From SAR202 cluster bacterium (GTDB taxonomy: Bacteria; Chloroflexota; Dehalococcoidia; Lucifugimonadales; Lucifugimonadaceae), in NCBI GenBank assembly GCA_009392285.1, contig VFGU01000008.1, positions 1 through 60,992 of the forward strand: a DNA stretch of 60,992 nucleotides. The letters are read 5' to 3'. How positions within the stretch are numbered: the stretch's first letter is position 1; the number at the start of each line of letters is the position of its first letter. The notes below the pieces were generated by a model. The model saw only the letters and a list, made by a program, of their open reading frames with translations, searched no databases and was not told the DNA's origin. Below, piece after piece: positions 1-60,992 of this stretch. Made by a program: the position numbers and the translations under genes.

Positions 1-31
1 GCAGGCACTCTAGCCGCTGAGTTACTCCCGC
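1..31 (-). tRNA. 5' part of a tRNA (probably tRNA-Gly), cut by the window edge
   Basis: Read on the minus strand from base 31, the sequence has acceptor strand GCGGGAG, then TA, a four-base D-stem ACTC/GAGT around an AGCGGCTA loop with the conserved GG, a G at position 26, and CCTGC as the 5' side of the anticodon stem. The anticodon, variable, T and 3' acceptor parts lie outside the window. A GCGGGAG acceptor is common in bacterial tRNA-Gly, so glycine is inferred and not read. A good promoter sits directly upstream. Confidence 0.8.
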
Positions 32-41
32 GTAAGTGCTA

Positions 42-70
42 ATTCTAAGTTCAAATTGAGTGTTTTGCAA
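42..70 (-). promoter_or_regulatory. Sigma-70-like promoter of the tRNA
   Basis: On the minus strand TTGCAA (70 to 65) and TAGAAT (47 to 42) are separated by exactly 17 bases. The expected transcription start, about seven bases past the -10 box, falls within a few bases of the mature tRNA 5' end at 31. The -35 box nearly touches the sulfatase stop codon, so the tRNA appears to be transcribed separately from the gene in front of it. Confidence 0.6.
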
Positions 71-72
71 CT

Positions 73-1818
73 CTACTTAGAATATCTCATACCCCTTACG
101 GTAGCAGTGTCTTTTGATGGCGGCTTTCTCTCAAACCTGCGTTCTTTATCAAGATCAAATGGTGTCAAAACAGCTTCTAATCCAATCGATTTTCGCTTTT
201 TGCTTCCAACAGGAATTATTTTTCTTGTATTTTGATCAGGTATATTTATGGGCCAATCCAATATTCCGCACCTCTTAGCCCAATCTTTGTATTCTTTTTC
301 AAGCTTGTCTGCTATATCTTTTTCTTTATTGATAAGGTTATTCGTTTCACTTCTATCATCATTTATATTGTAAAGTTCCCAAGGGCCCGGATACTCAGAA
401 ACTAACTTCCATTCTCCAATCCTAACTGCTCTATTACCTTCATGCTCCCAGCATAACGGTTTATCCTTAATGAACTCATTACCATCAAATAGCCTTGCAA
501 AACTTTCCCCTTCTACAGGAGTTATATCGTTTCCATTGAATGTTTTAGGATATTTTGAACCACAAATATCAATTATTGTAGGTGAAATATCAGCAAATTG
601 AACCGGAGTGTTAATCACATTGTGTTTTAATATTTTTTCAGGCCAATGAATAATAAATGGAGTAGAAATTCCACCTTCATGAACCCATCTTTTAAATAAT
701 CTAAAAGGAGTATTTGATAAATTAGCCCATGGCAAATCATAACTCATAAAAGTATCAGCAGGACCGGGCCTCAAGTTTGGAATATTGCCAAAATTTACCT
801 TTTTTCCATCAGGACCTGGATTATTAAATTGACTTGGTTGTGGCTGATTTGAATCTTCTGCTAAAAATTCTGCACAACCTCCATTATCTGCCGCAAACAT
901 AATAATTGTGTTATCCAATTCTCCGATACTCTTTAACTTCTCAACAATTTTTCCTATGCCTCTATCCATTTGTTCTATTTGTGCAGCATATGTTGCCATT
1001 CTTAGATCCTCCCAATCCTTGTCCTTAACATCACTCCAATTAGGATTTGCTGGATCTTCTTGAGTTAATTTCCATTTAGAATCAAGTACATTTCCTCGCA
1101 TTTCTTCATATCTATTCATTCTGGTTTCGGACCACCCTTTTCTATATTTACCCTCATATTTTGAAATATCTTCTTCCCAAGCATGGAGTGGCCAATGAGG
1201 TGCAGTGAAAGCAACATACATAAAAAAAGGATCCGTATTATTTTTTTCATTGATCATTTTGATCGCATGTTTTGATATTTCATCTGTATAGTGAAAATCA
1301 GTAGATTCCACTTGGATAAATTTATCTTCTAGCATCAATGTAGGGGGATTATAAAAATTGCCTGCACCAGTAAGTGTTCCAAAAAATTTATCAAAACCTC
1401 TTTGTTTAGGCGTCGGAAAGCCTTTTTCGCCTGGTCTCCATTTTTCTACATTTTGTATATCTTCATGTCCGCCTACATGCCACTTACCTGACATAAATGT
1501 TTGATAACCTGAGGACTTTAAGCATTCAGCGATTGTTACACAATTATCGCTTAAATATCCTTGATAATTATGAGTGCCGAGGTTGTCTACCATATGACCT
1601 ACTCCTGCTTGATGCGGAGTTAGACCAGAAAGCAGAGAAGCTCTTGAGGGGCAACATCTAGCAGAATTGTACATTTGAGTCATTAGGATACCGTTGTTCC
1701 CTAATGCATCTAAATTTGGTGTATTAATTTCTGACCCAAAACAACCAATATCTGAATACCCTAAGTCATCAGCAAGTATGAAAATAACATTTGGCTTTTT
1801 AGTTTTCAAATCGTTCAT
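73..1818 (-). CDS. Sulfatase (arylsulfatase A-like, type I)
   Basis: A 581-residue alkaline-phosphatase-superfamily sulfatase that hydrolyses sulfate esters. The N-terminus has the metal-binding strand NVIFILADDLGYSD (D17, D18). The type I signature C55-C56-P-S-R lets C55 be oxidised to formylglycine, the catalytic nucleophile. Later AADNGG supplies the second Asp-Asn metal-site pair. No signal peptide is visible because the conserved core starts at residue 9, so the enzyme is probably cytoplasmic and acts on an imported sulfated substrate. The substrate cannot be read. The gene follows an enolase-superfamily gene and amt on the same strand. No Shine-Dalgarno sequence precedes the ATG; an 11-bp palindrome directly abuts it. 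A formylglycine-generating enzyme is not in the window. Confidence 0.93.
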   Translation of the reverse strand: MNDLKTKKPNVIFILADDLGYSDIGCFGSEINTPNLDALGNNGILMTQMYNSARCCPSRASLLSGLTPHQAGVGHMVDNLGTHNYQGYLSDNCVTIAECLKSSGYQTFMSGKWHVGGHEDIQNVEKWRPGEKGFPTPKQRGFDKFFGTLTGAGNFYNPPTLMLEDKFIQVESTDFHYTDEISKHAIKMINEKNNTDPFFMYVAFTAPHWPLHAWEEDISKYEGKYRKGWSETRMNRYEEMRGNVLDSKWKLTQEDPANPNWSDVKDKDWEDLRMATYAAQIEQMDRGIGKIVEKLKSIGELDNTIIMFAADNGGCAEFLAEDSNQPQPSQFNNPGPDGKKVNFGNIPNLRPGPADTFMSYDLPWANLSNTPFRLFKRWVHEGGISTPFIIHWPEKILKHNVINTPVQFADISPTIIDICGSKYPKTFNGNDITPVEGESFARLFDGNEFIKDKPLCWEHEGNRAVRIGEWKLVSEYPGPWELYNINDDRSETNNLINKEKDIADKLEKEYKDWAKRCGILDWPINIPDQNTRKIIPVGSKKRKSIGLEAVLTPFDLDKERRFERKPPSKDTATVRGMRYSK

Positions 1819-1846
1819 AAAACTATAATAGTGTAATTATAGTTTT
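1819..1846. promoter_or_regulatory. Perfect 11-bp palindrome abutting the sulfatase start codon
   Basis: AAAACTATAAT (1819-1829) is perfectly complementary to ATTATAGTTTT (1836-1846) around a six-base centre. Each arm contains TATAAT on one strand. The minus-strand TATAAT would place a transcript start roughly a dozen bases before the sulfatase ATG at 1818, which has no ribosome-binding site. It could be a -10 element inside an operator, or an AU-rich hairpin ending amt transcripts with the UUUU directly before the ATG. I cannot tell these apart from sequence. Confidence 0.4.
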
Positions 1847-1860
1847 ATCATCAATATTAT

Positions 1861-3048
1861 TTAATCAGCCCCATCCGCTACATATGCCCTTTCACCATGA
1901 TCGCTAATATCTAAGCCCTTATCTTCCTCTTCTTGAGATGACCTTAATCCAAGGCCAGGAATAACATCAAGCAACTTCAATAAGATAAATGTTACAACTA
2001 TAGAATATGCAAATGTAGAAACTATAAGAATAAGGTTATTAACAATCAAGTCGGAGGATCCATTAAATAGTCCTCCTTCAGATGCAAATAATCCTGCCCC
2101 TATTAGCCCTATAATTCCACCAAGACCGTGAACTGCAAAAACATCAAGAGCGTCATCTAAAGAAACTAAATGCTTAAAATAAACTGCATAATAAGTCACA
2201 GCACCACTGACAATACCTATAATTATTGCCGGACCAACACCCACAAAACCTGCTGCAGGAGTAATTGTAGCCAATCCTGCTATAGCACCTGTAGCGGCAC
2301 CTACACCACTAACTTTATTTGAGTGAATCATGCCTAGGATCACCCACATCATCATTCCTACCGCAGCACAAGTATTGGTCACTAAAAATGCACTCACTGC
2401 GATACCGTCAGCAGCTAATCCAGACCCAGCATTAAAACCAAACCATCCGAACCAAAGAATTCCTGCCCCTAGCATAACTGTAGGAACGTCATGAGGCTCA
2501 ATTCCTCTATCTATATTTCTCCTTCTTCCTACCAATGCTGCGGCTGCTATCGCTGCAACTCCTGCATTAATATGAACTACTGCACCACCTGCAAAATCTA
2601 AAGCACCAAGTTTAAATAGCCAACCATTAGGATCCCATACCCAATGAGCAATTGGAGCATAAACAAAAGTGATCCATAAAACCAAAAAGACTAAGTATGT
2701 CTTAAATTTAAATCTTTCACAGAAAGCACCTGTGATTAGTGCTGGTGTGATTATTGCAAACATCATCTGGAATACCGCAAATATTTGATCTTCCGGTGTA
2801 TCTACTCCAGAAAGTGCTAGATTATTCAAAGAGCCGATAAATGCATTTCCTCCCGCACCAAAGGCTAGACTGTAACCCCAAAGCACCCATATCACACTAA
2901 CTAAACCTAAACATATAAAAGAATACATCATTGTAGAAACTGCATTCTTTCCCCTGACTAACCCCCCATAAAACAATGCCAAACCTGGCGTCATAAGTAA
3001 TACTAAAGCTGACGAAACTAGCATCCATGCTATAGAACCTGAATCCAT
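1861..3048 (-). CDS. amt: Ammonium transporter (Amt/MEP/Rh family)
   Basis: A 395-residue inner-membrane ammonium channel with about eleven hydrophobic helices. It opens with a typical Amt segment (ALVLLMTPGLALFYGGLVR). The two pore histidines sit in VVHINAGVAA and AVHGLGGIIG, and the intervening GWFGFNAGSG motif is typical. Length matches bacterial AmtB. The start is set by a strong GGAGGG ribosome-binding site (3054-3059 on the minus strand) five bases before the ATG. No glnK gene for a PII protein is adjacent, unlike the usual glnK-amtB pair. Its leader has a good promoter and two small palindromes that could be operators. It lies between an enolase-superfamily gene and a sulfatase. Confidence 0.97.
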   Translation of the reverse strand: MDSGSIAWMLVSSALVLLMTPGLALFYGGLVRGKNAVSTMMYSFICLGLVSVIWVLWGYSLAFGAGGNAFIGSLNNLALSGVDTPEDQIFAVFQMMFAIITPALITGAFCERFKFKTYLVFLVLWITFVYAPIAHWVWDPNGWLFKLGALDFAGGAVVHINAGVAAIAAAALVGRRRNIDRGIEPHDVPTVMLGAGILWFGWFGFNAGSGLAADGIAVSAFLVTNTCAAVGMMMWVILGMIHSNKVSGVGAATGAIAGLATITPAAGFVGVGPAIIIGIVSGAVTYYAVYFKHLVSLDDALDVFAVHGLGGIIGLIGAGLFASEGGLFNGSSDLIVNNLILIVSTFAYSIVVTFILLKLLDVIPGLGLRSSQEEEDKGLDISDHGERAYVADGAD

Positions 3049-3072
3049 ATTAACCCTCCAAATAAAATAAAA

Positions 3073-3108
3073 TTACTAATTTAGTAAATAACTGTTTAAG
3101 AATTAAAC
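3073..3108 (-). promoter_or_regulatory. Two palindromes in the amt leader
   Basis: TTACTAA-T-TTAGTAA (3073-3087) and GTTTAA-3-base centre-TTAAAC (3094-3108) are both perfect inverted repeats. They lie between the amt promoter (3121-3149) and the amt ribosome-binding site (3054-3059). This is where a repressor or nitrogen regulator could act. AT-rich palindromes also arise by chance here, so the functional call is weak. Confidence 0.35.
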
Positions 3109-3120
3109 TTAATGTCTAGT

Positions 3121-3149
3121 TTTATATATAAATGTTTCCAAAATGTTAA
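3121..3149 (-). promoter_or_regulatory. amt: Sigma-70-like promoter of amt
   Basis: On the minus strand TTAACA (3149 to 3144) and TATAAA (3126 to 3121) are separated by 17 bases, each one base from consensus. This predicts a leader of about 65 bases that contains the two palindromes and a GGAGGG ribosome-binding site. The promoter lies in the 132-base gap after the enolase-superfamily gene, which suggests amt can be transcribed on its own. Confidence 0.55.
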
Positions 3150-3180
3150 CGAATTTAAATCTTAATAAATAATTTCGTAT

Positions 3181-4245
3181 TTATTTAATTGCATCCCAGT
3201 CAATTTCTAAACCTAAACCTGGAGAATTTGGCAACAAAATATCTCCTTCATCAATCTCAAAAAACTTCATAACCTTTGCCCCTGCAGCCCTTAAGCCTGG
3301 GTAAGTTTCCACATTCAAACCTTGTGGCAAAGATGCAACCGCGTGAGCGCCAATATTTCCACCTCCATGAGGTGCAAGTTTCAAATTATTAGCAGTTGAA
3401 ATAGCCGCGATTTTTTTCCATTCTGAATATCCTCCGCAAATTGCAGGATCTGCTTGAACTATGTCTACCGCCCTATTATTTATTAAGTCCTTAAATCCCC
3501 ACCTTAAATATTCATTTTCACCTGTGGCTATAGGGATATCTAGCGCAGCCCTGACCTCTCTACCGCCTTCATAATCTGTAGCAGGAAGGGGCTCTTCGTA
3601 CCAAAATATATCGAATTCTTCGACCATCCTTCCAAATAATATTGCTTCTGCAGACGTATATGCATGATTTGCATCAACCATCAATGTTATATCGGGACCA
3701 ATTGCATCTCTAACATCTTTAACTCTTTTGATATCGTCTTTTATAGATATTCTTCCAACTTTCATCTTAACTGCTTTATAACCCATATCAATATATTCAA
3801 GCATTTCTTTTTGGAGATCTTCATTTGACTTTCCATCTGCATAATAACCTCCTCCTACGTAAGCTGGAACCCTATCTCTATCTCCGCCAAGAAGTTTATA
3901 AACAGGTTGGTTTAAAATTTTTCCGTTCAGGTCCCACAAAGCTATATCTATTGCAGATAGTGCTCTTATCTCCCAACCAGAAGAAGCTGGGTGGCACCAT
4001 CCTGAATATAATTTATTCCATATTCTTTCCATGTACATTGGGTCTTCTCCAACAATCATTTCTTTCAAAGGCCCCTCAATGAGTTCTTTCGAGTTTCCTG
4101 AAGGAGAGATTCCAATTAGTCCTTCATCTGTAAATATCTGAGTTAAGGGAAAACTTAAAGAAGACTCACTAAATGTAGCATCGTGCCACGCAACGGGTCT
4201 GCTACCCAAATCAATTTTAGTAAATTTTACATCTGTAATCTTCAT
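3181..4245 (-). CDS. Enolase-superfamily (mandelate racemase/muconate-lactonizing-like) enzyme
   Basis: A 354-residue TIM-barrel enzyme with the N-terminal capping domain starting MKITDVKF. Catalytic features of the mandelate-racemase subgroup are all visible: KxK in VKMKVG, metal ligands in VDANHAY, YEEPLP and ATGENEY, the Asp of the His-Asp dyad in VDIVQADP and the His in APHGGG. These enzymes abstract a proton alpha to a carboxylate, usually in acid-sugar dehydration or racemisation; the substrate is not readable. AAGGAG lies six bases before the ATG. It is divergent from the permease gene at 4352 and upstream of amt. It differs clearly from the tandem pair at 56.8-59.1 kb. Confidence 0.93.
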   Translation of the reverse strand: MKITDVKFTKIDLGSRPVAWHDATFSESSLSFPLTQIFTDEGLIGISPSGNSKELIEGPLKEMIVGEDPMYMERIWNKLYSGWCHPASSGWEIRALSAIDIALWDLNGKILNQPVYKLLGGDRDRVPAYVGGGYYADGKSNEDLQKEMLEYIDMGYKAVKMKVGRISIKDDIKRVKDVRDAIGPDITLMVDANHAYTSAEAILFGRMVEEFDIFWYEEPLPATDYEGGREVRAALDIPIATGENEYLRWGFKDLINNRAVDIVQADPAICGGYSEWKKIAAISTANNLKLAPHGGGNIGAHAVASLPQGLNVETYPGLRAAGAKVMKFFEIDEGDILLPNSPGLGLEIDWDAIK

Positions 4246-4308
4246 TAGTGCTCCTTGCTTATCACTATAATATTAAAAAATTAGATATCTTTCAGATAAA
4301 TGGTCCAT

Positions 4309-4342
4309 TTGTGGCACAATTCTTATTGTTTTGTAACAATAA
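4309..4342. promoter_or_regulatory. Two palindromes before the ABC permease gene
   Basis: TTGTG-G-CACAA (4309-4319) and TTATTGTT-TTGT-AACAATAA (4323-4342) are perfect inverted repeats in the 106-base divergent region between the enolase-superfamily gene and the permease. The string TTTGTAACAA from the second one recurs around 5179, before the binding-protein gene. That could mark a shared operator for the import locus. The permease ATG at 4352 has no recognisable ribosome-binding site. Confidence 0.35.
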
Positions 4343-4351
4343 TTTACAATC

Positions 4352-5140
4352 ATGATTAAAAGGGTGCTAAACGTTAAAGACAAAAAAACCGTAATTAATT
4401 TTTTTATATTATTCATAATTATTGCAATATTGATTTATTTTGCAGACCTAGAAAAACTGCAAGAAACAATGTTCAAGCCTGAAATTATTGTTGATCAGTT
4501 TCCTAAAATAATTACCCAAGCAGCAAAAAATACCCTTATTTTCACTATTGCAGGATTTGCTGGAGGTTCAGTTCTTGGCTTGATATTGGCACTTATGAAA
4601 TTGTCCAAATTTACTTTTTCAAGAATAATATCCTCGATTTATATAGATTGCATAAGGGGTCTTCCTGCTATTTTAATTTTAATATTTATTGCCTATGGTC
4701 TGCCTATTGCATTTGGGGTAAGAATACCTGGGGCTTACTCAAAAGGAATCTTAGCTTTATCAGTTGTATCTTCAGCATATATTGCGGAAGTAATCAGGTC
4801 AGGAATAGAAGCAATACCTCAAGGGCAAGGAGAAGCTGCAGAAGCCTTGGGGATGGGCAAGATAACAATTTATTCAAATGTGATACTGCCTCAAGCCTTT
4901 AGGATAATGATTCCTCCATTTACAAATGAATTAGTTCTATTACTTAAAGATACTGCCTTAATTTCTGTTATAGGAGTGACAAGTGCCACAAAAGAACTCA
5001 CAAGGTTTGGAAGAGACGGCGTGATGAGCGATGCGAATGCTACCCCTCTAGTTGTTACAGGATTTATATATTTAATCCTCACGATACCACTCACGAGACT
5101 TGCCAGTTATCTAGAAAAAAAATTATCCCACAAAGATTAA
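4352..5140 (+). CDS. Polar amino-acid-type ABC transporter permease (HisM/GlnP-like)
   Basis: A 262-residue inner-membrane permease with an N-terminal helix at about residues 15-32 and the conserved PAAT permease core. AAKNTLIFTIAGFAGG and CIRGLPAILILIFIAYGLP are typical. The cytoplasmic EAA loop is EAAEALGMGKITIYSNVILP; it should dock on an ABC ATPase. Members normally pair with a HisP/GlnQ-type ATPase, but no such gene is in the window. The next gene encodes a lipoprotein whose first domain is the matching binding-protein family. Either the cognate ATPase is elsewhere or the permease borrows another one. There is no visible ribosome-binding site. Confidence 0.9.
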   Translation: MIKRVLNVKDKKTVINFFILFIIIAILIYFADLEKLQETMFKPEIIVDQFPKIITQAAKNTLIFTIAGFAGGSVLGLILALMKLSKFTFSRIISSIYIDCIRGLPAILILIFIAYGLPIAFGVRIPGAYSKGILALSVVSSAYIAEVIRSGIEAIPQGQGEAAEALGMGKITIYSNVILPQAFRIMIPPFTNELVLLLKDTALISVIGVTSATKELTRFGRDGVMSDANATPLVVTGFIYLILTIPLTRLASYLEKKLSHKD

Positions 5141-5249
5141 TAAGAAAAATATTCTCATTCAAACCAAACTTCACACCTTTGTAACAACTTTTCAAAAAAA
5201 CTTGTTATGATTTAAATCTAAAAATTAAATACCAGTGAAGGATAACCTG

Positions 5250-7292
5250 ATGAAAAACCTTAAACTAAAATTTATTGGTCCTGTTGTTCTTATTTCTCTC
5301 TTTATTGGCCTAGTTGCTTGTGAAGCTGAGACCATGGCAGAGATGGAGCCACCAAAAGATGCTCCACCAAAAGGTGCCATGAAAGACGGACCACCACCTA
5401 AAAAGGGACCACCACCTGAAAAAGGACCACCACCTAAAAAGGGTGATGTTCCAGCGCCTGGAAGATCTCCAGCGCTTAACCAAGCTCTTGGAAATCTAAC
5501 ATCTGAAGGAGAACTAACAGTATGTACTGATGCGCCATACGAACCTTTTGAATACGAAGATGAAGATGGAAACTGGACAGGGTTTGATATGGATATAATG
5601 CGAGATATATCTGCAAGAATGGGGCTTGAACTAGCGGTTAAAGTTGTTCCATTTGATGGAATATGGCTTCTCCCAGCTTCAGGAGAATGTGACATTGTAG
5701 CGTCTGCGATGACAATAACCGAAGAAAGAGCAAAGTCTACATTATTCACAAATCCATATTTTGATGCTGACCAATCTTTATTGGTAAGAACTTCAGATGC
5801 GGACAAGTTTGGAACTCTTAGTTCTCTATCTGATGGTAGTATTGCTGTTCAAACTGGAACTACTGGAGAAATGTATGCTCAAGAAAATGCTCCTAGTGGC
5901 GCAACACTAGTATCATTTGATGAGCCTGCTGCGATGTTCTTGGCTCTGCAATCTGGAGAAGTAGATGCAATTTTGCAAGACTTACCAGTTAATGGAGATA
6001 GGCAAAGAAACAATCCTTCATTTGCTATGACGGAAGTTTTTCCTACTGGAGAACAATATGGATTTGCAGTAAGTCCAAAGAATAAACCTCTTGCGGATGT
6101 TGTTAACGACATGATGGAAGAAATGATGATGGATGGTGTTTACGAGATGATCTTTAATGCTTATTTTGGACCTGTAGGAGAAGTTGAACCTATAAAAGTT
6201 GGAATGATACTTGTTGGACCAAGAAATGATAAAGGTTGGTCTCAGGCTCACTTTGAAGGTGGAGAATATGTTGTTGAAAAGATGGGTGGAAATATTGAGG
6301 AAGATTACATTGTTGTTGACTTTGTAAATCCGGCTGATTCACCAGACTTAACTGTTCCTGATGTAGTTTCGGACATGATAGATCAGGGAGCAAAAATTAT
6401 CTTTGCTACCTCTGACGACATGGGTGATGGAATTATGGAAGCTGCAGCAATGTTCCCGGACACACCTATGATTTTTGCTTCAGGTGATACTGCTTGGGAA
6501 GAAGGTAAAAGGTACAAGCCTGAATTAACAAATTTGGCTAACATAATGGGTAAAATGGAATACGGACAAATGGTTGCAGGTTGTGCTGCAGCAATAAAGT
6601 CTAAAGATGGAAAAATTGGTTTCCTAGGCCCATTAATCAATGCGGAAACTAGGAGACTTGCAAATGCAACTTATGTTGGTGCACTTGCTTGTGCTGGAGA
6701 TAAATCTATTGACTTTAAAGTTACTTGGATCGGTTTCTGGTTCCATATTCCTGGATTCACTCTTGACCCAACTCAAGTAACTAATGACTTCTTTGACGAA
6801 GGTAGAGATGTAGTCATTTCGCACATTGATACCACTGAGGCATTAGTTGTTGCAGGTCAAAGAGCTGCGGGAGGAGAAACAGTATGGGCAGTTCCATATG
6901 ATTATGAAGGTGCTTGTGAACAAGCTCCAGATATATGTTTAGGTGTAAACTACTATAACTGGGGTCCATCTTACTTGCAGGCTGCCATGCACGCATCTTT
7001 TGGAACTTTTGAAAATAATTTCTACTGGCCTGGTCCAAATTGGAGTGATTGGAATGATCACGATTCATCTATGATAGGATGGATTCCTGGTGCTGGATTA
7101 ACTGCTGCTGAAAACGATGAACTCAACGAATATATCAATGAGCTCACACAATCAAAAGCAATTTTTGAAGGTCCATTAAATTATCAAGATGGGACACCAT
7201 TCCTTGCAGATGGAGAAGTAGCTACAGATCTGCAAATCTGGTATGCTCCTCAACTTCTTGAGGGAATGATCGGTGATTCATCAGCTGAATAA
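5250..7292 (+). CDS. Fused double solute-binding lipoprotein: SBP_bac_3 domain + BMP (nucleoside-binding) domain
   Basis: A 680-residue secreted lipoprotein. A signal peptide ends in lipobox LVAC with the acylated Cys at residue 24. A Pro/Lys-rich spacer follows (about 34-70), containing three G-P-P-P-(K/E)-K repeats. Residues about 88-307 match polar amino-acid binding proteins of SBP_bac_3 type (LTVCTDAPYEPFEYEDEDG, CDIVASAMTITEER). Residues about 314-675 match the BMP/PF02608 family of purine-nucleoside-binding lipoproteins (KVGMILVGPRNDKGWSQAHF). The start is ATG 5250 because AAGGAT lies before it; an upstream GTG at 5235 lacks this. It sits between an amino-acid-type permease and a BMP-type importer, so one lipoprotein may feed both. 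No stop codon or frameshift separates the two domains. Confidence 0.92.
   Translation: MKNLKLKFIGPVVLISLFIGLVACEAETMAEMEPPKDAPPKGAMKDGPPPKKGPPPEKGPPPKKGDVPAPGRSPALNQALGNLTSEGELTVCTDAPYEPFEYEDEDGNWTGFDMDIMRDISARMGLELAVKVVPFDGIWLLPASGECDIVASAMTITEERAKSTLFTNPYFDADQSLLVRTSDADKFGTLSSLSDGSIAVQTGTTGEMYAQENAPSGATLVSFDEPAAMFLALQSGEVDAILQDLPVNGDRQRNNPSFAMTEVFPTGEQYGFAVSPKNKPLADVVNDMMEEMMMDGVYEMIFNAYFGPVGEVEPIKVGMILVGPRNDKGWSQAHFEGGEYVVEKMGGNIEEDYIVVDFVNPADSPDLTVPDVVSDMIDQGAKIIFATSDDMGDGIMEAAAMFPDTPMIFASGDTAWEEGKRYKPELTNLANIMGKMEYGQMVAGCAAAIKSKDGKIGFLGPLINAETRRLANATYVGALACAGDKSIDFKVTWIGFWFHIPGFTLDPTQVTNDFFDEGRDVVISHIDTTEALVVAGQRAAGGETVWAVPYDYEGACEQAPDICLGVNYYNWGPSYLQAAMHASFGTFENNFYWPGPNWSDWNDHDSSMIGWIPGAGLTAAENDELNEYINELTQSKAIFEGPLNYQDGTPFLADGEVATDLQIWYAPQLLEGMIGDSSAE
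5388..5441 (+). repeat. Three 18-base tandem repeats encoding a Gly-Pro-Pro-Pro-Lys/Glu-Lys spacer
   Basis: Units at 5388-5405, 5406-5423 and 5424-5441 encode G-P-P-P-K-K, G-P-P-P-E-K and G-P-P-P-K-K. They differ at only a few bases. They lie just after the lipoprotein cysteine, where a stiff, charged spacer would hold the binding domains away from the membrane. Such repeats can change copy number by slippage. Looser PPK units continue upstream from about 5348. Confidence 0.85.
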
Positions 7293-7308
7293 TCGATGAA
7301 TTAATTGT

Positions 7309-7346
7309 AAAAATAGGTGGCTATTTTTAGCCACCTATTTTTATTT
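7309..7346 (+). terminator. Rho-independent terminator between the binding-protein and ATPase genes
   Basis: A perfect hairpin has its two arms at 7309-7323 and 7328-7342, with core TAGGTGGCTA pairing with TAGCCACCTA and a TTTT loop. The descending arm runs into TATTTTTATTT. It lies 17 bases after the binding-protein stop codon. The downstream ATPase gene starts only about 30 bases later with a GTG and no clear ribosome-binding site. This layout fits partial termination, giving more binding protein than transporter. Confidence 0.85.
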
Positions 7347-7373
7347 GGATAAACTTTATAAATTATATTTTCT

Positions 7374-8861
7374 GTGAAAATTAAGATAAAAAATATTAGT
7401 AAAAAATTTGATTCTGTAATTGCTAATGATCAAATTAATATTGAAATTACCTCAAAAAAAATTCATGCATTACTTGGAGAAAATGGAGCAGGCAAATCAA
7501 CACTGGTAAAGATTATTTCTGGACATTATAGCCCTGACTCAGGAGAAATTTTTATAAATGATAATAAGTTAGATACTGGATCAACATCATCAAGTATAAA
7601 AAATGGTATCGGAATACTTAGTCAAGACCCACTAGATTTTCAAAATTTATCAATTAAAGAAAGTTTTATAGTTGGATCAAAAAAATTTGGGGAGAATTTT
7701 AGAGATAAAAATATTCAAAATGAATTATTTAAAGCATTTAAAAAATATGAAATTGAATTAAGTTTAGATCAAAAAATAAGATCATTATCTATTGGGGAAA
7801 GACAACAAATAGAATTAATAAGATTGCTCTTTGAAGATTCTAAAATAATAATATTAGACGAACCAACCAATGGATTCTCACTAAAACAAAGAGACTTGGT
7901 TTTTAAAATGTTGAAAACGTTAAGTTCTGAGGGCTATATAATTATCTTGGTCTCACACAAACTCGATGAAGTATTAGAATTATGCCAAGAGGCAACGATC
8001 TTAAAGGGCGGCAAAAAAATCAAGACCATCCCTATTCCATATGACAAGAATAAAATTATTGATCTAATGTTCCAAGGAGAACAAAGAAAAGTTACTCAAA
8101 AAAAAGTAACTAAAAAAAATACTTCCGGGATGATAAATCTCAATCTAAAAAAATGGAGGAATGGATATACTGATAATAAAGGATTCTCAATTAAACCATT
8201 CAATGAAGGGTCAATAATTGGAGTTGTGGGTCTTCAAGGTTCAGGCGCAGATATATTTATTAGGGATATTTTCGATAGGAAAATAGATGTGCAAAGATTT
8301 ATCAAAACAACATCACCAATTAGAAATAACATGCTCAAAGAAAATCTAGCCCCTATCCCTAAAGATGATAATTACTACACCCCATCAGACAGGTTGGAGC
8401 GCGGTTTATTTGGAGAACTTACTATTAATGAGCATGTCGCACTTGCTTCCAAAGGAAACAAACTAATTGGCTGGAAATCTATAAACGAAAGTTCAAAAAG
8501 TTTAATAAAAGAATTTGAAATAAAAGGTATGCCGAATTTATTTGCAAACCAATTATCAGGTGGAAATCAACAAAAATTACAACTTGCATTAATTCCAAAA
8601 ACTCCAGGGCTAGTACTGTTAGAACAACCTACAAGAGGTCTGGATGTAAAGAGCACTAGTTCTGTTTGGGAGAAAATTATAGAAAGATCTAAATCCGATA
8701 TTTCGGTCATTTTTTCTACTACAGATATTGATGAAGTATGGGAATATTCAGATTACATTATATGTTTTTCGGGAGAAAACATAACAAAAATTTCACCAAA
8801 AGGATCAATGAAAAAAGATGATATTAAATTTTTTATTTCTGGATTGGAATCAAGAAAATGA
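7374..8861 (+). CDS. BMP-type (nucleoside/sugar family) ABC transporter ATPase with two nucleotide-binding domains
   Basis: A 495-residue cytoplasmic ATPase with two domains. Domain 1 has Walker A GENGAGKST (about residue 35), signature LSIGERQQ and Walker B IIILDEPTNG. Domain 2 has a degenerate Walker A (GLQGSGAD, no Lys), signature LSGGNQQK and Walker B with Gln in place of Glu (LLEQPTRGLD), so only one ATP site is probably fully active. This asymmetry is known in the YufO/NupO and RbsA families. It starts with GTG after a terminator. Its stop overlaps the next gene by ATGA, so ATPase and permeases form one transcript. It powers the two BMP-type permeases; serving the permease at 4352 as well would be unprecedented but cannot be excluded. 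Confidence 0.93.
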   Translation: MKIKIKNISKKFDSVIANDQINIEITSKKIHALLGENGAGKSTLVKIISGHYSPDSGEIFINDNKLDTGSTSSSIKNGIGILSQDPLDFQNLSIKESFIVGSKKFGENFRDKNIQNELFKAFKKYEIELSLDQKIRSLSIGERQQIELIRLLFEDSKIIILDEPTNGFSLKQRDLVFKMLKTLSSEGYIIILVSHKLDEVLELCQEATILKGGKKIKTIPIPYDKNKIIDLMFQGEQRKVTQKKVTKKNTSGMINLNLKKWRNGYTDNKGFSIKPFNEGSIIGVVGLQGSGADIFIRDIFDRKIDVQRFIKTTSPIRNNMLKENLAPIPKDDNYYTPSDRLERGLFGELTINEHVALASKGNKLIGWKSINESSKSLIKEFEIKGMPNLFANQLSGGNQQKLQLALIPKTPGLVLLEQPTRGLDVKSTSSVWEKIIERSKSDISVIFSTTDIDEVWEYSDYIICFSGENITKISPKGSMKKDDIKFFISGLESRK

Positions 8862-9916
8862 TTAACTTTAACATTAATAATTTTATTACCTTAGCCACAC
8901 AAATAGTTTTGGCAGCAATAGGCGCTTCATTAATAATTATTTTACTTGGCGCATCTCCGGTCGAGGTTATTACATCAATTTTCGATGGAGCATTTGGAAG
9001 GCCAGAAAAAATAGTAAAAACTATGCTAATTTTTCTCCCCATATCACTTGCTGCATTGGCCCTAATTATTACATTCTCCGGTGGGCTATGGAATATAGGA
9101 ATTGAAGGTCAAATTGTATTGGGAGCAATAGGGGCATCATGGGTATCTAAATCTTTTCTAGGAGAATCCAATATTTCACCTTACTTACAATTAATAGTCG
9201 GAATCTCAATGGGTTCTGCATGGGGCTTATTATGCGGATTATTAAAGGTAAAATTTCAAGTCCATGAGATATTTGGCGGACTAGGATTATACTTTGTTGG
9301 TAGCGGAGCAATAATATATCTAATTTTAGGACCCTGGAGTAAACAAGGCATAGCTTCAACTAGTGGAACAGATATATTTCCAAAAGAGTCTTGGTTTCCT
9401 ACTGTTTCCTCGCTTAATATTCCTGCCCTTCCAATTTTTATTATTTGCCTAATAATCATTGCCATAATTCTTTTTCTTTCTTTTTCAAAACTCGGTTTAA
9501 AACTTAAGGCTACCGGAGTAAATCCAGACTCAACAAATAAGTTTCAATTCAACAGCAATAGTTATATTTATTTAGCTTTTTTGATTGGAGGCGGGATTGC
9601 TGGATTAGCTGGGGTTTTTCAAGCTGGGGTGTTTTATCATAAATTGGTTCCATCTATTTCAGGAGGATATGGTTTTCTAGCAATATTAGTTGTATTAGCC
9701 TCCGGAAAAAGAGTTGTGCCTACTTTGCTGCTCACATTATTTTTCTCTGCCATGATTGCCGGTGGCTCCCAATTGCAACTGAGGCTAAATCTACATTCAA
9801 GTTTAATTTCGATTATTTTATCGTCAATGGTATTTTTTTGGCTTGTAGTTAACTCTGTTCCTGTTAAAAAAAATATTTCTAGAATAATAAATAGAGGTCA
9901 TAATGCTTCCTTTTGA
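8858..9916 (+). CDS. BMP-type (purine nucleoside) ABC transporter permease 1
   Basis: A 352-residue inner-membrane permease of the BPD_transp_2 family (YufP/NupP-like). It has about ten hydrophobic segments and the characteristic SGGLWNIGIEGQIVLGAIGA motif after the first helices. GLKLKATGVNPDSTNKF is the coupling-loop region that contacts the ATPase. Near the end VVLASGKRVVPTLLLTLFF is conserved in this family. It overlaps the ATPase stop by four bases and the second permease by fourteen. Together these make the usual heterodimeric pore. The substrate is inferred as purine nucleoside or base from the BMP domain and the nearby salvage genes. Confidence 0.92.
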   Translation: MINFNINNFITLATQIVLAAIGASLIIILLGASPVEVITSIFDGAFGRPEKIVKTMLIFLPISLAALALIITFSGGLWNIGIEGQIVLGAIGASWVSKSFLGESNISPYLQLIVGISMGSAWGLLCGLLKVKFQVHEIFGGLGLYFVGSGAIIYLILGPWSKQGIASTSGTDIFPKESWFPTVSSLNIPALPIFIICLIIIAIILFLSFSKLGLKLKATGVNPDSTNKFQFNSNSYIYLAFLIGGGIAGLAGVFQAGVFYHKLVPSISGGYGFLAILVVLASGKRVVPTLLLTLFFSAMIAGGSQLQLRLNLHSSLISIILSSMVFFWLVVNSVPVKKNISRIINRGHNASF

Positions 9917-10856
9917 ATCTTCAGTAGTTACAGTTATTTCGCTCAGCGCTCCTATTATTTTGGTTGTTATTGGAGAAACTATTACCGAAAAATCTGGGGT
10001 TATCAATTTATCTATCGAGGGCACACTTTTAATCACAGCCCTTACTGCATTTGCAGTATCAGTAACAACTGGAAGTCCCTTTTTAGGTTTCCTTTGCGCA
10101 GGATTGGTTGGAAGTATAGCTGCACTTGTTATTATTATATGCGACACCAAACTAGGGATGGACCAAATAGCAATAGGATTCATTCTGACCATTTTTTTGG
10201 GGAAGTTAAGTAGTTTTTTGGGGAAAGAATATGTAAGAATACCTGGCCCATATTTTCAAGAGTTATCTATCCCTATTCTTAAAGATATTCCATATTTAGG
10301 CCCAAGTTTCTTTGATCAAAATATCATTGTAATATTCTCATTCCTAATGATTCCGGCAACATGGTATTTTATAGAAAAAACGAGACTAGGATTAATAGTT
10401 AAAGCGGTTGGAGAAAACCCAGTATCTGCACAAAATAGAGGCATAAATCCAGAAAAGGTCAGAATTATTGCAACTGTAGTTGGAGGTATACTTATTGGCT
10501 TTGGAGGGGCAGCATTTTCATTGCATGCCAAATTTGGTTGGTCAGAAAATCATACAGGAAATTATGGATGGATATGCTTAGCAATTGTGATATTTGGGGG
10601 CTGGAATCCAATAAGAGCAGCAATAGGAGCTTATAGTTTTGGAATTTTTCAAATTATTGCTTTAAAAATGCAATCTGTCGCATTAGGACTAACTCAGGTA
10701 TTACCATTAATACCATTCCCTTTAATGATACTAACTTTAATTTTTATCCAAAGATTTAATAGGTCAGATAGAACTACAAATTTACCAAAAATTTTAAATG
10801 CTTTTTTTGGGGGCCAATCTCCAGAAAATATAGGTAAACCTTTAGAAAAAAATTAG
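9903..10856 (+). CDS. BMP-type (purine nucleoside) ABC transporter permease 2
   Basis: A 317-residue partner permease of the BPD_transp_2 family (YufQ/NupQ-like). It contains PIILVVIGETITEKSGVINL and SIEGTLLITA near the N-terminus, both diagnostic, and the coupling region TRLGLIVKAVGENPVSA. The ATG lies inside the end of permease 1 behind a GAGGT ribosome-binding site, so the two are translated in coupled fashion. It is the last gene of the import operon. Its stop codon is immediately followed by the stop of guaC on the other strand, leaving no room for a terminator between them. Confidence 0.92.
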   Translation: MLPFESSVVTVISLSAPIILVVIGETITEKSGVINLSIEGTLLITALTAFAVSVTTGSPFLGFLCAGLVGSIAALVIIICDTKLGMDQIAIGFILTIFLGKLSSFLGKEYVRIPGPYFQELSIPILKDIPYLGPSFFDQNIIVIFSFLMIPATWYFIEKTRLGLIVKAVGENPVSAQNRGINPEKVRIIATVVGGILIGFGGAAFSLHAKFGWSENHTGNYGWICLAIVIFGGWNPIRAAIGAYSFGIFQIIALKMQSVALGLTQVLPLIPFPLMILTLIFIQRFNRSDRTTNLPKILNAFFGGQSPENIGKPLEKN

Positions 10857-11876
10857 TTATTTATATTTCAGAACAAAAGAAATGCATTTAGGCATATTTT
10901 TCAAATCTTTAGCCCCAATATAGGTAGCGGCTGATCTTATTCCGCCTAATATTTGTTGGACCGTCTTATCTACAGGGCCTCTATATTCAAGAGATATAGT
11001 CTCACCTTCACTTGCCCTATATTCTTTAATGTCACCATAATATCTTTCCATTGCAGTATCAGAACTCATCCCATAAAACTCTTTATATTTTTTTCCATCC
11101 TTTTCGATTACTTTTCCGCCAGATTCCTCATGACCTGCCAACATACCTCCAAGCATGACAAAGTCTGCACCTGCCCCAAAAGCCTTAGCTACATCACCTG
11201 GCGTAGAACATCCTCCATCTGAAATAACGTGCCCTCTTAATCCATGAGCAGCGTCAGCACATTCTATAATGGCAGAAAGTTGCGGATACCCAACACCTGT
11301 TACGGTTCTAGTAGTACATACAGATCCAGGCCCAATTCCAATCTTAACTATATCTGCGCCTGCTAAAATTAAAGCTTCTGTCATTTCTCCGGTAACTACA
11401 TTTCCAGCAATTAATGGATTATCGAACTTATCTCTTATTTTTTTGACGAGATCTAAGAACACTTCTGTATAACCATTAGCTACATCTAAGCATATAAATT
11501 TAGGCGTGCTAAGATTCTCAGATTTTAGATACTTAAAAAAGTCATCAGCATTCTCTGCCTCTTCCACACCAAATGTTACGGCGCAATATTCTCCGTCTAT
11601 TTGATTGGACTTAATGGCGCCTGCCCATTCCTCCATTGAATAAAACTTGTGAATAGCAGTAAGCATTTTGTTCTTTTTGAAAGCTTCAGCAATCTCAAAG
11701 GTACCTGTTGTATCCATATTGGCTGATATTATAGGTATACCCTTCCAAGTTGTGCTTGAATGTCTAAATTTAAATTCTCTTTCTAGGTCAACTAACCTCC
11801 TTGAAGATAAAGTGCTTCTTTTAGGTCTTATTAATACGTCATCAAAATCTAACTTAAAATCGTGTTCTACTCTCAT
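10857..11876 (-). CDS. guaC: GMP reductase
   Basis: A 339-residue TIM-barrel enzyme that converts GMP to IMP with NADPH, releasing ammonia. The loop [18 protein letters not shown] carries the catalytic Cys shared with IMP dehydrogenase. The choice of GuaC over GuaB rests on the absence of a CBS-domain insert, the length (about 345 is usual for GuaC) and the segment [16 protein letters not shown]. The ribosome-binding site GAGGAGAGGG is formed by the end of the hpt gene immediately upstream. With hpt and the nucleoside-type importer next door it forms a purine salvage group: imported guanine compounds can be moved into the IMP/adenylate branch. Confidence 0.93.
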
Positions 11877-12380
11877 TTAATCCCTCTCCTCATCAGAAAT
11901 ATAAGATAGTTGTCTTAAAGTGCCATTTTCATCATCCATTCCATATCCATAAACCCAAGTATCTTCTACGTCAAATCCCTTCCATCCGATATCTACTAAT
12001 TTATGTTTTTTAATTTTTTTATCTAACATAACTACAATTTGAAGGTCAGATGGAGAATACTCTTGATGCAAATAATCTATTAAATTACTTAAAGTTTCCC
12101 CTGTATCATATATATCTTCAATTATTAGAATTGAACTATTATTCTTAGGCTTTGAACCTGAAAAATTCCAATTTTCATCTTCGTCGAATACATATGAAAT
12201 GAATATTTGGTCAGCTCCAGGATTTGTGATTTCTCTAAGTAGGTCAACTGCGAAAGGAACCCCTCCATTCATTGGAACTACTATACACAACTCATCAACT
12301 AACCTGCCTCTATAATAATTAGATATTTCTTTAGCTAATTCAGAAACTTTTGATTTGATTTCTTCAGATGAAATTTTCAT
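11877..12380 (-). CDS. hpt: Hypoxanthine(-guanine) phosphoribosyltransferase
   Basis: A 167-residue type I phosphoribosyltransferase that attaches PRPP to hypoxanthine or guanine. The N-terminal loop VVPMNGGVPFAVDLLREI and the PRPP-binding motif SILIIEDIYDTGETL are clear. WVYGYGMDDENG near the end resembles the hood region that selects 6-oxopurines. I start at ATG 12380 (MKISSEE); an upstream in-frame TTG at 12401 lies inside the promoter area. Neither start has a ribosome-binding site, so initiation may be leaderless or short-leader. It abuts guaC with no gap and is co-transcribed with it. Confidence 0.88.
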   Translation of the reverse strand: MKISSEEIKSKVSELAKEISNYYRGRLVDELCIVVPMNGGVPFAVDLLREITNPGADQIFISYVFDEDENWNFSGSKPKNNSSILIIEDIYDTGETLSNLIDYLHQEYSPSDLQIVVMLDKKIKKHKLVDIGWKGFDVEDTWVYGYGMDDENGTLRQLSYISDEERD

Positions 12381-12405
12381 ATGTATTAGTATTTTTAACA
12401 ATCGA

Positions 12406-12435
12406 TATAATATACATAACTATAACAAAAACCAA
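12406..12435. promoter_or_regulatory. Overlapping divergent -10 elements (hpt-guaC and the 12.4 kb operon)
   Basis: In the 57-base divergent gap TATAAT (12406-12411, plus strand) overlaps TATTAT read on the minus strand (12412 to 12407). The minus-strand box has a possible TTGGTT -35 (12435 to 12430) at 17-base spacing. The plus-strand box has a perfect -10 but no good -35. Both transcripts would have short leaders without ribosome-binding sites, and the two polymerases would compete for the same DNA. Confidence 0.4.
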
Positions 12436-12437
12436 CT

Positions 12438-12848
12438 ATGTTATTTAAATCTATAGAAACTGAAATATCATTTAACCTTCTGATATGGGGATTATGCTCT
12501 ATGATTGGAGGAGTCACATTCATATTTTTTGATAATCCTTTTATGAGTGCAGTTGGTTTCCAGTTTATAATTTGGGGATTTATCGATTCACTAATTGCAA
12601 TTGGGCCCAGAATTTATAGATGGGTTAGAAATAATGAGCACACTGAAAATTTAAACAAACTTAAAAAAATTTTGATAGTCAACTCATTCCTAGATATAGG
12701 TTATATAGTTATAGGATTTATAATTTTTATTGGATTTTTTGAAATCAATCAATACAATGGACATGGTTTAGGCGTTATAATTCAAGGTGCTTTTCTTGCT
12801 ATTTTTGATACTTATTACGCTATAAAAATAATTAAGAAAGGATTCTAA
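12438..12848 (+). CDS. Small integral membrane protein (DUF6992-like)
   Basis: A 136-residue protein with four hydrophobic segments (about residues 13-30, 36-56, 75-100 and 108-130). Segments such as LIWGLCSMIGGVTFIF and GFQFIIWGFIDSLIAIG recall the DUF6992 family, whose function is unknown. The family call is from memory of the WG-S-x-x-G and WG-x-ID patterns and is tentative. There is no ribosome-binding site; it is the first gene after the divergent promoter. Its stop overlaps the ATG of the epimerase gene (TAATG), so it leads a four-gene operon. Confidence 0.7.
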   Translation: MLFKSIETEISFNLLIWGLCSMIGGVTFIFFDNPFMSAVGFQFIIWGFIDSLIAIGPRIYRWVRNNEHTENLNKLKKILIVNSFLDIGYIVIGFIIFIGFFEINQYNGHGLGVIIQGAFLAIFDTYYAIKIIKKGF

Positions 12849-13681
12849 TGGCTAAGAAAAAAGTTTTAGTTACAGGTCTAAATGGTGTGGTTGGTTCAGC
12901 ACTAAGACCATCATTCGAAGAAAAATATGAACTTTCATCGTTTTCTAGATATGGATGCGAAGACATGCCAGATGAAAGAAATCACAAAGGAAACCTAAAC
13001 GATTTTGATTCAGTTTTAAAAGCTTTTGAAGGCCAAGACACAATTGTACATTTAGCGGCAGATAGAAGTATGAAGGCTGAGTGGGACACTGTACTTCCAT
13101 ACAATATTGTAGGACTTTATAACGTTTTCGAAGCGGCTAAAATTTGTGGCGTAAAAAGAGTAGTTTTTGGCTCCTCTCAACATTCAGTAGGAGGAAACTA
13201 CAATGACGAACCTTATAGATCAATTCTTGCAGCTAAATTTGAAGATGTTAAGAGGCCTTATAAAAGAATAGATGAGACAACTGGGATTAGACCTTCAGGT
13301 TTTTATGGAGTCTCAAAGGCGTTTGGAGAGGCAATAGGGTCAATATACAATGAATATTACGGGGTTCCATCTATCCATTTAAGGATCGGATACACTTCCT
13401 CAAACGATAATCCTGGTAGAGGAATGAGCCTTTGGTTGTCTCATAGAGATGCTGCTCAAATTCATATGAAAGCGGTTGATGCACCAGAAAGTTTAAAATA
13501 TGGGGTATTTTTTGCAATGTCTGATAACCATTGGAATATTTTTTCAATAGAGAAAGCAAAAAAGGAATTAGGCTATGAGCCTCAAGATGATAGTGGTCCT
13601 GAATATTCAGGATGGCTATTAGAAGAGCAACTTGAAAGAGATAAAACTGAGTTTAAAAAACATCCATATGAAGAGGACTAA
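12848..13681 (+). CDS. NAD-dependent epimerase/dehydratase (extended SDR, uronate dehydrogenase-like)
   Basis: A 277-residue Rossmann enzyme. The dinucleotide motif is VTGLNGVVGS (GxxGxxG). The catalytic Tyr-Lys pair is in YGVSKAFGE with the upstream Ser in VVFGSSQHSVGG. Length and the HSVGG and YGVSK segments resemble NAD-dependent uronate dehydrogenases and related short epimerases that act on sugar acids; the substrate is not determined. AAGGA lies seven bases before the ATG, which overlaps the preceding stop. The next gene begins immediately after its stop. A role in sugar-acid oxidation would suit the enolase-superfamily dehydratases elsewhere in the window. Confidence 0.88.
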   Translation: MAKKKVLVTGLNGVVGSALRPSFEEKYELSSFSRYGCEDMPDERNHKGNLNDFDSVLKAFEGQDTIVHLAADRSMKAEWDTVLPYNIVGLYNVFEAAKICGVKRVVFGSSQHSVGGNYNDEPYRSILAAKFEDVKRPYKRIDETTGIRPSGFYGVSKAFGEAIGSIYNEYYGVPSIHLRIGYTSSNDNPGRGMSLWLSHRDAAQIHMKAVDAPESLKYGVFFAMSDNHWNIFSIEKAKKELGYEPQDDSGPEYSGWLLEEQLERDKTEFKKHPYEED

Positions 13682-14026
13682 ATGAGCAAAACTCTATTTG
13701 AGAGAATAATTGATAGAGAAATAGAAGCTGATATTGTATGGGAAAACGAGAGAATAATTGCTTTTAATGACATATCTCCTCAAGCTCCGACTCACATACT
13801 AATTGTTCCAAAAAAAGTTATTTCTTCTCTTAATGAATTAGAAGAGGAAGATAGGGACCTAATTGGAGAAATGTTCATTGTTGCAAAAAATATTGCAGAA
13901 GAAAAAGGTATCAGCGAAAACGGATATAGAACAATTTTTAATACAAATGATTATGGAGGCCAAACAGTTTATCATTTGCACTTACACTTAATAGGTGGAA
14001 GAAAAATGACTTGGCCGCCAGGATAA
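13682..14026 (+). CDS. HIT family nucleotide hydrolase (HINT-like)
   Basis: A 114-residue histidine-triad protein. The catalytic triad appears as YHLHLHLIGG close to the C-terminus, followed by the RKMTWPPG tail typical of HINT proteins. The N-terminus SKTLFERIIDREIEADIVWE is equally typical. Family members hydrolyse nucleoside phosphoramidates such as AMP-lysine or AMP-N-amide. The ATG follows the epimerase stop with no gap, behind GAGGAC. Length is normal for the family. Confidence 0.95.
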   Translation: MSKTLFERIIDREIEADIVWENERIIAFNDISPQAPTHILIVPKKVISSLNELEEEDRDLIGEMFIVAKNIAEEKGISENGYRTIFNTNDYGGQTVYHLHLHLIGGRKMTWPPG

Positions 14027-14039
14027 GGAGAAATAAAAA

Positions 14040-14273
14040 ATGGATGAGTTTCATAGATATAAAAAAGAAAGCCTTTTGTGGAATGGGCTTATAACTTTGG
14101 CTTTTGGTTTACTGCCAACGATAGCATATTTGGTGACACAAGCTGTTGATCTATCAGGAATAAGTATATCTGCGTCTGGGTATATTGTTGCATCAGTTAT
14201 CTCGCTTTTTATAGGCGGTATAGGAAATGCGGCCAGATTAAATAGTAAGTATAAGAAGCGACAGAATTTATAA
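14040..14273 (+). CDS. Small two-helix membrane protein, unknown
   Basis: A 77-residue protein with two hydrophobic helices (about residues 15-35 and 46-65) and charged ends. I do not recognise a family. AAGGAG lies nine bases before the ATG, so expression is well supported. It is the last gene of the 12.4-14.3 kb operon. Its stop codon directly abuts the stop of the inositol-phosphate synthase gene on the other strand (14273/14274). Confidence 0.72.
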   Translation: MDEFHRYKKESLLWNGLITLAFGLLPTIAYLVTQAVDLSGISISASGYIVASVISLFIGGIGNAARLNSKYKKRQNL

Positions 14274-15389
14274 TTATTTATCTTCGGGGCTCAGTCTTGT
14301 TTTAGAAGACTTTGATTGATTTTTGTTGTTGGCGAAATCTTCAACCATTTGCCTAGCCTCTTCGTCGGTATATTGAATATTAGGAGATTTCATAAAATAT
14401 GCAGAAGCACTTTCTACTGACCCCGAGATTCCTCTATCTTTAGCAATTTTAGCGCATCTAATTGCATCAACTGCCACTCCAGCCGAATTGGGGCTATCTT
14501 CTACCTCTAATTTTAATTCTACATTTAATGGCAAATCTCCAAATGATGTCCCTTCGATTCTTATATAAGCCCACTTCCTATCCTCTAGCCATGGAACATG
14601 GTCACTTGGACCAATATGAATATTGTCACTTTGAATTTCTTGTTCTAGTTGGGATTTTACAGCATTAGTTTTACTAATTTTCTTCGAAATCAGCCTTTCT
14701 CTTTCTAGCATATTTAAGAAGTCAGTATTTCCTCCAAAATTTAACTGATAAGTATTATCAATCTTGACTCCCCTATCCTGAAATAACCTCGCTAATACCC
14801 TATGAACAATAGTCGCACCAACTTGAGATTTAATATCATCTCCAACAACAGGAACCCCTGCTTCTTTAAATCTTTTTTGCCAATAATCTTCTTTAGCAAT
14901 AAAAACTGGTATACAGTTCACAAAAGCACATTTGGCTGCTAAAACTTGCTCAACATACCACTTAGTAGCTTGCTCTGATCCCACAGGAAGATAGTTTATT
15001 ACTACGTCTACTTTTCTTTCTTTAAGAATTCCAACAATATCTGATGTTGAGCCAGGAGCTTTTTTAACCATTGTAGATAAATATTTTCCTAGCCCGTCAT
15101 GAGTCATTCCTCTATCGACTTTAATGCCTGTTTTAGGAACGTCGTAAAATTTTAATGCATTATTATTATTTGTATAAATAGCTTCTGATATGTCTTTTCC
15201 AACCTTATCGTTATCAACATCAAATGCAGCCACTATATTAATATCACCTACGCTGTACCCGCCTAATTCATTATGCATAAGGCCTGGAATTTTTTCATTA
15301 TCCTGCACTTCTTTATATTTGCTTACACCTTGTACTAATGATGATGCACAATTTCCAACACCAATTATAGCTACATTAATTTGACCCAA
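14274..15389 (-). CDS. ino1: Inositol-3-phosphate synthase (actinobacterial type)
   Basis: A 371-residue enzyme that converts glucose-6-phosphate to myo-inositol-3-phosphate with NAD. The N-terminal NAD site is [40 protein letters not shown] and [15 protein letters not shown] fit the short Ino1 form of actinobacteria (about 367 residues) and not the long eukaryotic form. [11 protein letters not shown] and the Lys-rich ISKTNAVKS region around the active site are present. Translation starts at TTG 15389 behind AAGGAG at a five-base spacing; no ATG fits. It is downstream of thioredoxin, NHL and TIM-barrel genes on the same strand. Inositol could serve as a compatible solute or a lipid head group. 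Confidence 0.95.
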
Positions 15390-15455
15390 TTCGGCTCCTT
15401 TCTACGAAAAATAAATTATAAAACTGTTTCTAGGCAAAATAAAGTTTAATACTAA

Positions 15456-15950
15456 CTAATTAGAAATAATATCATCTATATTAGGTTGCATAATCCTTGA
15501 TTTGGCTATACCAGAAAACCTAAAAGATTCTTTTCCTTTGGAATCAAACATAATAAATGTAGGTGTTGATCTCACATTATATTTAATAATTTTTTCCATA
15601 TTTTCTGCATTCCTGATATCGATTTCTATAAAATCAACCTTATCGCCATAAATTTCCTTCATAGCAGATACTGTTGGCTTAGATGCAACGCAAGCCATAC
15701 ATGCTGGAGACATAAACTGTACTACCGTTGGTTTTTCAAAAGAAAAATATCCTGAAGCCACTAATTCAACTTCACTACTCTCTTTGGTTGTTGGATTTGC
15801 AACAGCATATCCAACTAATAAAACAAGAGGAATTAATATCAAGAAGGCACTAGATTTATACCTGAAATAAAGATAAATAAGACCAATTATTAATAAAAAT
15901 AAAAAAATTAAAACTGAATAATGATTAATAAATTCTAAAATACTATTCAA
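15456..15950 (-). CDS. Membrane-anchored thioredoxin-fold protein
   Basis: A 164-residue protein with two N-terminal hydrophobic segments (about residues 12-28 and 34-51) and a thioredoxin domain outside. The active site is FMSPACMACVASKP, a CxxC (C-M-A-C) in place of the usual WCGPC; STPTFIMFDSKG provides the conserved cis-Pro. It probably reduces or oxidises disulfides on the outer face of the membrane. It starts at TTG 15950 behind AGGAG and overlaps the end of the NHL gene by eight bases. The pairing with an NHL propeller and inositol synthase is not one I know. Confidence 0.88.
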   Translation of the reverse strand: MNSILEFINHYSVLIFLFLLIIGLIYLYFRYKSSAFLILIPLVLLVGYAVANPTTKESSEVELVASGYFSFEKPTVVQFMSPACMACVASKPTVSAMKEIYGDKVDFIEIDIRNAENMEKIIKYNVRSTPTFIMFDSKGKESFRFSGIAKSRIMQPNIDDIISN

Positions 15951-16863
15951 TGTTCCATCTCCTAATACTTACAACTTCTCTAGGCGGATCTAATTTAGAT
16001 CCATAGGCTGTAAAAGATACTTCTGCAACAATTATATCTCCTTTTGAATTTGATGTGATCCCATGAGGAGAAATAAATTGGTTTGGTGCCTCACCTGAAT
16101 AACTATCTCCAAGTTTCCTAATTGTATTTCCTTCGTAATCTAATATTCTCACAACATTTCCAATGTCAGGAACGCCTTCTTGTGTGTGCATCCCAGTACC
16201 AGCCTCAGTTAAAAGAATAAATCCCTCAAGTCTGCCCTTGCCCTTAAATATTGATTGAGGCCTATGAAAACGAAGTTCTTTTATCCATGAGCCTTCTTTA
16301 TCGAATACCTGAACCCTAAAATTCTCTCTATCGCATACCCAAAGATATTTATCATCTACTAAACAAATATTATGTGGGAGATTAAAATCCCCTGGGTCGG
16401 TTCCAGGCCTACCCCATGATGTTATATGCTTGCCTGCCTGATCAAACTTGTGAATTCTAGAATTTCCATAACCATCACTTATATATAAAAATCCATCTGA
16501 ATCAATAGTTACATCAGTAGGTCTATTAAAATATCCACCCTTTTGCCATTCAGTAGGCTTCCCTGGGTTTCCTATGGTCATTAGAAGTTTTCCTTCCTTT
16601 GTGCATTTTTTTAAAAAATGACCACCATCATCTACTAAATAAAGCGTGTCATCTTGATCAATAAAAATGCCATGGGGTCTAACAAATTCACCCTTGCCCC
16701 AACTATCAATTAATTTACCGTCATCAGAAAAAACTAATACAGGAATTTCTCCTCTGTTAAAAATATATACATTATCTTTACTGTCAGTTGCTACAGATGT
16801 TGCTTCCTTTAGGTATATATCCTTAGGAATATTAGGCCAATTGGAAATAGGAATATGATTCAT
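15943..16863 (-). CDS. NHL-repeat beta-propeller protein (peptidyl-hydroxyglycine amidating-lyase-like)
   Basis: A 306-residue protein composed of NHL repeats. Blades such as RPHGIFIDQDDTLYLVDDG, RPTDVTIDSDGFLYISDGYG and LPHNICLVDDKYLWVCDREN follow each other. The His and Asp pattern of the blades resembles bacterial homologues of peptidyl-alpha-hydroxyglycine alpha-amidating lyase. The real reaction in bacteria is unknown. No signal peptide is visible, so it is probably cytoplasmic unless the start is misjudged. The ATG lacks a ribosome-binding site and comes nine bases after the TIM-barrel gene. It overlaps the thioredoxin start. Confidence 0.88.
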   Translation of the reverse strand: MNHIPISNWPNIPKDIYLKEATSVATDSKDNVYIFNRGEIPVLVFSDDGKLIDSWGKGEFVRPHGIFIDQDDTLYLVDDGGHFLKKCTKEGKLLMTIGNPGKPTEWQKGGYFNRPTDVTIDSDGFLYISDGYGNSRIHKFDQAGKHITSWGRPGTDPGDFNLPHNICLVDDKYLWVCDRENFRVQVFDKEGSWIKELRFHRPQSIFKGKGRLEGFILLTEAGTGMHTQEGVPDIGNVVRILDYEGNTIRKLGDSYSGEAPNQFISPHGITSNSKGDIIVAEVSFTAYGSKLDPPREVVSIRRWNIE

Positions 16864-16872
16864 AAAAATTAA

Positions 16873-17820
16873 CTATTTTTCTAGATCACTCCAAATTTCT
16901 TTACAGTAATCTAAACTCTGCTTGTCAGAATAGAATTGATCTCCATCGAATACGCCTTCTAGTGCCATTAATCCACTATAATTTCCGTCGTACATTGCTT
17001 CAATTGCAAACCTGTAATCAATCTCTCCTCCAAGTATATTTTCCCTAACGAAGACTGATCTTCTGTTTTCAGGGTGATTTACTCTAGTCATATTTTTACA
17101 GTGCCAATAGTTTGAAATTGGAGCCAACTCCTTAATCGCGTCTTCTGTTCTCTCCTCTGGGATGTCATAATTCCAAATTATATTTCCTAGGTCTGGATTA
17201 ATCCCAAAATTATCTCTTTCCACTTTACTGTGTAGTAATTTAGCAGACCAACTGTTATCTATCGGAGAATTCTGATGTACTTCGCATGAGATGTTTAATC
17301 CATAATCTTTTGCCTCGTCGCATAACTCTTGGTATTTTTCAGCGAGCATATCGTACTCAGGTAAAGAGGTTTCTCTACTTGAATTTTGAGAATAAGGAAA
17401 GCCATGATGAGCAAATTCCAAACCAGAAACTAAACTTGATCCAGAATCAATATATGGGGATTTTTCAGGTTCACATGTTGCTCCATTAATTACTTCAGAT
17501 TTTAAAATTTTTCCAAATTTTAATGCCCTCTTGGCCCTTATGATATTTTCTTCTCCGCTTTTAGGATCAATCATTAATCCGCCGGATCTAATTGCTAATA
17601 CAGGTGTTCCAAGATCTGAGAGTCTTTTTTCGAATTCTTTTAGTCCATTTTCTCCTCCCTCAACCCTATCTAAACATTCCATTCCAAGTTCAATTCCATC
17701 AAAACCCATCTTTTCTACTCTTTTTAAAAACTTATCAGTCAGTCTTTTTGGGTCCATATCAAACGCATTTCCTAAGTAAGGATAATCAGAAAATCTTCTG
17801 AAGGCATAACAAAATCTCAT
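16873..17820 (-). CDS. Sugar phosphate isomerase/epimerase-like TIM-barrel protein, copy 1
   Basis: A 315-residue AP-endonuclease-2-fold TIM barrel (xylose-isomerase-like family). It starts MRFCYAFRRFSDYPY and carries likely metal ligands in IELGMECLDR, ISCEVHQNSPID, INPDLGNIIW and YWHCKNM. The start is ATG 17820, behind GAGAGGA; an in-frame ATG 15 bases earlier would swallow this ribosome-binding site. A second copy lies at 34700-35668. The 3' 651 bases of the two are identical at DNA level while the 5' parts differ mostly at synonymous sites. It heads the operon leading to inositol-phosphate synthase. Inosose or keto-sugar isomerisation is possible but not shown. Confidence 0.9.
   Translation of the reverse strand: MRFCYAFRRFSDYPYLGNAFDMDPKRLTDKFLKRVEKMGFDGIELGMECLDRVEGGENGLKEFEKRLSDLGTPVLAIRSGGLMIDPKSGEENIIRAKRALKFGKILKSEVINGATCEPEKSPYIDSGSSLVSGLEFAHHGFPYSQNSSRETSLPEYDMLAEKYQELCDEAKDYGLNISCEVHQNSPIDNSWSAKLLHSKVERDNFGINPDLGNIIWNYDIPEERTEDAIKELAPISNYWHCKNMTRVNHPENRRSVFVRENILGGEIDYRFAIEAMYDGNYSGLMALEGVFDGDQFYSDKQSLDYCKEIWSDLEK
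16876..17526 (-). repeat. 651-base exact repeat, copy 1
   Basis: This stretch is identical base for base to 34712-35362 (offset 17836). It covers the 3' two thirds of a TIM-barrel gene in both places and ends close to both stop codons: T-tract length differs just outside. At the other end identity stops abruptly at 17527 versus 35363. Both copies are in the same orientation, so they are direct repeats 17.8 kb apart. No inverted terminal repeats or transposase are associated. Confidence 0.97.
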
Positions 17821-17901
17821 TTTATTTCCTCTCAAACTCTATCTATTGCATAGAATAATAAAACATTTAGACTTTAATTTTAAATTAATTCTGATCTAAG
17901 C

Positions 17902-19083
17902 ATGAATACCGACAGTCAAAATATTAATAAATCACTTTTTTCCTCTGAAAAACTTGTATTCATAGGAAGTGCTTTTTGGTGGTTCAGTTTATATATTTAT
18001 GTTCCTATTCTTCCAATTTTTTCCAAAGATTTAGGTGCTAATCTTGGATTCGTTGGATTAATAGTCGCATCATATTCTATTGGGCAAATACTCTTCAGAA
18101 TGCCAATCGGTTATTTATCAGATAGATTAAAATCTAGAAAGCTTTTTTCTGTTTTTGCCGCTTTAGTTTCTACCTTAGGCTCTTCATTCCTTTTTTTTGC
18201 AGACCAACCTAATGAAGTTTTTATAGGTAGAACAATTACAGGTATAGCTGCAGCTGGCTGGGTAGCGATTAGTGTCTATTATTCAAGTTTTTTCTCACCC
18301 AAAGAAAGATCTAAATCATCCACTTATATATTGGGTTCAAATACTGCATCAGTATTTTTAGGGACTTTTTTAAGTGGATTTGTCTCTGATTTATTTGGAG
18401 CAAATATTTGTTTTCTAATAAGCATTTTATCTGGTTTAGCAGCGACCCTGCTATTTACCTTATCTAAAGAAAATAAATTTAAATTAGAAGCTAAGTTCTC
18501 AACAACAGTATTTTTTAAACTAATGAGGAATAGAATTTTAATAGCTTTCTGTACAATTGGAATATTGGTTCAATTTGTAACTTTTTCCACATTGTTTTCA
18601 TTTTTTCCAATTTATCTAAATGAATTAAATTTTACTGACTCGATTGTTGGTAATATTGTTTCATTCTCAACTCTTGCTACATTGGTTGGAACTTTTTCCT
18701 CACCTATTTTACTTAGAAAATTTGGATTTTGGAGAACTGCTGCAATCGCATCTATTCCATTAGCATTGTCTAATTTATTAACCCCATTTCTCGAAAGTCT
18801 TTCTTTGTTAATTATTCTGAGATTAATTGCAGGTTTTGGAAGCGGGGTAGTATTTTCTTCATTGATGGGCCTTATTGTTAGAGAGTTTCAAGAAAACTAT
18901 CAAGCATCTGCCATGGGTATTTTTCAAGCAATATATGCCATTGGCATGTTTTCTGGGCCATTAATTTCTGGAATGATAGCTTCAAATTTTGGAATTTCAT
19001 ATGTTTTTGCTTTTAGTTCTTTTATTTCATTAACGATACTAATGGTATGTTTCGTTATGAGGACTGAAAAACTTACAAAATAA
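17902..19083 (+). CDS. Major facilitator superfamily transporter
   Basis: A 393-residue membrane protein with about twelve helices. The MFS signature after helix 2 is GYLSDRLKSRKLF, and the first helix has the YVPILPIF segment common in drug and metabolite exporters. No substrate can be assigned. The ATG has no ribosome-binding site. It is divergent from the TIM-barrel gene with 81 bases between; I saw no convincing promoter there. A separate promoter precedes the next gene, so the two may not be co-transcribed. Confidence 0.92.
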   Translation: MNTDSQNINKSLFSSEKLVFIGSAFWWFSLYIYVPILPIFSKDLGANLGFVGLIVASYSIGQILFRMPIGYLSDRLKSRKLFSVFAALVSTLGSSFLFFADQPNEVFIGRTITGIAAAGWVAISVYYSSFFSPKERSKSSTYILGSNTASVFLGTFLSGFVSDLFGANICFLISILSGLAATLLFTLSKENKFKLEAKFSTTVFFKLMRNRILIAFCTIGILVQFVTFSTLFSFFPIYLNELNFTDSIVGNIVSFSTLATLVGTFSSPILLRKFGFWRTAAIASIPLALSNLLTPFLESLSLLIILRLIAGFGSGVVFSSLMGLIVREFQENYQASAMGIFQAIYAIGMFSGPLISGMIASNFGISYVFAFSSFISLTILMVCFVMRTEKLTK

Positions 19084-19087
19084 TGCA

Positions 19088-19116
19088 TTAAAAACCACAG
19101 AAAAGTTAAGTATATT
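19088..19116 (+). promoter_or_regulatory. Promoter of the membrane-tethered regulator gene
   Basis: TTAAAA (19088-19093) and TATATT (19111-19116) are separated by 17 bases. Initiation near 19123 would leave only about ten bases before the ATG at 19133. No ribosome-binding site lies in those bases, which fits a leaderless or near-leaderless mRNA. Confidence 0.45.
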
Positions 19117-19132
19117 TTGATAATTTTTATAT

Positions 19133-20113
19133 ATGGAATTTTTCGATATCAAAACAACATTAATTTTTGCTTCTTTTTTTAGCATTATCTTAATTTTCTC
19201 TTTTGCAATCTTTCTTTCTAAATCAAAATATTTATTATTTTTTAAGAGAAGTGATTTAGAAAAAGTTAGAGAGGAAGAAAAACTTATTAATAAATCTATA
19301 GCCGAAAAAGAGAGGGTTTTAGAAATCTATCATGACATAAACTCAGGTAGTGATTCTTATGCTATAGGCAATACACTAACATCAAAATTAAAGGCCCTAA
19401 TGAATTTAAAAGATTTAAAAATTTTGTACCTAAAAAAAGGGTCTGAAAACCTTCAAATCTTAACCAATAATAACGAAGAAGTAATAGTTCCATTTAAAAA
19501 ATTACCCTCTAATGAAACTTTAAAAAATAATATGTCTTGCACTTTAAAATATAGTGAGATTCAGGAAGATAATATATGGGCTCCTGATAATTTCGTCTCG
19601 TGCACTATTTTTCCATCATTTAAAAACAATAATTTTTTAGGGGTCGTGTGCTTATTTTTTGAAAATTACGAGGACGAAAAGTTATTCTCAACAGATATAA
19701 AAAATTTATTAAATACTGCAATGAAGTTAATTTGGTACCACGAAAATTATTCTTCAAATGATCTCATGGAAAGCATGCTAGCTGAATCTGGCAGATTGAA
19801 TAAAAAGGAAGAAAACTTCGTTGAAATAGGTCCTATGAAAATTGATAAAAATAAATCAGAAGTTTTTATCGACGGGAATTATGTAGATATTACGAATCAA
19901 GAATTCAACATATTGGAACTTTTAGCCTTAAATAAGAATGGGTATGTTACTACTGATGACTTATTAAAGGATGCCTGGGATACAAATAATGTTTCAACTG
20001 CCGCGGTAGATATCGCTTTATTTAGATTAAGACAAAAATTGAGCAAACATAAAAATGGATTGAACCTAATCAAGAACAAGACCGGTAAAGGCTATACCCT
20101 AAACGCAGTATAA
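19133..20113 (+). CDS. Membrane-tethered transcription regulator: TM helix, coiled coil, GAF-like domain, OmpR-type winged helix
   Basis: A 326-residue protein. Residues about 9-29 are a single membrane helix, followed by a charged segment (39-65) likely to form a coiled coil. About 70-200 is a soluble alpha/beta region that I judge GAF-like (VVCLFFENYEDEKLFSTD near its end). About 228-326 is a Trans_reg_C winged helix: EVFIDGNYVDITNQEFNILE, then IALFRLRQKL as recognition helix, ending TGKGYTLNAV. There is no receiver domain or kinase. Most of the protein must be cytoplasmic, so it is a one-component regulator anchored at the membrane by its N-terminus, the reverse order of ToxR/CadC. The signal and targets are unknown. 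Confidence 0.82.
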   Translation: MEFFDIKTTLIFASFFSIILIFSFAIFLSKSKYLLFFKRSDLEKVREEEKLINKSIAEKERVLEIYHDINSGSDSYAIGNTLTSKLKALMNLKDLKILYLKKGSENLQILTNNNEEVIVPFKKLPSNETLKNNMSCTLKYSEIQEDNIWAPDNFVSCTIFPSFKNNNFLGVVCLFFENYEDEKLFSTDIKNLLNTAMKLIWYHENYSSNDLMESMLAESGRLNKKEENFVEIGPMKIDKNKSEVFIDGNYVDITNQEFNILELLALNKNGYVTTDDLLKDAWDTNNVSTAAVDIALFRLRQKLSKHKNGLNLIKNKTGKGYTLNAV

Positions 20114-20115
20114 AA

Positions 20116-21270
20116 TTAGTCCAAAAAATTCTTTATAATAGACAATGCCTCTTTGAGGTTTTCTCTAGAATTTGCAAAAGAGATCCTTAAATACCCTTCT
20201 CCAAACTTTCCGAAAGAAGTTCCCGGCAAAACTGCTACACCTTCATTTAGTAATGCATCTGAAAGTTGCTGGCTAGTAAAGCCCGTTTCTTTGATATTAG
20301 GAAAGGCATAAAAAGCTCCTTTTGGTTTAATACAACTAACGCCTTTAATGTCATTGAAACCGTCAACAACTATTTTTGACCTTGCCTTAAACTCCTCCAG
20401 CATCATCTTGACGCTATCTTGAGGGCCTTGAATTGCAGCTACTGCAGCCTTTTGACTAAAAGCAGAGGTACAAGAAACACTATTTGTAACAAGTCTAGAA
20501 ATTGGCTCAACTAATTCGTCAGGAAAGATTCCATAGCCTAACCTCCACCCTGTCATCGCATAACTTTTAGAAAAACCGTCTAGGATTATTGTTTGTTTTT
20601 CCATGTCATCAAAATCGTAAACAGAATAATGGCTACCTTCAAAATAAAGATCTTTATAAACTTCATCAGTCAAAATAACTATATTATTCTTATAGGCTAA
20701 ATCTGCCACTCGTTTAATATCTTCTGAATCCATTACACTTCCGCAAGGGTTATTCGGGGAGTTTATTATTATTAATTTTGTCTTATCGGTTATTGATTTC
20801 TCTATTAGATCCACATCAGCGTTAAACCCTTTTTCTTCTTTTAATTCCATTGGGATGGGATTCCCGCCAACATATCTAATCATAGATTCATAAATTGGAA
20901 ATCCAGGGTTTGGATAAATTACTTCATCTCCAGGCTCAATTAGAGCCATTATAGAAAAAAACATTATAGGTTTCGCGCCAGGTGTAAATACTACATTTTC
21001 AGGCGATATATCCTTTCCGTGAACATTAGATTGGTGTTCGGCGATAACTTCTCGAACATCCATAAGGCCCGGAGACGGAACATAATGCGTAAAATTATCA
21101 TCTAAAGCTTTTTTGGCAGCTTCTTTTATATGGTCTGGTGTCTCAAAGTCAGGCTCACCAATTTCTAAGTGAATAATTTTCTTGCCTTGAGCTTCCAATT
21201 TTTTAGCCTTAGCAAGTACTTCAAAAGCTGTCTCTGTTCCTAATCTATTTAAACTGCTAGCAAGTTTCAT
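20116..21270 (-). CDS. Pyridoxal-phosphate aminotransferase, class I (aspartate aminotransferase-like)
   Basis: A 384-residue fold-type I aminotransferase. IINSPNNPCGSVMD binds PLP, and the Schiff-base Lys is in DGFSKSYAMTGWRLGYG. The C-terminal Arg in GYLRISFANSREN should bind the substrate carboxylate. Aspartate or aromatic amino acids with 2-oxoglutarate are the usual substrates of this subgroup; the precise one is not readable. AAGGGA lies seven bases before the ATG. It converges on the regulator gene with two bases between the stop codons and is divergent from the K+ channel gene. Confidence 0.93.
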   Translation of the reverse strand: MKLASSLNRLGTETAFEVLAKAKKLEAQGKKIIHLEIGEPDFETPDHIKEAAKKALDDNFTHYVPSPGLMDVREVIAEHQSNVHGKDISPENVVFTPGAKPIMFFSIMALIEPGDEVIYPNPGFPIYESMIRYVGGNPIPMELKEEKGFNADVDLIEKSITDKTKLIIINSPNNPCGSVMDSEDIKRVADLAYKNNIVILTDEVYKDLYFEGSHYSVYDFDDMEKQTIILDGFSKSYAMTGWRLGYGIFPDELVEPISRLVTNSVSCTSAFSQKAAVAAIQGPQDSVKMMLEEFKARSKIVVDGFNDIKGVSCIKPKGAFYAFPNIKETGFTSQQLSDALLNEGVAVLPGTSFGKFGEGYLRISFANSRENLKEALSIIKNFLD

Positions 21271-21324
21271 AAAAATTTCCCTTAAATTTGAAAATTATTC
21301 TTCAAAAAAAAATAATAAGATGTA

Positions 21325-21352
21325 ATCCTATATTAAACCGAAGATTTTTCAA
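21325..21352 (-). promoter_or_regulatory. Probable promoter of the aminotransferase gene
   Basis: On the minus strand TTGAAA (21352 to 21347) and TAGGAT (21330 to 21325) are separated by 16 bases, about 55 bases before the aminotransferase ATG. The -35 matches consensus at five positions and the -10 at four. Position in a 144-base divergent region supports it. Confidence 0.4.
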
Positions 21353-21390
21353 GCATTTTTTATAATTTCTAAATAAATTGAACTAAATTA

Positions 21391-21410
21391 AATAGTTTGC
21401 ATAAACTATT
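21391..21410. promoter_or_regulatory. Perfect 8-bp palindrome before the K+ channel gene
   Basis: AATAGTTT (21391-21398) pairs with AAACTATT (21403-21410) around GCAT. It ends four bases before the likely channel start codon at 21415. It could be an operator or a 5' hairpin limiting translation. An alternative TTG start at 21397 would lie inside it, which argues for the downstream ATG. Confidence 0.35.
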
Positions 21411-21414
21411 ATTG

Positions 21415-22158
21415 ATGAGAAATAAAATGAAATGGCTAAATCCAGTAGAAATTTTTAAGTTTATTTTTATTAAATCAACTTTTAAAACAGAAGAGCGTGA
21501 TGAGTTAATATTGAAAATCTCAAAATTTACTGAAAGTCCATTAATTATACTGGCTTTTGCAATGATCCCGCTGTTATTAGGTCCATATATTTGGGAGTTG
21601 AGCCCAGATGAAGTCGCAACTTTTAATAGGCTAGATAATATAATTTGGTTATTGTTTGTAGTTAACTTAGTGATTAAGTTAATTATTTCACCTAGAAGAT
21701 TATCTTTTCTAAAATCAAACTGGCTAGAGGTTATTGTTGTAATGCCTTATCTGCAGCCTCTCAGGATAGTAATATTTGGATCTAAAGCTATTTGGGGTAT
21801 GACAAAAATAAGCAGGTCTGACTTTCTAATAGTAGTTTCTGGAGGACTCGTAATTACTTCTGCAACAATAGTTACAAGTCTTGAACGCGCTAGAAATCCA
21901 GACCTAGGATCCTTTCCTGATGCATTATGGTGGGCTGTTGTTACAATTACTACTGTAGGATATGGAAATCAGGAACCTGTAACTTTTTTTGGAAGAATAG
22001 TAGCAGTTATATTAATGATTACTGGAGTAGGATTTTTTGGAGCAATTGCTGCTAATCTAGCTGCGTTCTTCGTTAAAAAGGACGAAGGGATAAAGATTGA
22101 TAAATTACAAAAAGATATTAATGAAATTAAAGCAAAATTAGATAAGTTAAATAAGTAG
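21415..22158 (+). CDS. Voltage-gated-type potassium channel (ion_trans_2)
   Basis: A protein of about 247 residues with four N-terminal hydrophobic segments, then the pore: helix FPDALWWAVVTI, selectivity filter TTVGYG, and the inner helix IVAVILMITGVGFFGAIAAN. The last 30 residues are a charged coiled coil (KDEGIKIDKLQKDINEIKA) that could tetramerise the channel. There is no RCK domain. The segment between the sensor-like helices and the pore is short on Arg, so voltage sensing is doubtful. Start is ATG 21415 or 21427; neither has a strong ribosome-binding site. Fumarase starts seven bases after its stop. Confidence 0.9.
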   Translation: MRNKMKWLNPVEIFKFIFIKSTFKTEERDELILKISKFTESPLIILAFAMIPLLLGPYIWELSPDEVATFNRLDNIIWLLFVVNLVIKLIISPRRLSFLKSNWLEVIVVMPYLQPLRIVIFGSKAIWGMTKISRSDFLIVVSGGLVITSATIVTSLERARNPDLGSFPDALWWAVVTITTVGYGNQEPVTFFGRIVAVILMITGVGFFGAIAANLAAFFVKKDEGIKIDKLQKDINEIKAKLDKLNK

Positions 22159-22165
22159 GAGCAAT

Positions 22166-23551
22166 ATGAATTACAGAGAAGAAAAAGATTCTATGGGCCA
22201 ATTGAATGTTCCTGAAAACGCATTGTATGGAGCAACAACGCAAAGAGCTTTACTAAATTTTCCAATAAGTGATTTAAAATTTGGCAGGACGTTCATAAAA
22301 GCAATTGCTGAAATTAAATTATGTGCCGCTTTAACAAATTTAGAACTAGGAGCAATAGATAAAAAAATTGCTGAATCTATAATTAAAGCTGCTGAACAAG
22401 TATCTAATGGAGATTACGATAATGAATTTGTAGTGGATATTTTTCAGACGGGATCTGGCACTTCTACCAATATGAATGCAAATGAAGTAATTTCAAACGT
22501 AGCAATAAAGAATTTAGGTGGAAAATTAGGAAGCAGAAACCCTGTTCATCCTAATGACCATGTGAACAAAGGGCAGTCTTCTAATGATGTTATTCCCACT
22601 GCCATACATATTGCAGCTTGCATAGGGATATCAGAATCCTTGATTCCTTCATTAAAAACTCTAAAAGAATCGCTTAGTAAAAAATCAGAGGAATTTTGGG
22701 GCATAATTAAAACAGGAAGAACTCACTTACAAGATGCAACTCCTATAAGGCTAGGTCAAGAATTTTTAGGGTATGTTGGGCAAATTGAAGAATCTATAAG
22801 AAGAGCAGAGTCTGCCCTAAACGAATTATCTGTTTTGGCTTTAGGTGGCACCGCAGTTGGAACTGGCATAGGAATGCAAAAAGGATTTTCTGAAAAAGTT
22901 ATAAAAAAATTATCCGATAGATTTAAGATAAAATTTAGCGAGTCGCCTAATCATTTCTATAGCCAAAGCACCATTGACTCTATAGTTGCAGGCTCTGGAA
23001 ACCTAAAAACAATAGCTGTTAGTTTAATGAAAATAGGAAATGATATTAGATGGCTAGGGTCAGGTCCTAGGGCAGGAATAGGAGAAATATCTTTGCCAGA
23101 GGTTCAGCCCGGTAGCTCTATAATGCCAGGGAAAGTAAATCCTGTAATAGCCGAATCGCTGACTATGGTTTGTGCTCAAGTTATAGGGAACGATCAAACT
23201 ATAAATATTGCTGGACAATCGGGAAACTTTGAACTTAATGTTATGATGCCTGTAGCTGCTTATAATATCCTGCAATCTATAGACCTCCTTTCTACTTCTT
23301 CTAATAATTTTGCTGTTCAATGCATTGATGGCTTGAAATCTACTAAAAAAGGTCCTGAAACGGTTCAAAATGGATTGGCAATTTGTACTGCTCTTGCCCC
23401 TAAAATAGGATATGACAATGCTGCAAAAATTGCTCATATTGCCTCTGATTCAGGCGAAACAATACTAGAGGTCGCAAAAAGAGAAACTTCATTCACTGAA
23501 GAGGAATTAATTGCAATTCTAAATGCTGAGAATATGACTGAGCCATCTTAA
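22166..23551 (+). CDS. fumC: Fumarate hydratase, class II
   Basis: A 461-residue fumarase of the aspartase/fumarase superfamily, interconverting fumarate and malate in the TCA cycle. The family signature GSSIMPGKVNP is present, with VFQTGSGTSTNMNANEV near residue 95 and GRTHLQDATPIRLGQEF near residue 185. The length is standard for FumC. TAGGAG lies close before the ATG. The link with an upstream K+ channel (seven-base gap) is odd and may only reflect tight packing. With succinate and malate dehydrogenases also in the window, three consecutive TCA steps are encoded here. Confidence 0.96.
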   Translation: MNYREEKDSMGQLNVPENALYGATTQRALLNFPISDLKFGRTFIKAIAEIKLCAALTNLELGAIDKKIAESIIKAAEQVSNGDYDNEFVVDIFQTGSGTSTNMNANEVISNVAIKNLGGKLGSRNPVHPNDHVNKGQSSNDVIPTAIHIAACIGISESLIPSLKTLKESLSKKSEEFWGIIKTGRTHLQDATPIRLGQEFLGYVGQIEESIRRAESALNELSVLALGGTAVGTGIGMQKGFSEKVIKKLSDRFKIKFSESPNHFYSQSTIDSIVAGSGNLKTIAVSLMKIGNDIRWLGSGPRAGIGEISLPEVQPGSSIMPGKVNPVIAESLTMVCAQVIGNDQTINIAGQSGNFELNVMMPVAAYNILQSIDLLSTSSNNFAVQCIDGLKSTKKGPETVQNGLAICTALAPKIGYDNAAKIAHIASDSGETILEVAKRETSFTEEELIAILNAENMTEPS

Positions 23552-23578
23552 ATATTCAGTAAAGAAAGAAAATAAAAA

Positions 23579-24760
23579 ATGAAATTCAAACTGCGAAGTC
23601 TTATTATTACAGTTTACTTTCCTGCTTTCTTGACTGCTATGTGCGCAGGTATGCTCGCTCCAACAGTACCAGCAAAAGTAGATTTTATTGGAGGCACATC
23701 TTTTATAATTGGATTGGCAGTAGGTGCTCAAGGCTTAGGTGAGGCTATATTTTCTATTCCAACTGGCTTATTGATAAATAAGTATGGGAACAAAAAAATA
23801 ATGGTAAGCGGTATGCTAGGCTTATCATTTTTTGGATTATTATCTGGATTTTCAGATAATAATTTAACTTTATATTTTTCATTATTTTCACTAGGAATTT
23901 TCTATGGCTTCTTTAGCCTGAGTAGGCATTCATTTTTGACACAAATTGTTCCCCTAGAGTTCAGGGGGAAAGCATTTTCTAGGTTTGGAGGAATTAATAG
24001 AATAGGATGGTTTGTTGGGCCTGTTGCAGGTGGATACACAGCTAGTTCTTTGGGAATAGATGTGCCATTTTATATTATTTCAGGTGTTGCACTTTTTACT
24101 GCTATTCTAATCTTTTTTAGCCATGACCCAACAAATCAAGGCGAAGATACAGAAGAATATAAAAATGGCCCTAGATCAATAAGAGCAACGATTATTGAGA
24201 ACAAAAAAACATTTGTTTTTGGCGGTTCAGGTCAATTTATAATGCAATTCCTTAGGCAATGCAGGCACGTACTTATACCCATTTGGGCTTTTAGTATAGG
24301 TCTAGAAGTTGAGCAATTAGGATTAATACAAAGTATTTCTTCAGCTGTAGATATGACACTTTTTTATCCTGTGGGAATAATCATGGATCGATTTGGAAGG
24401 AAATGGACTTCAGTGCCTAGCATAATTCTGCTTTCTGTGGGCTTTATAGCCTTAACGTATTCAAATACATTTTTAGGGCTAATGATAGTAGGAATGCTAT
24501 TAGGTTTTGCAAATGGATTGGGGTCTGGGGCAATGTTAACTTTAGGTTCTGACTTATCACCAAAATCTAACCCTGGAACATTCCTAGGCATTTGGAGACT
24601 TTTTGGCTGGTCTGGTAATTCAGCAGGCCCACCTGTAAGCGGAGCAATTGCACAATCCTTCAGTATTGGAACCTCTGCACTTTCTGTTTCAGTTATAGGT
24701 GTAGCAGGAGTATTATTATTTAGTTTTTTTATACCTGAAACATTGAAGCAAAACGAATAG
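23579..24760 (+). CDS. Major facilitator superfamily transporter
   Basis: A 393-residue twelve-helix carrier. The helix 2-3 loop GLLINKYGNKKIMVSG and the helix 8-9 loop GIIMDRFGRKWTSVPS are MFS signatures. SLSRHSFLTQIVPLEFRGKAFSR is also a common MFS segment after helix 4. The substrate is unknown. It follows fumC by 27 bases with only a weak purine-rich ribosome-binding region. It converges on the DUF4392 gene, three bases apart, which may hint at transport of an acidic amino acid but proves nothing. Confidence 0.92.
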   Translation: MKFKLRSLIITVYFPAFLTAMCAGMLAPTVPAKVDFIGGTSFIIGLAVGAQGLGEAIFSIPTGLLINKYGNKKIMVSGMLGLSFFGLLSGFSDNNLTLYFSLFSLGIFYGFFSLSRHSFLTQIVPLEFRGKAFSRFGGINRIGWFVGPVAGGYTASSLGIDVPFYIISGVALFTAILIFFSHDPTNQGEDTEEYKNGPRSIRATIIENKKTFVFGGSGQFIMQFLRQCRHVLIPIWAFSIGLEVEQLGLIQSISSAVDMTLFYPVGIIMDRFGRKWTSVPSIILLSVGFIALTYSNTFLGLMIVGMLLGFANGLGSGAMLTLGSDLSPKSNPGTFLGIWRLFGWSGNSAGPPVSGAIAQSFSIGTSALSVSVIGVAGVLLFSFFIPETLKQNE

Positions 24761-24763
24761 GGA

Positions 24764-25609
24764 TTAACTTCTTTCTAAATATTCATGAAGTTGAATTAAG
24801 CATATAGAGTCTTCCTCTAAATTTCTTCCATCTACTGCATAAATACTATCACCTGACATACCTTCTACGGCCCCTAAGTCAACTGATTTAGTTATTAATT
24901 CTTTAGCATCATCAACTGAAATTAAAAGGTTTTTATTTAAAATAGCCGATATTTCTGCAACAAGCCCATAAGCTCCCCAATTAGAACAACTAGAAATAAT
25001 TAAATTATTTACTTTTGTTACTGCAGGATTGTCTGGCAGTCCTTCTACTTTTTTTATTTCACTATTTAAATTCCCCATACCAATTTCGTTTCCTCCATCT
25101 CCAATACCAATACTAAATTTCGAATAGTTAAATAGGTAATCTATTTTTGCATTATATTTTGAAACATCTTCACCTTTCCAATTCCTGTACGTCCCATCTC
25201 CCATTAAAGATGCTCGCTCTATACTGATAGATAATGAGGGTGAAAATTTTTTAATTAAGTCATTAGCAAACTGTTTTGAATTTTCATGATTATCAACTGG
25301 GAATTCTACAATCTCATCTTCTTTTTCAGATATGCCTTCTAAAATACTATAAGACCATTTATCTGTTACATATATAACGTCAAACCCGATATCTTTTAAT
25401 GCCCTACCCAGCGCGATAGACCCTGCAGGACCATCTGTTTCAGATGCATTTGCATAAGATATAAAAAATCCAGTTACTATAAGCACTGTGCCCTTCCTTA
25501 CAACTACCTCATTTGCTGCGTCGGTTAAAAAATTATCACTTAAATAGTCTTTGAGTTTTGATATATTCCTGATATCTTTTTGTAATATTATGCCTTCTGC
25601 AACACCCAT
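24764..25609 (-). CDS. DUF4392 protein, D-glutamate cyclase C-terminal-like
   Basis: A 281-residue protein of the DUF4392 family, which corresponds to the C-terminal half of mammalian D-glutamate cyclase (DGLUCY), the enzyme that turns D-glutamate into 5-oxo-D-proline. Recognisable segments are FFISYANASETDGPAGSIALG near the start (written here in part), SIERASLMGDGTYRNW, and GIGDGGNEIGMGNL. The start shares one base with the stop of the DUF1445 gene (TAATG), so the two are co-translated. In animals both domains are one protein; here they are separate genes. The reaction is inferred from the family and has not been shown for split forms. Confidence 0.85.
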   Translation of the reverse strand: MGVAEGIILQKDIRNISKLKDYLSDNFLTDAANEVVVRKGTVLIVTGFFISYANASETDGPAGSIALGRALKDIGFDVIYVTDKWSYSILEGISEKEDEIVEFPVDNHENSKQFANDLIKKFSPSLSISIERASLMGDGTYRNWKGEDVSKYNAKIDYLFNYSKFSIGIGDGGNEIGMGNLNSEIKKVEGLPDNPAVTKVNNLIISSCSNWGAYGLVAEISAILNKNLLISVDDAKELITKSVDLGAVEGMSGDSIYAVDGRNLEEDSICLIQLHEYLERS

Positions 25610-26376
25610 TATTTTGCCTCATCTTTCAAATCAGTAACAAACATATATCCAGGAGAATGAGTATAAACAATTGGAATTTTAGCTTTTTTTAGTACAACTT
25701 GAGGTGTGACACCACATGCCCAAAAAACTGGCACATCACTATTACTTTGCTTTTCCCAATATTCACCAAAATCAGGATTGCTCAAATCATTAATACCAAT
25801 CTCAGATGGATTTCCAACATGAATTGGAGCACCATGATTTTTTTCATATTTAGACGTAATAGAAATAGTTTTTTCAACTTTATCTTCTGGTATCCACCTC
25901 ATAGAAACTACCAAGGGTCCTGAAAAATAAGTCGTGCTGTTCGTTTCTATGTTTGTAGAATACATTGCAACATTTCCATTTTTCTCAAAATGAGGCATAA
26001 ATATTTCTTCTTTTGATAAAGCAAATTCAAAAGAAAAGCTGCAACCAAGAAGAAATGTCACAAAATCATCTCTCCACTCTTCAATTAAATTACTTAAAGT
26101 ATCAACTAAATTTCCTTCTTCAAATTTTTTATATGACACAATATCTGTTCTTATATCAGCAGAAGGAGCCGATTTATAAGGAGTATAAGAGCCTGAATCT
26201 AGTTTTTCTATGATTGGACATGGCTTAGGATTTAAATTACAAAAATTCTCAAAATCATCGGCATAATCATTTGTGACTATTACCAAATTAGTTTGAATAT
26301 AATCTTTAGCAAACCCGCAAGTAGGCTCGTTAAAATTATTATTTCTAATTTTTTCTCTTAATAATTTAGAATCCAA
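25609..26376 (-). CDS. DUF1445 protein (putative hydro-lyase, D-glutamate cyclase N-terminal-like)
   Basis: A 255-residue DUF1445 protein. LLREKIRNNNFNEPTCGFA at the N-terminus, FLLGCSFSFEFAL in the middle, and FWACGVTPQVVLKKAKIP with YTHSPGYMFVTDL at the C-terminus are family hallmarks. The family is called putative hydro-lyase and forms the N-terminal half of DGLUCY. The start is TTG 26376 behind AAAGGA at about eight bases; no ATG fits. It precedes DUF4392 with a one-base overlap. It is divergent from the glycyl-tRNA synthetase gene. Confidence 0.88.
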   Translation of the reverse strand: MDSKLLREKIRNNNFNEPTCGFAKDYIQTNLVIVTNDYADDFENFCNLNPKPCPIIEKLDSGSYTPYKSAPSADIRTDIVSYKKFEEGNLVDTLSNLIEEWRDDFVTFLLGCSFSFEFALSKEEIFMPHFEKNGNVAMYSTNIETNSTTYFSGPLVVSMRWIPEDKVEKTISITSKYEKNHGAPIHVGNPSEIGINDLSNPDFGEYWEKQSNSDVPVFWACGVTPQVVLKKAKIPIVYTHSPGYMFVTDLKDEAK

Positions 26377-26402
26377 TGATTTTTTCCTTTAAATGTGTAG
26401 AA

Positions 26403-26431
26403 TTGTAAACACATATTCTAAATACTATATA
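26403..26431 (+). promoter_or_regulatory. Probable promoter of the glycyl-tRNA synthetase operon
   Basis: TTGTAA (26403-26408) and TATATA (26426-26431) are 17 bases apart in the 69-base divergent region. Each box matches consensus at four positions. The predicted transcript would start only a few bases before the GAGG ribosome-binding site at 26441-26444. Moderate support. Confidence 0.4.
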
Positions 26432-26445
26432 AAAATGATTGAGGT

Positions 26446-27762
26446 GTGAATTTGGTCACTTTAGACGCAATAGTTTCATTGGCAAAAAGAAGGGGTTTCG
26501 TTTTTCAAGGAAGCGAAATTTATGGGGGCCTTAGAAGCGTATGGGATTTTGGGCCACTAGGAATTGAACTGAAAAGAACCATCAAAGATGTATGGTGGAA
26601 GCATATGATACATCAAAGAGAAGATATTGAAGGCATAGATTCAGCTATCTTAATGCATCCAAGTGTATGGGAAGCAAGTGGTCATGTTTCTGGATTTACT
26701 GATCCCTTGGTAGAATGCAAAACTTGCCATAATAGATTTAGAGAAGACCAAATTGAAGATATTAAAATATGTCCAGAAAAAGGTTGTGAGGGCAAATTAA
26801 CTGAATCTAAGCAATTTAATTTAATGTTTCAAACTCACATGGGGCCAGTACAAGACAAAGGTTCGCAAATTTATCTAAGACCCGAGACTGCGCAGGGTAT
26901 ATTCGTAAATTTTGAAAATGTTATGACTTCAGCTAGAAAAAAAATACCTTTTGGAATAGGGCAAATTGGCAAATCTTTTAGAAATGAAATTACTCCAGGA
27001 AATTTTATTTTTAGAACAAGAGAATTCGAGCAAATGGAAATGGAATTTTTCTGCCAACCAGATTCTGCGGATGAATGGTTTAACTATTGGATAGAGTTTA
27101 GTCATAGTTGGTTTGAATTAATAGGAATTAAAAAATCTAATCTAAGAAAACGGGAACATACTACCGATGAAAGGCCACATTATGCCAAGGCAGCATTAGA
27201 TATTGAATACAATTTCCCTTGGGGATGGGGTGAACTTGAAACAATAAATAATAGAAGTGACCATGACCTGAAAAGTCATTCTGAAAAAAGTGGAAAAGAT
27301 CTTTCCTTCTTTGATGAAGAATCAAAAGAAAGGTATATCCCTTATGTTATTGAACCAGCTATGGGAGCAGACAGAACTGTATTAGCAGTTATTTGTGACG
27401 CTTATGACGAAGAGGATTTAGGAGATGAGAAAAGATCCCTACTAAGATTTAAACCAATAATCTCCCCTATTCAAGTGGCGGTACTACCTTTAAGTAAAAA
27501 TGAAAAATTAGCCGAAGTTAGCAACGAAATATATAAAAAACTACAAAAAATATACAGATGCCAATTTGATAATACTCAAAGTATTGGTAAGAGATATAGA
27601 AGGCAGGATGAAATAGGAACACCAATCTGCCTTACCATTGACTTCGACACCGTAGAAAAAGATCAGTGTGTAACATTAAGACATAGAGATACAATGGATC
27701 AAATTAGGATTAAAATAGAAGATATTGAAAAAGAAATAGAAAAATTATTTACCACCTTCTAA
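26446..27762 (+). CDS. glyQS: Glycyl-tRNA synthetase, single-chain (eukaryote/archaea-like) type
   Basis: A class II synthetase of 438 residues that charges tRNA-Gly. It is the homodimeric type and not the alpha2-beta2 type. GSEIYGGLRSVWDFGPLG near residue 22 and motif 2-3 segments YLRPETAQGIFVNF, RTREFEQMEMEFF and EPAMGADRTVLA are clear. A zinc-binding-like insert is CKTCHNRF followed by CPEKGCEG. The C-terminal anticodon-binding domain begins near PIQVAVLPL. The start is uncertain: GTG 26446 is almost on top of the GAGG at 26441-26444, while an in-frame TTG at 26452 has ideal spacing. Next gene follows by one base. Confidence 0.96.
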   Translation: MNLVTLDAIVSLAKRRGFVFQGSEIYGGLRSVWDFGPLGIELKRTIKDVWWKHMIHQREDIEGIDSAILMHPSVWEASGHVSGFTDPLVECKTCHNRFREDQIEDIKICPEKGCEGKLTESKQFNLMFQTHMGPVQDKGSQIYLRPETAQGIFVNFENVMTSARKKIPFGIGQIGKSFRNEITPGNFIFRTREFEQMEMEFFCQPDSADEWFNYWIEFSHSWFELIGIKKSNLRKREHTTDERPHYAKAALDIEYNFPWGWGELETINNRSDHDLKSHSEKSGKDLSFFDEESKERYIPYVIEPAMGADRTVLAVICDAYDEEDLGDEKRSLLRFKPIISPIQVAVLPLSKNEKLAEVSNEIYKKLQKIYRCQFDNTQSIGKRYRRQDEIGTPICLTIDFDTVEKDQCVTLRHRDTMDQIRIKIEDIEKEIEKLFTTF

Positions 27763-27763
27763 G

Positions 27764-28246
27764 ATGTCATTTAAAACTTTATTCTTATTAATTATAGTAT
27801 TTTTATTATCCTGTAATTCAGGGGATAATTCCGATAATCACTTAACTTTTAAAGGGTCTGATATAAATGGGGTTAAATTCAATTCAAAAGAATTTGAAGG
27901 AACTCCAATGATAATTAATTTTTGGTATCCATCTTGTCCGCCATGCACTAAGGAAATTCCTACTTTAGTAGAATTCAACAAAGAAAATAATCAAAAAATT
28001 CTGATGATAGGAATAATTCATAATTCACTTGTAGACTCTAAAGAAGATGCTATTAGTATGTTAGAAAAATTTGATGTTGAATACATAAATTTATACGACA
28101 AAGATAATTCACTTACAGAAGAATTTAATATTTTGGGTTTCCCTACTACCATATTTCTAGACAAAACTCACAAAGTAAATACAAAGTGGACTGGCTATCT
28201 TGATGAGAATACCCTTAAAAAAGAATCGTCAAAAATAAGTAAATAA
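27764..28246 (+). CDS. TlpA/ResA-like thioredoxin-fold lipoprotein
   Basis: A 160-residue secreted lipoprotein. The signal peptide ends in lipobox LLSC (Cys 17), followed by a short Ser/Asp/Asn linker. The redox domain has the active site FWYPSCPPCTKEIP (C-P-P-C) and the cis-Pro loop LGFPTTIFLDK. TlpA/ResA proteins reduce disulfides outside the membrane, for instance in cytochrome c or oxidase assembly. It lies one base after the glycyl-tRNA synthetase gene, and its last base is the first base of the CopD-like gene. A copper or haem assembly role together with that neighbour is plausible. Confidence 0.92.
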   Translation: MSFKTLFLLIIVFLLSCNSGDNSDNHLTFKGSDINGVKFNSKEFEGTPMIINFWYPSCPPCTKEIPTLVEFNKENNQKILMIGIIHNSLVDSKEDAISMLEKFDVEYINLYDKDNSLTEEFNILGFPTTIFLDKTHKVNTKWTGYLDENTLKKESSKISK

Positions 28247-28683
28247 TGTCAATATTTATATTCACAATTAATTTTATTCATTCAATTGCTGCCTCTATTT
28301 GGCTGGGAGGATGTTTTTTGATGATCACTTTATCAATCAGTCATAAATTTAAATTAATAGAAAATTACCAATCAATTTTTCAAACTATTTCTTACTCACT
28401 AAGGGAACTTGTAAATGGGTCAATGATCCTCATTTTCTTAACTGGAATAATTATGACAATTCAAAAACTTTCTCTAGTTCAAACTGATGCAAGTTATGCC
28501 ATAATACTAGGTTTAAAAATACTATTAAGTTTAGGTATACTTTTTAGAATTTGGCAATTTAGAAATTCTGGGTACCCTAGTTACTCGAATAAGTATTTGG
28601 AATGGCTAATGGGGTACAATTCTTTTGCAGTATATGGAGTTATGATTTTCTTCCTTGCAGATCTTCTGGAGAATATAGTCTAA
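28246..28683 (+). CDS. CopD/DUF2269-like integral membrane protein
   Basis: A 145-residue protein with four helices (about residues 3-25, 50-68, 80-100 and 120-142). The first helix carries HSIAASIWLGG, the His and WLGG pattern seen in CopD-like and DUF2269 proteins, which may bind copper or haem. Its overlap with the TlpA-like lipoprotein suggests a shared role in metal or cytochrome handling. Its last 44 bases overlap the 3' end of folK on the other strand, both being coding there. Confidence 0.75.
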   Translation: MSIFIFTINFIHSIAASIWLGGCFLMITLSISHKFKLIENYQSIFQTISYSLRELVNGSMILIFLTGIIMTIQKLSLVQTDASYAIILGLKILLSLGILFRIWQFRNSGYPSYSNKYLEWLMGYNSFAVYGVMIFFLADLLENIV

Positions 28684-29155
28684 CTTGCTCCCTGTATTCG
28701 GCGGTTCTTTGAATTTTCGCTAATAGTCCCTTTAAATTTAAATTAATTTGCTTAAAATTTAATTCGATATCTTTAATTGGAATTAACACAAAAGGTCTAA
28801 ATTTATAATTTCTATGAGGGACCGTAAAGTTTTTTTTATTAATTTTTTTTGAACCAATAATTATAATATCAATATCAATCACTCTGGGGCTTAAATCACC
28901 TTTTTTATCTCTTCCTAATTTTTTTTCAATTCTTTTAGTTAAATTTAGCAAAGAGTATGGGCTAATTTTCGATTTGAATAATGCTACCTGATTTAAATAA
29001 TTCCCATGAGTAGAAGATACACCTTGTGGTATCGTTTCATATATTGAAGATTCACTTATTAATCTTAATCTTTTGGAAAGAATTTTAATGGAACTCTCTA
29101 GGTATTTTTTTCTGTCGCCAAGGTTAGAACCAAGGCTAATTACAATTTCATTCAT
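28640..29155 (-). CDS. folK: 2-amino-4-hydroxy-6-hydroxymethyldihydropteridine pyrophosphokinase
   Basis: A 171-residue HPPK that transfers pyrophosphate from ATP to the pterin in folate synthesis. ISLGSNLGDRKKYLE is the N-terminal motif, NYLNQVALF the substrate loop, and SPRVIDIDIIII the conserved metal/ATP motif with its Asp pair. PHRNYKFRPFVLIPI follows as in other FolK. The ATG shares a base with the folP stop (TAATG). Its C-terminal 14 codons overlap the coding end of the CopD-like gene in antisense. Confidence 0.95.
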   Translation of the reverse strand: MNEIVISLGSNLGDRKKYLESSIKILSKRLRLISESSIYETIPQGVSSTHGNYLNQVALFKSKISPYSLLNLTKRIEKKLGRDKKGDLSPRVIDIDIIIIGSKKINKKNFTVPHRNYKFRPFVLIPIKDIELNFKQINLNLKGLLAKIQRTAEYREQVRLYSPEDLQGRKS

Positions 29156-29973
29156 TAACTTAGTTTTTCAATAAATTCTAATAAATTCTTAACCGCCACT
29201 GCATCATGAACTCGAAATAGTTTAGCTCCTTTTTCTCTACAAACTATCACTGAAGCAATTGAAATTTCTTCCCTTTCTTCTATAGAGACACTACCTGCTA
29301 TTTCCCCTAAAAATGATTTTCTAGAAGTTCCAACTAGGACAGGAATACCTAAATTACAAATTTGATCCAAATTTCTATGTAATTCGATGTTTTGCTCATA
29401 ATTTTTATTAAAACCAAATCCTGGATCTAAAATTATTTTATTGCTATCAACTCCATTAGAGTCTAAATAATCTATTTTTTCTATCAAATCTATTTTTACT
29501 TGCTCTGCAACTGAGTTATTGGTTTCTAAAGGTTTATTGTGAGTAAGAATGTATGGAATACTAGAACTCTTAACTACTTCAATCATCTCATCATCATATT
29601 CAAGCATTGATATATCGTTGATAATATTCGCACCCGCTTTAACTGCTTCATGTGCAACTTTTGATTTTCTTGTATCTATACTTACGGGGACATCTGAAAT
29701 TTTTCTCAAACTCTCTATAACTGACACTACCCTATCTACCTCTTGATTTTCAGAAATTTCAATAACATTTTCATATAAAGATTTAGGCCTAGTAGATTCA
29801 GCTCCTAAATCAATAATATCCACACCGTTATCTGTAAATAATTTAATTAAATTTAATGCTTTATCAATGTCAGACCCTATTCCGTCACCCGAAAAAGAAT
29901 CATCAGTTAAATTAACTATTCCAACTACAGCAGTTCTATTTTCTAGATCAAATTTGAAGTTTCCAATTTTCAT
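29155..29973 (-). CDS. folP: Dihydropteroate synthase
   Basis: A 272-residue TIM-barrel enzyme joining p-aminobenzoate to the pterin pyrophosphate made by FolK. IVNLTDDSFSGDG is the first signature (usually NxTPDSFSDGG, so TPD has become TDD here), IDLGAESTRP the second, and SIDTRKSKVAHEAVKAGANI and VGTSRKSFLG the later ones. No ribosome-binding site precedes the ATG. A minus-strand TTGTAA (30008 to 30003) with TATATA (29986 to 29981) would start the message almost at the ATG. folP-folK is a two-gene operon. Confidence 0.95.
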   Translation of the reverse strand: MKIGNFKFDLENRTAVVGIVNLTDDSFSGDGIGSDIDKALNLIKLFTDNGVDIIDLGAESTRPKSLYENVIEISENQEVDRVVSVIESLRKISDVPVSIDTRKSKVAHEAVKAGANIINDISMLEYDDEMIEVVKSSSIPYILTHNKPLETNNSVAEQVKIDLIEKIDYLDSNGVDSNKIILDPGFGFNKNYEQNIELHRNLDQICNLGIPVLVGTSRKSFLGEIAGSVSIEEREEISIASVIVCREKGAKLFRVHDAVAVKNLLEFIEKLS

Positions 29974-30018
29974 ACATTTATATATATCTTTTCTCTTATA
30001 ATTTACAACAAAAATTAT

Positions 30019-30047
30019 TTGATAGAAATCAATGTCTGAGATAGCAT
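30019..30047 (+). promoter_or_regulatory. Promoter of the pccB operon with very short leader
   Basis: TTGATA (30019-30024) and TAGCAT (30042-30047) are separated by 17 bases. The expected start is near 30054, seven bases before the ATG at 30061, and no ribosome-binding site exists there. This supports leaderless or near-leaderless translation of pccB. The divergent folP gene has a similar arrangement in the same 87-base gap. Confidence 0.5.
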
Positions 30048-30060
30048 TTACATTTGAAAA

Positions 30061-31647
30061 ATGAAAAAAAATTCTGAAAACAATACAAACTCCAAAAAAT
30101 CTAGTTCACCTGGCTCAAAGATTGAGAATCTTCAAGCCAGAAAAAGTGAAGCTAAATTAGGTGGAGGAGCCGAAAGACAAGAGGCTCAGCAAAAAAAGGG
30201 TAAAAAGTTAGCCAGAGAAAGACTTTCTTTATTATTTGATAACGGGAAATTTACCGAGATAGATCCTTTTGTTAAGCATAATTCTTCAGATTTTGGTCTT
30301 GATAAGACTAGGAAAGATGGTGATTCTGTAATATGCGGGTACGGAAGTGTTCATGGTCAACAAGTATTTGCTTTTTCACAAGATTTTACCGTTCTTGGCG
30401 GGTCACTATCCAAGGTAGCATCTAATAAAATATGCAAAGTGTTTGATCTAGCAATTAAGACTGGGTGCCCAATAGTAGGAATAAATGATTCTGGTGGCGC
30501 TAGAATTCAAGAAGGGGTAGATTCGTTATCTGGATATGGCGAACTATTCAAAAGAAACACAATGGCATCAGGTGTAATACCTCAAATAACAGTTGTAGTG
30601 GGGCCATCTGCAGGAGGAGCTGTTTATTCGCCAGCACTAACAGATTTCATATTCATGGTTGAAGGGGTGGGTCAAATGTATATTACTGGCCCTGAAGTGG
30701 TTAAAGCAGTAACTGGAGAAGATGTTAGCCATGATGATCTAGGAGGAGCAAATGCTCACTCTACTAAGAGTGGGGTTGCGCACTTTGTAAGTCAATCTGA
30801 AGCAGATTGTTTTGAAGATGTTAGAAATTTACTTAACATGCTACCTTCTAATAATGTTGATATTAAATCCAGCAATGAAACTTCTGGAGGTTCTGATCAA
30901 TCGATGCTTGATAACTTTATACCTGACACCCCCAATCAAAGTTATGATGTTAAAGAAGTGATTGAGACCATTATTGATTCAGGGTCTTTTGTTGAAGTCC
31001 AAGAATCTTATGCTCAAAATATAGTTGTAGGTTTTTCTAAATTTGGCGGAGAAACAGTTGGAATAGTAGCAAACCAACCAGACCATATGGCAGGCGTACT
31101 AGATATTAATGCTTCTTCTAAAGCCGCCAGATTCGTAAGATTTTGTGATTCATTTAATATTCCTATAGTAAGTTTGGTTGATGTTCCTGGATTCATGCCT
31201 GGAACTTCTCAAGAATATGGGGGAATAATAAGGCATGGCGCAAAACTTTTATACGCATATGTAGAAGCTACAGTCCCTAAGATAACAATAATAATGAGAA
31301 AGGCTTATGGAGGGGCTTATATAGTAATGGGATCTAAAGAACTAAGATGTGATGTAAATGTTGCTTGGCCATCAGCAGAAATTGCAGTTATGGGACCTGA
31401 GGGCGCTGTTAATATCATTGGCAGAAAAGAAATTTCAAGTGCAGAAGATCCTGAAAAGAAAAAACAGGAACTTATTGATAATTACAGAGATAAATTTGCT
31501 ACCCCATTTGTAGCTGCAGAAAAGGGATATTTGGATGATGTTATAGAGCCCTCACAAAGCAGGCAGCACATATTAAATAGCCTAAATATGCTAAGAAATA
31601 AAGTTGATCATAATCTTCCAAAAAAACACGGAAATATACCTCTTTAA
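30061..31647 (+). CDS. pccB: Acyl-CoA carboxylase carboxyltransferase subunit (propionyl-CoA carboxylase beta chain)
   Basis: A 528-residue carboxyltransferase. The N-terminal half contains GGSLSKVASNKICKVFDLA and the oxyanion segment VVVGPSAGGAVYSPALTDF; the C-terminal half has DVPGFMPGTSQEYGGIIRHG and MRKAYGGAYIVMGSK. These fit the PccB/methylmalonyl-CoA group, moving CO2 from carboxybiotin to propionyl-CoA. The first 25 residues are Ser/Asn/Lys-rich and low in complexity, an unusual extension. The biotin carboxylase and carrier subunits are not in the window. It begins an operon with an unknown protein, malate dehydrogenase and an SDR, linking propionate to the TCA cycle. Confidence 0.93.
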   Translation: MKKNSENNTNSKKSSSPGSKIENLQARKSEAKLGGGAERQEAQQKKGKKLARERLSLLFDNGKFTEIDPFVKHNSSDFGLDKTRKDGDSVICGYGSVHGQQVFAFSQDFTVLGGSLSKVASNKICKVFDLAIKTGCPIVGINDSGGARIQEGVDSLSGYGELFKRNTMASGVIPQITVVVGPSAGGAVYSPALTDFIFMVEGVGQMYITGPEVVKAVTGEDVSHDDLGGANAHSTKSGVAHFVSQSEADCFEDVRNLLNMLPSNNVDIKSSNETSGGSDQSMLDNFIPDTPNQSYDVKEVIETIIDSGSFVEVQESYAQNIVVGFSKFGGETVGIVANQPDHMAGVLDINASSKAARFVRFCDSFNIPIVSLVDVPGFMPGTSQEYGGIIRHGAKLLYAYVEATVPKITIIMRKAYGGAYIVMGSKELRCDVNVAWPSAEIAVMGPEGAVNIIGRKEISSAEDPEKKKQELIDNYRDKFATPFVAAEKGYLDDVIEPSQSRQHILNSLNMLRNKVDHNLPKKHGNIPL

Positions 31648-31661
31648 ACTGAAAGGAAATA

Positions 31662-33029
31662 ATGATTGATCTGCTAAAAATAGCAAAAATTGAAGCTAGT
31701 GGGGACAATTTATTTGAGGAATTATCAAATCTTTATGAAAATGCAAATATAAAACCTAATGGATATCCAGATGCAGTCGTATGGCAAGGTGGAAATCATG
31801 ATGGCAAAGTCAGCCCAGTTGCCCATTCTTTAACTGATGCATATGCTCTTCTTGGCACAATTGCAGCTATAGATATTCTTGGTTTGCCTTTCTATGCAGT
31901 ACCAATGTGGTCTCAATTTAGGCATGATACTAAATTAGAAGCTTTGGCTTGGTTCGGTAATATTCCAACAACATCCATTAAATGGTCTACTGCAGGGGAT
32001 GCCTACGTTAATGACGAAAGTGGAAATAAAGTAGTTGTCATGGGTAAATCTGGAAATGCACATCTAAGAACTCAAGCAGGAGTTTATTGCAACGTTAGGC
32101 CGTACGGCCCAATAACTGTTGTTAGGAGTATGCCTTGCCTTCCTTACTCTCAAGACAAAAGTAAATTTACTGTAAATGATTCGGGCATAGTTCATTCAGA
32201 AATGAACTCCCCTGGTGTTCAAATGGCATATGCAAACAGATTATTTCTGAAATTAGTAAATGATAGCGGAGCTATCGGACGTATTGCCACTAAACCTACT
32301 CAAGCAATGGAAGACGGGATTAATGCAGGTCTTCATTCCTGGTTAATTCAAGATACAAAGTTTGAAGTTGGCAGAAAATATGCAGTTGACCCATATGAGG
32401 AGCACAAGGAAAGTATAGATAAAATAATCAAATTACTTCCGCCGGATTTTAAAAACGGAATGGATAATTGGTCTGGAAGAATTGAGCAGCACATAGCTGA
32501 TACAAATTATGGCTTGCTAATATGGGATTTGATAAATAAACAAAATACTATTGTTCTATCTACAGACCTTGATGGAGATAGACTTACTGATCTTTTAGCT
32601 GATATTTCAGACCCATTAAGAACATTTTCAGGCATGGTAGCAAATAAACTTGGACAAGATATAGATACTAATAAATTGTGGTCTGATATGGGTTATACAA
32701 CTGGAAATGGGCGAGATATGACCTCAGTTATGTACAGAATGGAGGGTTCTCCAATTCATGAACAAACCTTAGGGTCGGCAGATGCGATGTTATTAAGATT
32801 ATTAGATGGCGATGAATGGGTTGGTGGGACAAAACAACCTTATGACCCAAGAATACACTTTGTGTTAATTAGAGATGCATATATAGATGCAAATCCTGAA
32901 AATAAAGAACTTCATGCATGGTTAGATAATGCATTAAATAAATTTGATGACATTTATTCTGGTGAAAGACCAGGATTTTTAGATGGATATAAAAAATTAA
33001 AAGATCAAATAACCCCTTGGGGCAACTAA
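31662..33029 (+). CDS. Unrecognised 455-residue soluble protein
   Basis: I do not recognise a family. The protein is soluble, with no signal peptide or membrane helix and a normal mix of residues. Segments likely to be conserved by their composition are VWQGGNHDGKVSPVAHSLTD near the start, FYAVPMWSQFRHDTKLEALA, KSGNAHLRTQAGVYCNVRPYG and STDLDGDRLTDLLADISDP. His, Asp and Arg in these look like catalytic or metal-site candidates. AAAGGA before the ATG supports translation. It lies 14 bases after pccB and 15 before mdh in one operon, which suggests an enzyme of acyl-CoA or C4-acid metabolism, but that is context only. Confidence 0.88.
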   Translation: MIDLLKIAKIEASGDNLFEELSNLYENANIKPNGYPDAVVWQGGNHDGKVSPVAHSLTDAYALLGTIAAIDILGLPFYAVPMWSQFRHDTKLEALAWFGNIPTTSIKWSTAGDAYVNDESGNKVVVMGKSGNAHLRTQAGVYCNVRPYGPITVVRSMPCLPYSQDKSKFTVNDSGIVHSEMNSPGVQMAYANRLFLKLVNDSGAIGRIATKPTQAMEDGINAGLHSWLIQDTKFEVGRKYAVDPYEEHKESIDKIIKLLPPDFKNGMDNWSGRIEQHIADTNYGLLIWDLINKQNTIVLSTDLDGDRLTDLLADISDPLRTFSGMVANKLGQDIDTNKLWSDMGYTTGNGRDMTSVMYRMEGSPIHEQTLGSADAMLLRLLDGDEWVGGTKQPYDPRIHFVLIRDAYIDANPENKELHAWLDNALNKFDDIYSGERPGFLDGYKKLKDQITPWGN

Positions 33030-33044
33030 GAAAGGAAAACTTAA

Positions 33045-33974
33045 ATGAAATCTAAAGTTACAGTTGTAGGCGCAGGAAATGTTGGAGCAACCACCGCTCA
33101 AAGAATTTTTGAAAAAGGTCATAGTGATGTTGTTTTAATTGACGTAGTAGAAGGAATTCCTCAAGGAAAGGCTCTTGATATTTTAGAAAGTGGTCCAATT
33201 GTAAAATCAGATGCAAAAATCATTGGCACAAACACCTATGAAGAATCTAATGATTCTGACATTGTTGTAATTACTGCTGGAATAGCTAGAAAGCCTGGAA
33301 TGAGTAGAGATGATTTATTGATAACCAATATGAATATAGTTGGATCAGTGACTGAAAGCATAATGAAACACTCTAAAAACCCTATTATCATTGTTGTTTC
33401 TAATCCTTTAGATGCAATGGTTCAGCACAGTTTTTCTAAAAGTGGTCTTTCAAAAGAAAGAGTAATTGGAATGGCAGGAATACTTGATACTGGAAGATTT
33501 AGAACCTTCTTATCTGAAGAATTAAATGTATCTGTAAATAGCATAGATGCATATGTTTTAGGTGGTCACGGGGACTCTATGGTTCCTCTGCTTAAAGCAA
33601 CGACTATAGGAGGTGTTCCAGTAGAGGAAATGATCGAAAAAAACCGACTTGAAGAAATAGTGCAAAGAACAAGAGATGGTGGAGCAGAAATTGTTGCTCA
33701 TCTGAAAACTGGAAGTGCATATTATGCACCATCGGCTGCAGTTGCCCAAATGGTAGATGCAATAATACATGACACTAAAGAGGTATTTCCATGCGCAGCA
33801 ATGCTTGATGGCGAATATGGAATTAAGGGTGTATACGCAGGTGTTCCAGTTAAATTAGGAAGTTCAGGAATTGAAGAAATTATTAATTTGAATTTAAGTC
33901 AAAGCGAGAAAGATGGTCTTCTTGCTTCTTCTAAGGCTGTTGAAGAATTAATTGAAGTTATGAAAGGCCAATAA
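33045..33974 (+). CDS. mdh: Malate dehydrogenase (LDH-like type)
   Basis: A 309-residue NAD-dependent malate dehydrogenase of the lactate-dehydrogenase-like group, the same length as the Chloroflexus enzyme. [13 protein letters not shown] binds NAD, and Asp in LIDVVEG prefers NAD to [21 protein letters not shown] contains the active-site loop with two Arg; Arg in place of Gln at the specificity position indicates malate. [11 protein letters not shown] holds the catalytic His. GAAAGGAAAA precedes the ATG. The operon with pccB would carry propionyl-CoA products toward oxaloacetate. Confidence 0.95.
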
Positions 33975-33977
33975 ACC

Positions 33978-34703
33978 ATGAAACTCAAAGGAAAAAAAGC
34001 ACTAGTAACTGCAGCAGGTCAAGGAATTGGCAGGTCTACTGCTGAACTTTTTGCTGAAAATGGCGCAGAAGTATTTGCATGTGATATTAATCAAGGTACT
34101 TTAGCAACTCTAAATGGAATGAAAACTATTCAAGCAGACGTAACAAAGTATAGTGACATTGAAAATATTTTCAGAGAAACAGGCGGTGTTGATGTTCTAT
34201 TTAATGGCGTAGGATTTGTTCATGGTGGAACGATACTTGAATGCGATGAAGATCAGTGGGATGAAGCATTTAATATAAACGTAAAATCAATGTATCAGAT
34301 TATAAAACTATATCTACCACATATGATTGAACAAGGTTCTGGCTCAATAATTAATATGTCTTCGGTTGCTTCAAGCTTGGCTGGAGTTGTAAATAGATTT
34401 TCTTACTCTGCAAGTAAAGCTGCAATAATTGGTATCACCAAGTCAGTTGCAAAAGACTTCGTAGGGAGTGGTATAAGATGTAATGCTATTGCCCCTGCTA
34501 CTGTTGAATCTCCTTCTCTGCAAGATAGAATAAATGCTGAAGATGATCCTGTTCAAGCAAAAAAAGATTTTATTGCAAGACAACCTATGGGAAGACTTGG
34601 TCAACCAGAAGAAATAGCTAATTTAGCTTTATATTTAGCTTCTGATGATTCCAAATATACTACTGGTGTCGCACATATAATCGATGGCGGAATGATAATT
34701 TAA
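33978..34703 (+). CDS. SDR oxidoreductase (BDH2/2-keto-3-deoxy-L-fuconate dehydrogenase-like)
   Basis: A 241-residue short-chain dehydrogenase. Cofactor motif TAAGQGIGRSTA, NAD-type Asp in VFACDIN, catalytic Ser in NMSSVASS and Tyr-Lys in YSASKAA. The segment CNAIAPATVESPSLQDRI and the tail GVAHIIDGGMII closely resemble human BDH2 (DHRS6) and bacterial 2-keto-3-deoxy-L-fuconate dehydrogenases. Possible substrates are 3-hydroxybutyrate, 4-oxoproline or deoxy-keto sugar acids; I cannot choose. It starts four bases after mdh. Its stop TAA overlaps the stop of the converging TIM-barrel gene. Confidence 0.9.
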   Translation: MKLKGKKALVTAAGQGIGRSTAELFAENGAEVFACDINQGTLATLNGMKTIQADVTKYSDIENIFRETGGVDVLFNGVGFVHGGTILECDEDQWDEAFNINVKSMYQIIKLYLPHMIEQGSGSIINMSSVASSLAGVVNRFSYSASKAAIIGITKSVAKDFVGSGIRCNAIAPATVESPSLQDRINAEDDPVQAKKDFIARQPMGRLGQPEEIANLALYLASDDSKYTTGVAHIIDGGMII

Positions 34704-35668
34704 CTGCTATTTTTTTCTAGATCACTCCAAATTTCTTTACAGTAATCTAAACTCTGCTTGTCAGAATAGAATTGATCTCCATCGAATACGCCTTCTAGTG
34801 CCATTAATCCACTATAATTTCCGTCGTACATTGCTTCAATTGCAAACCTGTAATCAATCTCTCCTCCAAGTATATTTTCCCTAACGAAGACTGATCTTCT
34901 GTTTTCAGGGTGATTTACTCTAGTCATATTTTTACAGTGCCAATAGTTTGAAATTGGAGCCAACTCCTTAATCGCGTCTTCTGTTCTCTCCTCTGGGATG
35001 TCATAATTCCAAATTATATTTCCTAGGTCTGGATTAATCCCAAAATTATCTCTTTCCACTTTACTGTGTAGTAATTTAGCAGACCAACTGTTATCTATCG
35101 GAGAATTCTGATGTACTTCGCATGAGATGTTTAATCCATAATCTTTTGCCTCGTCGCATAACTCTTGGTATTTTTCAGCGAGCATATCGTACTCAGGTAA
35201 AGAGGTTTCTCTACTTGAATTTTGAGAATAAGGAAAGCCATGATGAGCAAATTCCAAACCAGAAACTAAACTTGATCCAGAATCAATATATGGGGATTTT
35301 TCAGGTTCACATGTTGCTCCATTAATTACTTCAGATTTTAAAATTTTTCCAAATTTTAATGCTCTTCTTGCTCTTATGATATTTTCTTTTCCTGTTCTTG
35401 GGTCAATCATTGATCCACCCCACCTACCACCAGACCTAATAGCTAATACAGGAGTTCCAAGATCGGAAAGTCTTTTTTCAAATTCTTTTAGGCCATTTTC
35501 TCCGCCCTCAACTCTGTCTAGGCATTCCATTCCAAGTTCAATTCCATCAAATCCCATTTTTTCTACCCTTTTTAAAAACTTATCCGTAAGTCTTTTAGGG
35601 TCAAGGTCAGTAGCAATTCCTAAATATGGATAATCGGAAAATCTTCTAAATGCGTAACAAAATCTCAT
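34700..35668 (-). CDS. Sugar phosphate isomerase/epimerase-like TIM-barrel protein, copy 2
   Basis: A 322-residue paralogue of the gene at 16873-17820. From the codon near 35362 to the C-terminus the proteins and DNA are identical apart from the last residues (this copy reads through to N-S-S). The N-terminal part keeps almost the same protein but with many synonymous differences; it also has an insertion giving GGRWGGSMIDP, where copy 1 has GGLMIDP. There is no ribosome-binding site, unlike copy 1. It is the last gene of the respiratory array, eleven bases after the HdrB-like gene, and its stop overlaps that of the SDR gene. Confidence 0.9.
   Translation of the reverse strand: MRFCYAFRRFSDYPYLGIATDLDPKRLTDKFLKRVEKMGFDGIELGMECLDRVEGGENGLKEFEKRLSDLGTPVLAIRSGGRWGGSMIDPRTGKENIIRARRALKFGKILKSEVINGATCEPEKSPYIDSGSSLVSGLEFAHHGFPYSQNSSRETSLPEYDMLAEKYQELCDEAKDYGLNISCEVHQNSPIDNSWSAKLLHSKVERDNFGINPDLGNIIWNYDIPEERTEDAIKELAPISNYWHCKNMTRVNHPENRRSVFVRENILGGEIDYRFAIEAMYDGNYSGLMALEGVFDGDQFYSDKQSLDYCKEIWSDLEKNSS
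34712..35362 (-). repeat. 651-base exact repeat, copy 2
   Basis: This tract is identical to 16876-17526. It lies in a different genomic setting (end of the respiratory array) but in the same orientation. The sharp edge at 35363, beyond which synonymous differences accumulate, lies inside the gene. Confidence 0.97.
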
Positions 35669-35679
35669 TTTTTGTGTTT

Positions 35680-36570
35680 TTAAGATACTTTCGTTTTTAT
35701 TGACTTTATAAAGTTCGCTGTTGAGACAAGATGTTTATTTATTCCAAGTTCCTTAGCATCTAGCCCCATGGCCATTCCTATTAGTTGAGGCAAATGCAAT
35801 ATAGGTAAATCAGCTTTACCTCTATTATTTTGCCTTCTGGCCTTTGCTTGATACCCATCAAGATTAAGATGACATAAAGGACAAGGAGTTACCATCGCAT
35901 CAGCACCATTATCTTTTGCATCTCCAGTATGTTTAGCAACCATTTTTAACGAATTTTTCTGATTAATTAGTAATATAGGAAAGCCACAACATCTTGTTTT
36001 ACCAGCATAATCAGTTGATGATGCCCCAGTAGACTCAATAACTATGTCCAATGAATGTTTTCTTTTTGGATTTTCTGTTATTCCTAATGCATCTGATGGC
36101 CTAATCAAATAGCATCCATAAAAAGGAGCGAAATTAAAACCTGATAGATCTATATTAAACATATCTTGAAGTGTTTTTATTCCTATATCCTCTAATAATA
36201 TCCACAATAAATGTTTAACCTCAGTTTTACCTGAATAATGCAGTCCTTCTTTTTCTAATTCTTTATTTATTTCTGCTAAATATTCTGGATCTTTAACAAC
36301 TCTATGGTTTGCTTGAGATATGACCCCTTGGCAGGTTGAACATATAGTCATAATTGAAAGACCCATCTGTTCGGCTAAAGCCAATGTCCTAATATTTAAA
36401 ACATCACCTAATTTTTGATTTTTTTCTTGTAATACACCTGCCCCAGTGCAAGCAGCCTTTTCTATTTCTTCTAACTCTATCCCAAGCTTATCTACTACAA
36501 GCATAGTTGACTTATATAATTCAGGAGCAGCACCCCTAGCTACACAACCTGGATAAAATGCGAATTTCAT
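35680..36570 (-). CDS. sdhE: Succinate dehydrogenase/fumarate reductase subunit E (HdrB-like, CCG domains)
   Basis: A 296-residue cysteine-rich protein with two CCG-type regions. The second is complete: FYGCYLIRP, TRCCGFPILL and TPCPLCHLN. The first is reduced: FYPGCVARG, CTGAGVL (one Cys where CC is usual) and ICSTCQGV. Such subunits replace the haem-bearing SdhC/D anchors in non-classical enzymes (SdhABE, MfrABE, TfrAB) and may bind a special iron-sulfur cluster. No membrane helix is visible; attachment would be by amphipathic helices. It overlaps sdhB by ATGA. No sdhC or sdhD gene is nearby. The symbol sdhE here means the HdrB-like subunit, not the flavinylation factor. Confidence 0.9.
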   Translation of the reverse strand: MKFAFYPGCVARGAAPELYKSTMLVVDKLGIELEEIEKAACTGAGVLQEKNQKLGDVLNIRTLALAEQMGLSIMTICSTCQGVISQANHRVVKDPEYLAEINKELEKEGLHYSGKTEVKHLLWILLEDIGIKTLQDMFNIDLSGFNFAPFYGCYLIRPSDALGITENPKRKHSLDIVIESTGASSTDYAGKTRCCGFPILLINQKNSLKMVAKHTGDAKDNGADAMVTPCPLCHLNLDGYQAKARRQNNRGKADLPILHLPQLIGMAMGLDAKELGINKHLVSTANFIKSIKTKVS

Positions 36571-37523
36571 TCTTCAGACTCCTCACTATCTAGTCTTTTT
36601 GCTATATTTGTTACTTTATCTGCTTCTTTTGGTCTATGAGGAAGTGGTGGTGGAATTTTTCCTTTAAATAAAGATTTTATGCCAATAACTGCCAAATCTA
36701 TTAAGCCTGAAATATTCAATAGCCCCGTACTCTCCAGAGCAAGTCGAGTTTCATCAAGTCTGCCATGTTTTTTTATGGAATCACTGAAACTCTCAGTGTG
36801 TCTGTATCCACTTGTATTTGTATAGCCTTCTTCAATAGCCAAATCCCTCATCTTAACTATTCTTTCCATAGGAGCTACATCCTTAGGACAAACTTCTACG
36901 CACGCAAGACATCTAGAACAATCCCATACACCTGAACTTTCATTTAATTTTCCTAATCTTTCCTTCTTGTCTTCATCTCTAGGATCAGCTACAAATCTGT
37001 ATGCTTTAGCCAATGCTGCAGGACCAGTAAAAGTTGAATCTACCTCTAAAGCTGTACATTCTGAAACACATGCACCACACATAATACAATTCATTACGCC
37101 TAATAAGTGGGTCATGCTTTCATTTGAGGCAATATGTTCAGCTTCAGGTTCAAAATTTGTCTTTACATAAGGATCAATGCTTTTAACTTTTGACCAGAAT
37201 GAGTCCATTTCTGTAACAAGATCTTTAATTACTGGAAAGTTGCCCATAGGCTCTACGGTAACGGTCTCTCCTTGAGGTGACACTTCTTTTATTCTTGTTT
37301 TACATACTAGTTTTGCAGACCCATTAACTTTCATAGAACACGAACCACATATTGAGGCCCTACATGAACATCTTAAAGCTAAAGTTCCGTCTTGCTCTTC
37401 CCTGATCTTAATTAGCCCGTCTAAAATGGTTGAGTCTTCAGAAACATCTATAGAATAGTCTTGGAAAAATGGTTTTGCTCCATTTTCAGGATTAAATCTT
37501 TTAACTTTAATCTGCGCTTCCAA
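36567..37523 (-). CDS. sdhB: Succinate dehydrogenase/fumarate reductase iron-sulfur subunit
   Basis: A 318-residue iron-sulfur protein. Ligands of [2Fe-2S] are C54, C59, C62 and C74. C146, C149, C152 and C156 form the second motif, and C202, C205, C208 and C212-Pro the third. Classical SdhB has no Cys at the place of C205 and so carries [3Fe-4S]; this protein probably has two [4Fe-4S] clusters, as in other type-E enzymes. About 90 residues follow the last cluster, longer than usual. It starts at TTG 37523 directly after the sdhA stop. Confidence 0.93.
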   Translation of the reverse strand: MEAQIKVKRFNPENGAKPFFQDYSIDVSEDSTILDGLIKIREEQDGTLALRCSCRASICGSCSMKVNGSAKLVCKTRIKEVSPQGETVTVEPMGNFPVIKDLVTEMDSFWSKVKSIDPYVKTNFEPEAEHIASNESMTHLLGVMNCIMCGACVSECTALEVDSTFTGPAALAKAYRFVADPRDEDKKERLGKLNESSGVWDCSRCLACVEVCPKDVAPMERIVKMRDLAIEEGYTNTSGYRHTESFSDSIKKHGRLDETRLALESTGLLNISGLIDLAVIGIKSLFKGKIPPPLPHRPKEADKVTNIAKRLDSEESEE

Positions 37524-39197
37524 TTAATACACTCTCTCTGTAGGTTGCCAATCAGTAATTGTAACGTCTGATGTAGTTGTATTTAACTCCTCACCAGCAA
37601 ATTGTACAAGGGTATGCTTTAACCATTCTGAATCATTCCTTGATTTCATATCAGTCCTAAAATGAGCTCCTCTGCTCTCTAATCTTTTGTCAGCTCCGTG
37701 GCATATAGATTCGGCCACATCAACCATAAATTCAAGTTCAAGGTATGATACCAAATCAGTATTGAATACCTTGCCTTTATTCTCAATAAATACATTAGGC
37801 AGTTGACCCCTTAAATGTTTCATTTTGGTTATAGCTTCAGCAATACTATCTTTATCTCTCCAAACCCCAATACCTTTTGTCATGACTGTCCCCATCTTAT
37901 TTCTTAACTCAGCAGATCTCATTCCTTTAGGCCTATCAAGAATATTCTGAATTCTAGACTTCTCTTTGGAAAGTTCTCTTTCATCTACATCTAAAGGGCT
38001 TGCAGATTTTATATATTCAACACTATTTACTGCTGCTCTTCTTCCGAACACTATGGTGTCTAATAATGAGTTAGCGCCAAGCCTGTTTGCCCCGTGAACA
38101 CTTACATTTGCGCATTCACCCGCAGCGTAAAGGCCTGGTATATTAGTAGCACCGTTCAGATCTGTTTTGATTCCGCCCATTATATAGTGCATACCTGGCT
38201 TAATAGGTATAGGAGATTCAGAAAGGTCAATTCCTCTAAATTCAAGAGCAACCTCTTGCAAGTATCCGAGTCTTTCTTCGATAAATTTCTTGCCTAAATG
38301 TCTCAAGTCTAAATAAACACAGCCATCAACTCCTCTCCCCTCATCAATTTCTGTCTGCTCTGCCCTAGAAACTACATCTCTAGATGCCAACTCCATATAG
38401 TCAGGAGCATATTTTTCCATAAATCTGTCACCTTCAGAGTTGATTAGATAAGCACCATCTCCTCTAGCTGCCTCTGACAACAATATTCCATTTCCTGCAA
38501 GAGTAGTCGGATGATACTGAATCATTTCAGTGTCCATCAAAGGGGCCCCAACTTGCATAGCTAGGCTAAGACCATCTCCAGTGCATATAAGAGCATTGGT
38601 TGAAGGTTCAAAAACTCTTCCTGCTCCTCCTGTCGCAAGTACTACCGCTTTGGCAGTTATTAACTCCATTTGTCCAGTTTTTATATCGAATGCAATGGCT
38701 CCTGCTATCTTTCCGTCTTGCTTAATTAATTTGGTAACAAACCATTCTTCATAAATATGCAAATTATATTTCACAGACTGCTCATAAAGAACATGAAGTA
38801 ATGCACTGCCTGTAATAGCTCCGACAAAATAAGTTCTAGCTTTTTTCTGACCCCCAAAAGCTCTAGTCCCTAACTTTCCTTCTTCATCTCTGCTAAAGAT
38901 TACACCCATGTTTTCAAGTTCAATGATAGCTTCACCTGCTTCTCTGCACATAACTTCTACCGCATCTTGGTCGGCTAGGTAATCGCTACCCTTTATAGTA
39001 GCCAAAGCATGATCTCTCCAGTCATCACCTCTGTCAGTTAAGGCTGCATTAATTCCGCCCTGAGCAGCATTCGAATGACTTCTTACTGGATGAACCTTAG
39101 TTATTACAGCAACATTAAGCCCTTGACGAACACCTTCAACAGCAGCTCTAAGGCCTGCAAGGCCTGCACCTATTATTAATAAATCATGTTTACTCAT
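37524..39197 (-). CDS. sdhA: Succinate dehydrogenase/fumarate reductase flavoprotein subunit
   Basis: A 557-residue flavoprotein oxidising succinate to fumarate (or the reverse). The FAD motif is LLIIGAGLAGLRAAVEG, and RSHSNAAQGGINAAL contains the His (H41) for covalent FAD. The active-site region QYHPTTLAG and the Arg of SEAARGDGAYL are present, as is MHYIMGGIKTD and GECANVSVHGANRLGANSLL. It begins the sdhABE set, 22 bases after a NUDIX gene, with no ribosome-binding site. With nuo upstream and fumC and mdh elsewhere in the window, respiration and TCA genes are concentrated here. Confidence 0.96.
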   Translation of the reverse strand: MSKHDLLIIGAGLAGLRAAVEGVRQGLNVAVITKVHPVRSHSNAAQGGINAALTDRGDDWRDHALATIKGSDYLADQDAVEVMCREAGEAIIELENMGVIFSRDEEGKLGTRAFGGQKKARTYFVGAITGSALLHVLYEQSVKYNLHIYEEWFVTKLIKQDGKIAGAIAFDIKTGQMELITAKAVVLATGGAGRVFEPSTNALICTGDGLSLAMQVGAPLMDTEMIQYHPTTLAGNGILLSEAARGDGAYLINSEGDRFMEKYAPDYMELASRDVVSRAEQTEIDEGRGVDGCVYLDLRHLGKKFIEERLGYLQEVALEFRGIDLSESPIPIKPGMHYIMGGIKTDLNGATNIPGLYAAGECANVSVHGANRLGANSLLDTIVFGRRAAVNSVEYIKSASPLDVDERELSKEKSRIQNILDRPKGMRSAELRNKMGTVMTKGIGVWRDKDSIAEAITKMKHLRGQLPNVFIENKGKVFNTDLVSYLELEFMVDVAESICHGADKRLESRGAHFRTDMKSRNDSEWLKHTLVQFAGEELNTTTSDVTITDWQPTERVY

Positions 39198-39219
39198 ATT
39201 ATTGATTCAAATTTTAACA

Positions 39220-39807
39220 TTAATTAAATAAATTTGGGCTCATACTTTCACTTAAAAATTCCTTAAAAACATAGAATGACGTAATTGTTTTTAAATCAAC
39301 AATTTTCTTGTCTTTAATCATTTGATGAATTTTGCTAAGTTCTAGCCTCTCTATATAAATTTCTTCATCTATATCAGATTCTAATTTCGAAGACTTTAGA
39401 TTAGTGACAAAAAAACAATAAATCTTTTCTGTGCACCATCCTGGAGCCACATAAAAAGGAGACCATAACTTAATATCTTGAGGAACCATGCCTATCTCCT
39501 CCTGAAGTTCTCTTTTCACAGCTTTATTCGGATCTTCATGATCATTTAAGGTGCCCGCTGGAAATTCTAGCAACCATTCATCTACTGGGTTTCTCCATTG
39601 CTTTACCATATATACATATACTTTTTGATCAATTATTTCGTAGGGAACAGCAACTATTGAACCTACATGCTCAATAACGTCTCTAGTGCTTAAATGTTTT
39701 TCTTCCTTGAATAGTTCATCTTGACGAAGATTTATATATTCTCCATTGTGAATAATTTTTGAATTTAACCTCTTGAAAGCAGGTTTGTTATCTGCCAAGA
39801 GATTCAC
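39220..39807 (-). CDS. NUDIX hydrolase (ADP-ribose pyrophosphatase-like)
   Basis: A 195-residue NUDIX enzyme. The Nudix box reads G-x5-E-x7-REL-x-EE-x-GM within AGTLNDHEDPNKAVKRELQ and the following EEIGM. WLLEFPAGTL before it and FYVAPGWCTEKIYCFF after it match the ADP-ribose pyrophosphatase group, which hydrolyses ADP-ribose released from NAD. The 20-base overlap with nadK is a functional hint: both touch the NAD pool used by complex I. Start is GTG 39807 or the TTG three codons on, which has better ribosome-binding spacing. Confidence 0.92.
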   Translation of the reverse strand: MNLLADNKPAFKRLNSKIIHNGEYINLRQDELFKEEKHLSTRDVIEHVGSIVAVPYEIIDQKVYVYMVKQWRNPVDEWLLEFPAGTLNDHEDPNKAVKRELQEEIGMVPQDIKLWSPFYVAPGWCTEKIYCFFVTNLKSSKLESDIDEEIYIERLELSKIHQMIKDKKIVDLKTITSFYVFKEFLSESMSPNLFN

Positions 39808-40654
39808 CTTTTCTTAATTCTAATTTCTTTGCCAAACTGTTCCAATATTCTGATTTAAAATCAAGTCCTCTTACAAAATTTACTGTTTTTGAATCATCTA
39901 CTTGTATTTCTATGTAATCAAATTCTCTTAATTGCGTATCAATAAATCCATCAACAGTTAAAGATAAATCTTCTCTAGAGTCAGCTTTTAAAATTAATGT
40001 TGCATCACTTTCCATAACTAGTCCTCCTAAAAGGCTTGTATGTGATGCTATTGGCTTTATGATCATATTATTGCTAGATGGAGATAATATTGCCCCTCCT
40101 AATGAAAGTGAGTAAGCAGTTGATCCTGTAGCCGTAGATACAACAACCCCATCTCCTCTGTATGTTACAAAATGATTGCTATTTAGAGAGGCTTCAACAT
40201 CTATCATTCTTACCTTGGATCCTCTAGCAAGAACAAAATCATTTAATGCGAAAAATTCTTTTTTGGAGTTATCTTTAAATAAGTGTATTTTCAATATAGA
40301 TCTTTTCTCTATTACTGCTTCCCCTTCAAGGTAAGATGTAAGTTTTCTATCTAAGTCAGAAGAATCAATTTCACATAAAAATCCTAATCTGCCTAAATTT
40401 ATACCTAATATAGGACAATTACTGCCATTTAAAACATGAGCGCATCTAAGTACAGTTCCATCTCCACCTATAGAGATAATTAGGTCTATATTCTTGTTAT
40501 TCAATCCATTATTAAGTGCTGATTCTATACTCTGAGAAAAAACTTCAAAATCATCTTTTAATTTGAGTTTGATTTCAGATGCCAAAGATTCAGCATCGTT
40601 TGACTTTTGATTAAATAAAATTGCTATTATTTTTGGACTATAAAATGTATCCAT
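39788..40654 (-). CDS. nadK: NAD kinase
   Basis: A 288-residue NAD(H) kinase making NADP(H). The GGDGT motif is in LIISIGGDGTVLRCAHVL. ILGINLGRLGFLCEID and the NAD-binding block RGDGVVVSTATGSTAYSLSLGG follow in order, as in all members. Length is normal. It comes 12 bases after nuoN on the same strand and overlaps the NUDIX gene. The placement ties NADP supply to the respiratory operon. Confidence 0.95.
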   Translation of the reverse strand: MDTFYSPKIIAILFNQKSNDAESLASEIKLKLKDDFEVFSQSIESALNNGLNNKNIDLIISIGGDGTVLRCAHVLNGSNCPILGINLGRLGFLCEIDSSDLDRKLTSYLEGEAVIEKRSILKIHLFKDNSKKEFFALNDFVLARGSKVRMIDVEASLNSNHFVTYRGDGVVVSTATGSTAYSLSLGGAILSPSSNNMIIKPIASHTSLLGGLVMESDATLILKADSREDLSLTVDGFIDTQLREFDYIEIQVDDSKTVNFVRGLDFKSEYWNSLAKKLELRKGESLGR

Positions 40655-40666
40655 TTTCTATAATTA

Positions 40667-42169
40667 TTATTGAAGTAAATTTACAACGCTCTCAACTATA
40701 CCTAATAACATTACCGGAGCCAAGCCAATCACTATAATTAATACTGCACCAAAGGAAGTAATAATCCTTGTATTAAGATCTGAATTAGCAGTTTTTGAGG
40801 TTTGGTCTTCTGAAGAATCAATAAACATTAATTTTATGATCCTAATATAATAGTAGGCCGATATAACTGAATTCAGTATTCCAAGTAAGGCTAACCACAT
40901 TAAATTATTAGATATTGCAGACGTAAAAATAAATGCCTTACCCATAAATCCAATGGTTGCCGGAATTCCTAATAAAGAGATTAATGAGATTGCTAGAATT
41001 ATTGATTGATATCTTGCCCTGATTCCTACACCTTTATACTCCTCTATATCGAAAGAATTAATTTCTCTAGATATTGAAAGTATGCTTAAGAATGCAGTCA
41101 AATTGGTTATGGCATACGCTACTAGGTAAAATACAGTGGCCTGTATTCCTGCTAAGTTTCCAGAATTTAGACCATCTGGTTCACTAGAAGCTAATCCAAC
41201 TAGAATATAGCCAGCATGGGCTATAGTACTGTAAGCAAATAATCTTTTAATATTGCTCTGTCTAAGAGCCATAACATTACCAAATGTCATGGAAACGGCT
41301 GCCATAATAGCTAGATAAATAGCCCATTCACTAATCATTGAACTATTTATTGCATCAAAAAGTATCCTAATTATTATTGAAAATCCTGCAATTTTGCTAA
41401 CTACAGATAAGTATATTGTTACTATTGTAGGCGCTCCTTGATATACATCTGGAACCCATGAAAAAAATGGAAAAGATGCGATTTTAAAAGATGCTCCTGA
41501 AACGAGAAGCAAGGCTCCAAATAGAAGAAGAATATTAGTTGAATCTTTGAATAAATACTTACCAGATAAAGATGTTTCAATTGTTGAAATTTCATTAAAA
41601 AATGTTGAACCCGATACTCCATAAATATATGCAATACCCATTAAGATAATAGCCGAACTAGTAGCACTTAATATCAGGTATTTTAATGAAACTTCTAGTG
41701 AATATTTTCTCTGATTTAAGGCAAGCATTCCAATTACCGGCAAAGAAGTAAGCTCTAATGCCACCCAAGCGGTTATCATTTCGGTAACACTTGTAAGAAG
41801 TGACATCCCAGTTATTGAAACTAGAAAAAGGGCCCAAAATTCTCCCTTAGATTTTAGTTCTTCACTCAGTAGATTTATTCCACAGACACTTATTGATAAA
41901 CCAGATACTAAAATTAATGATTTCAAGAAAAGAGAATACTTATCAATTGAAAGGACATTAATAATTGATAAACCAGACGCATCATTATAACTGATCAGAT
42001 TTGAAACCATAGCTATGGCTAATATTGAAGAAATGGCTAAAAATATGCTTGTAAAAATTGCTGAGTAAGACTTTTTAGGAGAAAATAAATCTACAATAAT
42101 TACTACAAAAGTTCCTATTACTAAAGTAATTTCTGGAGATAATAATAATATGTCATTTAAATTGATCAT
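40667..42169 (-). CDS. nuoN: NADH dehydrogenase-like complex I subunit N
   Basis: A 500-residue antiporter-like proton-pumping subunit with about fourteen helices. MITAWVALELTSLPVIGMLAL and SFKIASFPFFSWVPDVYQGAP are diagnostic, with the key Glu and Lys residues of the proton channel in place. FAYSTIAHAGYILVG matches the conserved helix before the broken helix. It overlaps nuoM by ATGA. It is the last nuo gene; nadK follows. Confidence 0.96.
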   Translation of the reverse strand: MINLNDILLLSPEITLVIGTFVVIIVDLFSPKKSYSAIFTSIFLAISSILAIAMVSNLISYNDASGLSIINVLSIDKYSLFLKSLILVSGLSISVCGINLLSEELKSKGEFWALFLVSITGMSLLTSVTEMITAWVALELTSLPVIGMLALNQRKYSLEVSLKYLILSATSSAIILMGIAYIYGVSGSTFFNEISTIETSLSGKYLFKDSTNILLLFGALLLVSGASFKIASFPFFSWVPDVYQGAPTIVTIYLSVVSKIAGFSIIIRILFDAINSSMISEWAIYLAIMAAVSMTFGNVMALRQSNIKRLFAYSTIAHAGYILVGLASSEPDGLNSGNLAGIQATVFYLVAYAITNLTAFLSILSISREINSFDIEEYKGVGIRARYQSIILAISLISLLGIPATIGFMGKAFIFTSAISNNLMWLALLGILNSVISAYYYIRIIKLMFIDSSEDQTSKTANSDLNTRIITSFGAVLIIVIGLAPVMLLGIVESVVNLLQ

Positions 42170-43719
42170 CTAGTAAATATCTCCCCTACTCCAATATCTA
42201 GAACATCAGTTATTATAGAAGGATAAATACCCACAACAACGATTGAAATTGTAAGAATTACCACACTCAATAATTCCAGTCTATTTAAGTCAGTCAATTG
42301 ATCAAAAATCTTTGCTACTGGACTATCTTCTTTTACATCTTTTCCAAAATATGCCCTCTGAATCATCCAAAGGGTGTAGCCAGCTGCAAGTACAACTCCA
42401 AAAACTGCAACAATTGTTGAAATAGCATAAAGAGATCCCATCTTAAATGTCCCTACAAATATCATTAATTCTGCGACAAACCCACTTAAACCTGGAAGAC
42501 CTAAACTGGCAAATCCAGCAATTACGAAGAAGGTAGTAATTAATGGCATTTTATTGACTAATCCACCCAAATGAGGAATATATCTAGTGTGCGTCCTCTC
42601 ATAAGTTAGCCCCACCAGCAAGAAGGCTAGTCCAGTGATGGTTCCGTGGGTAAATAGTTGTAAAGCAGTACCTCCAAGGCCTTCAGTAGAGCCAACCGAT
42701 GCAAAAGCTCCGTATGATGAAAATCCTAATATTACATACCCCATATGACTCACACTACTAAATGCAATTAGCCTTTTTAGATCCGTTTGTTGAATAGTCA
42801 ATATAGCGCCATATATAACACTAAATGCTCCAATAATTGCAAAATAAGACCCCAAATCAGTAAGTATAGAAGGATCGATATAATGAAATAGGTCTACATT
42901 TATTCTTAATAAGCCGTAACCTCCCATTTTTAACAATACTCCTGCAAGCATGATGCTTACAGCTGTAGGAGCATCAGTATGAGCATCTGGAAGCCAACTA
43001 TGAACAGGGAATAATGGAAGTTTTATTGCAAATCCGATAAAGAATATAAAGAATATAAATATTGCTGGAATTGCAAGAGAAAGGTTTGAATTAACAATTC
43101 CAGATAAGCCTAGTTCAGTGATATCAAACATTAAAAAGGTTCCTGTTGAAAAATATAAAGAGATAATACCTATTAATAACAAGGCTCCAGAAGTTAGTGT
43201 AAATATCAAAAATTTCATTGCTGAATAATGAGCTCTTCCTGAGCCCCAAATAGATATTAAAAAGTACATCGGAATTAGTTCAGCCTCCCAGAATACAAAC
43301 AAAAGTAACAAATCTAGAGAAGCAAAAACGCCAGTTACAACCCCTTGCAATACCAGCAACCACATAAAATATTCCTTCTGTCTTAGTTGAATATTCATAG
43401 AGGCTATAACCGAACAAAAGCCTAGAATTCCAGTTAGTAAAACTAAGGGTGCACTTAATCCATCGATTCCAACAATATATCTAGCTGTAAAAGCTTCAAA
43501 AGGTATCCAAGAATCGAAATAATCTATGAATTGAAATCCTCCAACAGTTTTGTCATAACTGAAATAAATTAAAATAGACAAAATTAATTGAATTCCTGTA
43601 ATAAAAAGTGAAGTTTTCTTAATATTTATTTTTAGGAATTTATTTTCAGAGAAAATGCCAATTAAAATACCTGAAATAATTGGAAAAAATATTAAAAATG
43701 ATAATGTTCCTCCAGGCAC
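42166..43719 (-). CDS. nuoM: NADH dehydrogenase-like complex I subunit M
   Basis: A 517-residue antiporter-like proton-pumping subunit. LLFVFWEAELIPMYFLISIWG carries the conserved Glu, GFAIKLPLFPVHSWLPDAHT the Lys channel, and LIAFSSVSHMGYVILG the following helix. It starts at GTG 43719 with the strong ribosome-binding site GGAGGT formed by the last codons of nuoL; the stop and start share bases. Length is typical. Confidence 0.96.
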   Translation of the reverse strand: MPGGTLSFLIFFPIISGILIGIFSENKFLKINIKKTSLFITGIQLILSILIYFSYDKTVGGFQFIDYFDSWIPFEAFTARYIVGIDGLSAPLVLLTGILGFCSVIASMNIQLRQKEYFMWLLVLQGVVTGVFASLDLLLLFVFWEAELIPMYFLISIWGSGRAHYSAMKFLIFTLTSGALLLIGIISLYFSTGTFLMFDITELGLSGIVNSNLSLAIPAIFIFFIFFIGFAIKLPLFPVHSWLPDAHTDAPTAVSIMLAGVLLKMGGYGLLRINVDLFHYIDPSILTDLGSYFAIIGAFSVIYGAILTIQQTDLKRLIAFSSVSHMGYVILGFSSYGAFASVGSTEGLGGTALQLFTHGTITGLAFLLVGLTYERTHTRYIPHLGGLVNKMPLITTFFVIAGFASLGLPGLSGFVAELMIFVGTFKMGSLYAISTIVAVFGVVLAAGYTLWMIQRAYFGKDVKEDSPVAKIFDQLTDLNRLELLSVVILTISIVVVGIYPSIITDVLDIGVGEIFTR

Positions 43720-45638
43720 TAATTACCTCCTAAATATAGCCAAGAAAAATATCCGGCAATAATAATTAATAGTCCTATAAAAAATGTAATACTTTGAATT
43801 TGTAGTTGCCCATTCTGAGTAATTGCAAATTTATTTGATGCCCATTTAAGTGAGTTTGACAAGATATGGCTTGCTTTATCAATAAAATTAGTTTCAATAT
43901 AATCCAATAGTTTTACGAATCTTCTATAAAATAAATTTTCAGTAATGATTTCTTCATATAAATAATCTAAGTAGTATTTATTTTCGAGAATTTTTCTTGC
44001 AAATTTTAAGTCTAATTTCGATCTACTAGTAAAAATTGCAATCAATATTCCAGATAAAGCCAACAACGAAGATACAATTGCTAGAAGGAAATTGAATTTA
44101 ATTTCATGATGATGGAGGTCAGGAAAAACTAATTTATTATGATCAAGAAAAGAAACCATCATATGTTTATCTATTACTCCTAAATCAATAGGAGAACTTA
44201 CAAAAAATCCTATAATTACTGACGGAATGGCTAATATTATCATGGGGTAAATCATGAATTTCGGACTTTCATGTAATGATTTTTCTTCTATCCCTGATTC
44301 GCCACCCTTAAAATCACCAAAGAATGTCATTAACATCATCCTTGTCATATAGAATCCGGTTAAAATAACTCCAAATAGTCCCATTAAGAATAGGATGTTG
44401 GAGTCCTTGCTAACTCCTAGTAAAACCTCATCTTTGCTCCAAAAACCAGAAAAAGGGAAAATTCCTATCAAACTAATTGCGGACAGCATCATAGTCCAGT
44501 ATGTGATTTTCATATGATCTTTTAGGCCACCCATCTTAGTCATATCAAATGTATGAACAGCGTGCCCAACCGATCCTGCACCTAGAAATAATAACGCTTT
44601 AAACCAAGCATGAGTGAATAAATGAAGAATGGCTGCCCCATAAGCGCCAGTTCCCAATGCTAAAAACATATAACCCAATTGGCTAATTGATGAGTACGCC
44701 AATACTCTTTTTATGTCATTACTAACTAAAGCCATGGTAGAAGCAAAAATAAGTGTAAATCCTCCAATGTATGCAACTGTAGAAGATACAATTTCAATCG
44801 CGCTAATTAGAGGAAACATACGGGCAATTAGAAATACCCCAGCGGTAACCATTGTTGCCGAATGCAAAAGGGCTGAAACAGGAGTGGGTCCTTCCATTGC
44901 GTCTGGCAACCAATTATGTAAAGGGAATTGTGCAGATTTTCCTATAGCGCCTATAACCACTAACAAGCCGATCAAGGTAAGAATTTCTGTAGTGAAAATT
45001 CCATTTTGCACTGCTATATAAAATTGAGTTATATCAAGATATTGTGAGCCTTGTTTTGCAATTAACAGTATTCCAATTATTAATCCAAAATCACCAATTC
45101 TTGTCATCAAAAAAGCTTTCTTTGCGGCTTTTATAGCCGATTGCTTATTAAACCAAAATCCAATTAGCAGATATGAGGTTGCGCCTACTAATTCCCAAAA
45201 AATAAACAATTGAATTAAATTTTTTGAAAAAACTAACCCAAGCATTGAAGTTGTAAATAAAGCCATATAAGTAAAATATCTGGAGTAACCTTCATCGTGC
45301 TCCATGTAAGCTAAAGAGTAAATTTGAATTAGAAAACTTATCCCGGTAACAACAGTTATCATTATTAAAGTAAGTGGATCCAGCAATATCCCCATTGTTA
45401 TTTCGAATAAACCAAAAGAAAACCATTGGAATGATCCAGATTGATAATCAAAATTAGAACCAATTCCATTTATCAATATAAATAAACAAATTAAGAAGGA
45501 TAAGCCTATAGTCGATACGTTCAACGGCCCAGATATAGTCCTAGTATTAAATTTAGTAAAAGTTATTAAAATTCCATTTATTAAAAATGAAGACAGAGGA
45601 AGTAAAAAAATAATCCATACTAATTCATTATTCGTCAT
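43719..45638 (-). CDS. nuoL: NADH dehydrogenase-like complex I subunit L
   Basis: A 639-residue proton-pumping subunit with the long lateral helix at its C-terminus. LFIFWELVGATSYLLIGFWFN, SAQFPLHNWLPDAMEGPTPV and VLAYSSISQLGYMFLALG are family blocks. HTFDMTKMGGLKDHMK and the adjoining LIGIFPFSGFWSKDEVL are typical NuoL features. The ATG shares a base with the stop of the small DUF2007-like gene. Confidence 0.96.
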   Translation of the reverse strand: MTNNELVWIIFLLPLSSFLINGILITFTKFNTRTISGPLNVSTIGLSFLICLFILINGIGSNFDYQSGSFQWFSFGLFEITMGILLDPLTLIMITVVTGISFLIQIYSLAYMEHDEGYSRYFTYMALFTTSMLGLVFSKNLIQLFIFWELVGATSYLLIGFWFNKQSAIKAAKKAFLMTRIGDFGLIIGILLIAKQGSQYLDITQFYIAVQNGIFTTEILTLIGLLVVIGAIGKSAQFPLHNWLPDAMEGPTPVSALLHSATMVTAGVFLIARMFPLISAIEIVSSTVAYIGGFTLIFASTMALVSNDIKRVLAYSSISQLGYMFLALGTGAYGAAILHLFTHAWFKALLFLGAGSVGHAVHTFDMTKMGGLKDHMKITYWTMMLSAISLIGIFPFSGFWSKDEVLLGVSKDSNILFLMGLFGVILTGFYMTRMMLMTFFGDFKGGESGIEEKSLHESPKFMIYPMIILAIPSVIIGFFVSSPIDLGVIDKHMMVSFLDHNKLVFPDLHHHEIKFNFLLAIVSSLLALSGILIAIFTSRSKLDLKFARKILENKYYLDYLYEEIITENLFYRRFVKLLDYIETNFIDKASHILSNSLKWASNKFAITQNGQLQIQSITFFIGLLIIIAGYFSWLYLGGN

Positions 45639-45832
45639 TACAATTTCCTTAAAATTTCATCAGCTACGTGCTCTCGACCCTTAGGAACTAGAAGTCTAAA
45701 TTTAGAAGTTTCACTCCAATCTAAAATATCACCTTCAGGTAAAATTTTTGCAGGAAGGCCCTCACCTTCTAGTAAATTTTTCCACATCTCGGCAGTCAAT
45801 AAATTATCTAATTGCTTATAATCAACCCACAT
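45638..45832 (-). CDS. Small DUF2007-like protein inside the nuo operon
   Basis: A 64-residue soluble protein. The pattern LLTAEMWKNLLEGEGLPAKI followed by a short beta region and LLVPKGREHVADEILRKL resembles DUF2007 (putative signal-transducing protein), a small alpha/beta fold related to PII-like proteins. The call is from pattern memory. Its start overlaps the nuoK stop and its stop overlaps the nuoL start (TAATG at both ends), so it is translated in step with complex I subunits. It is not a standard complex I gene. Confidence 0.82.
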   Translation of the reverse strand: MWVDYKQLDNLLTAEMWKNLLEGEGLPAKILPEGDILDWSETSKFRLLVPKGREHVADEILRKL

Positions 45833-46170
45833 TAAACTTCCTTTATATCAATTGAGTTAGTAATCTCAATGCTGCTTTTTTCTCTATATATTGCTATCAC
45901 CAAAGATAATGCTAATGCTGCTTCAGCTGCGCCTATTGCGATTATAAATATAGCCATAACTTGCCCAGATAAGACCCTTGATGCAGACTCCACCCCTAAA
46001 AGTCCACCAGGAGCAAATCTTGAAAAGGCTACAAAAGAAAGAGCGGCAGCATTAAACATCAACTCTAAACTCATTATTACCAGAACTGTACTTTTTTTAG
46101 TCAATGTTCCTAGCAATCCAATAACAAAAATTATTGCAGATATAACTAATAAATTACTTAGAGTCATCAT
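45832..46170 (-). CDS. nuoK: NADH dehydrogenase-like complex I subunit K
   Basis: A 112-residue three-helix membrane subunit. TVLVIMSLELMFNAAALSF has the conserved Glu of helix 2 and IIAIGAAEAALALSLVIAIY the Glu of helix 3, both needed for proton transfer. It overlaps the end of nuoJ by 17 bases. Length is slightly longer than the usual 100. Confidence 0.95.
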   Translation of the reverse strand: MMTLSNLLVISAIIFVIGLLGTLTKKSTVLVIMSLELMFNAAALSFVAFSRFAPGGLLGVESASRVLSGQVMAIFIIAIGAAEAALALSLVIAIYREKSSIEITNSIDIKEV

Positions 46171-46705
46171 TCATCCTTATCCTAAGTAATGCCAACGCGC
46201 CAATTAATGAGGCCAATAAAATTAACCCGGATAACTGAAAAGCTATCATAAAATCAGTAGTAATTAATTTTCCTAACCAATTTGTACTTTCAATTAAAAT
46301 GGCAGGTTCAGAGCCACAATTTGAAAGAAGGCAATTAGAGCCATCTAAAATATTCCTGCTAAATTCATTCCATTCGAAATTAAGAATGAAAAAAGAAATT
46401 GATACAAGAAAAATTAAACCAATTGCCGATGAATAATATAATAATCTATTATTGTCAGTACTCTTTTCTATATCTTTTACTAACATTACAGATAGCGCTA
46501 TTAAGACTGAGACAGCACCAACGTAAACTAGGATTTGAATTACTCCTATAAATTCAGCGCTTAGCATAAAGTACATTGCTGCAAAACATAGCATTGAAAA
46601 TGCTAGAAAAACTGCAGATCTATATACATTTTTTGAAAATAAAATTAATAAAGAGTTTGAAATAAGTAAAATTGAAACTAAATAAAAAATTGCATCAATA
46701 AACAT
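46154..46705 (-). CDS. nuoJ: NADH dehydrogenase-like complex I subunit J
   Basis: A 183-residue membrane subunit with five helices. LLFSKNVYRSAVFLAFSM and the conserved third-helix block EFIGVIQILVYVGAVSVLIA are clear. It follows nuoI by five bases, the GAGAG at the nuoI end serving as ribosome-binding site. Confidence 0.94.
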   Translation of the reverse strand: MFIDAIFYLVSILLISNSLLILFSKNVYRSAVFLAFSMLCFAAMYFMLSAEFIGVIQILVYVGAVSVLIALSVMLVKDIEKSTDNNRLLYYSSAIGLIFLVSISFFILNFEWNEFSRNILDGSNCLLSNCGSEPAILIESTNWLGKLITTDFMIAFQLSGLILLASLIGALALLRIRMNDDSK

Positions 46706-46710
46706 ATTTT

Positions 46711-47382
46711 TTATCTCTCATTCACCCATTTTTCTGTTAATTCTTCATCCGATGGTTGTTCATGTCTACCAACGTCGTGCCAGTCTTTAATTTCTGCACC
46801 TTTTTCTTTTGGCTTATAATTTTTATCTTCCATCTGAGGCCTAAACCAGGTGCTTGGAGTCTTTATAGCCGTTCTAAGTTCATCAACGGGTATTACTAAG
46901 CCTTTTCTCTTTTCATTTGCCCTCTCAAAACCACTGCCCATATGCAGAGCATCAAAAGGACATGCTTCCACACAAAGACCGCAAAACATACATCTACCTA
47001 TATCAATATCAAAGACATCTATATCATAAGAAGACCCTTCCTTCTCATCTCTAGAACCAGGAGTGGTTTCAATTTTTATGATTCCCAATGGACAATATTT
47101 TGCACAACTCGCACAACCAGTACATCTATCTTCGAACCAATTAAAATCTTGACCTCTGAATCTTGGAGCCTGTGATGGATACTCAGGTACCTCATGCAAT
47201 CCAGCTAAAGACTTAATAAATTCATTAGGCTGAGTTCTAAGAAATTCTAATGGTGATTTCTTATGAAATTTTAGAGCTCCAATTAATCCCACCTTTTTAT
47301 TGGGATACTGGACAGTAAATACAGGCCCTAATAGATTTTTTAGTGTAGTAAATAATCCTTTTAATAAACCTATTCCAAACAT
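46711..47382 (-). CDS. nuoI: NADH dehydrogenase-like complex I subunit I
   Basis: A 223-residue iron-sulfur subunit with two [4Fe-4S] motifs: RCTGCASCAKYCPLGI and RCMFCGLCVEACPFDAL. These carry clusters N6a and N6b toward NuoB. The N-terminal region GLLKGLFTTLKNLLG is the usual amphipathic membrane anchor. A C-terminal tail of about 50 charged residues (KPKEKGAEIKDWHDVGRHEQ) is longer than in E. coli. It starts one base after nuoH. Confidence 0.95.
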   Translation of the reverse strand: MFGIGLLKGLFTTLKNLLGPVFTVQYPNKKVGLIGALKFHKKSPLEFLRTQPNEFIKSLAGLHEVPEYPSQAPRFRGQDFNWFEDRCTGCASCAKYCPLGIIKIETTPGSRDEKEGSSYDIDVFDIDIGRCMFCGLCVEACPFDALHMGSGFERANEKRKGLVIPVDELRTAIKTPSTWFRPQMEDKNYKPKEKGAEIKDWHDVGRHEQPSDEELTEKWVNER

Positions 47383-47383
47383 A

Positions 47384-48601
47384 TCAATCCAATCCGTATA
47401 TTACTGAACGTTTTTTAATTTTATTACCAGTTAAATTAGGACTCAATATTTTTCCAAAAATATAAACTGAAGCTAAAAATACTATCCAATTTATTGCTGT
47501 CATTAATAACAGTTGCATACCCGTAGGGTCAGGCCAAATAGCAATCATTAAAGCCAAGACCAAAACATTAATCAAACTTAACTCAAATAAGCCTTTCCAG
47601 GCTAGTGACATAATTTGATCAATTCTTAATCTAGGAAAAGTTGCTCTAAACCAAATAAATATAGCTATAACACCAATCCATTTGGCTAAAAACCAAATTT
47701 CAGAAGGAATAAAACTTGGGCCTCTCCAGCCTGAGAAATAGAAAGTAACTATAATTGCAGAAGAGGCAATAGTTGCCATAAATTCTCCTAAATAGAATAA
47801 ACCAAATTTCATGCTACTATAATCAGTCATATACCCTGCTACCAACTCTGATTCTGCCTCTGTAATATCAAAAGGGCTCCTATTAAGTTCAGCTGTAGAC
47901 GCTATAAGAAATGTAATAAAGCCTAAAGGTTGGAAAATAGCATTGGGAATAACCTGACTATCTACGACTCCACTTAAAGACAATGATCCAGCTACAATTA
48001 CAACTCCAGCAGCTGAAATGCCCATTGGAATTTCATAACTTAAAAGCATCGCAACAGCCCTAATTCCACCTATAATTGCAAACCTGTTTCCTGAAGCCCA
48101 ACCAGCCATCAAAACAGAGAGGCTATTTATAGAGGTTATAGCTAAAACAAATACTACTCCAACGCTTATATTGGTTAAAAATGTTTTCGCTCCATAAGGA
48201 ATAATTGGAAAAATCATAAATACTGGAACTACCATCAATATTGGAGCCAAAACATATATAAGTTTGTCTGATAACGTAGGTTCAATATCTTCTTTAAACA
48301 TTACTTTTATAGCATCAGCAACAGGCGTAAATAATCCTAGAGGACCCCATCTATTTGGACCTAATCTAGCCTGAAATTTTCCTATTAACCTTCTTTCTCC
48401 CCAAATTAATGCTAGAACACCAACTAGTGCAGCGTTTACAAATACAAATATCCAAAAGAAAGCAGTCAAAGAAAATGAAATCCAACTTAGGCTTTCTGGG
48501 ATAAATGCTATATTAATTATCCTAACAGAGGAGCAACTAGCCTCGAGCGATAGATGGCAATATAAAAACTCAAATATGAAACTTTCTCTTACAGGCCCCA
48601 T
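47384..48601 (-). CDS. nuoH: NADH dehydrogenase-like complex I subunit H
   Basis: A 405-residue membrane subunit forming the quinone cavity. IWGERRLIGKFQARLGPNRW after helix 1 and STAELNRSPFDITEAESELV are family blocks with the charged residues of the E channel. An N-terminal extension of about 45 residues precedes the first helix; a later internal start is possible. The ATG shares a base with the nuoD stop (TAATG). NuoE, F and G, which usually lie between D and H, are absent. Confidence 0.95.
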   Translation of the reverse strand: MGPVRESFIFEFLYCHLSLEASCSSVRIINIAFIPESLSWISFSLTAFFWIFVFVNAALVGVLALIWGERRLIGKFQARLGPNRWGPLGLFTPVADAIKVMFKEDIEPTLSDKLIYVLAPILMVVPVFMIFPIIPYGAKTFLTNISVGVVFVLAITSINSLSVLMAGWASGNRFAIIGGIRAVAMLLSYEIPMGISAAGVVIVAGSLSLSGVVDSQVIPNAIFQPLGFITFLIASTAELNRSPFDITEAESELVAGYMTDYSSMKFGLFYLGEFMATIASSAIIVTFYFSGWRGPSFIPSEIWFLAKWIGVIAIFIWFRATFPRLRIDQIMSLAWKGLFELSLINVLVLALMIAIWPDPTGMQLLLMTAINWIVFLASVYIFGKILSPNLTGNKIKKRSVIYGLD

Positions 48602-49701
48602 TATCTATCAACCTCCCCCATATTCACGTCAATAGATCCAAATGTCACAAACAAGTCCGCTATCTTATAACCTATGACCATATCTCTTAATAAGGTAAGG
48701 TTAATTAGAGACGGGGCTCTAACATGACATCTAAATGGAGAAATTCCGCCATCACTGACTAAATAAAATCCCAATTCGCCTTTAGGTGCTTCTATTGGTA
48801 CATAAGATTCGCCTTTAGGAGGTCTTACTAAAAAAGGTACTTCTTCGGGTTGAACTGGACCCGGCTCTATCAAATCTAAACATTGCTCTACAATTTTCAA
48901 ACTTTCACGAATTTCATGAAGTCTTACTAGATATCTGTCGTTATTGTCTCCTACAGTACCCAGAGGCCTTCTAAAAGAAATTTTTTCATAATAATCGTAA
49001 GGATTTCTGTGCCTTAAATCCCAATCAACTCCAGAAGCCCTCAACATAGGTCCAGTAATAGAAGCGTTTATCGCATCATTTTTATCTAAAATTGCTACAT
49101 TTTGGGTTCTAGCCAATATTATTTCATTATCAGTTAGAAGATTTTCTATATCATCTAATCTATTTGGCATTTCATCTAGAAATCTGTTCAAAGAAGGCCA
49201 AAATTCATCTGGAGCGTCCATAAATACACCTCCAGGTCTAAGATAACTATTTGTTATCCTAGCTCCACACATCATTTCAAATAATTCCAATATTTTTTCT
49301 CTTTCTCTAAGCAAATAAAGGAGAGGTGTGTGCCATGCACCCAGATCATTAATTAAGAAACCAATAGCTACTGAATGTGCTGCGATTCTTTGCAATTCTG
49401 AGGCGATCATTCTTAACCATACACCTCTTTCCGAAGGAGTTATCCCAGAAAGCTTTTCAACTGACAATATATATGCCTGATTATTTGTCATAGATGCTGT
49501 ATAGTCCATTCGGTCAGTTAGTGTTACAACCTGAGTATAAGTTCTTTCTTCGGCTAACTTTTCTGATCCTCGATGAAGATAGCCAATAATAGGCTCGGCA
49601 TCAATAATTGTTTCGCCATCAAAAGTAACTCTCATTCTAAACACTCCATGAGTGCTAGGATGGATAGGACCAATGTTCATTGTTACTAATTCAGTGCTCA
49701 T
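48601..49701 (-). CDS. nuoD: NADH dehydrogenase-like complex I subunit D (49 kDa)
   Basis: A 366-residue soluble subunit that forms the quinone site with NuoB. NIGPIHPSTHGVFRMRVTFD is the N-terminal block, EKLAEERTYTQVVTLTDRMD carries the quinone-site region, and the C-terminus DLFVTFGSIDVNMGEVDR is typical. It is separate from NuoC, unlike the NuoCD fusion of enterobacteria. One base separates it from nuoC. Confidence 0.96.
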   Translation of the reverse strand: MSTELVTMNIGPIHPSTHGVFRMRVTFDGETIIDAEPIIGYLHRGSEKLAEERTYTQVVTLTDRMDYTASMTNNQAYILSVEKLSGITPSERGVWLRMIASELQRIAAHSVAIGFLINDLGAWHTPLLYLLREREKILELFEMMCGARITNSYLRPGGVFMDAPDEFWPSLNRFLDEMPNRLDDIENLLTDNEIILARTQNVAILDKNDAINASITGPMLRASGVDWDLRHRNPYDYYEKISFRRPLGTVGDNNDRYLVRLHEIRESLKIVEQCLDLIEPGPVQPEEVPFLVRPPKGESYVPIEAPKGELGFYLVSDGGISPFRCHVRAPSLINLTLLRDMVIGYKIADLFVTFGSIDVNMGEVDR

Positions 49702-49702
49702 C

Positions 49703-50143
49703 TCAACTCACAAAATCTTTCCTAAGAGGGTGACCTTCAAAATTCTCCCATAACAGCAATCTTTTCATGTTCGGGTGACCTTCAAACATTATGCCCATCA
49801 AATCGTATATTTCCCTCTCTTGTAATTCAGCCCCTCTCCATACTGAAACAACACTTTTTACGTTTGGATCAATTCTATCTGCACCACATTTAATTTTAAT
49901 AACCATAGACTCATTTTTTTGCAACGAAGTTAGATGGTACACAACTTCAAAATGACTTATCCTATCTACAGAAGTTACAGAACTAAGTAAATCATAATTT
50001 TGATCTATTTTTAGATAATTAAAAACATCTAATGAGTCTTTATTTATAACCTGCACATAATCATCACCAATAAATTCAATTTGGTTCTTAAATTTAGAAC
50101 TTAAAATGTTTTCAATATCAGATCCAGTTAAAACCCTAGTCAT
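49703..50143 (-). CDS. nuoC: NADH dehydrogenase-like complex I subunit C (30 kDa)
   Basis: A 146-residue soluble subunit. [20 protein letters not shown] is the 30-kDa signature and [16 protein letters not shown] ends the domain. It begins within the end of nuoB behind CAGGAAA. Length is in the range for stand-alone NuoC. Confidence 0.95.
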
Positions 50144-50762
50144 TATTTCCTGCTGACTTCCCTTTCAATGAGTATCTTTTAATTTTTTCATGTAACTGCA
50201 TTAGCCCGTACAGAAGTGCATCTGGCCTAGGAGGGCAACCGGGAACATATACATCTACAGGCACGATTTTGTTAACACCAGGTACCACAGAATAGGAATC
50301 ATAATAAGGGCCCCCACTTGTAGCACAAACACCCATGCTAATCACCCATTTAGGATCTGACATTTGATCATACATTGTCCTTATGGCAGGAGCCATCTTC
50401 CAAGTCACAGTACCAGCCACAATCATTAAATCTGCCTGCCTAGGAGATGCAGAGAATCTTTCAGCTCCAAATCTAGCCAAATCAAATCTTGAAGCTGCTG
50501 AAGCTATCATTTCAAATGCACAGCAAGCCAAACCAAACTGCGCAGGGAAAATAGAAGATTTTCTAGCCCAATTTAATAAGAAATCTACAGAAGTTACAAA
50601 AGCTGATTTTTTTAAATCTTTATTTCCTGTCAGATCATCTACAGGCAATTCTTTAATATTATTGGCCTTCATCTCGTTGATAACATCCCCTTCTTCAAAA
50701 TCAAGATCAGATGTTTGAGTATAAAGAGGGAGGTCAAAATTGTTGTCTTTATCTAATTCCAT
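50136..50762 (-). CDS. nuoB: NADH dehydrogenase-like complex I subunit B
   Basis: A 208-residue subunit that carries cluster N2. [19 protein letters not shown] provides two Cys, [14 protein letters not shown] the third and [17 protein letters not shown] the fourth. About 50 residues precede the conserved domain ([18 protein letters not shown]), an acidic extension that is unusual. It overlaps nuoA by ten bases. Confidence 0.96.
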
Positions 50763-51148
50763 TCTAAATCACCCTTCTTCCATGCATAAACATAACCTAA
50801 AGTTACTATAAAAAGGAATACAAACATGGACATAAAAAACATAACACCAAACTCTTTGCTCCATATTCCGTATTTAACGGCCCAAGGAAAAAGAAAAATG
50901 GTTTCAACGTCAAAAATCACAAATAGTAATGCATAAAAGTAATATTTTATATTAAAACCTTGCCATCTTTCTGTTTCAGGCTTCATTCCGCATTCATACA
51001 TACTTTCTTTAAGTTTAGACGGATTGCTTGGTCTAACTTTTATATATTGAGCAAGTTTAGAAAGAACAATCATTCCTATTGGCACTGATATAGAAACAAC
51101 TAGATAAAAACCAATTATTGCATAATGATCAAAATAGTCTTTCAGCAA
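50753..51148 (-). CDS. nuoA: NADH dehydrogenase-like complex I subunit A
   Basis: A 131-residue membrane subunit with three helices. [19 protein letters not shown] has the conserved loop Cys, and [16 protein letters not shown] the conserved second-helix block. It starts at TTG 51148 behind TAGGAG with seven-base spacing. It is the first gene of the array of respiratory genes; a palindrome with a perfect -10 box precedes it. Confidence 0.95.
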
Positions 51149-51185
51149 TCGATTCTCCTATTTAAAAATTTTTAGACATTTAGCA

Positions 51186-51217
51186 TTTTAATTATATCCC
51201 ATTCAATATAATTAAAA
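51186..51217. promoter_or_regulatory. 12-bp AT palindrome with TATAAT before nuoA
   Basis: TTTTAATTATAT (51186-51197) pairs perfectly with ATATAATTAAAA (51206-51217) around an eight-base centre. On the minus strand TATAAT (51196 to 51191) is a perfect -10 box some 40 bases before the nuoA start, though no good -35 is seen at normal distance. One arm contains the stop codon of the alcohol dehydrogenase gene. It may be an operator-promoter for the respiratory array, or an AU-only terminator hairpin without a U-tract. Confidence 0.42.
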
Positions 51218-52312
51218 TACAATTACTCCTCTGCCGTCTTCTCCTTTATCAATGTCTGCGAATGCTTCATTTATTTCTTCTAGTTTAAACACTTTTCTTA
51301 CAAGGTCATCAATATTTACTTTTCCAGCCAAATACATATCTACTATTTTTTTCATAGTAACTAATGGGGACCCGTAACCATAAAAACTTCCTATAATATT
51401 CTTTTCATTTCTTACTAAGTCAACCATATTTATATCTACTTCAGAACTAGGACTAGCTAAGCCTACTAGTGCTGCAGTTCCTCTCTTGGCTAGACTTTCA
51501 ACAGCCTGTTTCATAATTGCTGGACTTCCAAATGAGTCAAAAGAATAATCAACTCCTCCTCCAGTTATATCTCTAATCTTTTCAACTGGATCTTCATTTT
51601 TAGCGTTAATAACGTCTGTTGCGCCAAATTTATAAGCAAATTCAAGTTTATGGTCAAAAATATCTACAGCTATTACTTTAAGGCAATTTAACATTTTTGC
51701 ACCTTGTATGATATTCAAACCAACTCCCCCGCAACCAAATACAGCAACTGTGGAACCAGCTTTTATGTTATCTATATTAACTATTCCTCCAAGCCCAGTG
51801 GTAACACAGCAACCAATCAACGCTGCCACTTCAGGAGGAACTTCTTTAGGTATTACTAGCAATGAACTTGCAGGAACAATTTGTTGTTCTGCAAAACCTC
51901 CTAATTTATTCATTTGATATATTTCAGTGCCCTCACTATCTTTGATTCTAAAAGTGCCATCAAATTGGCGATGCTGAATGCTGGGGTCTGAATAATGCCT
52001 TGAACAATGATTTCCTAAGCCTGTCCTGCAATAATCACACTCGGAACACGATGAAACAAAACTGGTTATACAAGTATCTCCAGGTTTAACATTTGTAACA
52101 TTAGGGCCAACTTCTTCAACAATAGCGGCATTCTCATGGCCTAATACTATAGGTGTAGGGTAAGGAATTTGGCCATGAATAACATGATTATCACTCGCGC
52201 AAACTCCTGCAGCTTTCATTCTTACTAAGACTTCTTCTTCTCTTGGTTTTTCTATACTAAGATCTTTAATTTCTAGAGGTTTTCCAACCTCATACAGGAC
52301 AGCTGCTTTCAA
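51212..52312 (-). CDS. Zinc-dependent alcohol dehydrogenase (class III/NDMA-type-like)
   Basis: A 366-residue medium-chain dehydrogenase. Catalytic zinc ligands are in AGVCASDNHV, LGHENAAIVEEVG and GCCVTTGLGG. The structural zinc lobe is CSECDYCRTGLGNHC. The NAD motif is VFGCGGVGLNIIQGA with Asp in VIAVDIF. Sequence pattern resembles class III and mycothiol- or NDMA-dependent alcohol dehydrogenases; the alcohol is unknown. It starts at TTG 52312 with a strong GGAGGT. Its stop lies inside a palindrome before nuoA. Confidence 0.93.
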   Translation of the reverse strand: MKAAVLYEVGKPLEIKDLSIEKPREEEVLVRMKAAGVCASDNHVIHGQIPYPTPIVLGHENAAIVEEVGPNVTNVKPGDTCITSFVSSCSECDYCRTGLGNHCSRHYSDPSIQHRQFDGTFRIKDSEGTEIYQMNKLGGFAEQQIVPASSLLVIPKEVPPEVAALIGCCVTTGLGGIVNIDNIKAGSTVAVFGCGGVGLNIIQGAKMLNCLKVIAVDIFDHKLEFAYKFGATDVINAKNEDPVEKIRDITGGGVDYSFDSFGSPAIMKQAVESLAKRGTAALVGLASPSSEVDINMVDLVRNEKNIIGSFYGYGSPLVTMKKIVDMYLAGKVNIDDLVRKVFKLEEINEAFADIDKGEDGRGVIVF

Positions 52313-52327
52313 AATTACCTCCGATGT

Positions 52328-52355
52328 TTATAAAATCGTTCATAAGAAATATAAT
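52328..52355 (+). promoter_or_regulatory. Probable promoter of the acetyltransferase gene
   Basis: A perfect TATAAT (52350-52355) has a weak TTATAA (52328-52333) 16 bases upstream. The transcript would begin about 20 bases before the ATG at 52382 and contains no clear ribosome-binding site. Confidence 0.4.
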
Positions 52356-52381
52356 AGACTTTAAAGTTAAGTGCGAATTTT

Positions 52382-52981
52382 ATGAATTATCCAAATATTA
52401 ATTTAAGAAATATAACCCGTGACGATGTTAAAAGAATTGTTGAATGGATTAAAGACGATGATGTTGCTGAATTATGGTTCGGAAGATATTCCTACGGTGA
52501 TGCTGCCCATCTAGGTTATGATCCTCAAAAAATGTTAACTAGTTCCAAAGAAGACTGGGATAGGACATTTGACGATAAAAATCCAGAACCTCATAGAACC
52601 TTTTTTTCTATATATGACTCAAAAAAAGAAGCTCATATAGGTGAAGCGCAATTATTTATTGATGATGCTCTAGGTGATGCTCAGCTATCTGTGATAATAG
52701 GTAGAAAAGATCTTTGGCATCAAGGATTTGGCTCATCATCCGTAATAAAACTGATGTCTCATGCTTTTTCTGAGTTAGATTTGTATAGAGTATGGGTTGA
52801 TATACCTGAATTCAATACTCATGCAAGAAATATGTTTGAAAGTTTAGGTTTTCAGCATGAAGGAACTCTTAGGCAAAGCAGACCTCATCATGGGGCAAGG
52901 CATAATTCCGCTATAATGGGAATGCTTAAGAACGAATTTGAGCAAATTTACGGGCAGGATATAACAAAATTATTCTCTTAG
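52382..52981 (+). CDS. GNAT family N-acetyltransferase (RimJ/RimL-like)
   Basis: A 199-residue acetyltransferase. INLRNITRDDVKRIVEWIKD opens the fold; SVIIGRKDLWHQGFGSSSVI includes the acetyl-CoA loop (usually Q/R-x-x-G-x-G/A), and NTHARNMFESLGFQHEGTLR is the typical RimJ/L C-terminal block. The substrate could be a protein N-terminus, an amino acid or a small amine. It is a single-gene unit. Its TAG stop overlaps the threonine synthase TAA on the opposite strand. Confidence 0.93.
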   Translation: MNYPNINLRNITRDDVKRIVEWIKDDDVAELWFGRYSYGDAAHLGYDPQKMLTSSKEDWDRTFDDKNPEPHRTFFSIYDSKKEAHIGEAQLFIDDALGDAQLSVIIGRKDLWHQGFGSSSVIKLMSHAFSELDLYRVWVDIPEFNTHARNMFESLGFQHEGTLRQSRPHHGARHNSAIMGMLKNEFEQIYGQDITKLFS

Positions 52982-54177
52982 TTTGCTTCTATCTGTGCTG
53001 ACAGTCCATCTAGGTATTTAAATCCAGATCCTGTATTAAGAAGCAACACTGACTCTTTACTTTTAATAAACCCTGAAGATATTAATTTTTTAGTTGCAGA
53101 AACTATTGAACCTCCTTCAGGTGCACAAAAAATACCCTCTAAATTAGACAACTGATTAACTCCATCAATCATATTATTATCACTAACTTTTATGGCAGTT
53201 CCATTACTTTCTTTAACAGCATCAATAATTAAATAATCACCTACCGCAATTGGAACTCTCATTCCTGCAGCGATTGTTTGAGGTGATTTAAACAATTCTG
53301 CATGCCTATTCCCATCCAAATACGCATCCACAACTGGACTACAACCTTCTGCTTGAACACAAATCATTCTAGGCAGGTCTGAATTTAAAATTCCTATTTC
53401 GTTAAGTTCCTGAAAAGCCTTCCATATGCCTATAATTCCAGTCCCCCCGCCTGTTGGGTAAACTATGTTGTCAGGCAAAACCCAATTTAATTGTTCTGCA
53501 ATTTCATACCCCATAGTTTTTTTACCTTCAACTCTGTATGGCTCTTTCAAAGTAGAAACATCAAAAAGATTTTTTTTCTTAGACAGCTCTAAAGATCTAG
53601 CTCCTGCATCATTGATGTAGCCATCAATAAGTTCAATATTTGCACCATGAAAAATAGTCTCAGTCTTATTTGCTAACGGAGCATCCTTAGGCATAAACAC
53701 ATAGGCTTCAAGACCTGCCCTAGCACAGTAGGCAGCGAGTGCTCCTCCAGCATTTCCTGCGGAAGGAATTGAAAATTTACTTACTCCTAATTCTTTAGCT
53801 TTAGATACAGCTGAAGAAAGGCCTCTGGCTTTAAATGAAGAGGTAGGGTTTAAGCCTTCATCCTTTAAAATAATATTCGCACCAAGTTCATAAGATAGTC
53901 TTTCGCACTCTAGAATTGGAGTAAAACCTTCGCCTAATGTAACAATATTCTTCTCGTCTCTAACAGGCATAAATTCTTTATATCTCCACATATTTGGCTT
54001 TCTATCGCTTAAATCGCTTAATATCTTTTTACCTTTTGAAGAGTCGATTTCATATCTTGGAAATAATACTTTTCCACAATCATTAGATGAACATAATTTA
54101 TTAATTTTATTTGCAGAAAAAACTTCTCCACAATATGTACACTCTAAATGAGAGAGCATCGATCCTGTATCAGTCAA
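52978..54177 (-). CDS. thrC: Threonine synthase
   Basis: A 399-residue PLP enzyme (fold type II) turning O-phosphohomoserine into threonine. An N-terminal zinc ribbon has CTYCGEVF and CSSNDCGK. The PLP Lys is in NPTSSFKARGLSSAV; SAGNAGGALAAYCARAG and the phosphate loop PTGGGTGIIG follow. It starts at TTG 54177 behind GAGGT, overlapping the lipB end by eight bases. Long plant-like members have similar length. A related L-threonine dehydratase is less likely given the zinc ribbon. Confidence 0.92.
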   Translation of the reverse strand: MTDTGSMLSHLECTYCGEVFSANKINKLCSSNDCGKVLFPRYEIDSSKGKKILSDLSDRKPNMWRYKEFMPVRDEKNIVTLGEGFTPILECERLSYELGANIILKDEGLNPTSSFKARGLSSAVSKAKELGVSKFSIPSAGNAGGALAAYCARAGLEAYVFMPKDAPLANKTETIFHGANIELIDGYINDAGARSLELSKKKNLFDVSTLKEPYRVEGKKTMGYEIAEQLNWVLPDNIVYPTGGGTGIIGIWKAFQELNEIGILNSDLPRMICVQAEGCSPVVDAYLDGNRHAELFKSPQTIAAGMRVPIAVGDYLIIDAVKESNGTAIKVSDNNMIDGVNQLSNLEGIFCAPEGGSIVSATKKLISSGFIKSKESVLLLNTGSGFKYLDGLSAQIEAN

Positions 54178-54841
54178 CTATTACCTCACAATCAAATATT
54201 TTTTCGAAACTATTTAATAATTTACTCTTAATGTCACTTTTATCAATATCTGATTTTAATTCTGTTTTTAAGGATGTAGCCTCACTTTCAGGTAATCCGC
54301 AAGGGATTATAGAATTAAAATCACTAAGGTTATTATCCATGTTTAGCGCAAAACCGTGCATAGTGATTCCTCCGCTAACCCTAACACCAATGGCAGCTAT
54401 TTTTTTTTGTTTATTGGATGAATCAATCCACACTCCAGTTTTTCCAATAATAATTTTCGAATCAATTCCAATCTCTTTCAAAAAATCAACGATCATAATT
54501 TCAATTCTTCTAACATAATCAACTGGCTTCAATCCAAATTCTCTTAATTGAACTAAAGGGTATACTACTAATTGTCCTTTATTGTGAATTGTTGCCTGAC
54601 CACCTCTATCAGTTTTAATAACAGAAAAGCCATCATTTTCTAGTTGCTCGGTGGTAAATAAAATATCACCAACTGTTCCTTTTGTGCCAATTGTAATCGT
54701 CTTATTATGCTCTAGAAAAATTAAATGATTTTCATCTTTTTCAATACAATTTAATAGATCTTTTTGAAAATTTATCCCAAATGTGTAGTCTACTAATCCC
54801 AGATCATGAACTTTTATTTTTTGGTTATTTTGAGTTGACAT
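54170..54841 (-). CDS. lipB: Octanoyl-[acyl-carrier-protein]:protein octanoyltransferase
   Basis: A 223-residue lipoate synthesis enzyme that transfers octanoyl from ACP to lipoyl domains. [19 protein letters not shown] is the hallmark, with GKTGVWID and the catalytic Lys/Cys region [19 protein letters not shown] and [10 protein letters not shown] start at ATG 54841 (MSTQNNQ); an upstream GTG would run into the divergent cyclophilin gene. No ribosome-binding site is seen. lipA is not in the window. Confidence 0.95.
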
Positions 54842-54862
54842 AATATTATTTTTTATTAAATT
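54835..54862 (+). promoter_or_regulatory. Promoter of the cyclophilin gene, lying over the lipB start
   Basis: A perfect TTGACA (54835-54840) is followed after 16 bases by TAAATT (54857-54862). Transcription would begin almost exactly at the cyclophilin ATG (54870), leaving no leader. The -35 box overlaps the lipB start codon, so the two genes cannot easily be initiated independently. Confidence 0.5.
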
Positions 54863-54869
54863 AATAACA

Positions 54870-55454
54870 ATGTTAAATAAATTCACATATTATCTTACTA
54901 TAGTGCCTATTATTTCAATTATGATTTTAGCTTGTGGTAGTGATGCAAATGAGTCTGGAGAAATTGATATGACTAAGGAATATTACGCGTTTATTGAGCT
55001 AGAAGATCAAAATGGTGACAACATGGGTGTGGTAAAAATATTATTACATGCCGACAAAACTCCTAAAACAGTTCAAAATTTTGTGGATTTAAGTAATTCA
55101 GGATTTTATGACGGAGTTATATTCCATAGAGTTATTCCTGGATTTATGGCACAAAGCGGCGATCCTGATGGAACAGGTACTGGGGGGCCGGGATATACTT
55201 TTGAGGATGAATTTCATCCAGAATTAAGTCATGACTCAGCCGGAATCTTGTCTATGGCAAATAGAGGGCCTAATACTAATGGAAGTCAGTTTTTTATTAC
55301 TTATGCGCCTACACCCCACCTAGATAATATGCATTCAGTATTTGGTGAAGTTGTGGAAGGAATGGAATTGATTGAAGCTATTCCTGCAAGAGATCCTTCA
55401 ATGATAAATGATCCTGCAGTAAAAATGATCGGGATTGAAATTAGAGAAAACTAA
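54870..55454 (+). CDS. Cyclophilin-type peptidyl-prolyl isomerase lipoprotein
   Basis: A 194-residue secreted lipoprotein. The signal peptide ends at lipobox ILAC (Cys 22). The cyclophilin domain has [20 protein letters not shown] with the catalytic Arg, [11 protein letters not shown] and [19 protein letters not shown]. It assists protein folding at proline bonds outside the membrane. There is no ribosome-binding site; the promoter predicts a leaderless message. Its TAA overlaps the TAG of the converging gene. Confidence 0.95.
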
Positions 55455-56647
55455 ACTGCTTCACTAGCAGTGAGGGATTGCACAGGAAATCCTAACTGTT
55501 CTTCGCTACAGTTCACAAAGAATAATTTCCCATCAAACCCGATTGAAGACTCATTTTGAATAATCGAAGATTCTGATATTGGCCTGCTATTTAGCCTAAT
55601 AGTAGATTGCGTTTTATCAGTCACTGAAACGATTATATGCGACCCATAAAACTGAAGGTTCAATCCTTCTAGGCCATATTTTTTTAGCTCTCTAGATAGA
55701 AGTTTATTTTTATACATAACCTTCATAATCAAATTCCTTTTTATTGCAGAAAAATCAACTACAAAATCTCTATCTGAATTTAATAAAAATCCATGAGGAC
55801 GAGATAAACCTTTCCATACTTTCAGCATATATATAAGAAAGCCAGCAATAATCGCGCTGAATGCCAACATAAATCCTAAAACAATATTGGTATTAGTTTT
55901 ACCTTTGTATACTGAAACTTGCTGCATAGGTGATTCATAATACTTACCAAAAAAGTCCATTTGTAGATTTGAATCAATCCTGAAATCATCCTCTATATAT
56001 TTTGATGAGGTTATAAAAAATTCATAATCTTGGTTATGGCCCACTCTATTCTTCGCTGTCAAAGAAATATCAACTAAATTACCTTTGCTGTCATATAAAG
56101 ATACATTTATATCTTCTTTAGTTACTTCAAAAGGGGTGCCATTAATCTCAGTTTTAATGAATCCGACTAAATTTTCTAAATTTTCATAACCTATAAATTC
56201 GACATCTGAGATCAAGAAAAGTGTAGGAAATTGCTGAGTAGTAATCACAAATTCTACCGGATATGAAATAGAACTATTTTGCCATCCAATGTTTACTATA
56301 GCTTTGTTTTCTCCAAGGCTTGAATCTACTGAAATTAAAGTGGTAAATATTCTGTCTCCAGAAACTTTATCTCCGCCCTCTCCATTGTCAGCCATATCGT
56401 AATATTGAACTACGCCAGAATTCCATCTCATTTCAAGCTGAACCTTCATAAACTCAGTCATGGAATTTTCTTTTGCATCAATTTTTATTTCTATGGGGAC
56501 TATAGTTGATCCTGGTATTATCTTGGGACTTACCATCTCTACAACGGTTAAGTCTCCTCCAGAATCAGCTTTTATTTCCTCAATAAATAAAAAATTTAAT
56601 GACAGCATAAAAGCTGCAAAAATTAGTATATTTTTTAAATATTTCAT
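55451..56647 (-). CDS. Type-I membrane protein: secreted Ig-like domain, one TM helix, FHA-like cytoplasmic domain
   Basis: A 398-residue protein of unknown function. A signal peptide (1-27) is followed by an outside region (28-250) with [20 protein letters not shown], the pattern of choice-of-anchor X (Ig-like) domains. One membrane helix is at about 253-275. About 285-390 is inside and rich in beta strands; [20 protein letters not shown] and GKLFFVN resemble the last strands of FHA domains, which bind phosphothreonine. The FHA call is tentative. Its stop overlaps that of the cyclophilin gene. Topology suggests outside sensing linked to an inside phosphopeptide partner. Confidence 0.8.
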
Positions 56648-56770
56648 ATTTAATACTTAGGTAAATTTATATATGTCCTCATAGAATACACAGTTTAAAT
56701 CACGAATTTCTATAATTTATGGTTCAAAAATAAGTTTTTTTGGTCTAAACTGATTCTCATTGAGGGATAA

Positions 56771-57964
56771 ATGAAAATCACTGAATTAAAAACGCATCTA
56801 TATGAATTTGAAAATAATCGTGTTGTTGGTGATGCTAACTCCCCTGCCGGAAGAAAACTTCAATCAAGTTTACTTATAGAATTAGAAACAGATGAAGGCA
56901 TAACTGGATATTCGTCTTCTGGTGCCGCAGCAAAACCTTTGGTGGAATCTATGTTTAATAGAGCAGTAAAAGGCAAAGACCCCGCTAATGTAAAAGGTAT
57001 AACAAAACAGATGATAGATTTTGCATTTAAAGGGGGTCACGGAGGGATGATAAATGAGGCTATTTCTGCATTGGATATAGCTTTATGGGATTTGAAAGCA
57101 AAGGCAAATAATGAGCCATTATGGAAAACATTGGGCGGCCTAACTCCTAAGGCAAGAGCTTATGCTAGTGGCCTTGATATTCCTATGAGCGATGAGAATT
57201 TAAAGAAATGGTATGAAAAAATGGCTAGTTGGGGATTTGATGGAGGAAAGTTAAAGGTAGGTCTTAATCAAGATGATGATATTAGAAGAATAGGAATAAT
57301 GAGGGATGCCTTAAAAGTTAACAGCGAAAACCCTCTTATTATGATCGATTCAAATGAATACTGGTCTCCTAAACAAGCAATAAGATTCATATCCGAAATA
57401 GAAGAAATTTTTGATCTCACTTGGGCAGAAGAGCCTGCAAGAAGATGGGATTTTATAGGACTAAAGAAAGTATCAGACGGAATCAAGACTGCAGTTTGCG
57501 CTGGAGAAAATTTAAAGACTCTTGGAGATTTTTTACCATACTTCCATCATAAATCCGCTGATGTAATTCAAGTAAGTTCAGGTATTGGGGGAATTACAAC
57601 TGCCATGCGACTTGCAGATGCAGCCTACGGATTTGAGCTACCAATTACTCTTGGAGGATCATTCGGTCATGTTCATGCTCATATGGCTCCATCTATTCCA
57701 AATTTTATGATAATGGAAATTACTCAAGAAGAACCTGATCCTTGTATGACTTGGGATGTAACTTTTGAAAATGGTCACGCAATTCCAGGTAGCAAACCTG
57801 GAATCGGAGTAGAAATAAACAGAGACGTCCTAGAAAATATCAAAGTCGAAAAGACTACCCCAGGTACCCAAGCAAGTCCTTTTGGAAGAAGGCCTGGAGC
57901 AGGATTATATCAAGTTGCTCCAAGCAAAGAAGAAAGAGCTAATTCTGAAAGGTTAAACAAATGA
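56771..57964 (+). CDS. Enolase-superfamily enzyme, tandem paralogue 1
   Basis: A 397-residue enolase-superfamily protein. Metal ligands are in MIDSNEYWS, WAEEPARRWD and CAGENLKTL; the Lys pair is in GGKLKVGL. In my ungapped alignment the canonical catalytic His after strand 7 (PHGGG in the gene at 3181) is replaced by Gly, but nearby FGHVHAHMAP offers three His. A tail SPFGRRPGAGL follows the barrel and recurs in paralogue 2. TGAGGG lies before the ATG. It begins a four-gene operon. Probable reaction: dehydration or epimerisation of an acid sugar; substrate unknown. Confidence 0.92.
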   Translation: MKITELKTHLYEFENNRVVGDANSPAGRKLQSSLLIELETDEGITGYSSSGAAAKPLVESMFNRAVKGKDPANVKGITKQMIDFAFKGGHGGMINEAISALDIALWDLKAKANNEPLWKTLGGLTPKARAYASGLDIPMSDENLKKWYEKMASWGFDGGKLKVGLNQDDDIRRIGIMRDALKVNSENPLIMIDSNEYWSPKQAIRFISEIEEIFDLTWAEEPARRWDFIGLKKVSDGIKTAVCAGENLKTLGDFLPYFHHKSADVIQVSSGIGGITTAMRLADAAYGFELPITLGGSFGHVHAHMAPSIPNFMIMEITQEEPDPCMTWDVTFENGHAIPGSKPGIGVEINRDVLENIKVEKTTPGTQASPFGRRPGAGLYQVAPSKEERANSERLNK

Positions 57965-59118
57965 AAATTACTGATTTCAAAATAACCTATTGGGAAGGAG
58001 AGGCTGAGCGAGCTATCGGAGATGCGAATGGCCCTTATGGAAGCAAAAGGCTTCCTGGAAGTTTCTTGGAAATATACACAGACGAAAATATTACTGGATA
58101 TGCTCTTATCGGAAATAGTTATGTTGAAAAAATATTCCCGATCCTTGAAGGAAAAGACCCGAGATCTGTGGCTGGAATCTGGAAAGAAATGAATGATCTA
58201 GTTTTTAAGGGTGGGAATGAAGGAGAAAGATGTGATGCAATTTCAGCAATTGATCTAGCATTATGGGATTTAAAGGCAAAGATTGCTGACCAGCCTTTAT
58301 GGAAACTTTTAGGGTCATCAACTAATAGAGTCAAAGCATACGCATCAGGAATCGATCTCAATTTAACAGATGATGAGATCTTTAAATTTTATTCCCGAAT
58401 GGCCGATATGGGAATTGACGCCGGAAAGTTAAAGGTAGGACTAGACCTGAAATCAGATGAAAAAAGACTTGGAATAATGAAAGATGCTCTTTCTAAGGCA
58501 AATGACAGGCCTCTTCTTTGTATTGATAGCAATGAATATTGGTCACCAAAACAAGCCATTAGATTTATAGGAAAACTAGAAGAAAAATTTGATATAACAT
58601 GGGCAGAAGAGCCTGCAAGAAGATGGGACTATAACGGACTAAAGAAAGTATCAGACAATATAAAAGCTGCAGTTGCAACAGGTGAAAACATTAATGATTT
58701 AGCCGAGTTTATGCCACTGATTGATAATGGTGCTGTAGATATAGTTGAAGTAGGAATGGGAACAACAGGACTAACTGGAGCTATGAAAGTAGCGAATATG
58801 GCATTTGCATATGAACTTCCTGTTGCAATGATGAATTGTCCAGGGAATACAATGTCTCACCTTGCCACCAACCTTCCTAATCATTTCATGATGGAGGTAG
58901 TTGATAATGGAAGAGAATTATTTTTTGATACAGATCATCATATTGAAGACGGCCAAATAATCATAGGTAATGAGCCCGGGTTTGGAATATCAGTTGATTT
59001 CGACAAATTAAATAATCTAAAAGTTGATAGCCACTCTATACCAAAATATGAATCTTCTCCTTTCCCAAGAAGAGAAGGTGCAGGGCTAATAATTAAACCT
59101 TTAGAAGAGGATAAATAG
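57961..59118 (+). CDS. Enolase-superfamily enzyme, tandem paralogue 2
   Basis: A 385-residue paralogue of the preceding gene, overlapping it by ATGA. Metal ligands (CIDSNEYWS, WAEEPARRWD, ATGENINDL) and GKLKVGLDL are kept. The His-rich stretch of paralogue 1 is changed: CPGNTMSHLATNLPN keeps only one His. The tail SPFPRREGAGL is shared. The two probably act on related acids or form a heteromer. A 57-base patch around WAEEPARRWD is nearly identical in DNA to paralogue 1 while flanks have diverged. Confidence 0.92.
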   Translation: MKITDFKITYWEGEAERAIGDANGPYGSKRLPGSFLEIYTDENITGYALIGNSYVEKIFPILEGKDPRSVAGIWKEMNDLVFKGGNEGERCDAISAIDLALWDLKAKIADQPLWKLLGSSTNRVKAYASGIDLNLTDDEIFKFYSRMADMGIDAGKLKVGLDLKSDEKRLGIMKDALSKANDRPLLCIDSNEYWSPKQAIRFIGKLEEKFDITWAEEPARRWDYNGLKKVSDNIKAAVATGENINDLAEFMPLIDNGAVDIVEVGMGTTGLTGAMKVANMAFAYELPVAMMNCPGNTMSHLATNLPNHFMMEVVDNGRELFFDTDHHIEDGQIIIGNEPGFGISVDFDKLNNLKVDSHSIPKYESSPFPRREGAGLIIKPLEEDK

Positions 59119-59876
59119 TGTTTGAATTGAATGGGAAGGTATGCCTTATTACCGGAGGGAGCAGAGGGCTTGGAGAATCTATGGCAATAACTTTTGCTAA
59201 ATCTGGAGCAGAGGCTGTAGTTATCACATATAACAGCGATGAAAATAAGGCTATAGAAGTATGCAAAAACATAGAAATTCATGGATCTAAATCTATGGCA
59301 ATTCACCTAGAAGCTTCAAATATAGATTCGATAAAAAAGATGGTTTCTTCAGTTGAAAAAGAGTTTTCTAGAATTGATGTTTTAGTAAATAATGCTGGAA
59401 TTAATAGGCAGGCTAAAATGGAAGATGTAACCGAAAAAGATTGGGATGATATTATGTCAGTAAATCTTAAAGGTCCTTTCTTCTGCTCTAGAGAAGTTTT
59501 TCCAATTATGAAAAAAAATGGGGGAGGAAGAATCATAAATATTGGTTCTGTATCCGGCCTTTACGGCGGACCAACAACTCCTCATTATGGAGCATCAAAA
59601 GCAGGGCTTCATTCAGTCACACAAAATTTAGCAAGATACGGCGCGGAACATAATATATTCGTAAATAGTATCTCGCCAGGAATAATTGAAACTGACCTTA
59701 CAAGAGAAGAGTTAAAATCTGGAGGGGGAGGTAAAGTGGTTGCTTTAACTCTCTTAAAAAGGCCAGGTGTAGAAATGGATGTATCTTCAATTGCCCTGAT
59801 GCTTGCTTCAAACGACCAAAATTATTTAACCGGCCAGATTATTTCTCCAAACGGAGGATCTTACTTTACAGTTTAA
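59118..59876 (+). CDS. SDR oxidoreductase (gluconate 5-dehydrogenase-like)
   Basis: A 252-residue short-chain dehydrogenase. Cofactor motif ITGGSRGLGESMA, NNAGI motif in VLVNNAGINRQ, catalytic Ser in NIGSVSGLYGG and Tyr-Lys in YGASKAGLHSV. ISPGIIETDLTRE and YLTGQIISPNGGSYFTV end it. The pattern is like sugar-acid and keto-acid dehydrogenases. It starts at GTG 59118, inside the preceding stop, behind GAGGA. Between enolase-type dehydratases it would reduce or oxidise a keto-sugar acid. Confidence 0.92.
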   Translation: MFELNGKVCLITGGSRGLGESMAITFAKSGAEAVVITYNSDENKAIEVCKNIEIHGSKSMAIHLEASNIDSIKKMVSSVEKEFSRIDVLVNNAGINRQAKMEDVTEKDWDDIMSVNLKGPFFCSREVFPIMKKNGGGRIINIGSVSGLYGGPTTPHYGASKAGLHSVTQNLARYGAEHNIFVNSISPGIIETDLTREELKSGGGGKVVALTLLKRPGVEMDVSSIALMLASNDQNYLTGQIISPNGGSYFTV

Positions 59877-59888
59877 AAGAGGTGAATC

Positions 59889-60992
59889 ATGAAAATAACT
59901 GAGATAAAAACATACCCTTTAGCCTACGAAGGAAGGGAATCTTTATTCATAGAAGTGCTCACTGATAATGGATTAAAAGGTTTAGGTGAAGTTGGAGTTG
60001 CAAGAATGGGGAAGGCAGTGATTGCAGCAATCGAACATCTTGAAGAAAGACTTATCGGTGAAGATCCATGGGAGTCAGAAAAACTCTGGCAAATAATGTT
60101 TAGAGGGAACTTTTTTCCGCCAGGAGTAATTTATTCTTCAGCTATAAGCGCAATAGATATTGCATTATGGGATCTTAAAGGCAAGTCAGTAAATATGCCT
60201 CTTTATAAATTACTCGGTGGACCAGTAAGAAATAAGGTTGTTTGCTATCCTCATACCCAAGGATCTACTACCCAAGAACTCGTAGATAACTCCAAAAGAG
60301 CTGTTGATGAAGGATGGAAATTTGTTAGATGGGGACAACCTGAGACTCACGGTACTTTTGAAGAAGCAGAACTTTCAGAACAAATGCCTGGTAAATTAGA
60401 ACCAGTTGAATCTGTGAGGTTAGCCACTGAACAAATGGCTCTTGTCAGAGAGGCTGTTGGAGAAGAAATTGGATTGTTATTGGATGTTCACACCAGATTA
60501 GATACTGCTCATGTAATTGATTTATGTGACAGACTCAAAGAATTCAGACCTTTCTTTATAGAAGATCCACTTAGATCAGAAAGCCCTCACGCATATAGAA
60601 ACCTTTCTAAGCACACATCACTTCCAATTGCCGCAGGAGAACAATGGTCTTCAAAATGGTTATTTAGGCAAGTAATTGAGGAAGATCTAATCAATTACGC
60701 GAGAATAGATTTGTGTATTGTTGGCGGAATTACTGAAGCTAAAAAGATAACAAATTGGGCAGAAACTCACTATATAGATATAGTGCCTCACAATCCTTTA
60801 GGGGCTGTAAGTGCCGCTGCTTGTGTTTCTTTATGCATGGCTTCTACAAACGTTGGAGTTCAAGAAATGCCAAGAAGACCTGGCACCGAAGGAAATGATA
60901 TATTCCCTGTACAAATTTCATGGGAAGATGGTTATGCATGGTGCAATGACCTTCCAGGGCTTGGGATCGAATTTGATTCAGAAGCAGCAGAG
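59889..60992 (+). CDS. Enolase-superfamily acid-sugar dehydratase (galactonate/mannonate dehydratase-like), 3' end cut by the window
   Basis: An open frame of 368 codons from ATG 59889 (AGAGGTG ribosome-binding site) to the window end with no stop. MKITEIKTYPLAYEGRESLF opens the capping domain. LLLDVHTRLDTA gives the metal Asp and the His typical of galactonate/mannonate dehydratases; EDPLRSES and AAGEQWSSKW give the other ligands; VPHNPLGAVSAAA gives the catalytic His of the dyad. This fits D-galactonate or D-mannonate dehydratases or relatives. It starts 12 bases after the SDR gene, last visible gene of the operon. Most of the family length is present. Confidence 0.93.
   Translation, partial: MKITEIKTYPLAYEGRESLFIEVLTDNGLKGLGEVGVARMGKAVIAAIEHLEERLIGEDPWESEKLWQIMFRGNFFPPGVIYSSAISAIDIALWDLKGKSVNMPLYKLLGGPVRNKVVCYPHTQGSTTQELVDNSKRAVDEGWKFVRWGQPETHGTFEEAELSEQMPGKLEPVESVRLATEQMALVREAVGEEIGLLLDVHTRLDTAHVIDLCDRLKEFRPFFIEDPLRSESPHAYRNLSKHTSLPIAAGEQWSSKWLFRQVIEEDLINYARIDLCIVGGITEAKKITNWAETHYIDIVPHNPLGAVSAAACVSLCMASTNVGVQEMPRRPGTEGNDIFPVQISWEDGYAWCNDLPGLGIEFDSEAAE

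Follow-up and report, generated by a model that had tools for sequence, protein, structure and literature searches.

The window, by which we mean the whole 60,992-nucleotide stretch of SAR202 cluster bacterium DNA analyzed here, carries on its forward strand a 680-aa open reading frame (5250-7292) encoding a lipoprotein receptor with two substrate-binding heads. Directly upstream lies AAperm (4352-5140, +), a single PAAT-type amino-acid permease of 262 aa with an intact EAA coupling motif (BPD_transp_1, 6e-24; HEQRo_perm_3TM, 74.5 bits versus a cut-off of 42.2). Downstream on the same strand, profile searches identify a 495-aa BMP-type ATPase with two ABC domains (7374-8861) and two BMP-type permeases of the BPD_transp_2 family (8858-9916 and 9903-10856), confirming the gene order of the original prediction, in which an SBP_bac_3-type permease precedes the receptor and the BMP ATPase and both permeases follow it. 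The BMP receptor, double-ABC ATPase and two BPD_transp_2 permeases constitute a complete BMP importer. The amino-acid half is not a complete PAAT importer, as no GlnQ-type ATPase gene stands beside AAperm, and the locus is not of the GlnPQ type, in which binding domains are fused to a transmembrane domain, as receptor and permease are separate genes. Two genes follow on the reverse strand: a GMP reductase of purine salvage (10857-11876), identified by profile search and by relatives as a conserved neighbor, and a hypoxanthine phosphoribosyltransferase-like gene (11877-12401). Between the receptor and BMP ATPase genes lies a conserved, covarying terminator-like hairpin of 11 pairs with a T-tract (7312-7346, +), which pairs in five of five distinct sequences, four of its pairs showing compensatory changes, and which an automatic terminator scan did not list; such a hairpin would favor more receptor than translocon transcript. 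The sequence TTTGTAACAA occurs at three sites in the window (4330-4339, 5178-5187 and 20483-20492; 0.41 expected), two of which precede AAperm and the receptor gene, respectively. It is retained in the close relative G016 and was not seen in G017, G009 or G010; since G016 alone among the relatives checked has kept it, an operator common to AAperm and the receptor was set aside. Elsewhere in the window, two near-identical TIM-barrel-like open reading frames are present (16873-17835 and 34700-35668).

The receptor and its two heads

By inspection of the sequence, the receptor begins as a bacterial lipoprotein, with a signal peptide, a lipobox (L-V-A-C at residues 21-24, read by eye, with Cys24 as the lipobox Cys) and a Pro/Lys/Gly-rich tether up to about residue 72; this whole segment (residues 1-72; 5250-5465, +) has model pLDDT < 50. 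The N-terminal head (residues 86-308; 5505-6173, +) belongs to substrate-binding protein family 3 (SBP3; SBP_bac_3, PF00497), by both its profile match (residues 89-307; E 7.7e-35; 120 bits versus a cut-off of 26.4) and its conserved amino-acid contact residues. A short junction (residues 308-312; 6171-6185, +; pLDDT < 50) leads into the C-terminal head (residues 312-680; 6183-7289, +), a Bmp or PnrA-like domain (PF02608) by both profile and purine pocket; the Pfam match at residues 316-554 (E 8.4e-12; 45.1 bits versus a cut-off of 24.1) covers the profile in part, and the remainder of the domain to about residue 677 is supported by relatives and by the structure model. The claim that one lipoprotein carries both domains in a single frame thus holds, with no internal stop in the translation. 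An assembly error or frameshift joining the heads is ruled out, as the frame is intact in four separate assemblies, among them that of uncultured SAR202 cluster bacterium AG-893-A15. An AlphaFold2 model (34-sequence alignment; mean pLDDT 77; pTM 0.59), in which the relative orientation of the heads is not reliable, predicts two confident domains, a disordered tether at residues 1-72 and a five-residue low-confidence junction at 308-312, and the predicted folds match solved amino-acid and purine binders.

Both ligand pockets look intact. In the SBP3 family, the Arg of TITxER and the Asp of QDLPVN hold the ligand carboxylate and amino group, as in the GlnH and LAO binding proteins, and both residues are invariant in the alignment of the N-terminal head. 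The solved structures nearest to this head are the GlnPQ substrate-binding domains and arginine- and glutamine-binding proteins, and from these features we infer that it binds an alpha-amino acid. The C-terminal head is nearest to AtzT, which binds guanine with a KD of 110 nM (PMC6834077), and to PDB 3s99, a Brucella basic membrane lipoprotein with adenine modeled in the structure; its predicted fold matches 3s99 and 6pi5. AtzT residues Tyr45, Ser97, Glu165 and Trp194 align with Trp, Ser, Glu and Trp in the BMP head, and Asn218 and Asn220 with His and Asp, as in 3s99, such that six pocket positions read from the alignment agree with 3s99. Given these residues and the neighboring salvage genes, the ligand is most likely a purine base. 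The purine nucleoside suggested in the original prediction appears less apt, as the pocket resembles those of the base binders 3s99 and AtzT and not that of a nucleoside receptor. Between the genome of the window (G000) and G016, dN/dS is 0.031 for AAperm, 0.065 for the SBP3 head, 0.064 for the BMP head and 0.02-0.08 for the BMP translocon genes. Both heads and AAperm are therefore under purifying selection, and a decaying or neutral half of the receptor is ruled out by the low values for every part.

With two heads fixed at 1:1 stoichiometry across a very short junction, it is conceivable that the receptor acts as a sensor or regulator, in which amino-acid binding by the SBP3 head gates purine uptake, or the reverse, and the fusion couples two nitrogen nutrients. 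However, the receptor has no signaling domain, the same SBP3 head also occurs on an SBP5 receptor, and the tandem domains of GlnPQ bind independently and without cooperativity (PMC8025302), so that this explanation is considered very improbable.

Distribution in SAR202 and origin of the amino-acid half

A survey of 76 genomes of the family found the SBP3-BMP fusion with the same neighbors in four species of one SAR202 genus (G000, G016, G014 and G017). The two-family receptor is thus real and conserved in the genus, together with its flanking permeases, and the possibility that it would be missing from all close relatives did not hold, as three further species carry it. In trees, the SBP3 heads of the genus form a single clade (96/93), as do its SBP3-fused BMPs (100/99). 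The pairing of heads is not fixed within the genus. The receptor of G009 is SBP3-SBP3-BMP (915 aa) with AAperm upstream; that of G010 is BMP-BMP (857 aa), without an SBP3 head and with AAperm still upstream; and in G011 a BMP-BMP receptor is broken by the contig end, the same SBP3 domain is separately fused to an SBP_bac_5 (oligopeptide-type) protein of 913 aa, and AAperm was not found. In G000, G009, G014 and G016 the SBP5 orthologue stands alone, as a protein of about 626 aa. In G011 (SP257; L101:7695-11128), a second SBP5 gene with a different spacer comes after the SBP3-SBP5 gene; past the junction, the two copies agree at 127 of 128 nt up to the end of the contig, which may reflect a recent duplication or an assembly fork. 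Three assemblies (G012, G013 and G015) lack the region, a flanking epimerase probe finding only paralogues at 37-47% in them, and were left out of presence and absence. The outgroup genera g4, g5 and g10 have a single-domain BMP, ATPase and permeases with an adjoining HGPRT-like gene, and lack AAperm; within the family, AAperm was found only in the fusion-bearing genus.

Variation in head composition by species (SBP3-BMP, SBP3-SBP3-BMP, BMP-BMP and SBP3-SBP5), like the small genomes of the genus (assemblies of 0.7-1.5 Mb), is compatible with a neutral or economizing fusion, in which the heads have a signal peptide, anchor and promoter in common and function just as they would separately. This reading overlaps with the one preferred below, and as a full account it is unlikely, for within the order the SBP3 subfamily is seen only in this genus and only as an added head inside longer receptors, in several combinations, which suggests some gain.

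The closest SBP3 sequences outside SAR202 come from Acidimicrobiia and other Actinomycetota-labeled MAGs (best 55-62% identity). In Acidimicrobiia the SBP3 gene is free-standing and is followed by a permease (50-54% identical to AAperm) and then a GlnQ-type ATPase. The SBP3-AAperm pair may have been gained by horizontal transfer, which would explain this pattern most simply. Four loci labeled Bifidobacterium breve (L112, L115, L118 and L145) group with the Acidimicrobiia-type SBP3 loci, and their labels look wrong.

When seven assemblies of the genus, all incomplete (55.6% for G000 and 89% for the best), were probed with AapP or the Acidimicrobiia ATPase, no dedicated GlnQ-type ATPase was found; one encoded elsewhere in the genome was rejected on this basis, although it may lie in assembly gaps. 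In six of them (G000, G009, G010, G011, G016 and G017) the single good match was the Aap-operon ATPase, AapP, at 52-55% to the Acidimicrobiia probe, with next matches at about 40% or less; in the seventh, G014 (63% complete), no AapP match was found either. The EAA motif offers a weak hint in the same direction. Among the sequences listed, Acidimicrobiia-type permeases have mostly EAARS or EAGRS, with one EAAHS, and the EAAEA, EASEA and EAAKA of SAR202 AAperm are nearer to the EAADA and EAAQA of AapM and AapQ. AAperm thus probably runs on AapP; an ATPase serving several importers is known in the case of MsmK (PMC4519317).

Relation to known systems and to other Chloroflexota receptors

In open-licence PMC text, no described heterotypic fusion of substrate-binding proteins was found, and tandem binding domains are described there for GlnPQ/OpuA-type systems only. 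GlnPQ of Lactococcus lactis (PMC8025302; PDB 6h30) resembles the SAR202 receptor in its membrane-tethered tandem domains, short linker and SBP3 fold. However, both of its domains are SBP3, are fused to the permease GlnP and serve one translocator, whereas the SAR202 heads come from two different families and form a lipoprotein distinct from any permease, its gene being flanked by permease genes that likewise belong to two families. Tandem substrate-binding domains are already known, and the SAR202 receptor is a heterotypic form of them that is separate from the permeases. The Acidimicrobiia operon (e.g., L106) shares its SBP3 (up to 62%) and permease with the SAR202 locus and differs in that its binding protein is free-standing and an ATPase gene is present. 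The AtzT, Brucella 3s99 and PnrA/Bmp importers share the BMP fold, the purine-base pocket and the ATPase with two BPD_transp_2 permeases, but their receptors are single-domain.

Multi-headed receptors recur in Chloroflexota. They include PBP4-BMP (L173:1864-4023), PhnD-like-BMP (L166:1682-4087) and SBP3-SBP5 (L180) fusions, and BMP-BMP fusions of one or of two subtypes (two-subtype, L175 and L176). Like the SAR202 receptor, those at L173, L166, L175, L176 and L180 carry two binding domains on one lipobox chain, with BMP C-terminal where present; they differ in their partners, and no permease of another family was seen beside L173 or L174. In a sample of 400 Chloroflexota genomes, in which the genome of the window was the one member of its genus, that genome alone among the matches listed covered both halves of the query. 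Candidate fusions at L165, L177 and L178 (GC-rich, the long N-terminal frame matching no family), L181 (frame running into N) and L182 (a single SBP domain only) were rejected. A separate 3,323-aa protein (L167:6606-16577) combines SBP_bac_5 and Bmp with PA14, beta-helix, cadherin-like and PKD domains. IMG/VR viral contigs (L147-L157; e.g., L151:4932-6077) encode a BMP lipoprotein, 62-65% identical and with its own lipobox, between tRNA nucleotidyltransferase, exonuclease and weak minor-head family matches; no transporter genes lie close by. The four of these sequences that were included in the tree group within the BMP clade of the SAR202 genus, and the protein is possibly a phage-carried purine receptor.

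The PBP4-BMP and PhnD-BMP receptors adjoin only BMP-type ATPase and permease genes, as judged from the length, order and N-terminal sequence of the neighbors, an arrangement that would suit an extra head feeding the BMP translocon. By extension, the SBP3 head may also feed that translocon, which would then be multi-specific, as with the two domains of GlnPQ, and AAperm would be an unrelated neighbor; the persistence of AAperm beside the BMP-BMP receptor of G010, without SBP3, is compatible with this. However, the SBP3 and BMP folds differ, as do the permease families (BPD_transp_1 versus BPD_transp_2), the closest relatives of the SBP3 head and of AAperm share the same Acidimicrobiia operon, and both are limited to this genus within the family. 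This alternative is consequently regarded as decidedly unlikely.

A model for the two-headed receptor

Taken together, these data favor, with moderate confidence, a receptor in which one lipid anchor holds two functional heads, each with its own ligand and translocator, and an AAperm driven by AapP. The N-terminal SBP3 head would bind an alpha-amino acid and hand it to a homodimer of AAperm, whose dedicated ATPase gene appears to be gone and which probably draws on AapP of the cell's Aap-type importer. The C-terminal BMP head would bind a purine base and hand it to the downstream BMP translocon, and HGPRT and GMP reductase may then act on the imported base. Together, SBP3 and AAperm recall the three-gene importer of Acidimicrobiia, the binding protein having seemingly become, in SAR202, an extra head on the receptors of other importers. 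In this model the ligands, the homodimer, the sharing of the ATPase, the origin by transfer and independent delivery are inferred rather than observed. Two arrangements count against it: the receptor next to AAperm in G010 has no SBP3 head, and the SBP3 domain of G011 is carried by an oligopeptide-type receptor in a genome where AAperm was not found. Of the composite importer originally proposed, the tethered two-head receptor beside both permease families stands and is conserved; however, the amino-acid importer lacks an ATPase gene at this locus. With its own PAAT ATPase gene missing there and only AapP found in six assemblies of the genus, such an importer would need a borrowed ATPase.

The usual view of substrate-binding proteins assigns one receptor to each importer. 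A conserved receptor of two classes beside both permeases makes docking, stoichiometry and ATPase sharing testable, and does so in abundant, small-genome ocean bacteria that feed on dilute organic matter. For annotation pipelines the receptor is a caution: in these genomes, a gene labeled "BMP" or "amino-acid binding protein" may encode both. More tentatively, the receptor may exemplify a recurrent Chloroflexota design, in which binding domains from unrelated importers have been brought together on a single tether serving two translocators, and a permease without an ATPase borrows that of another importer.
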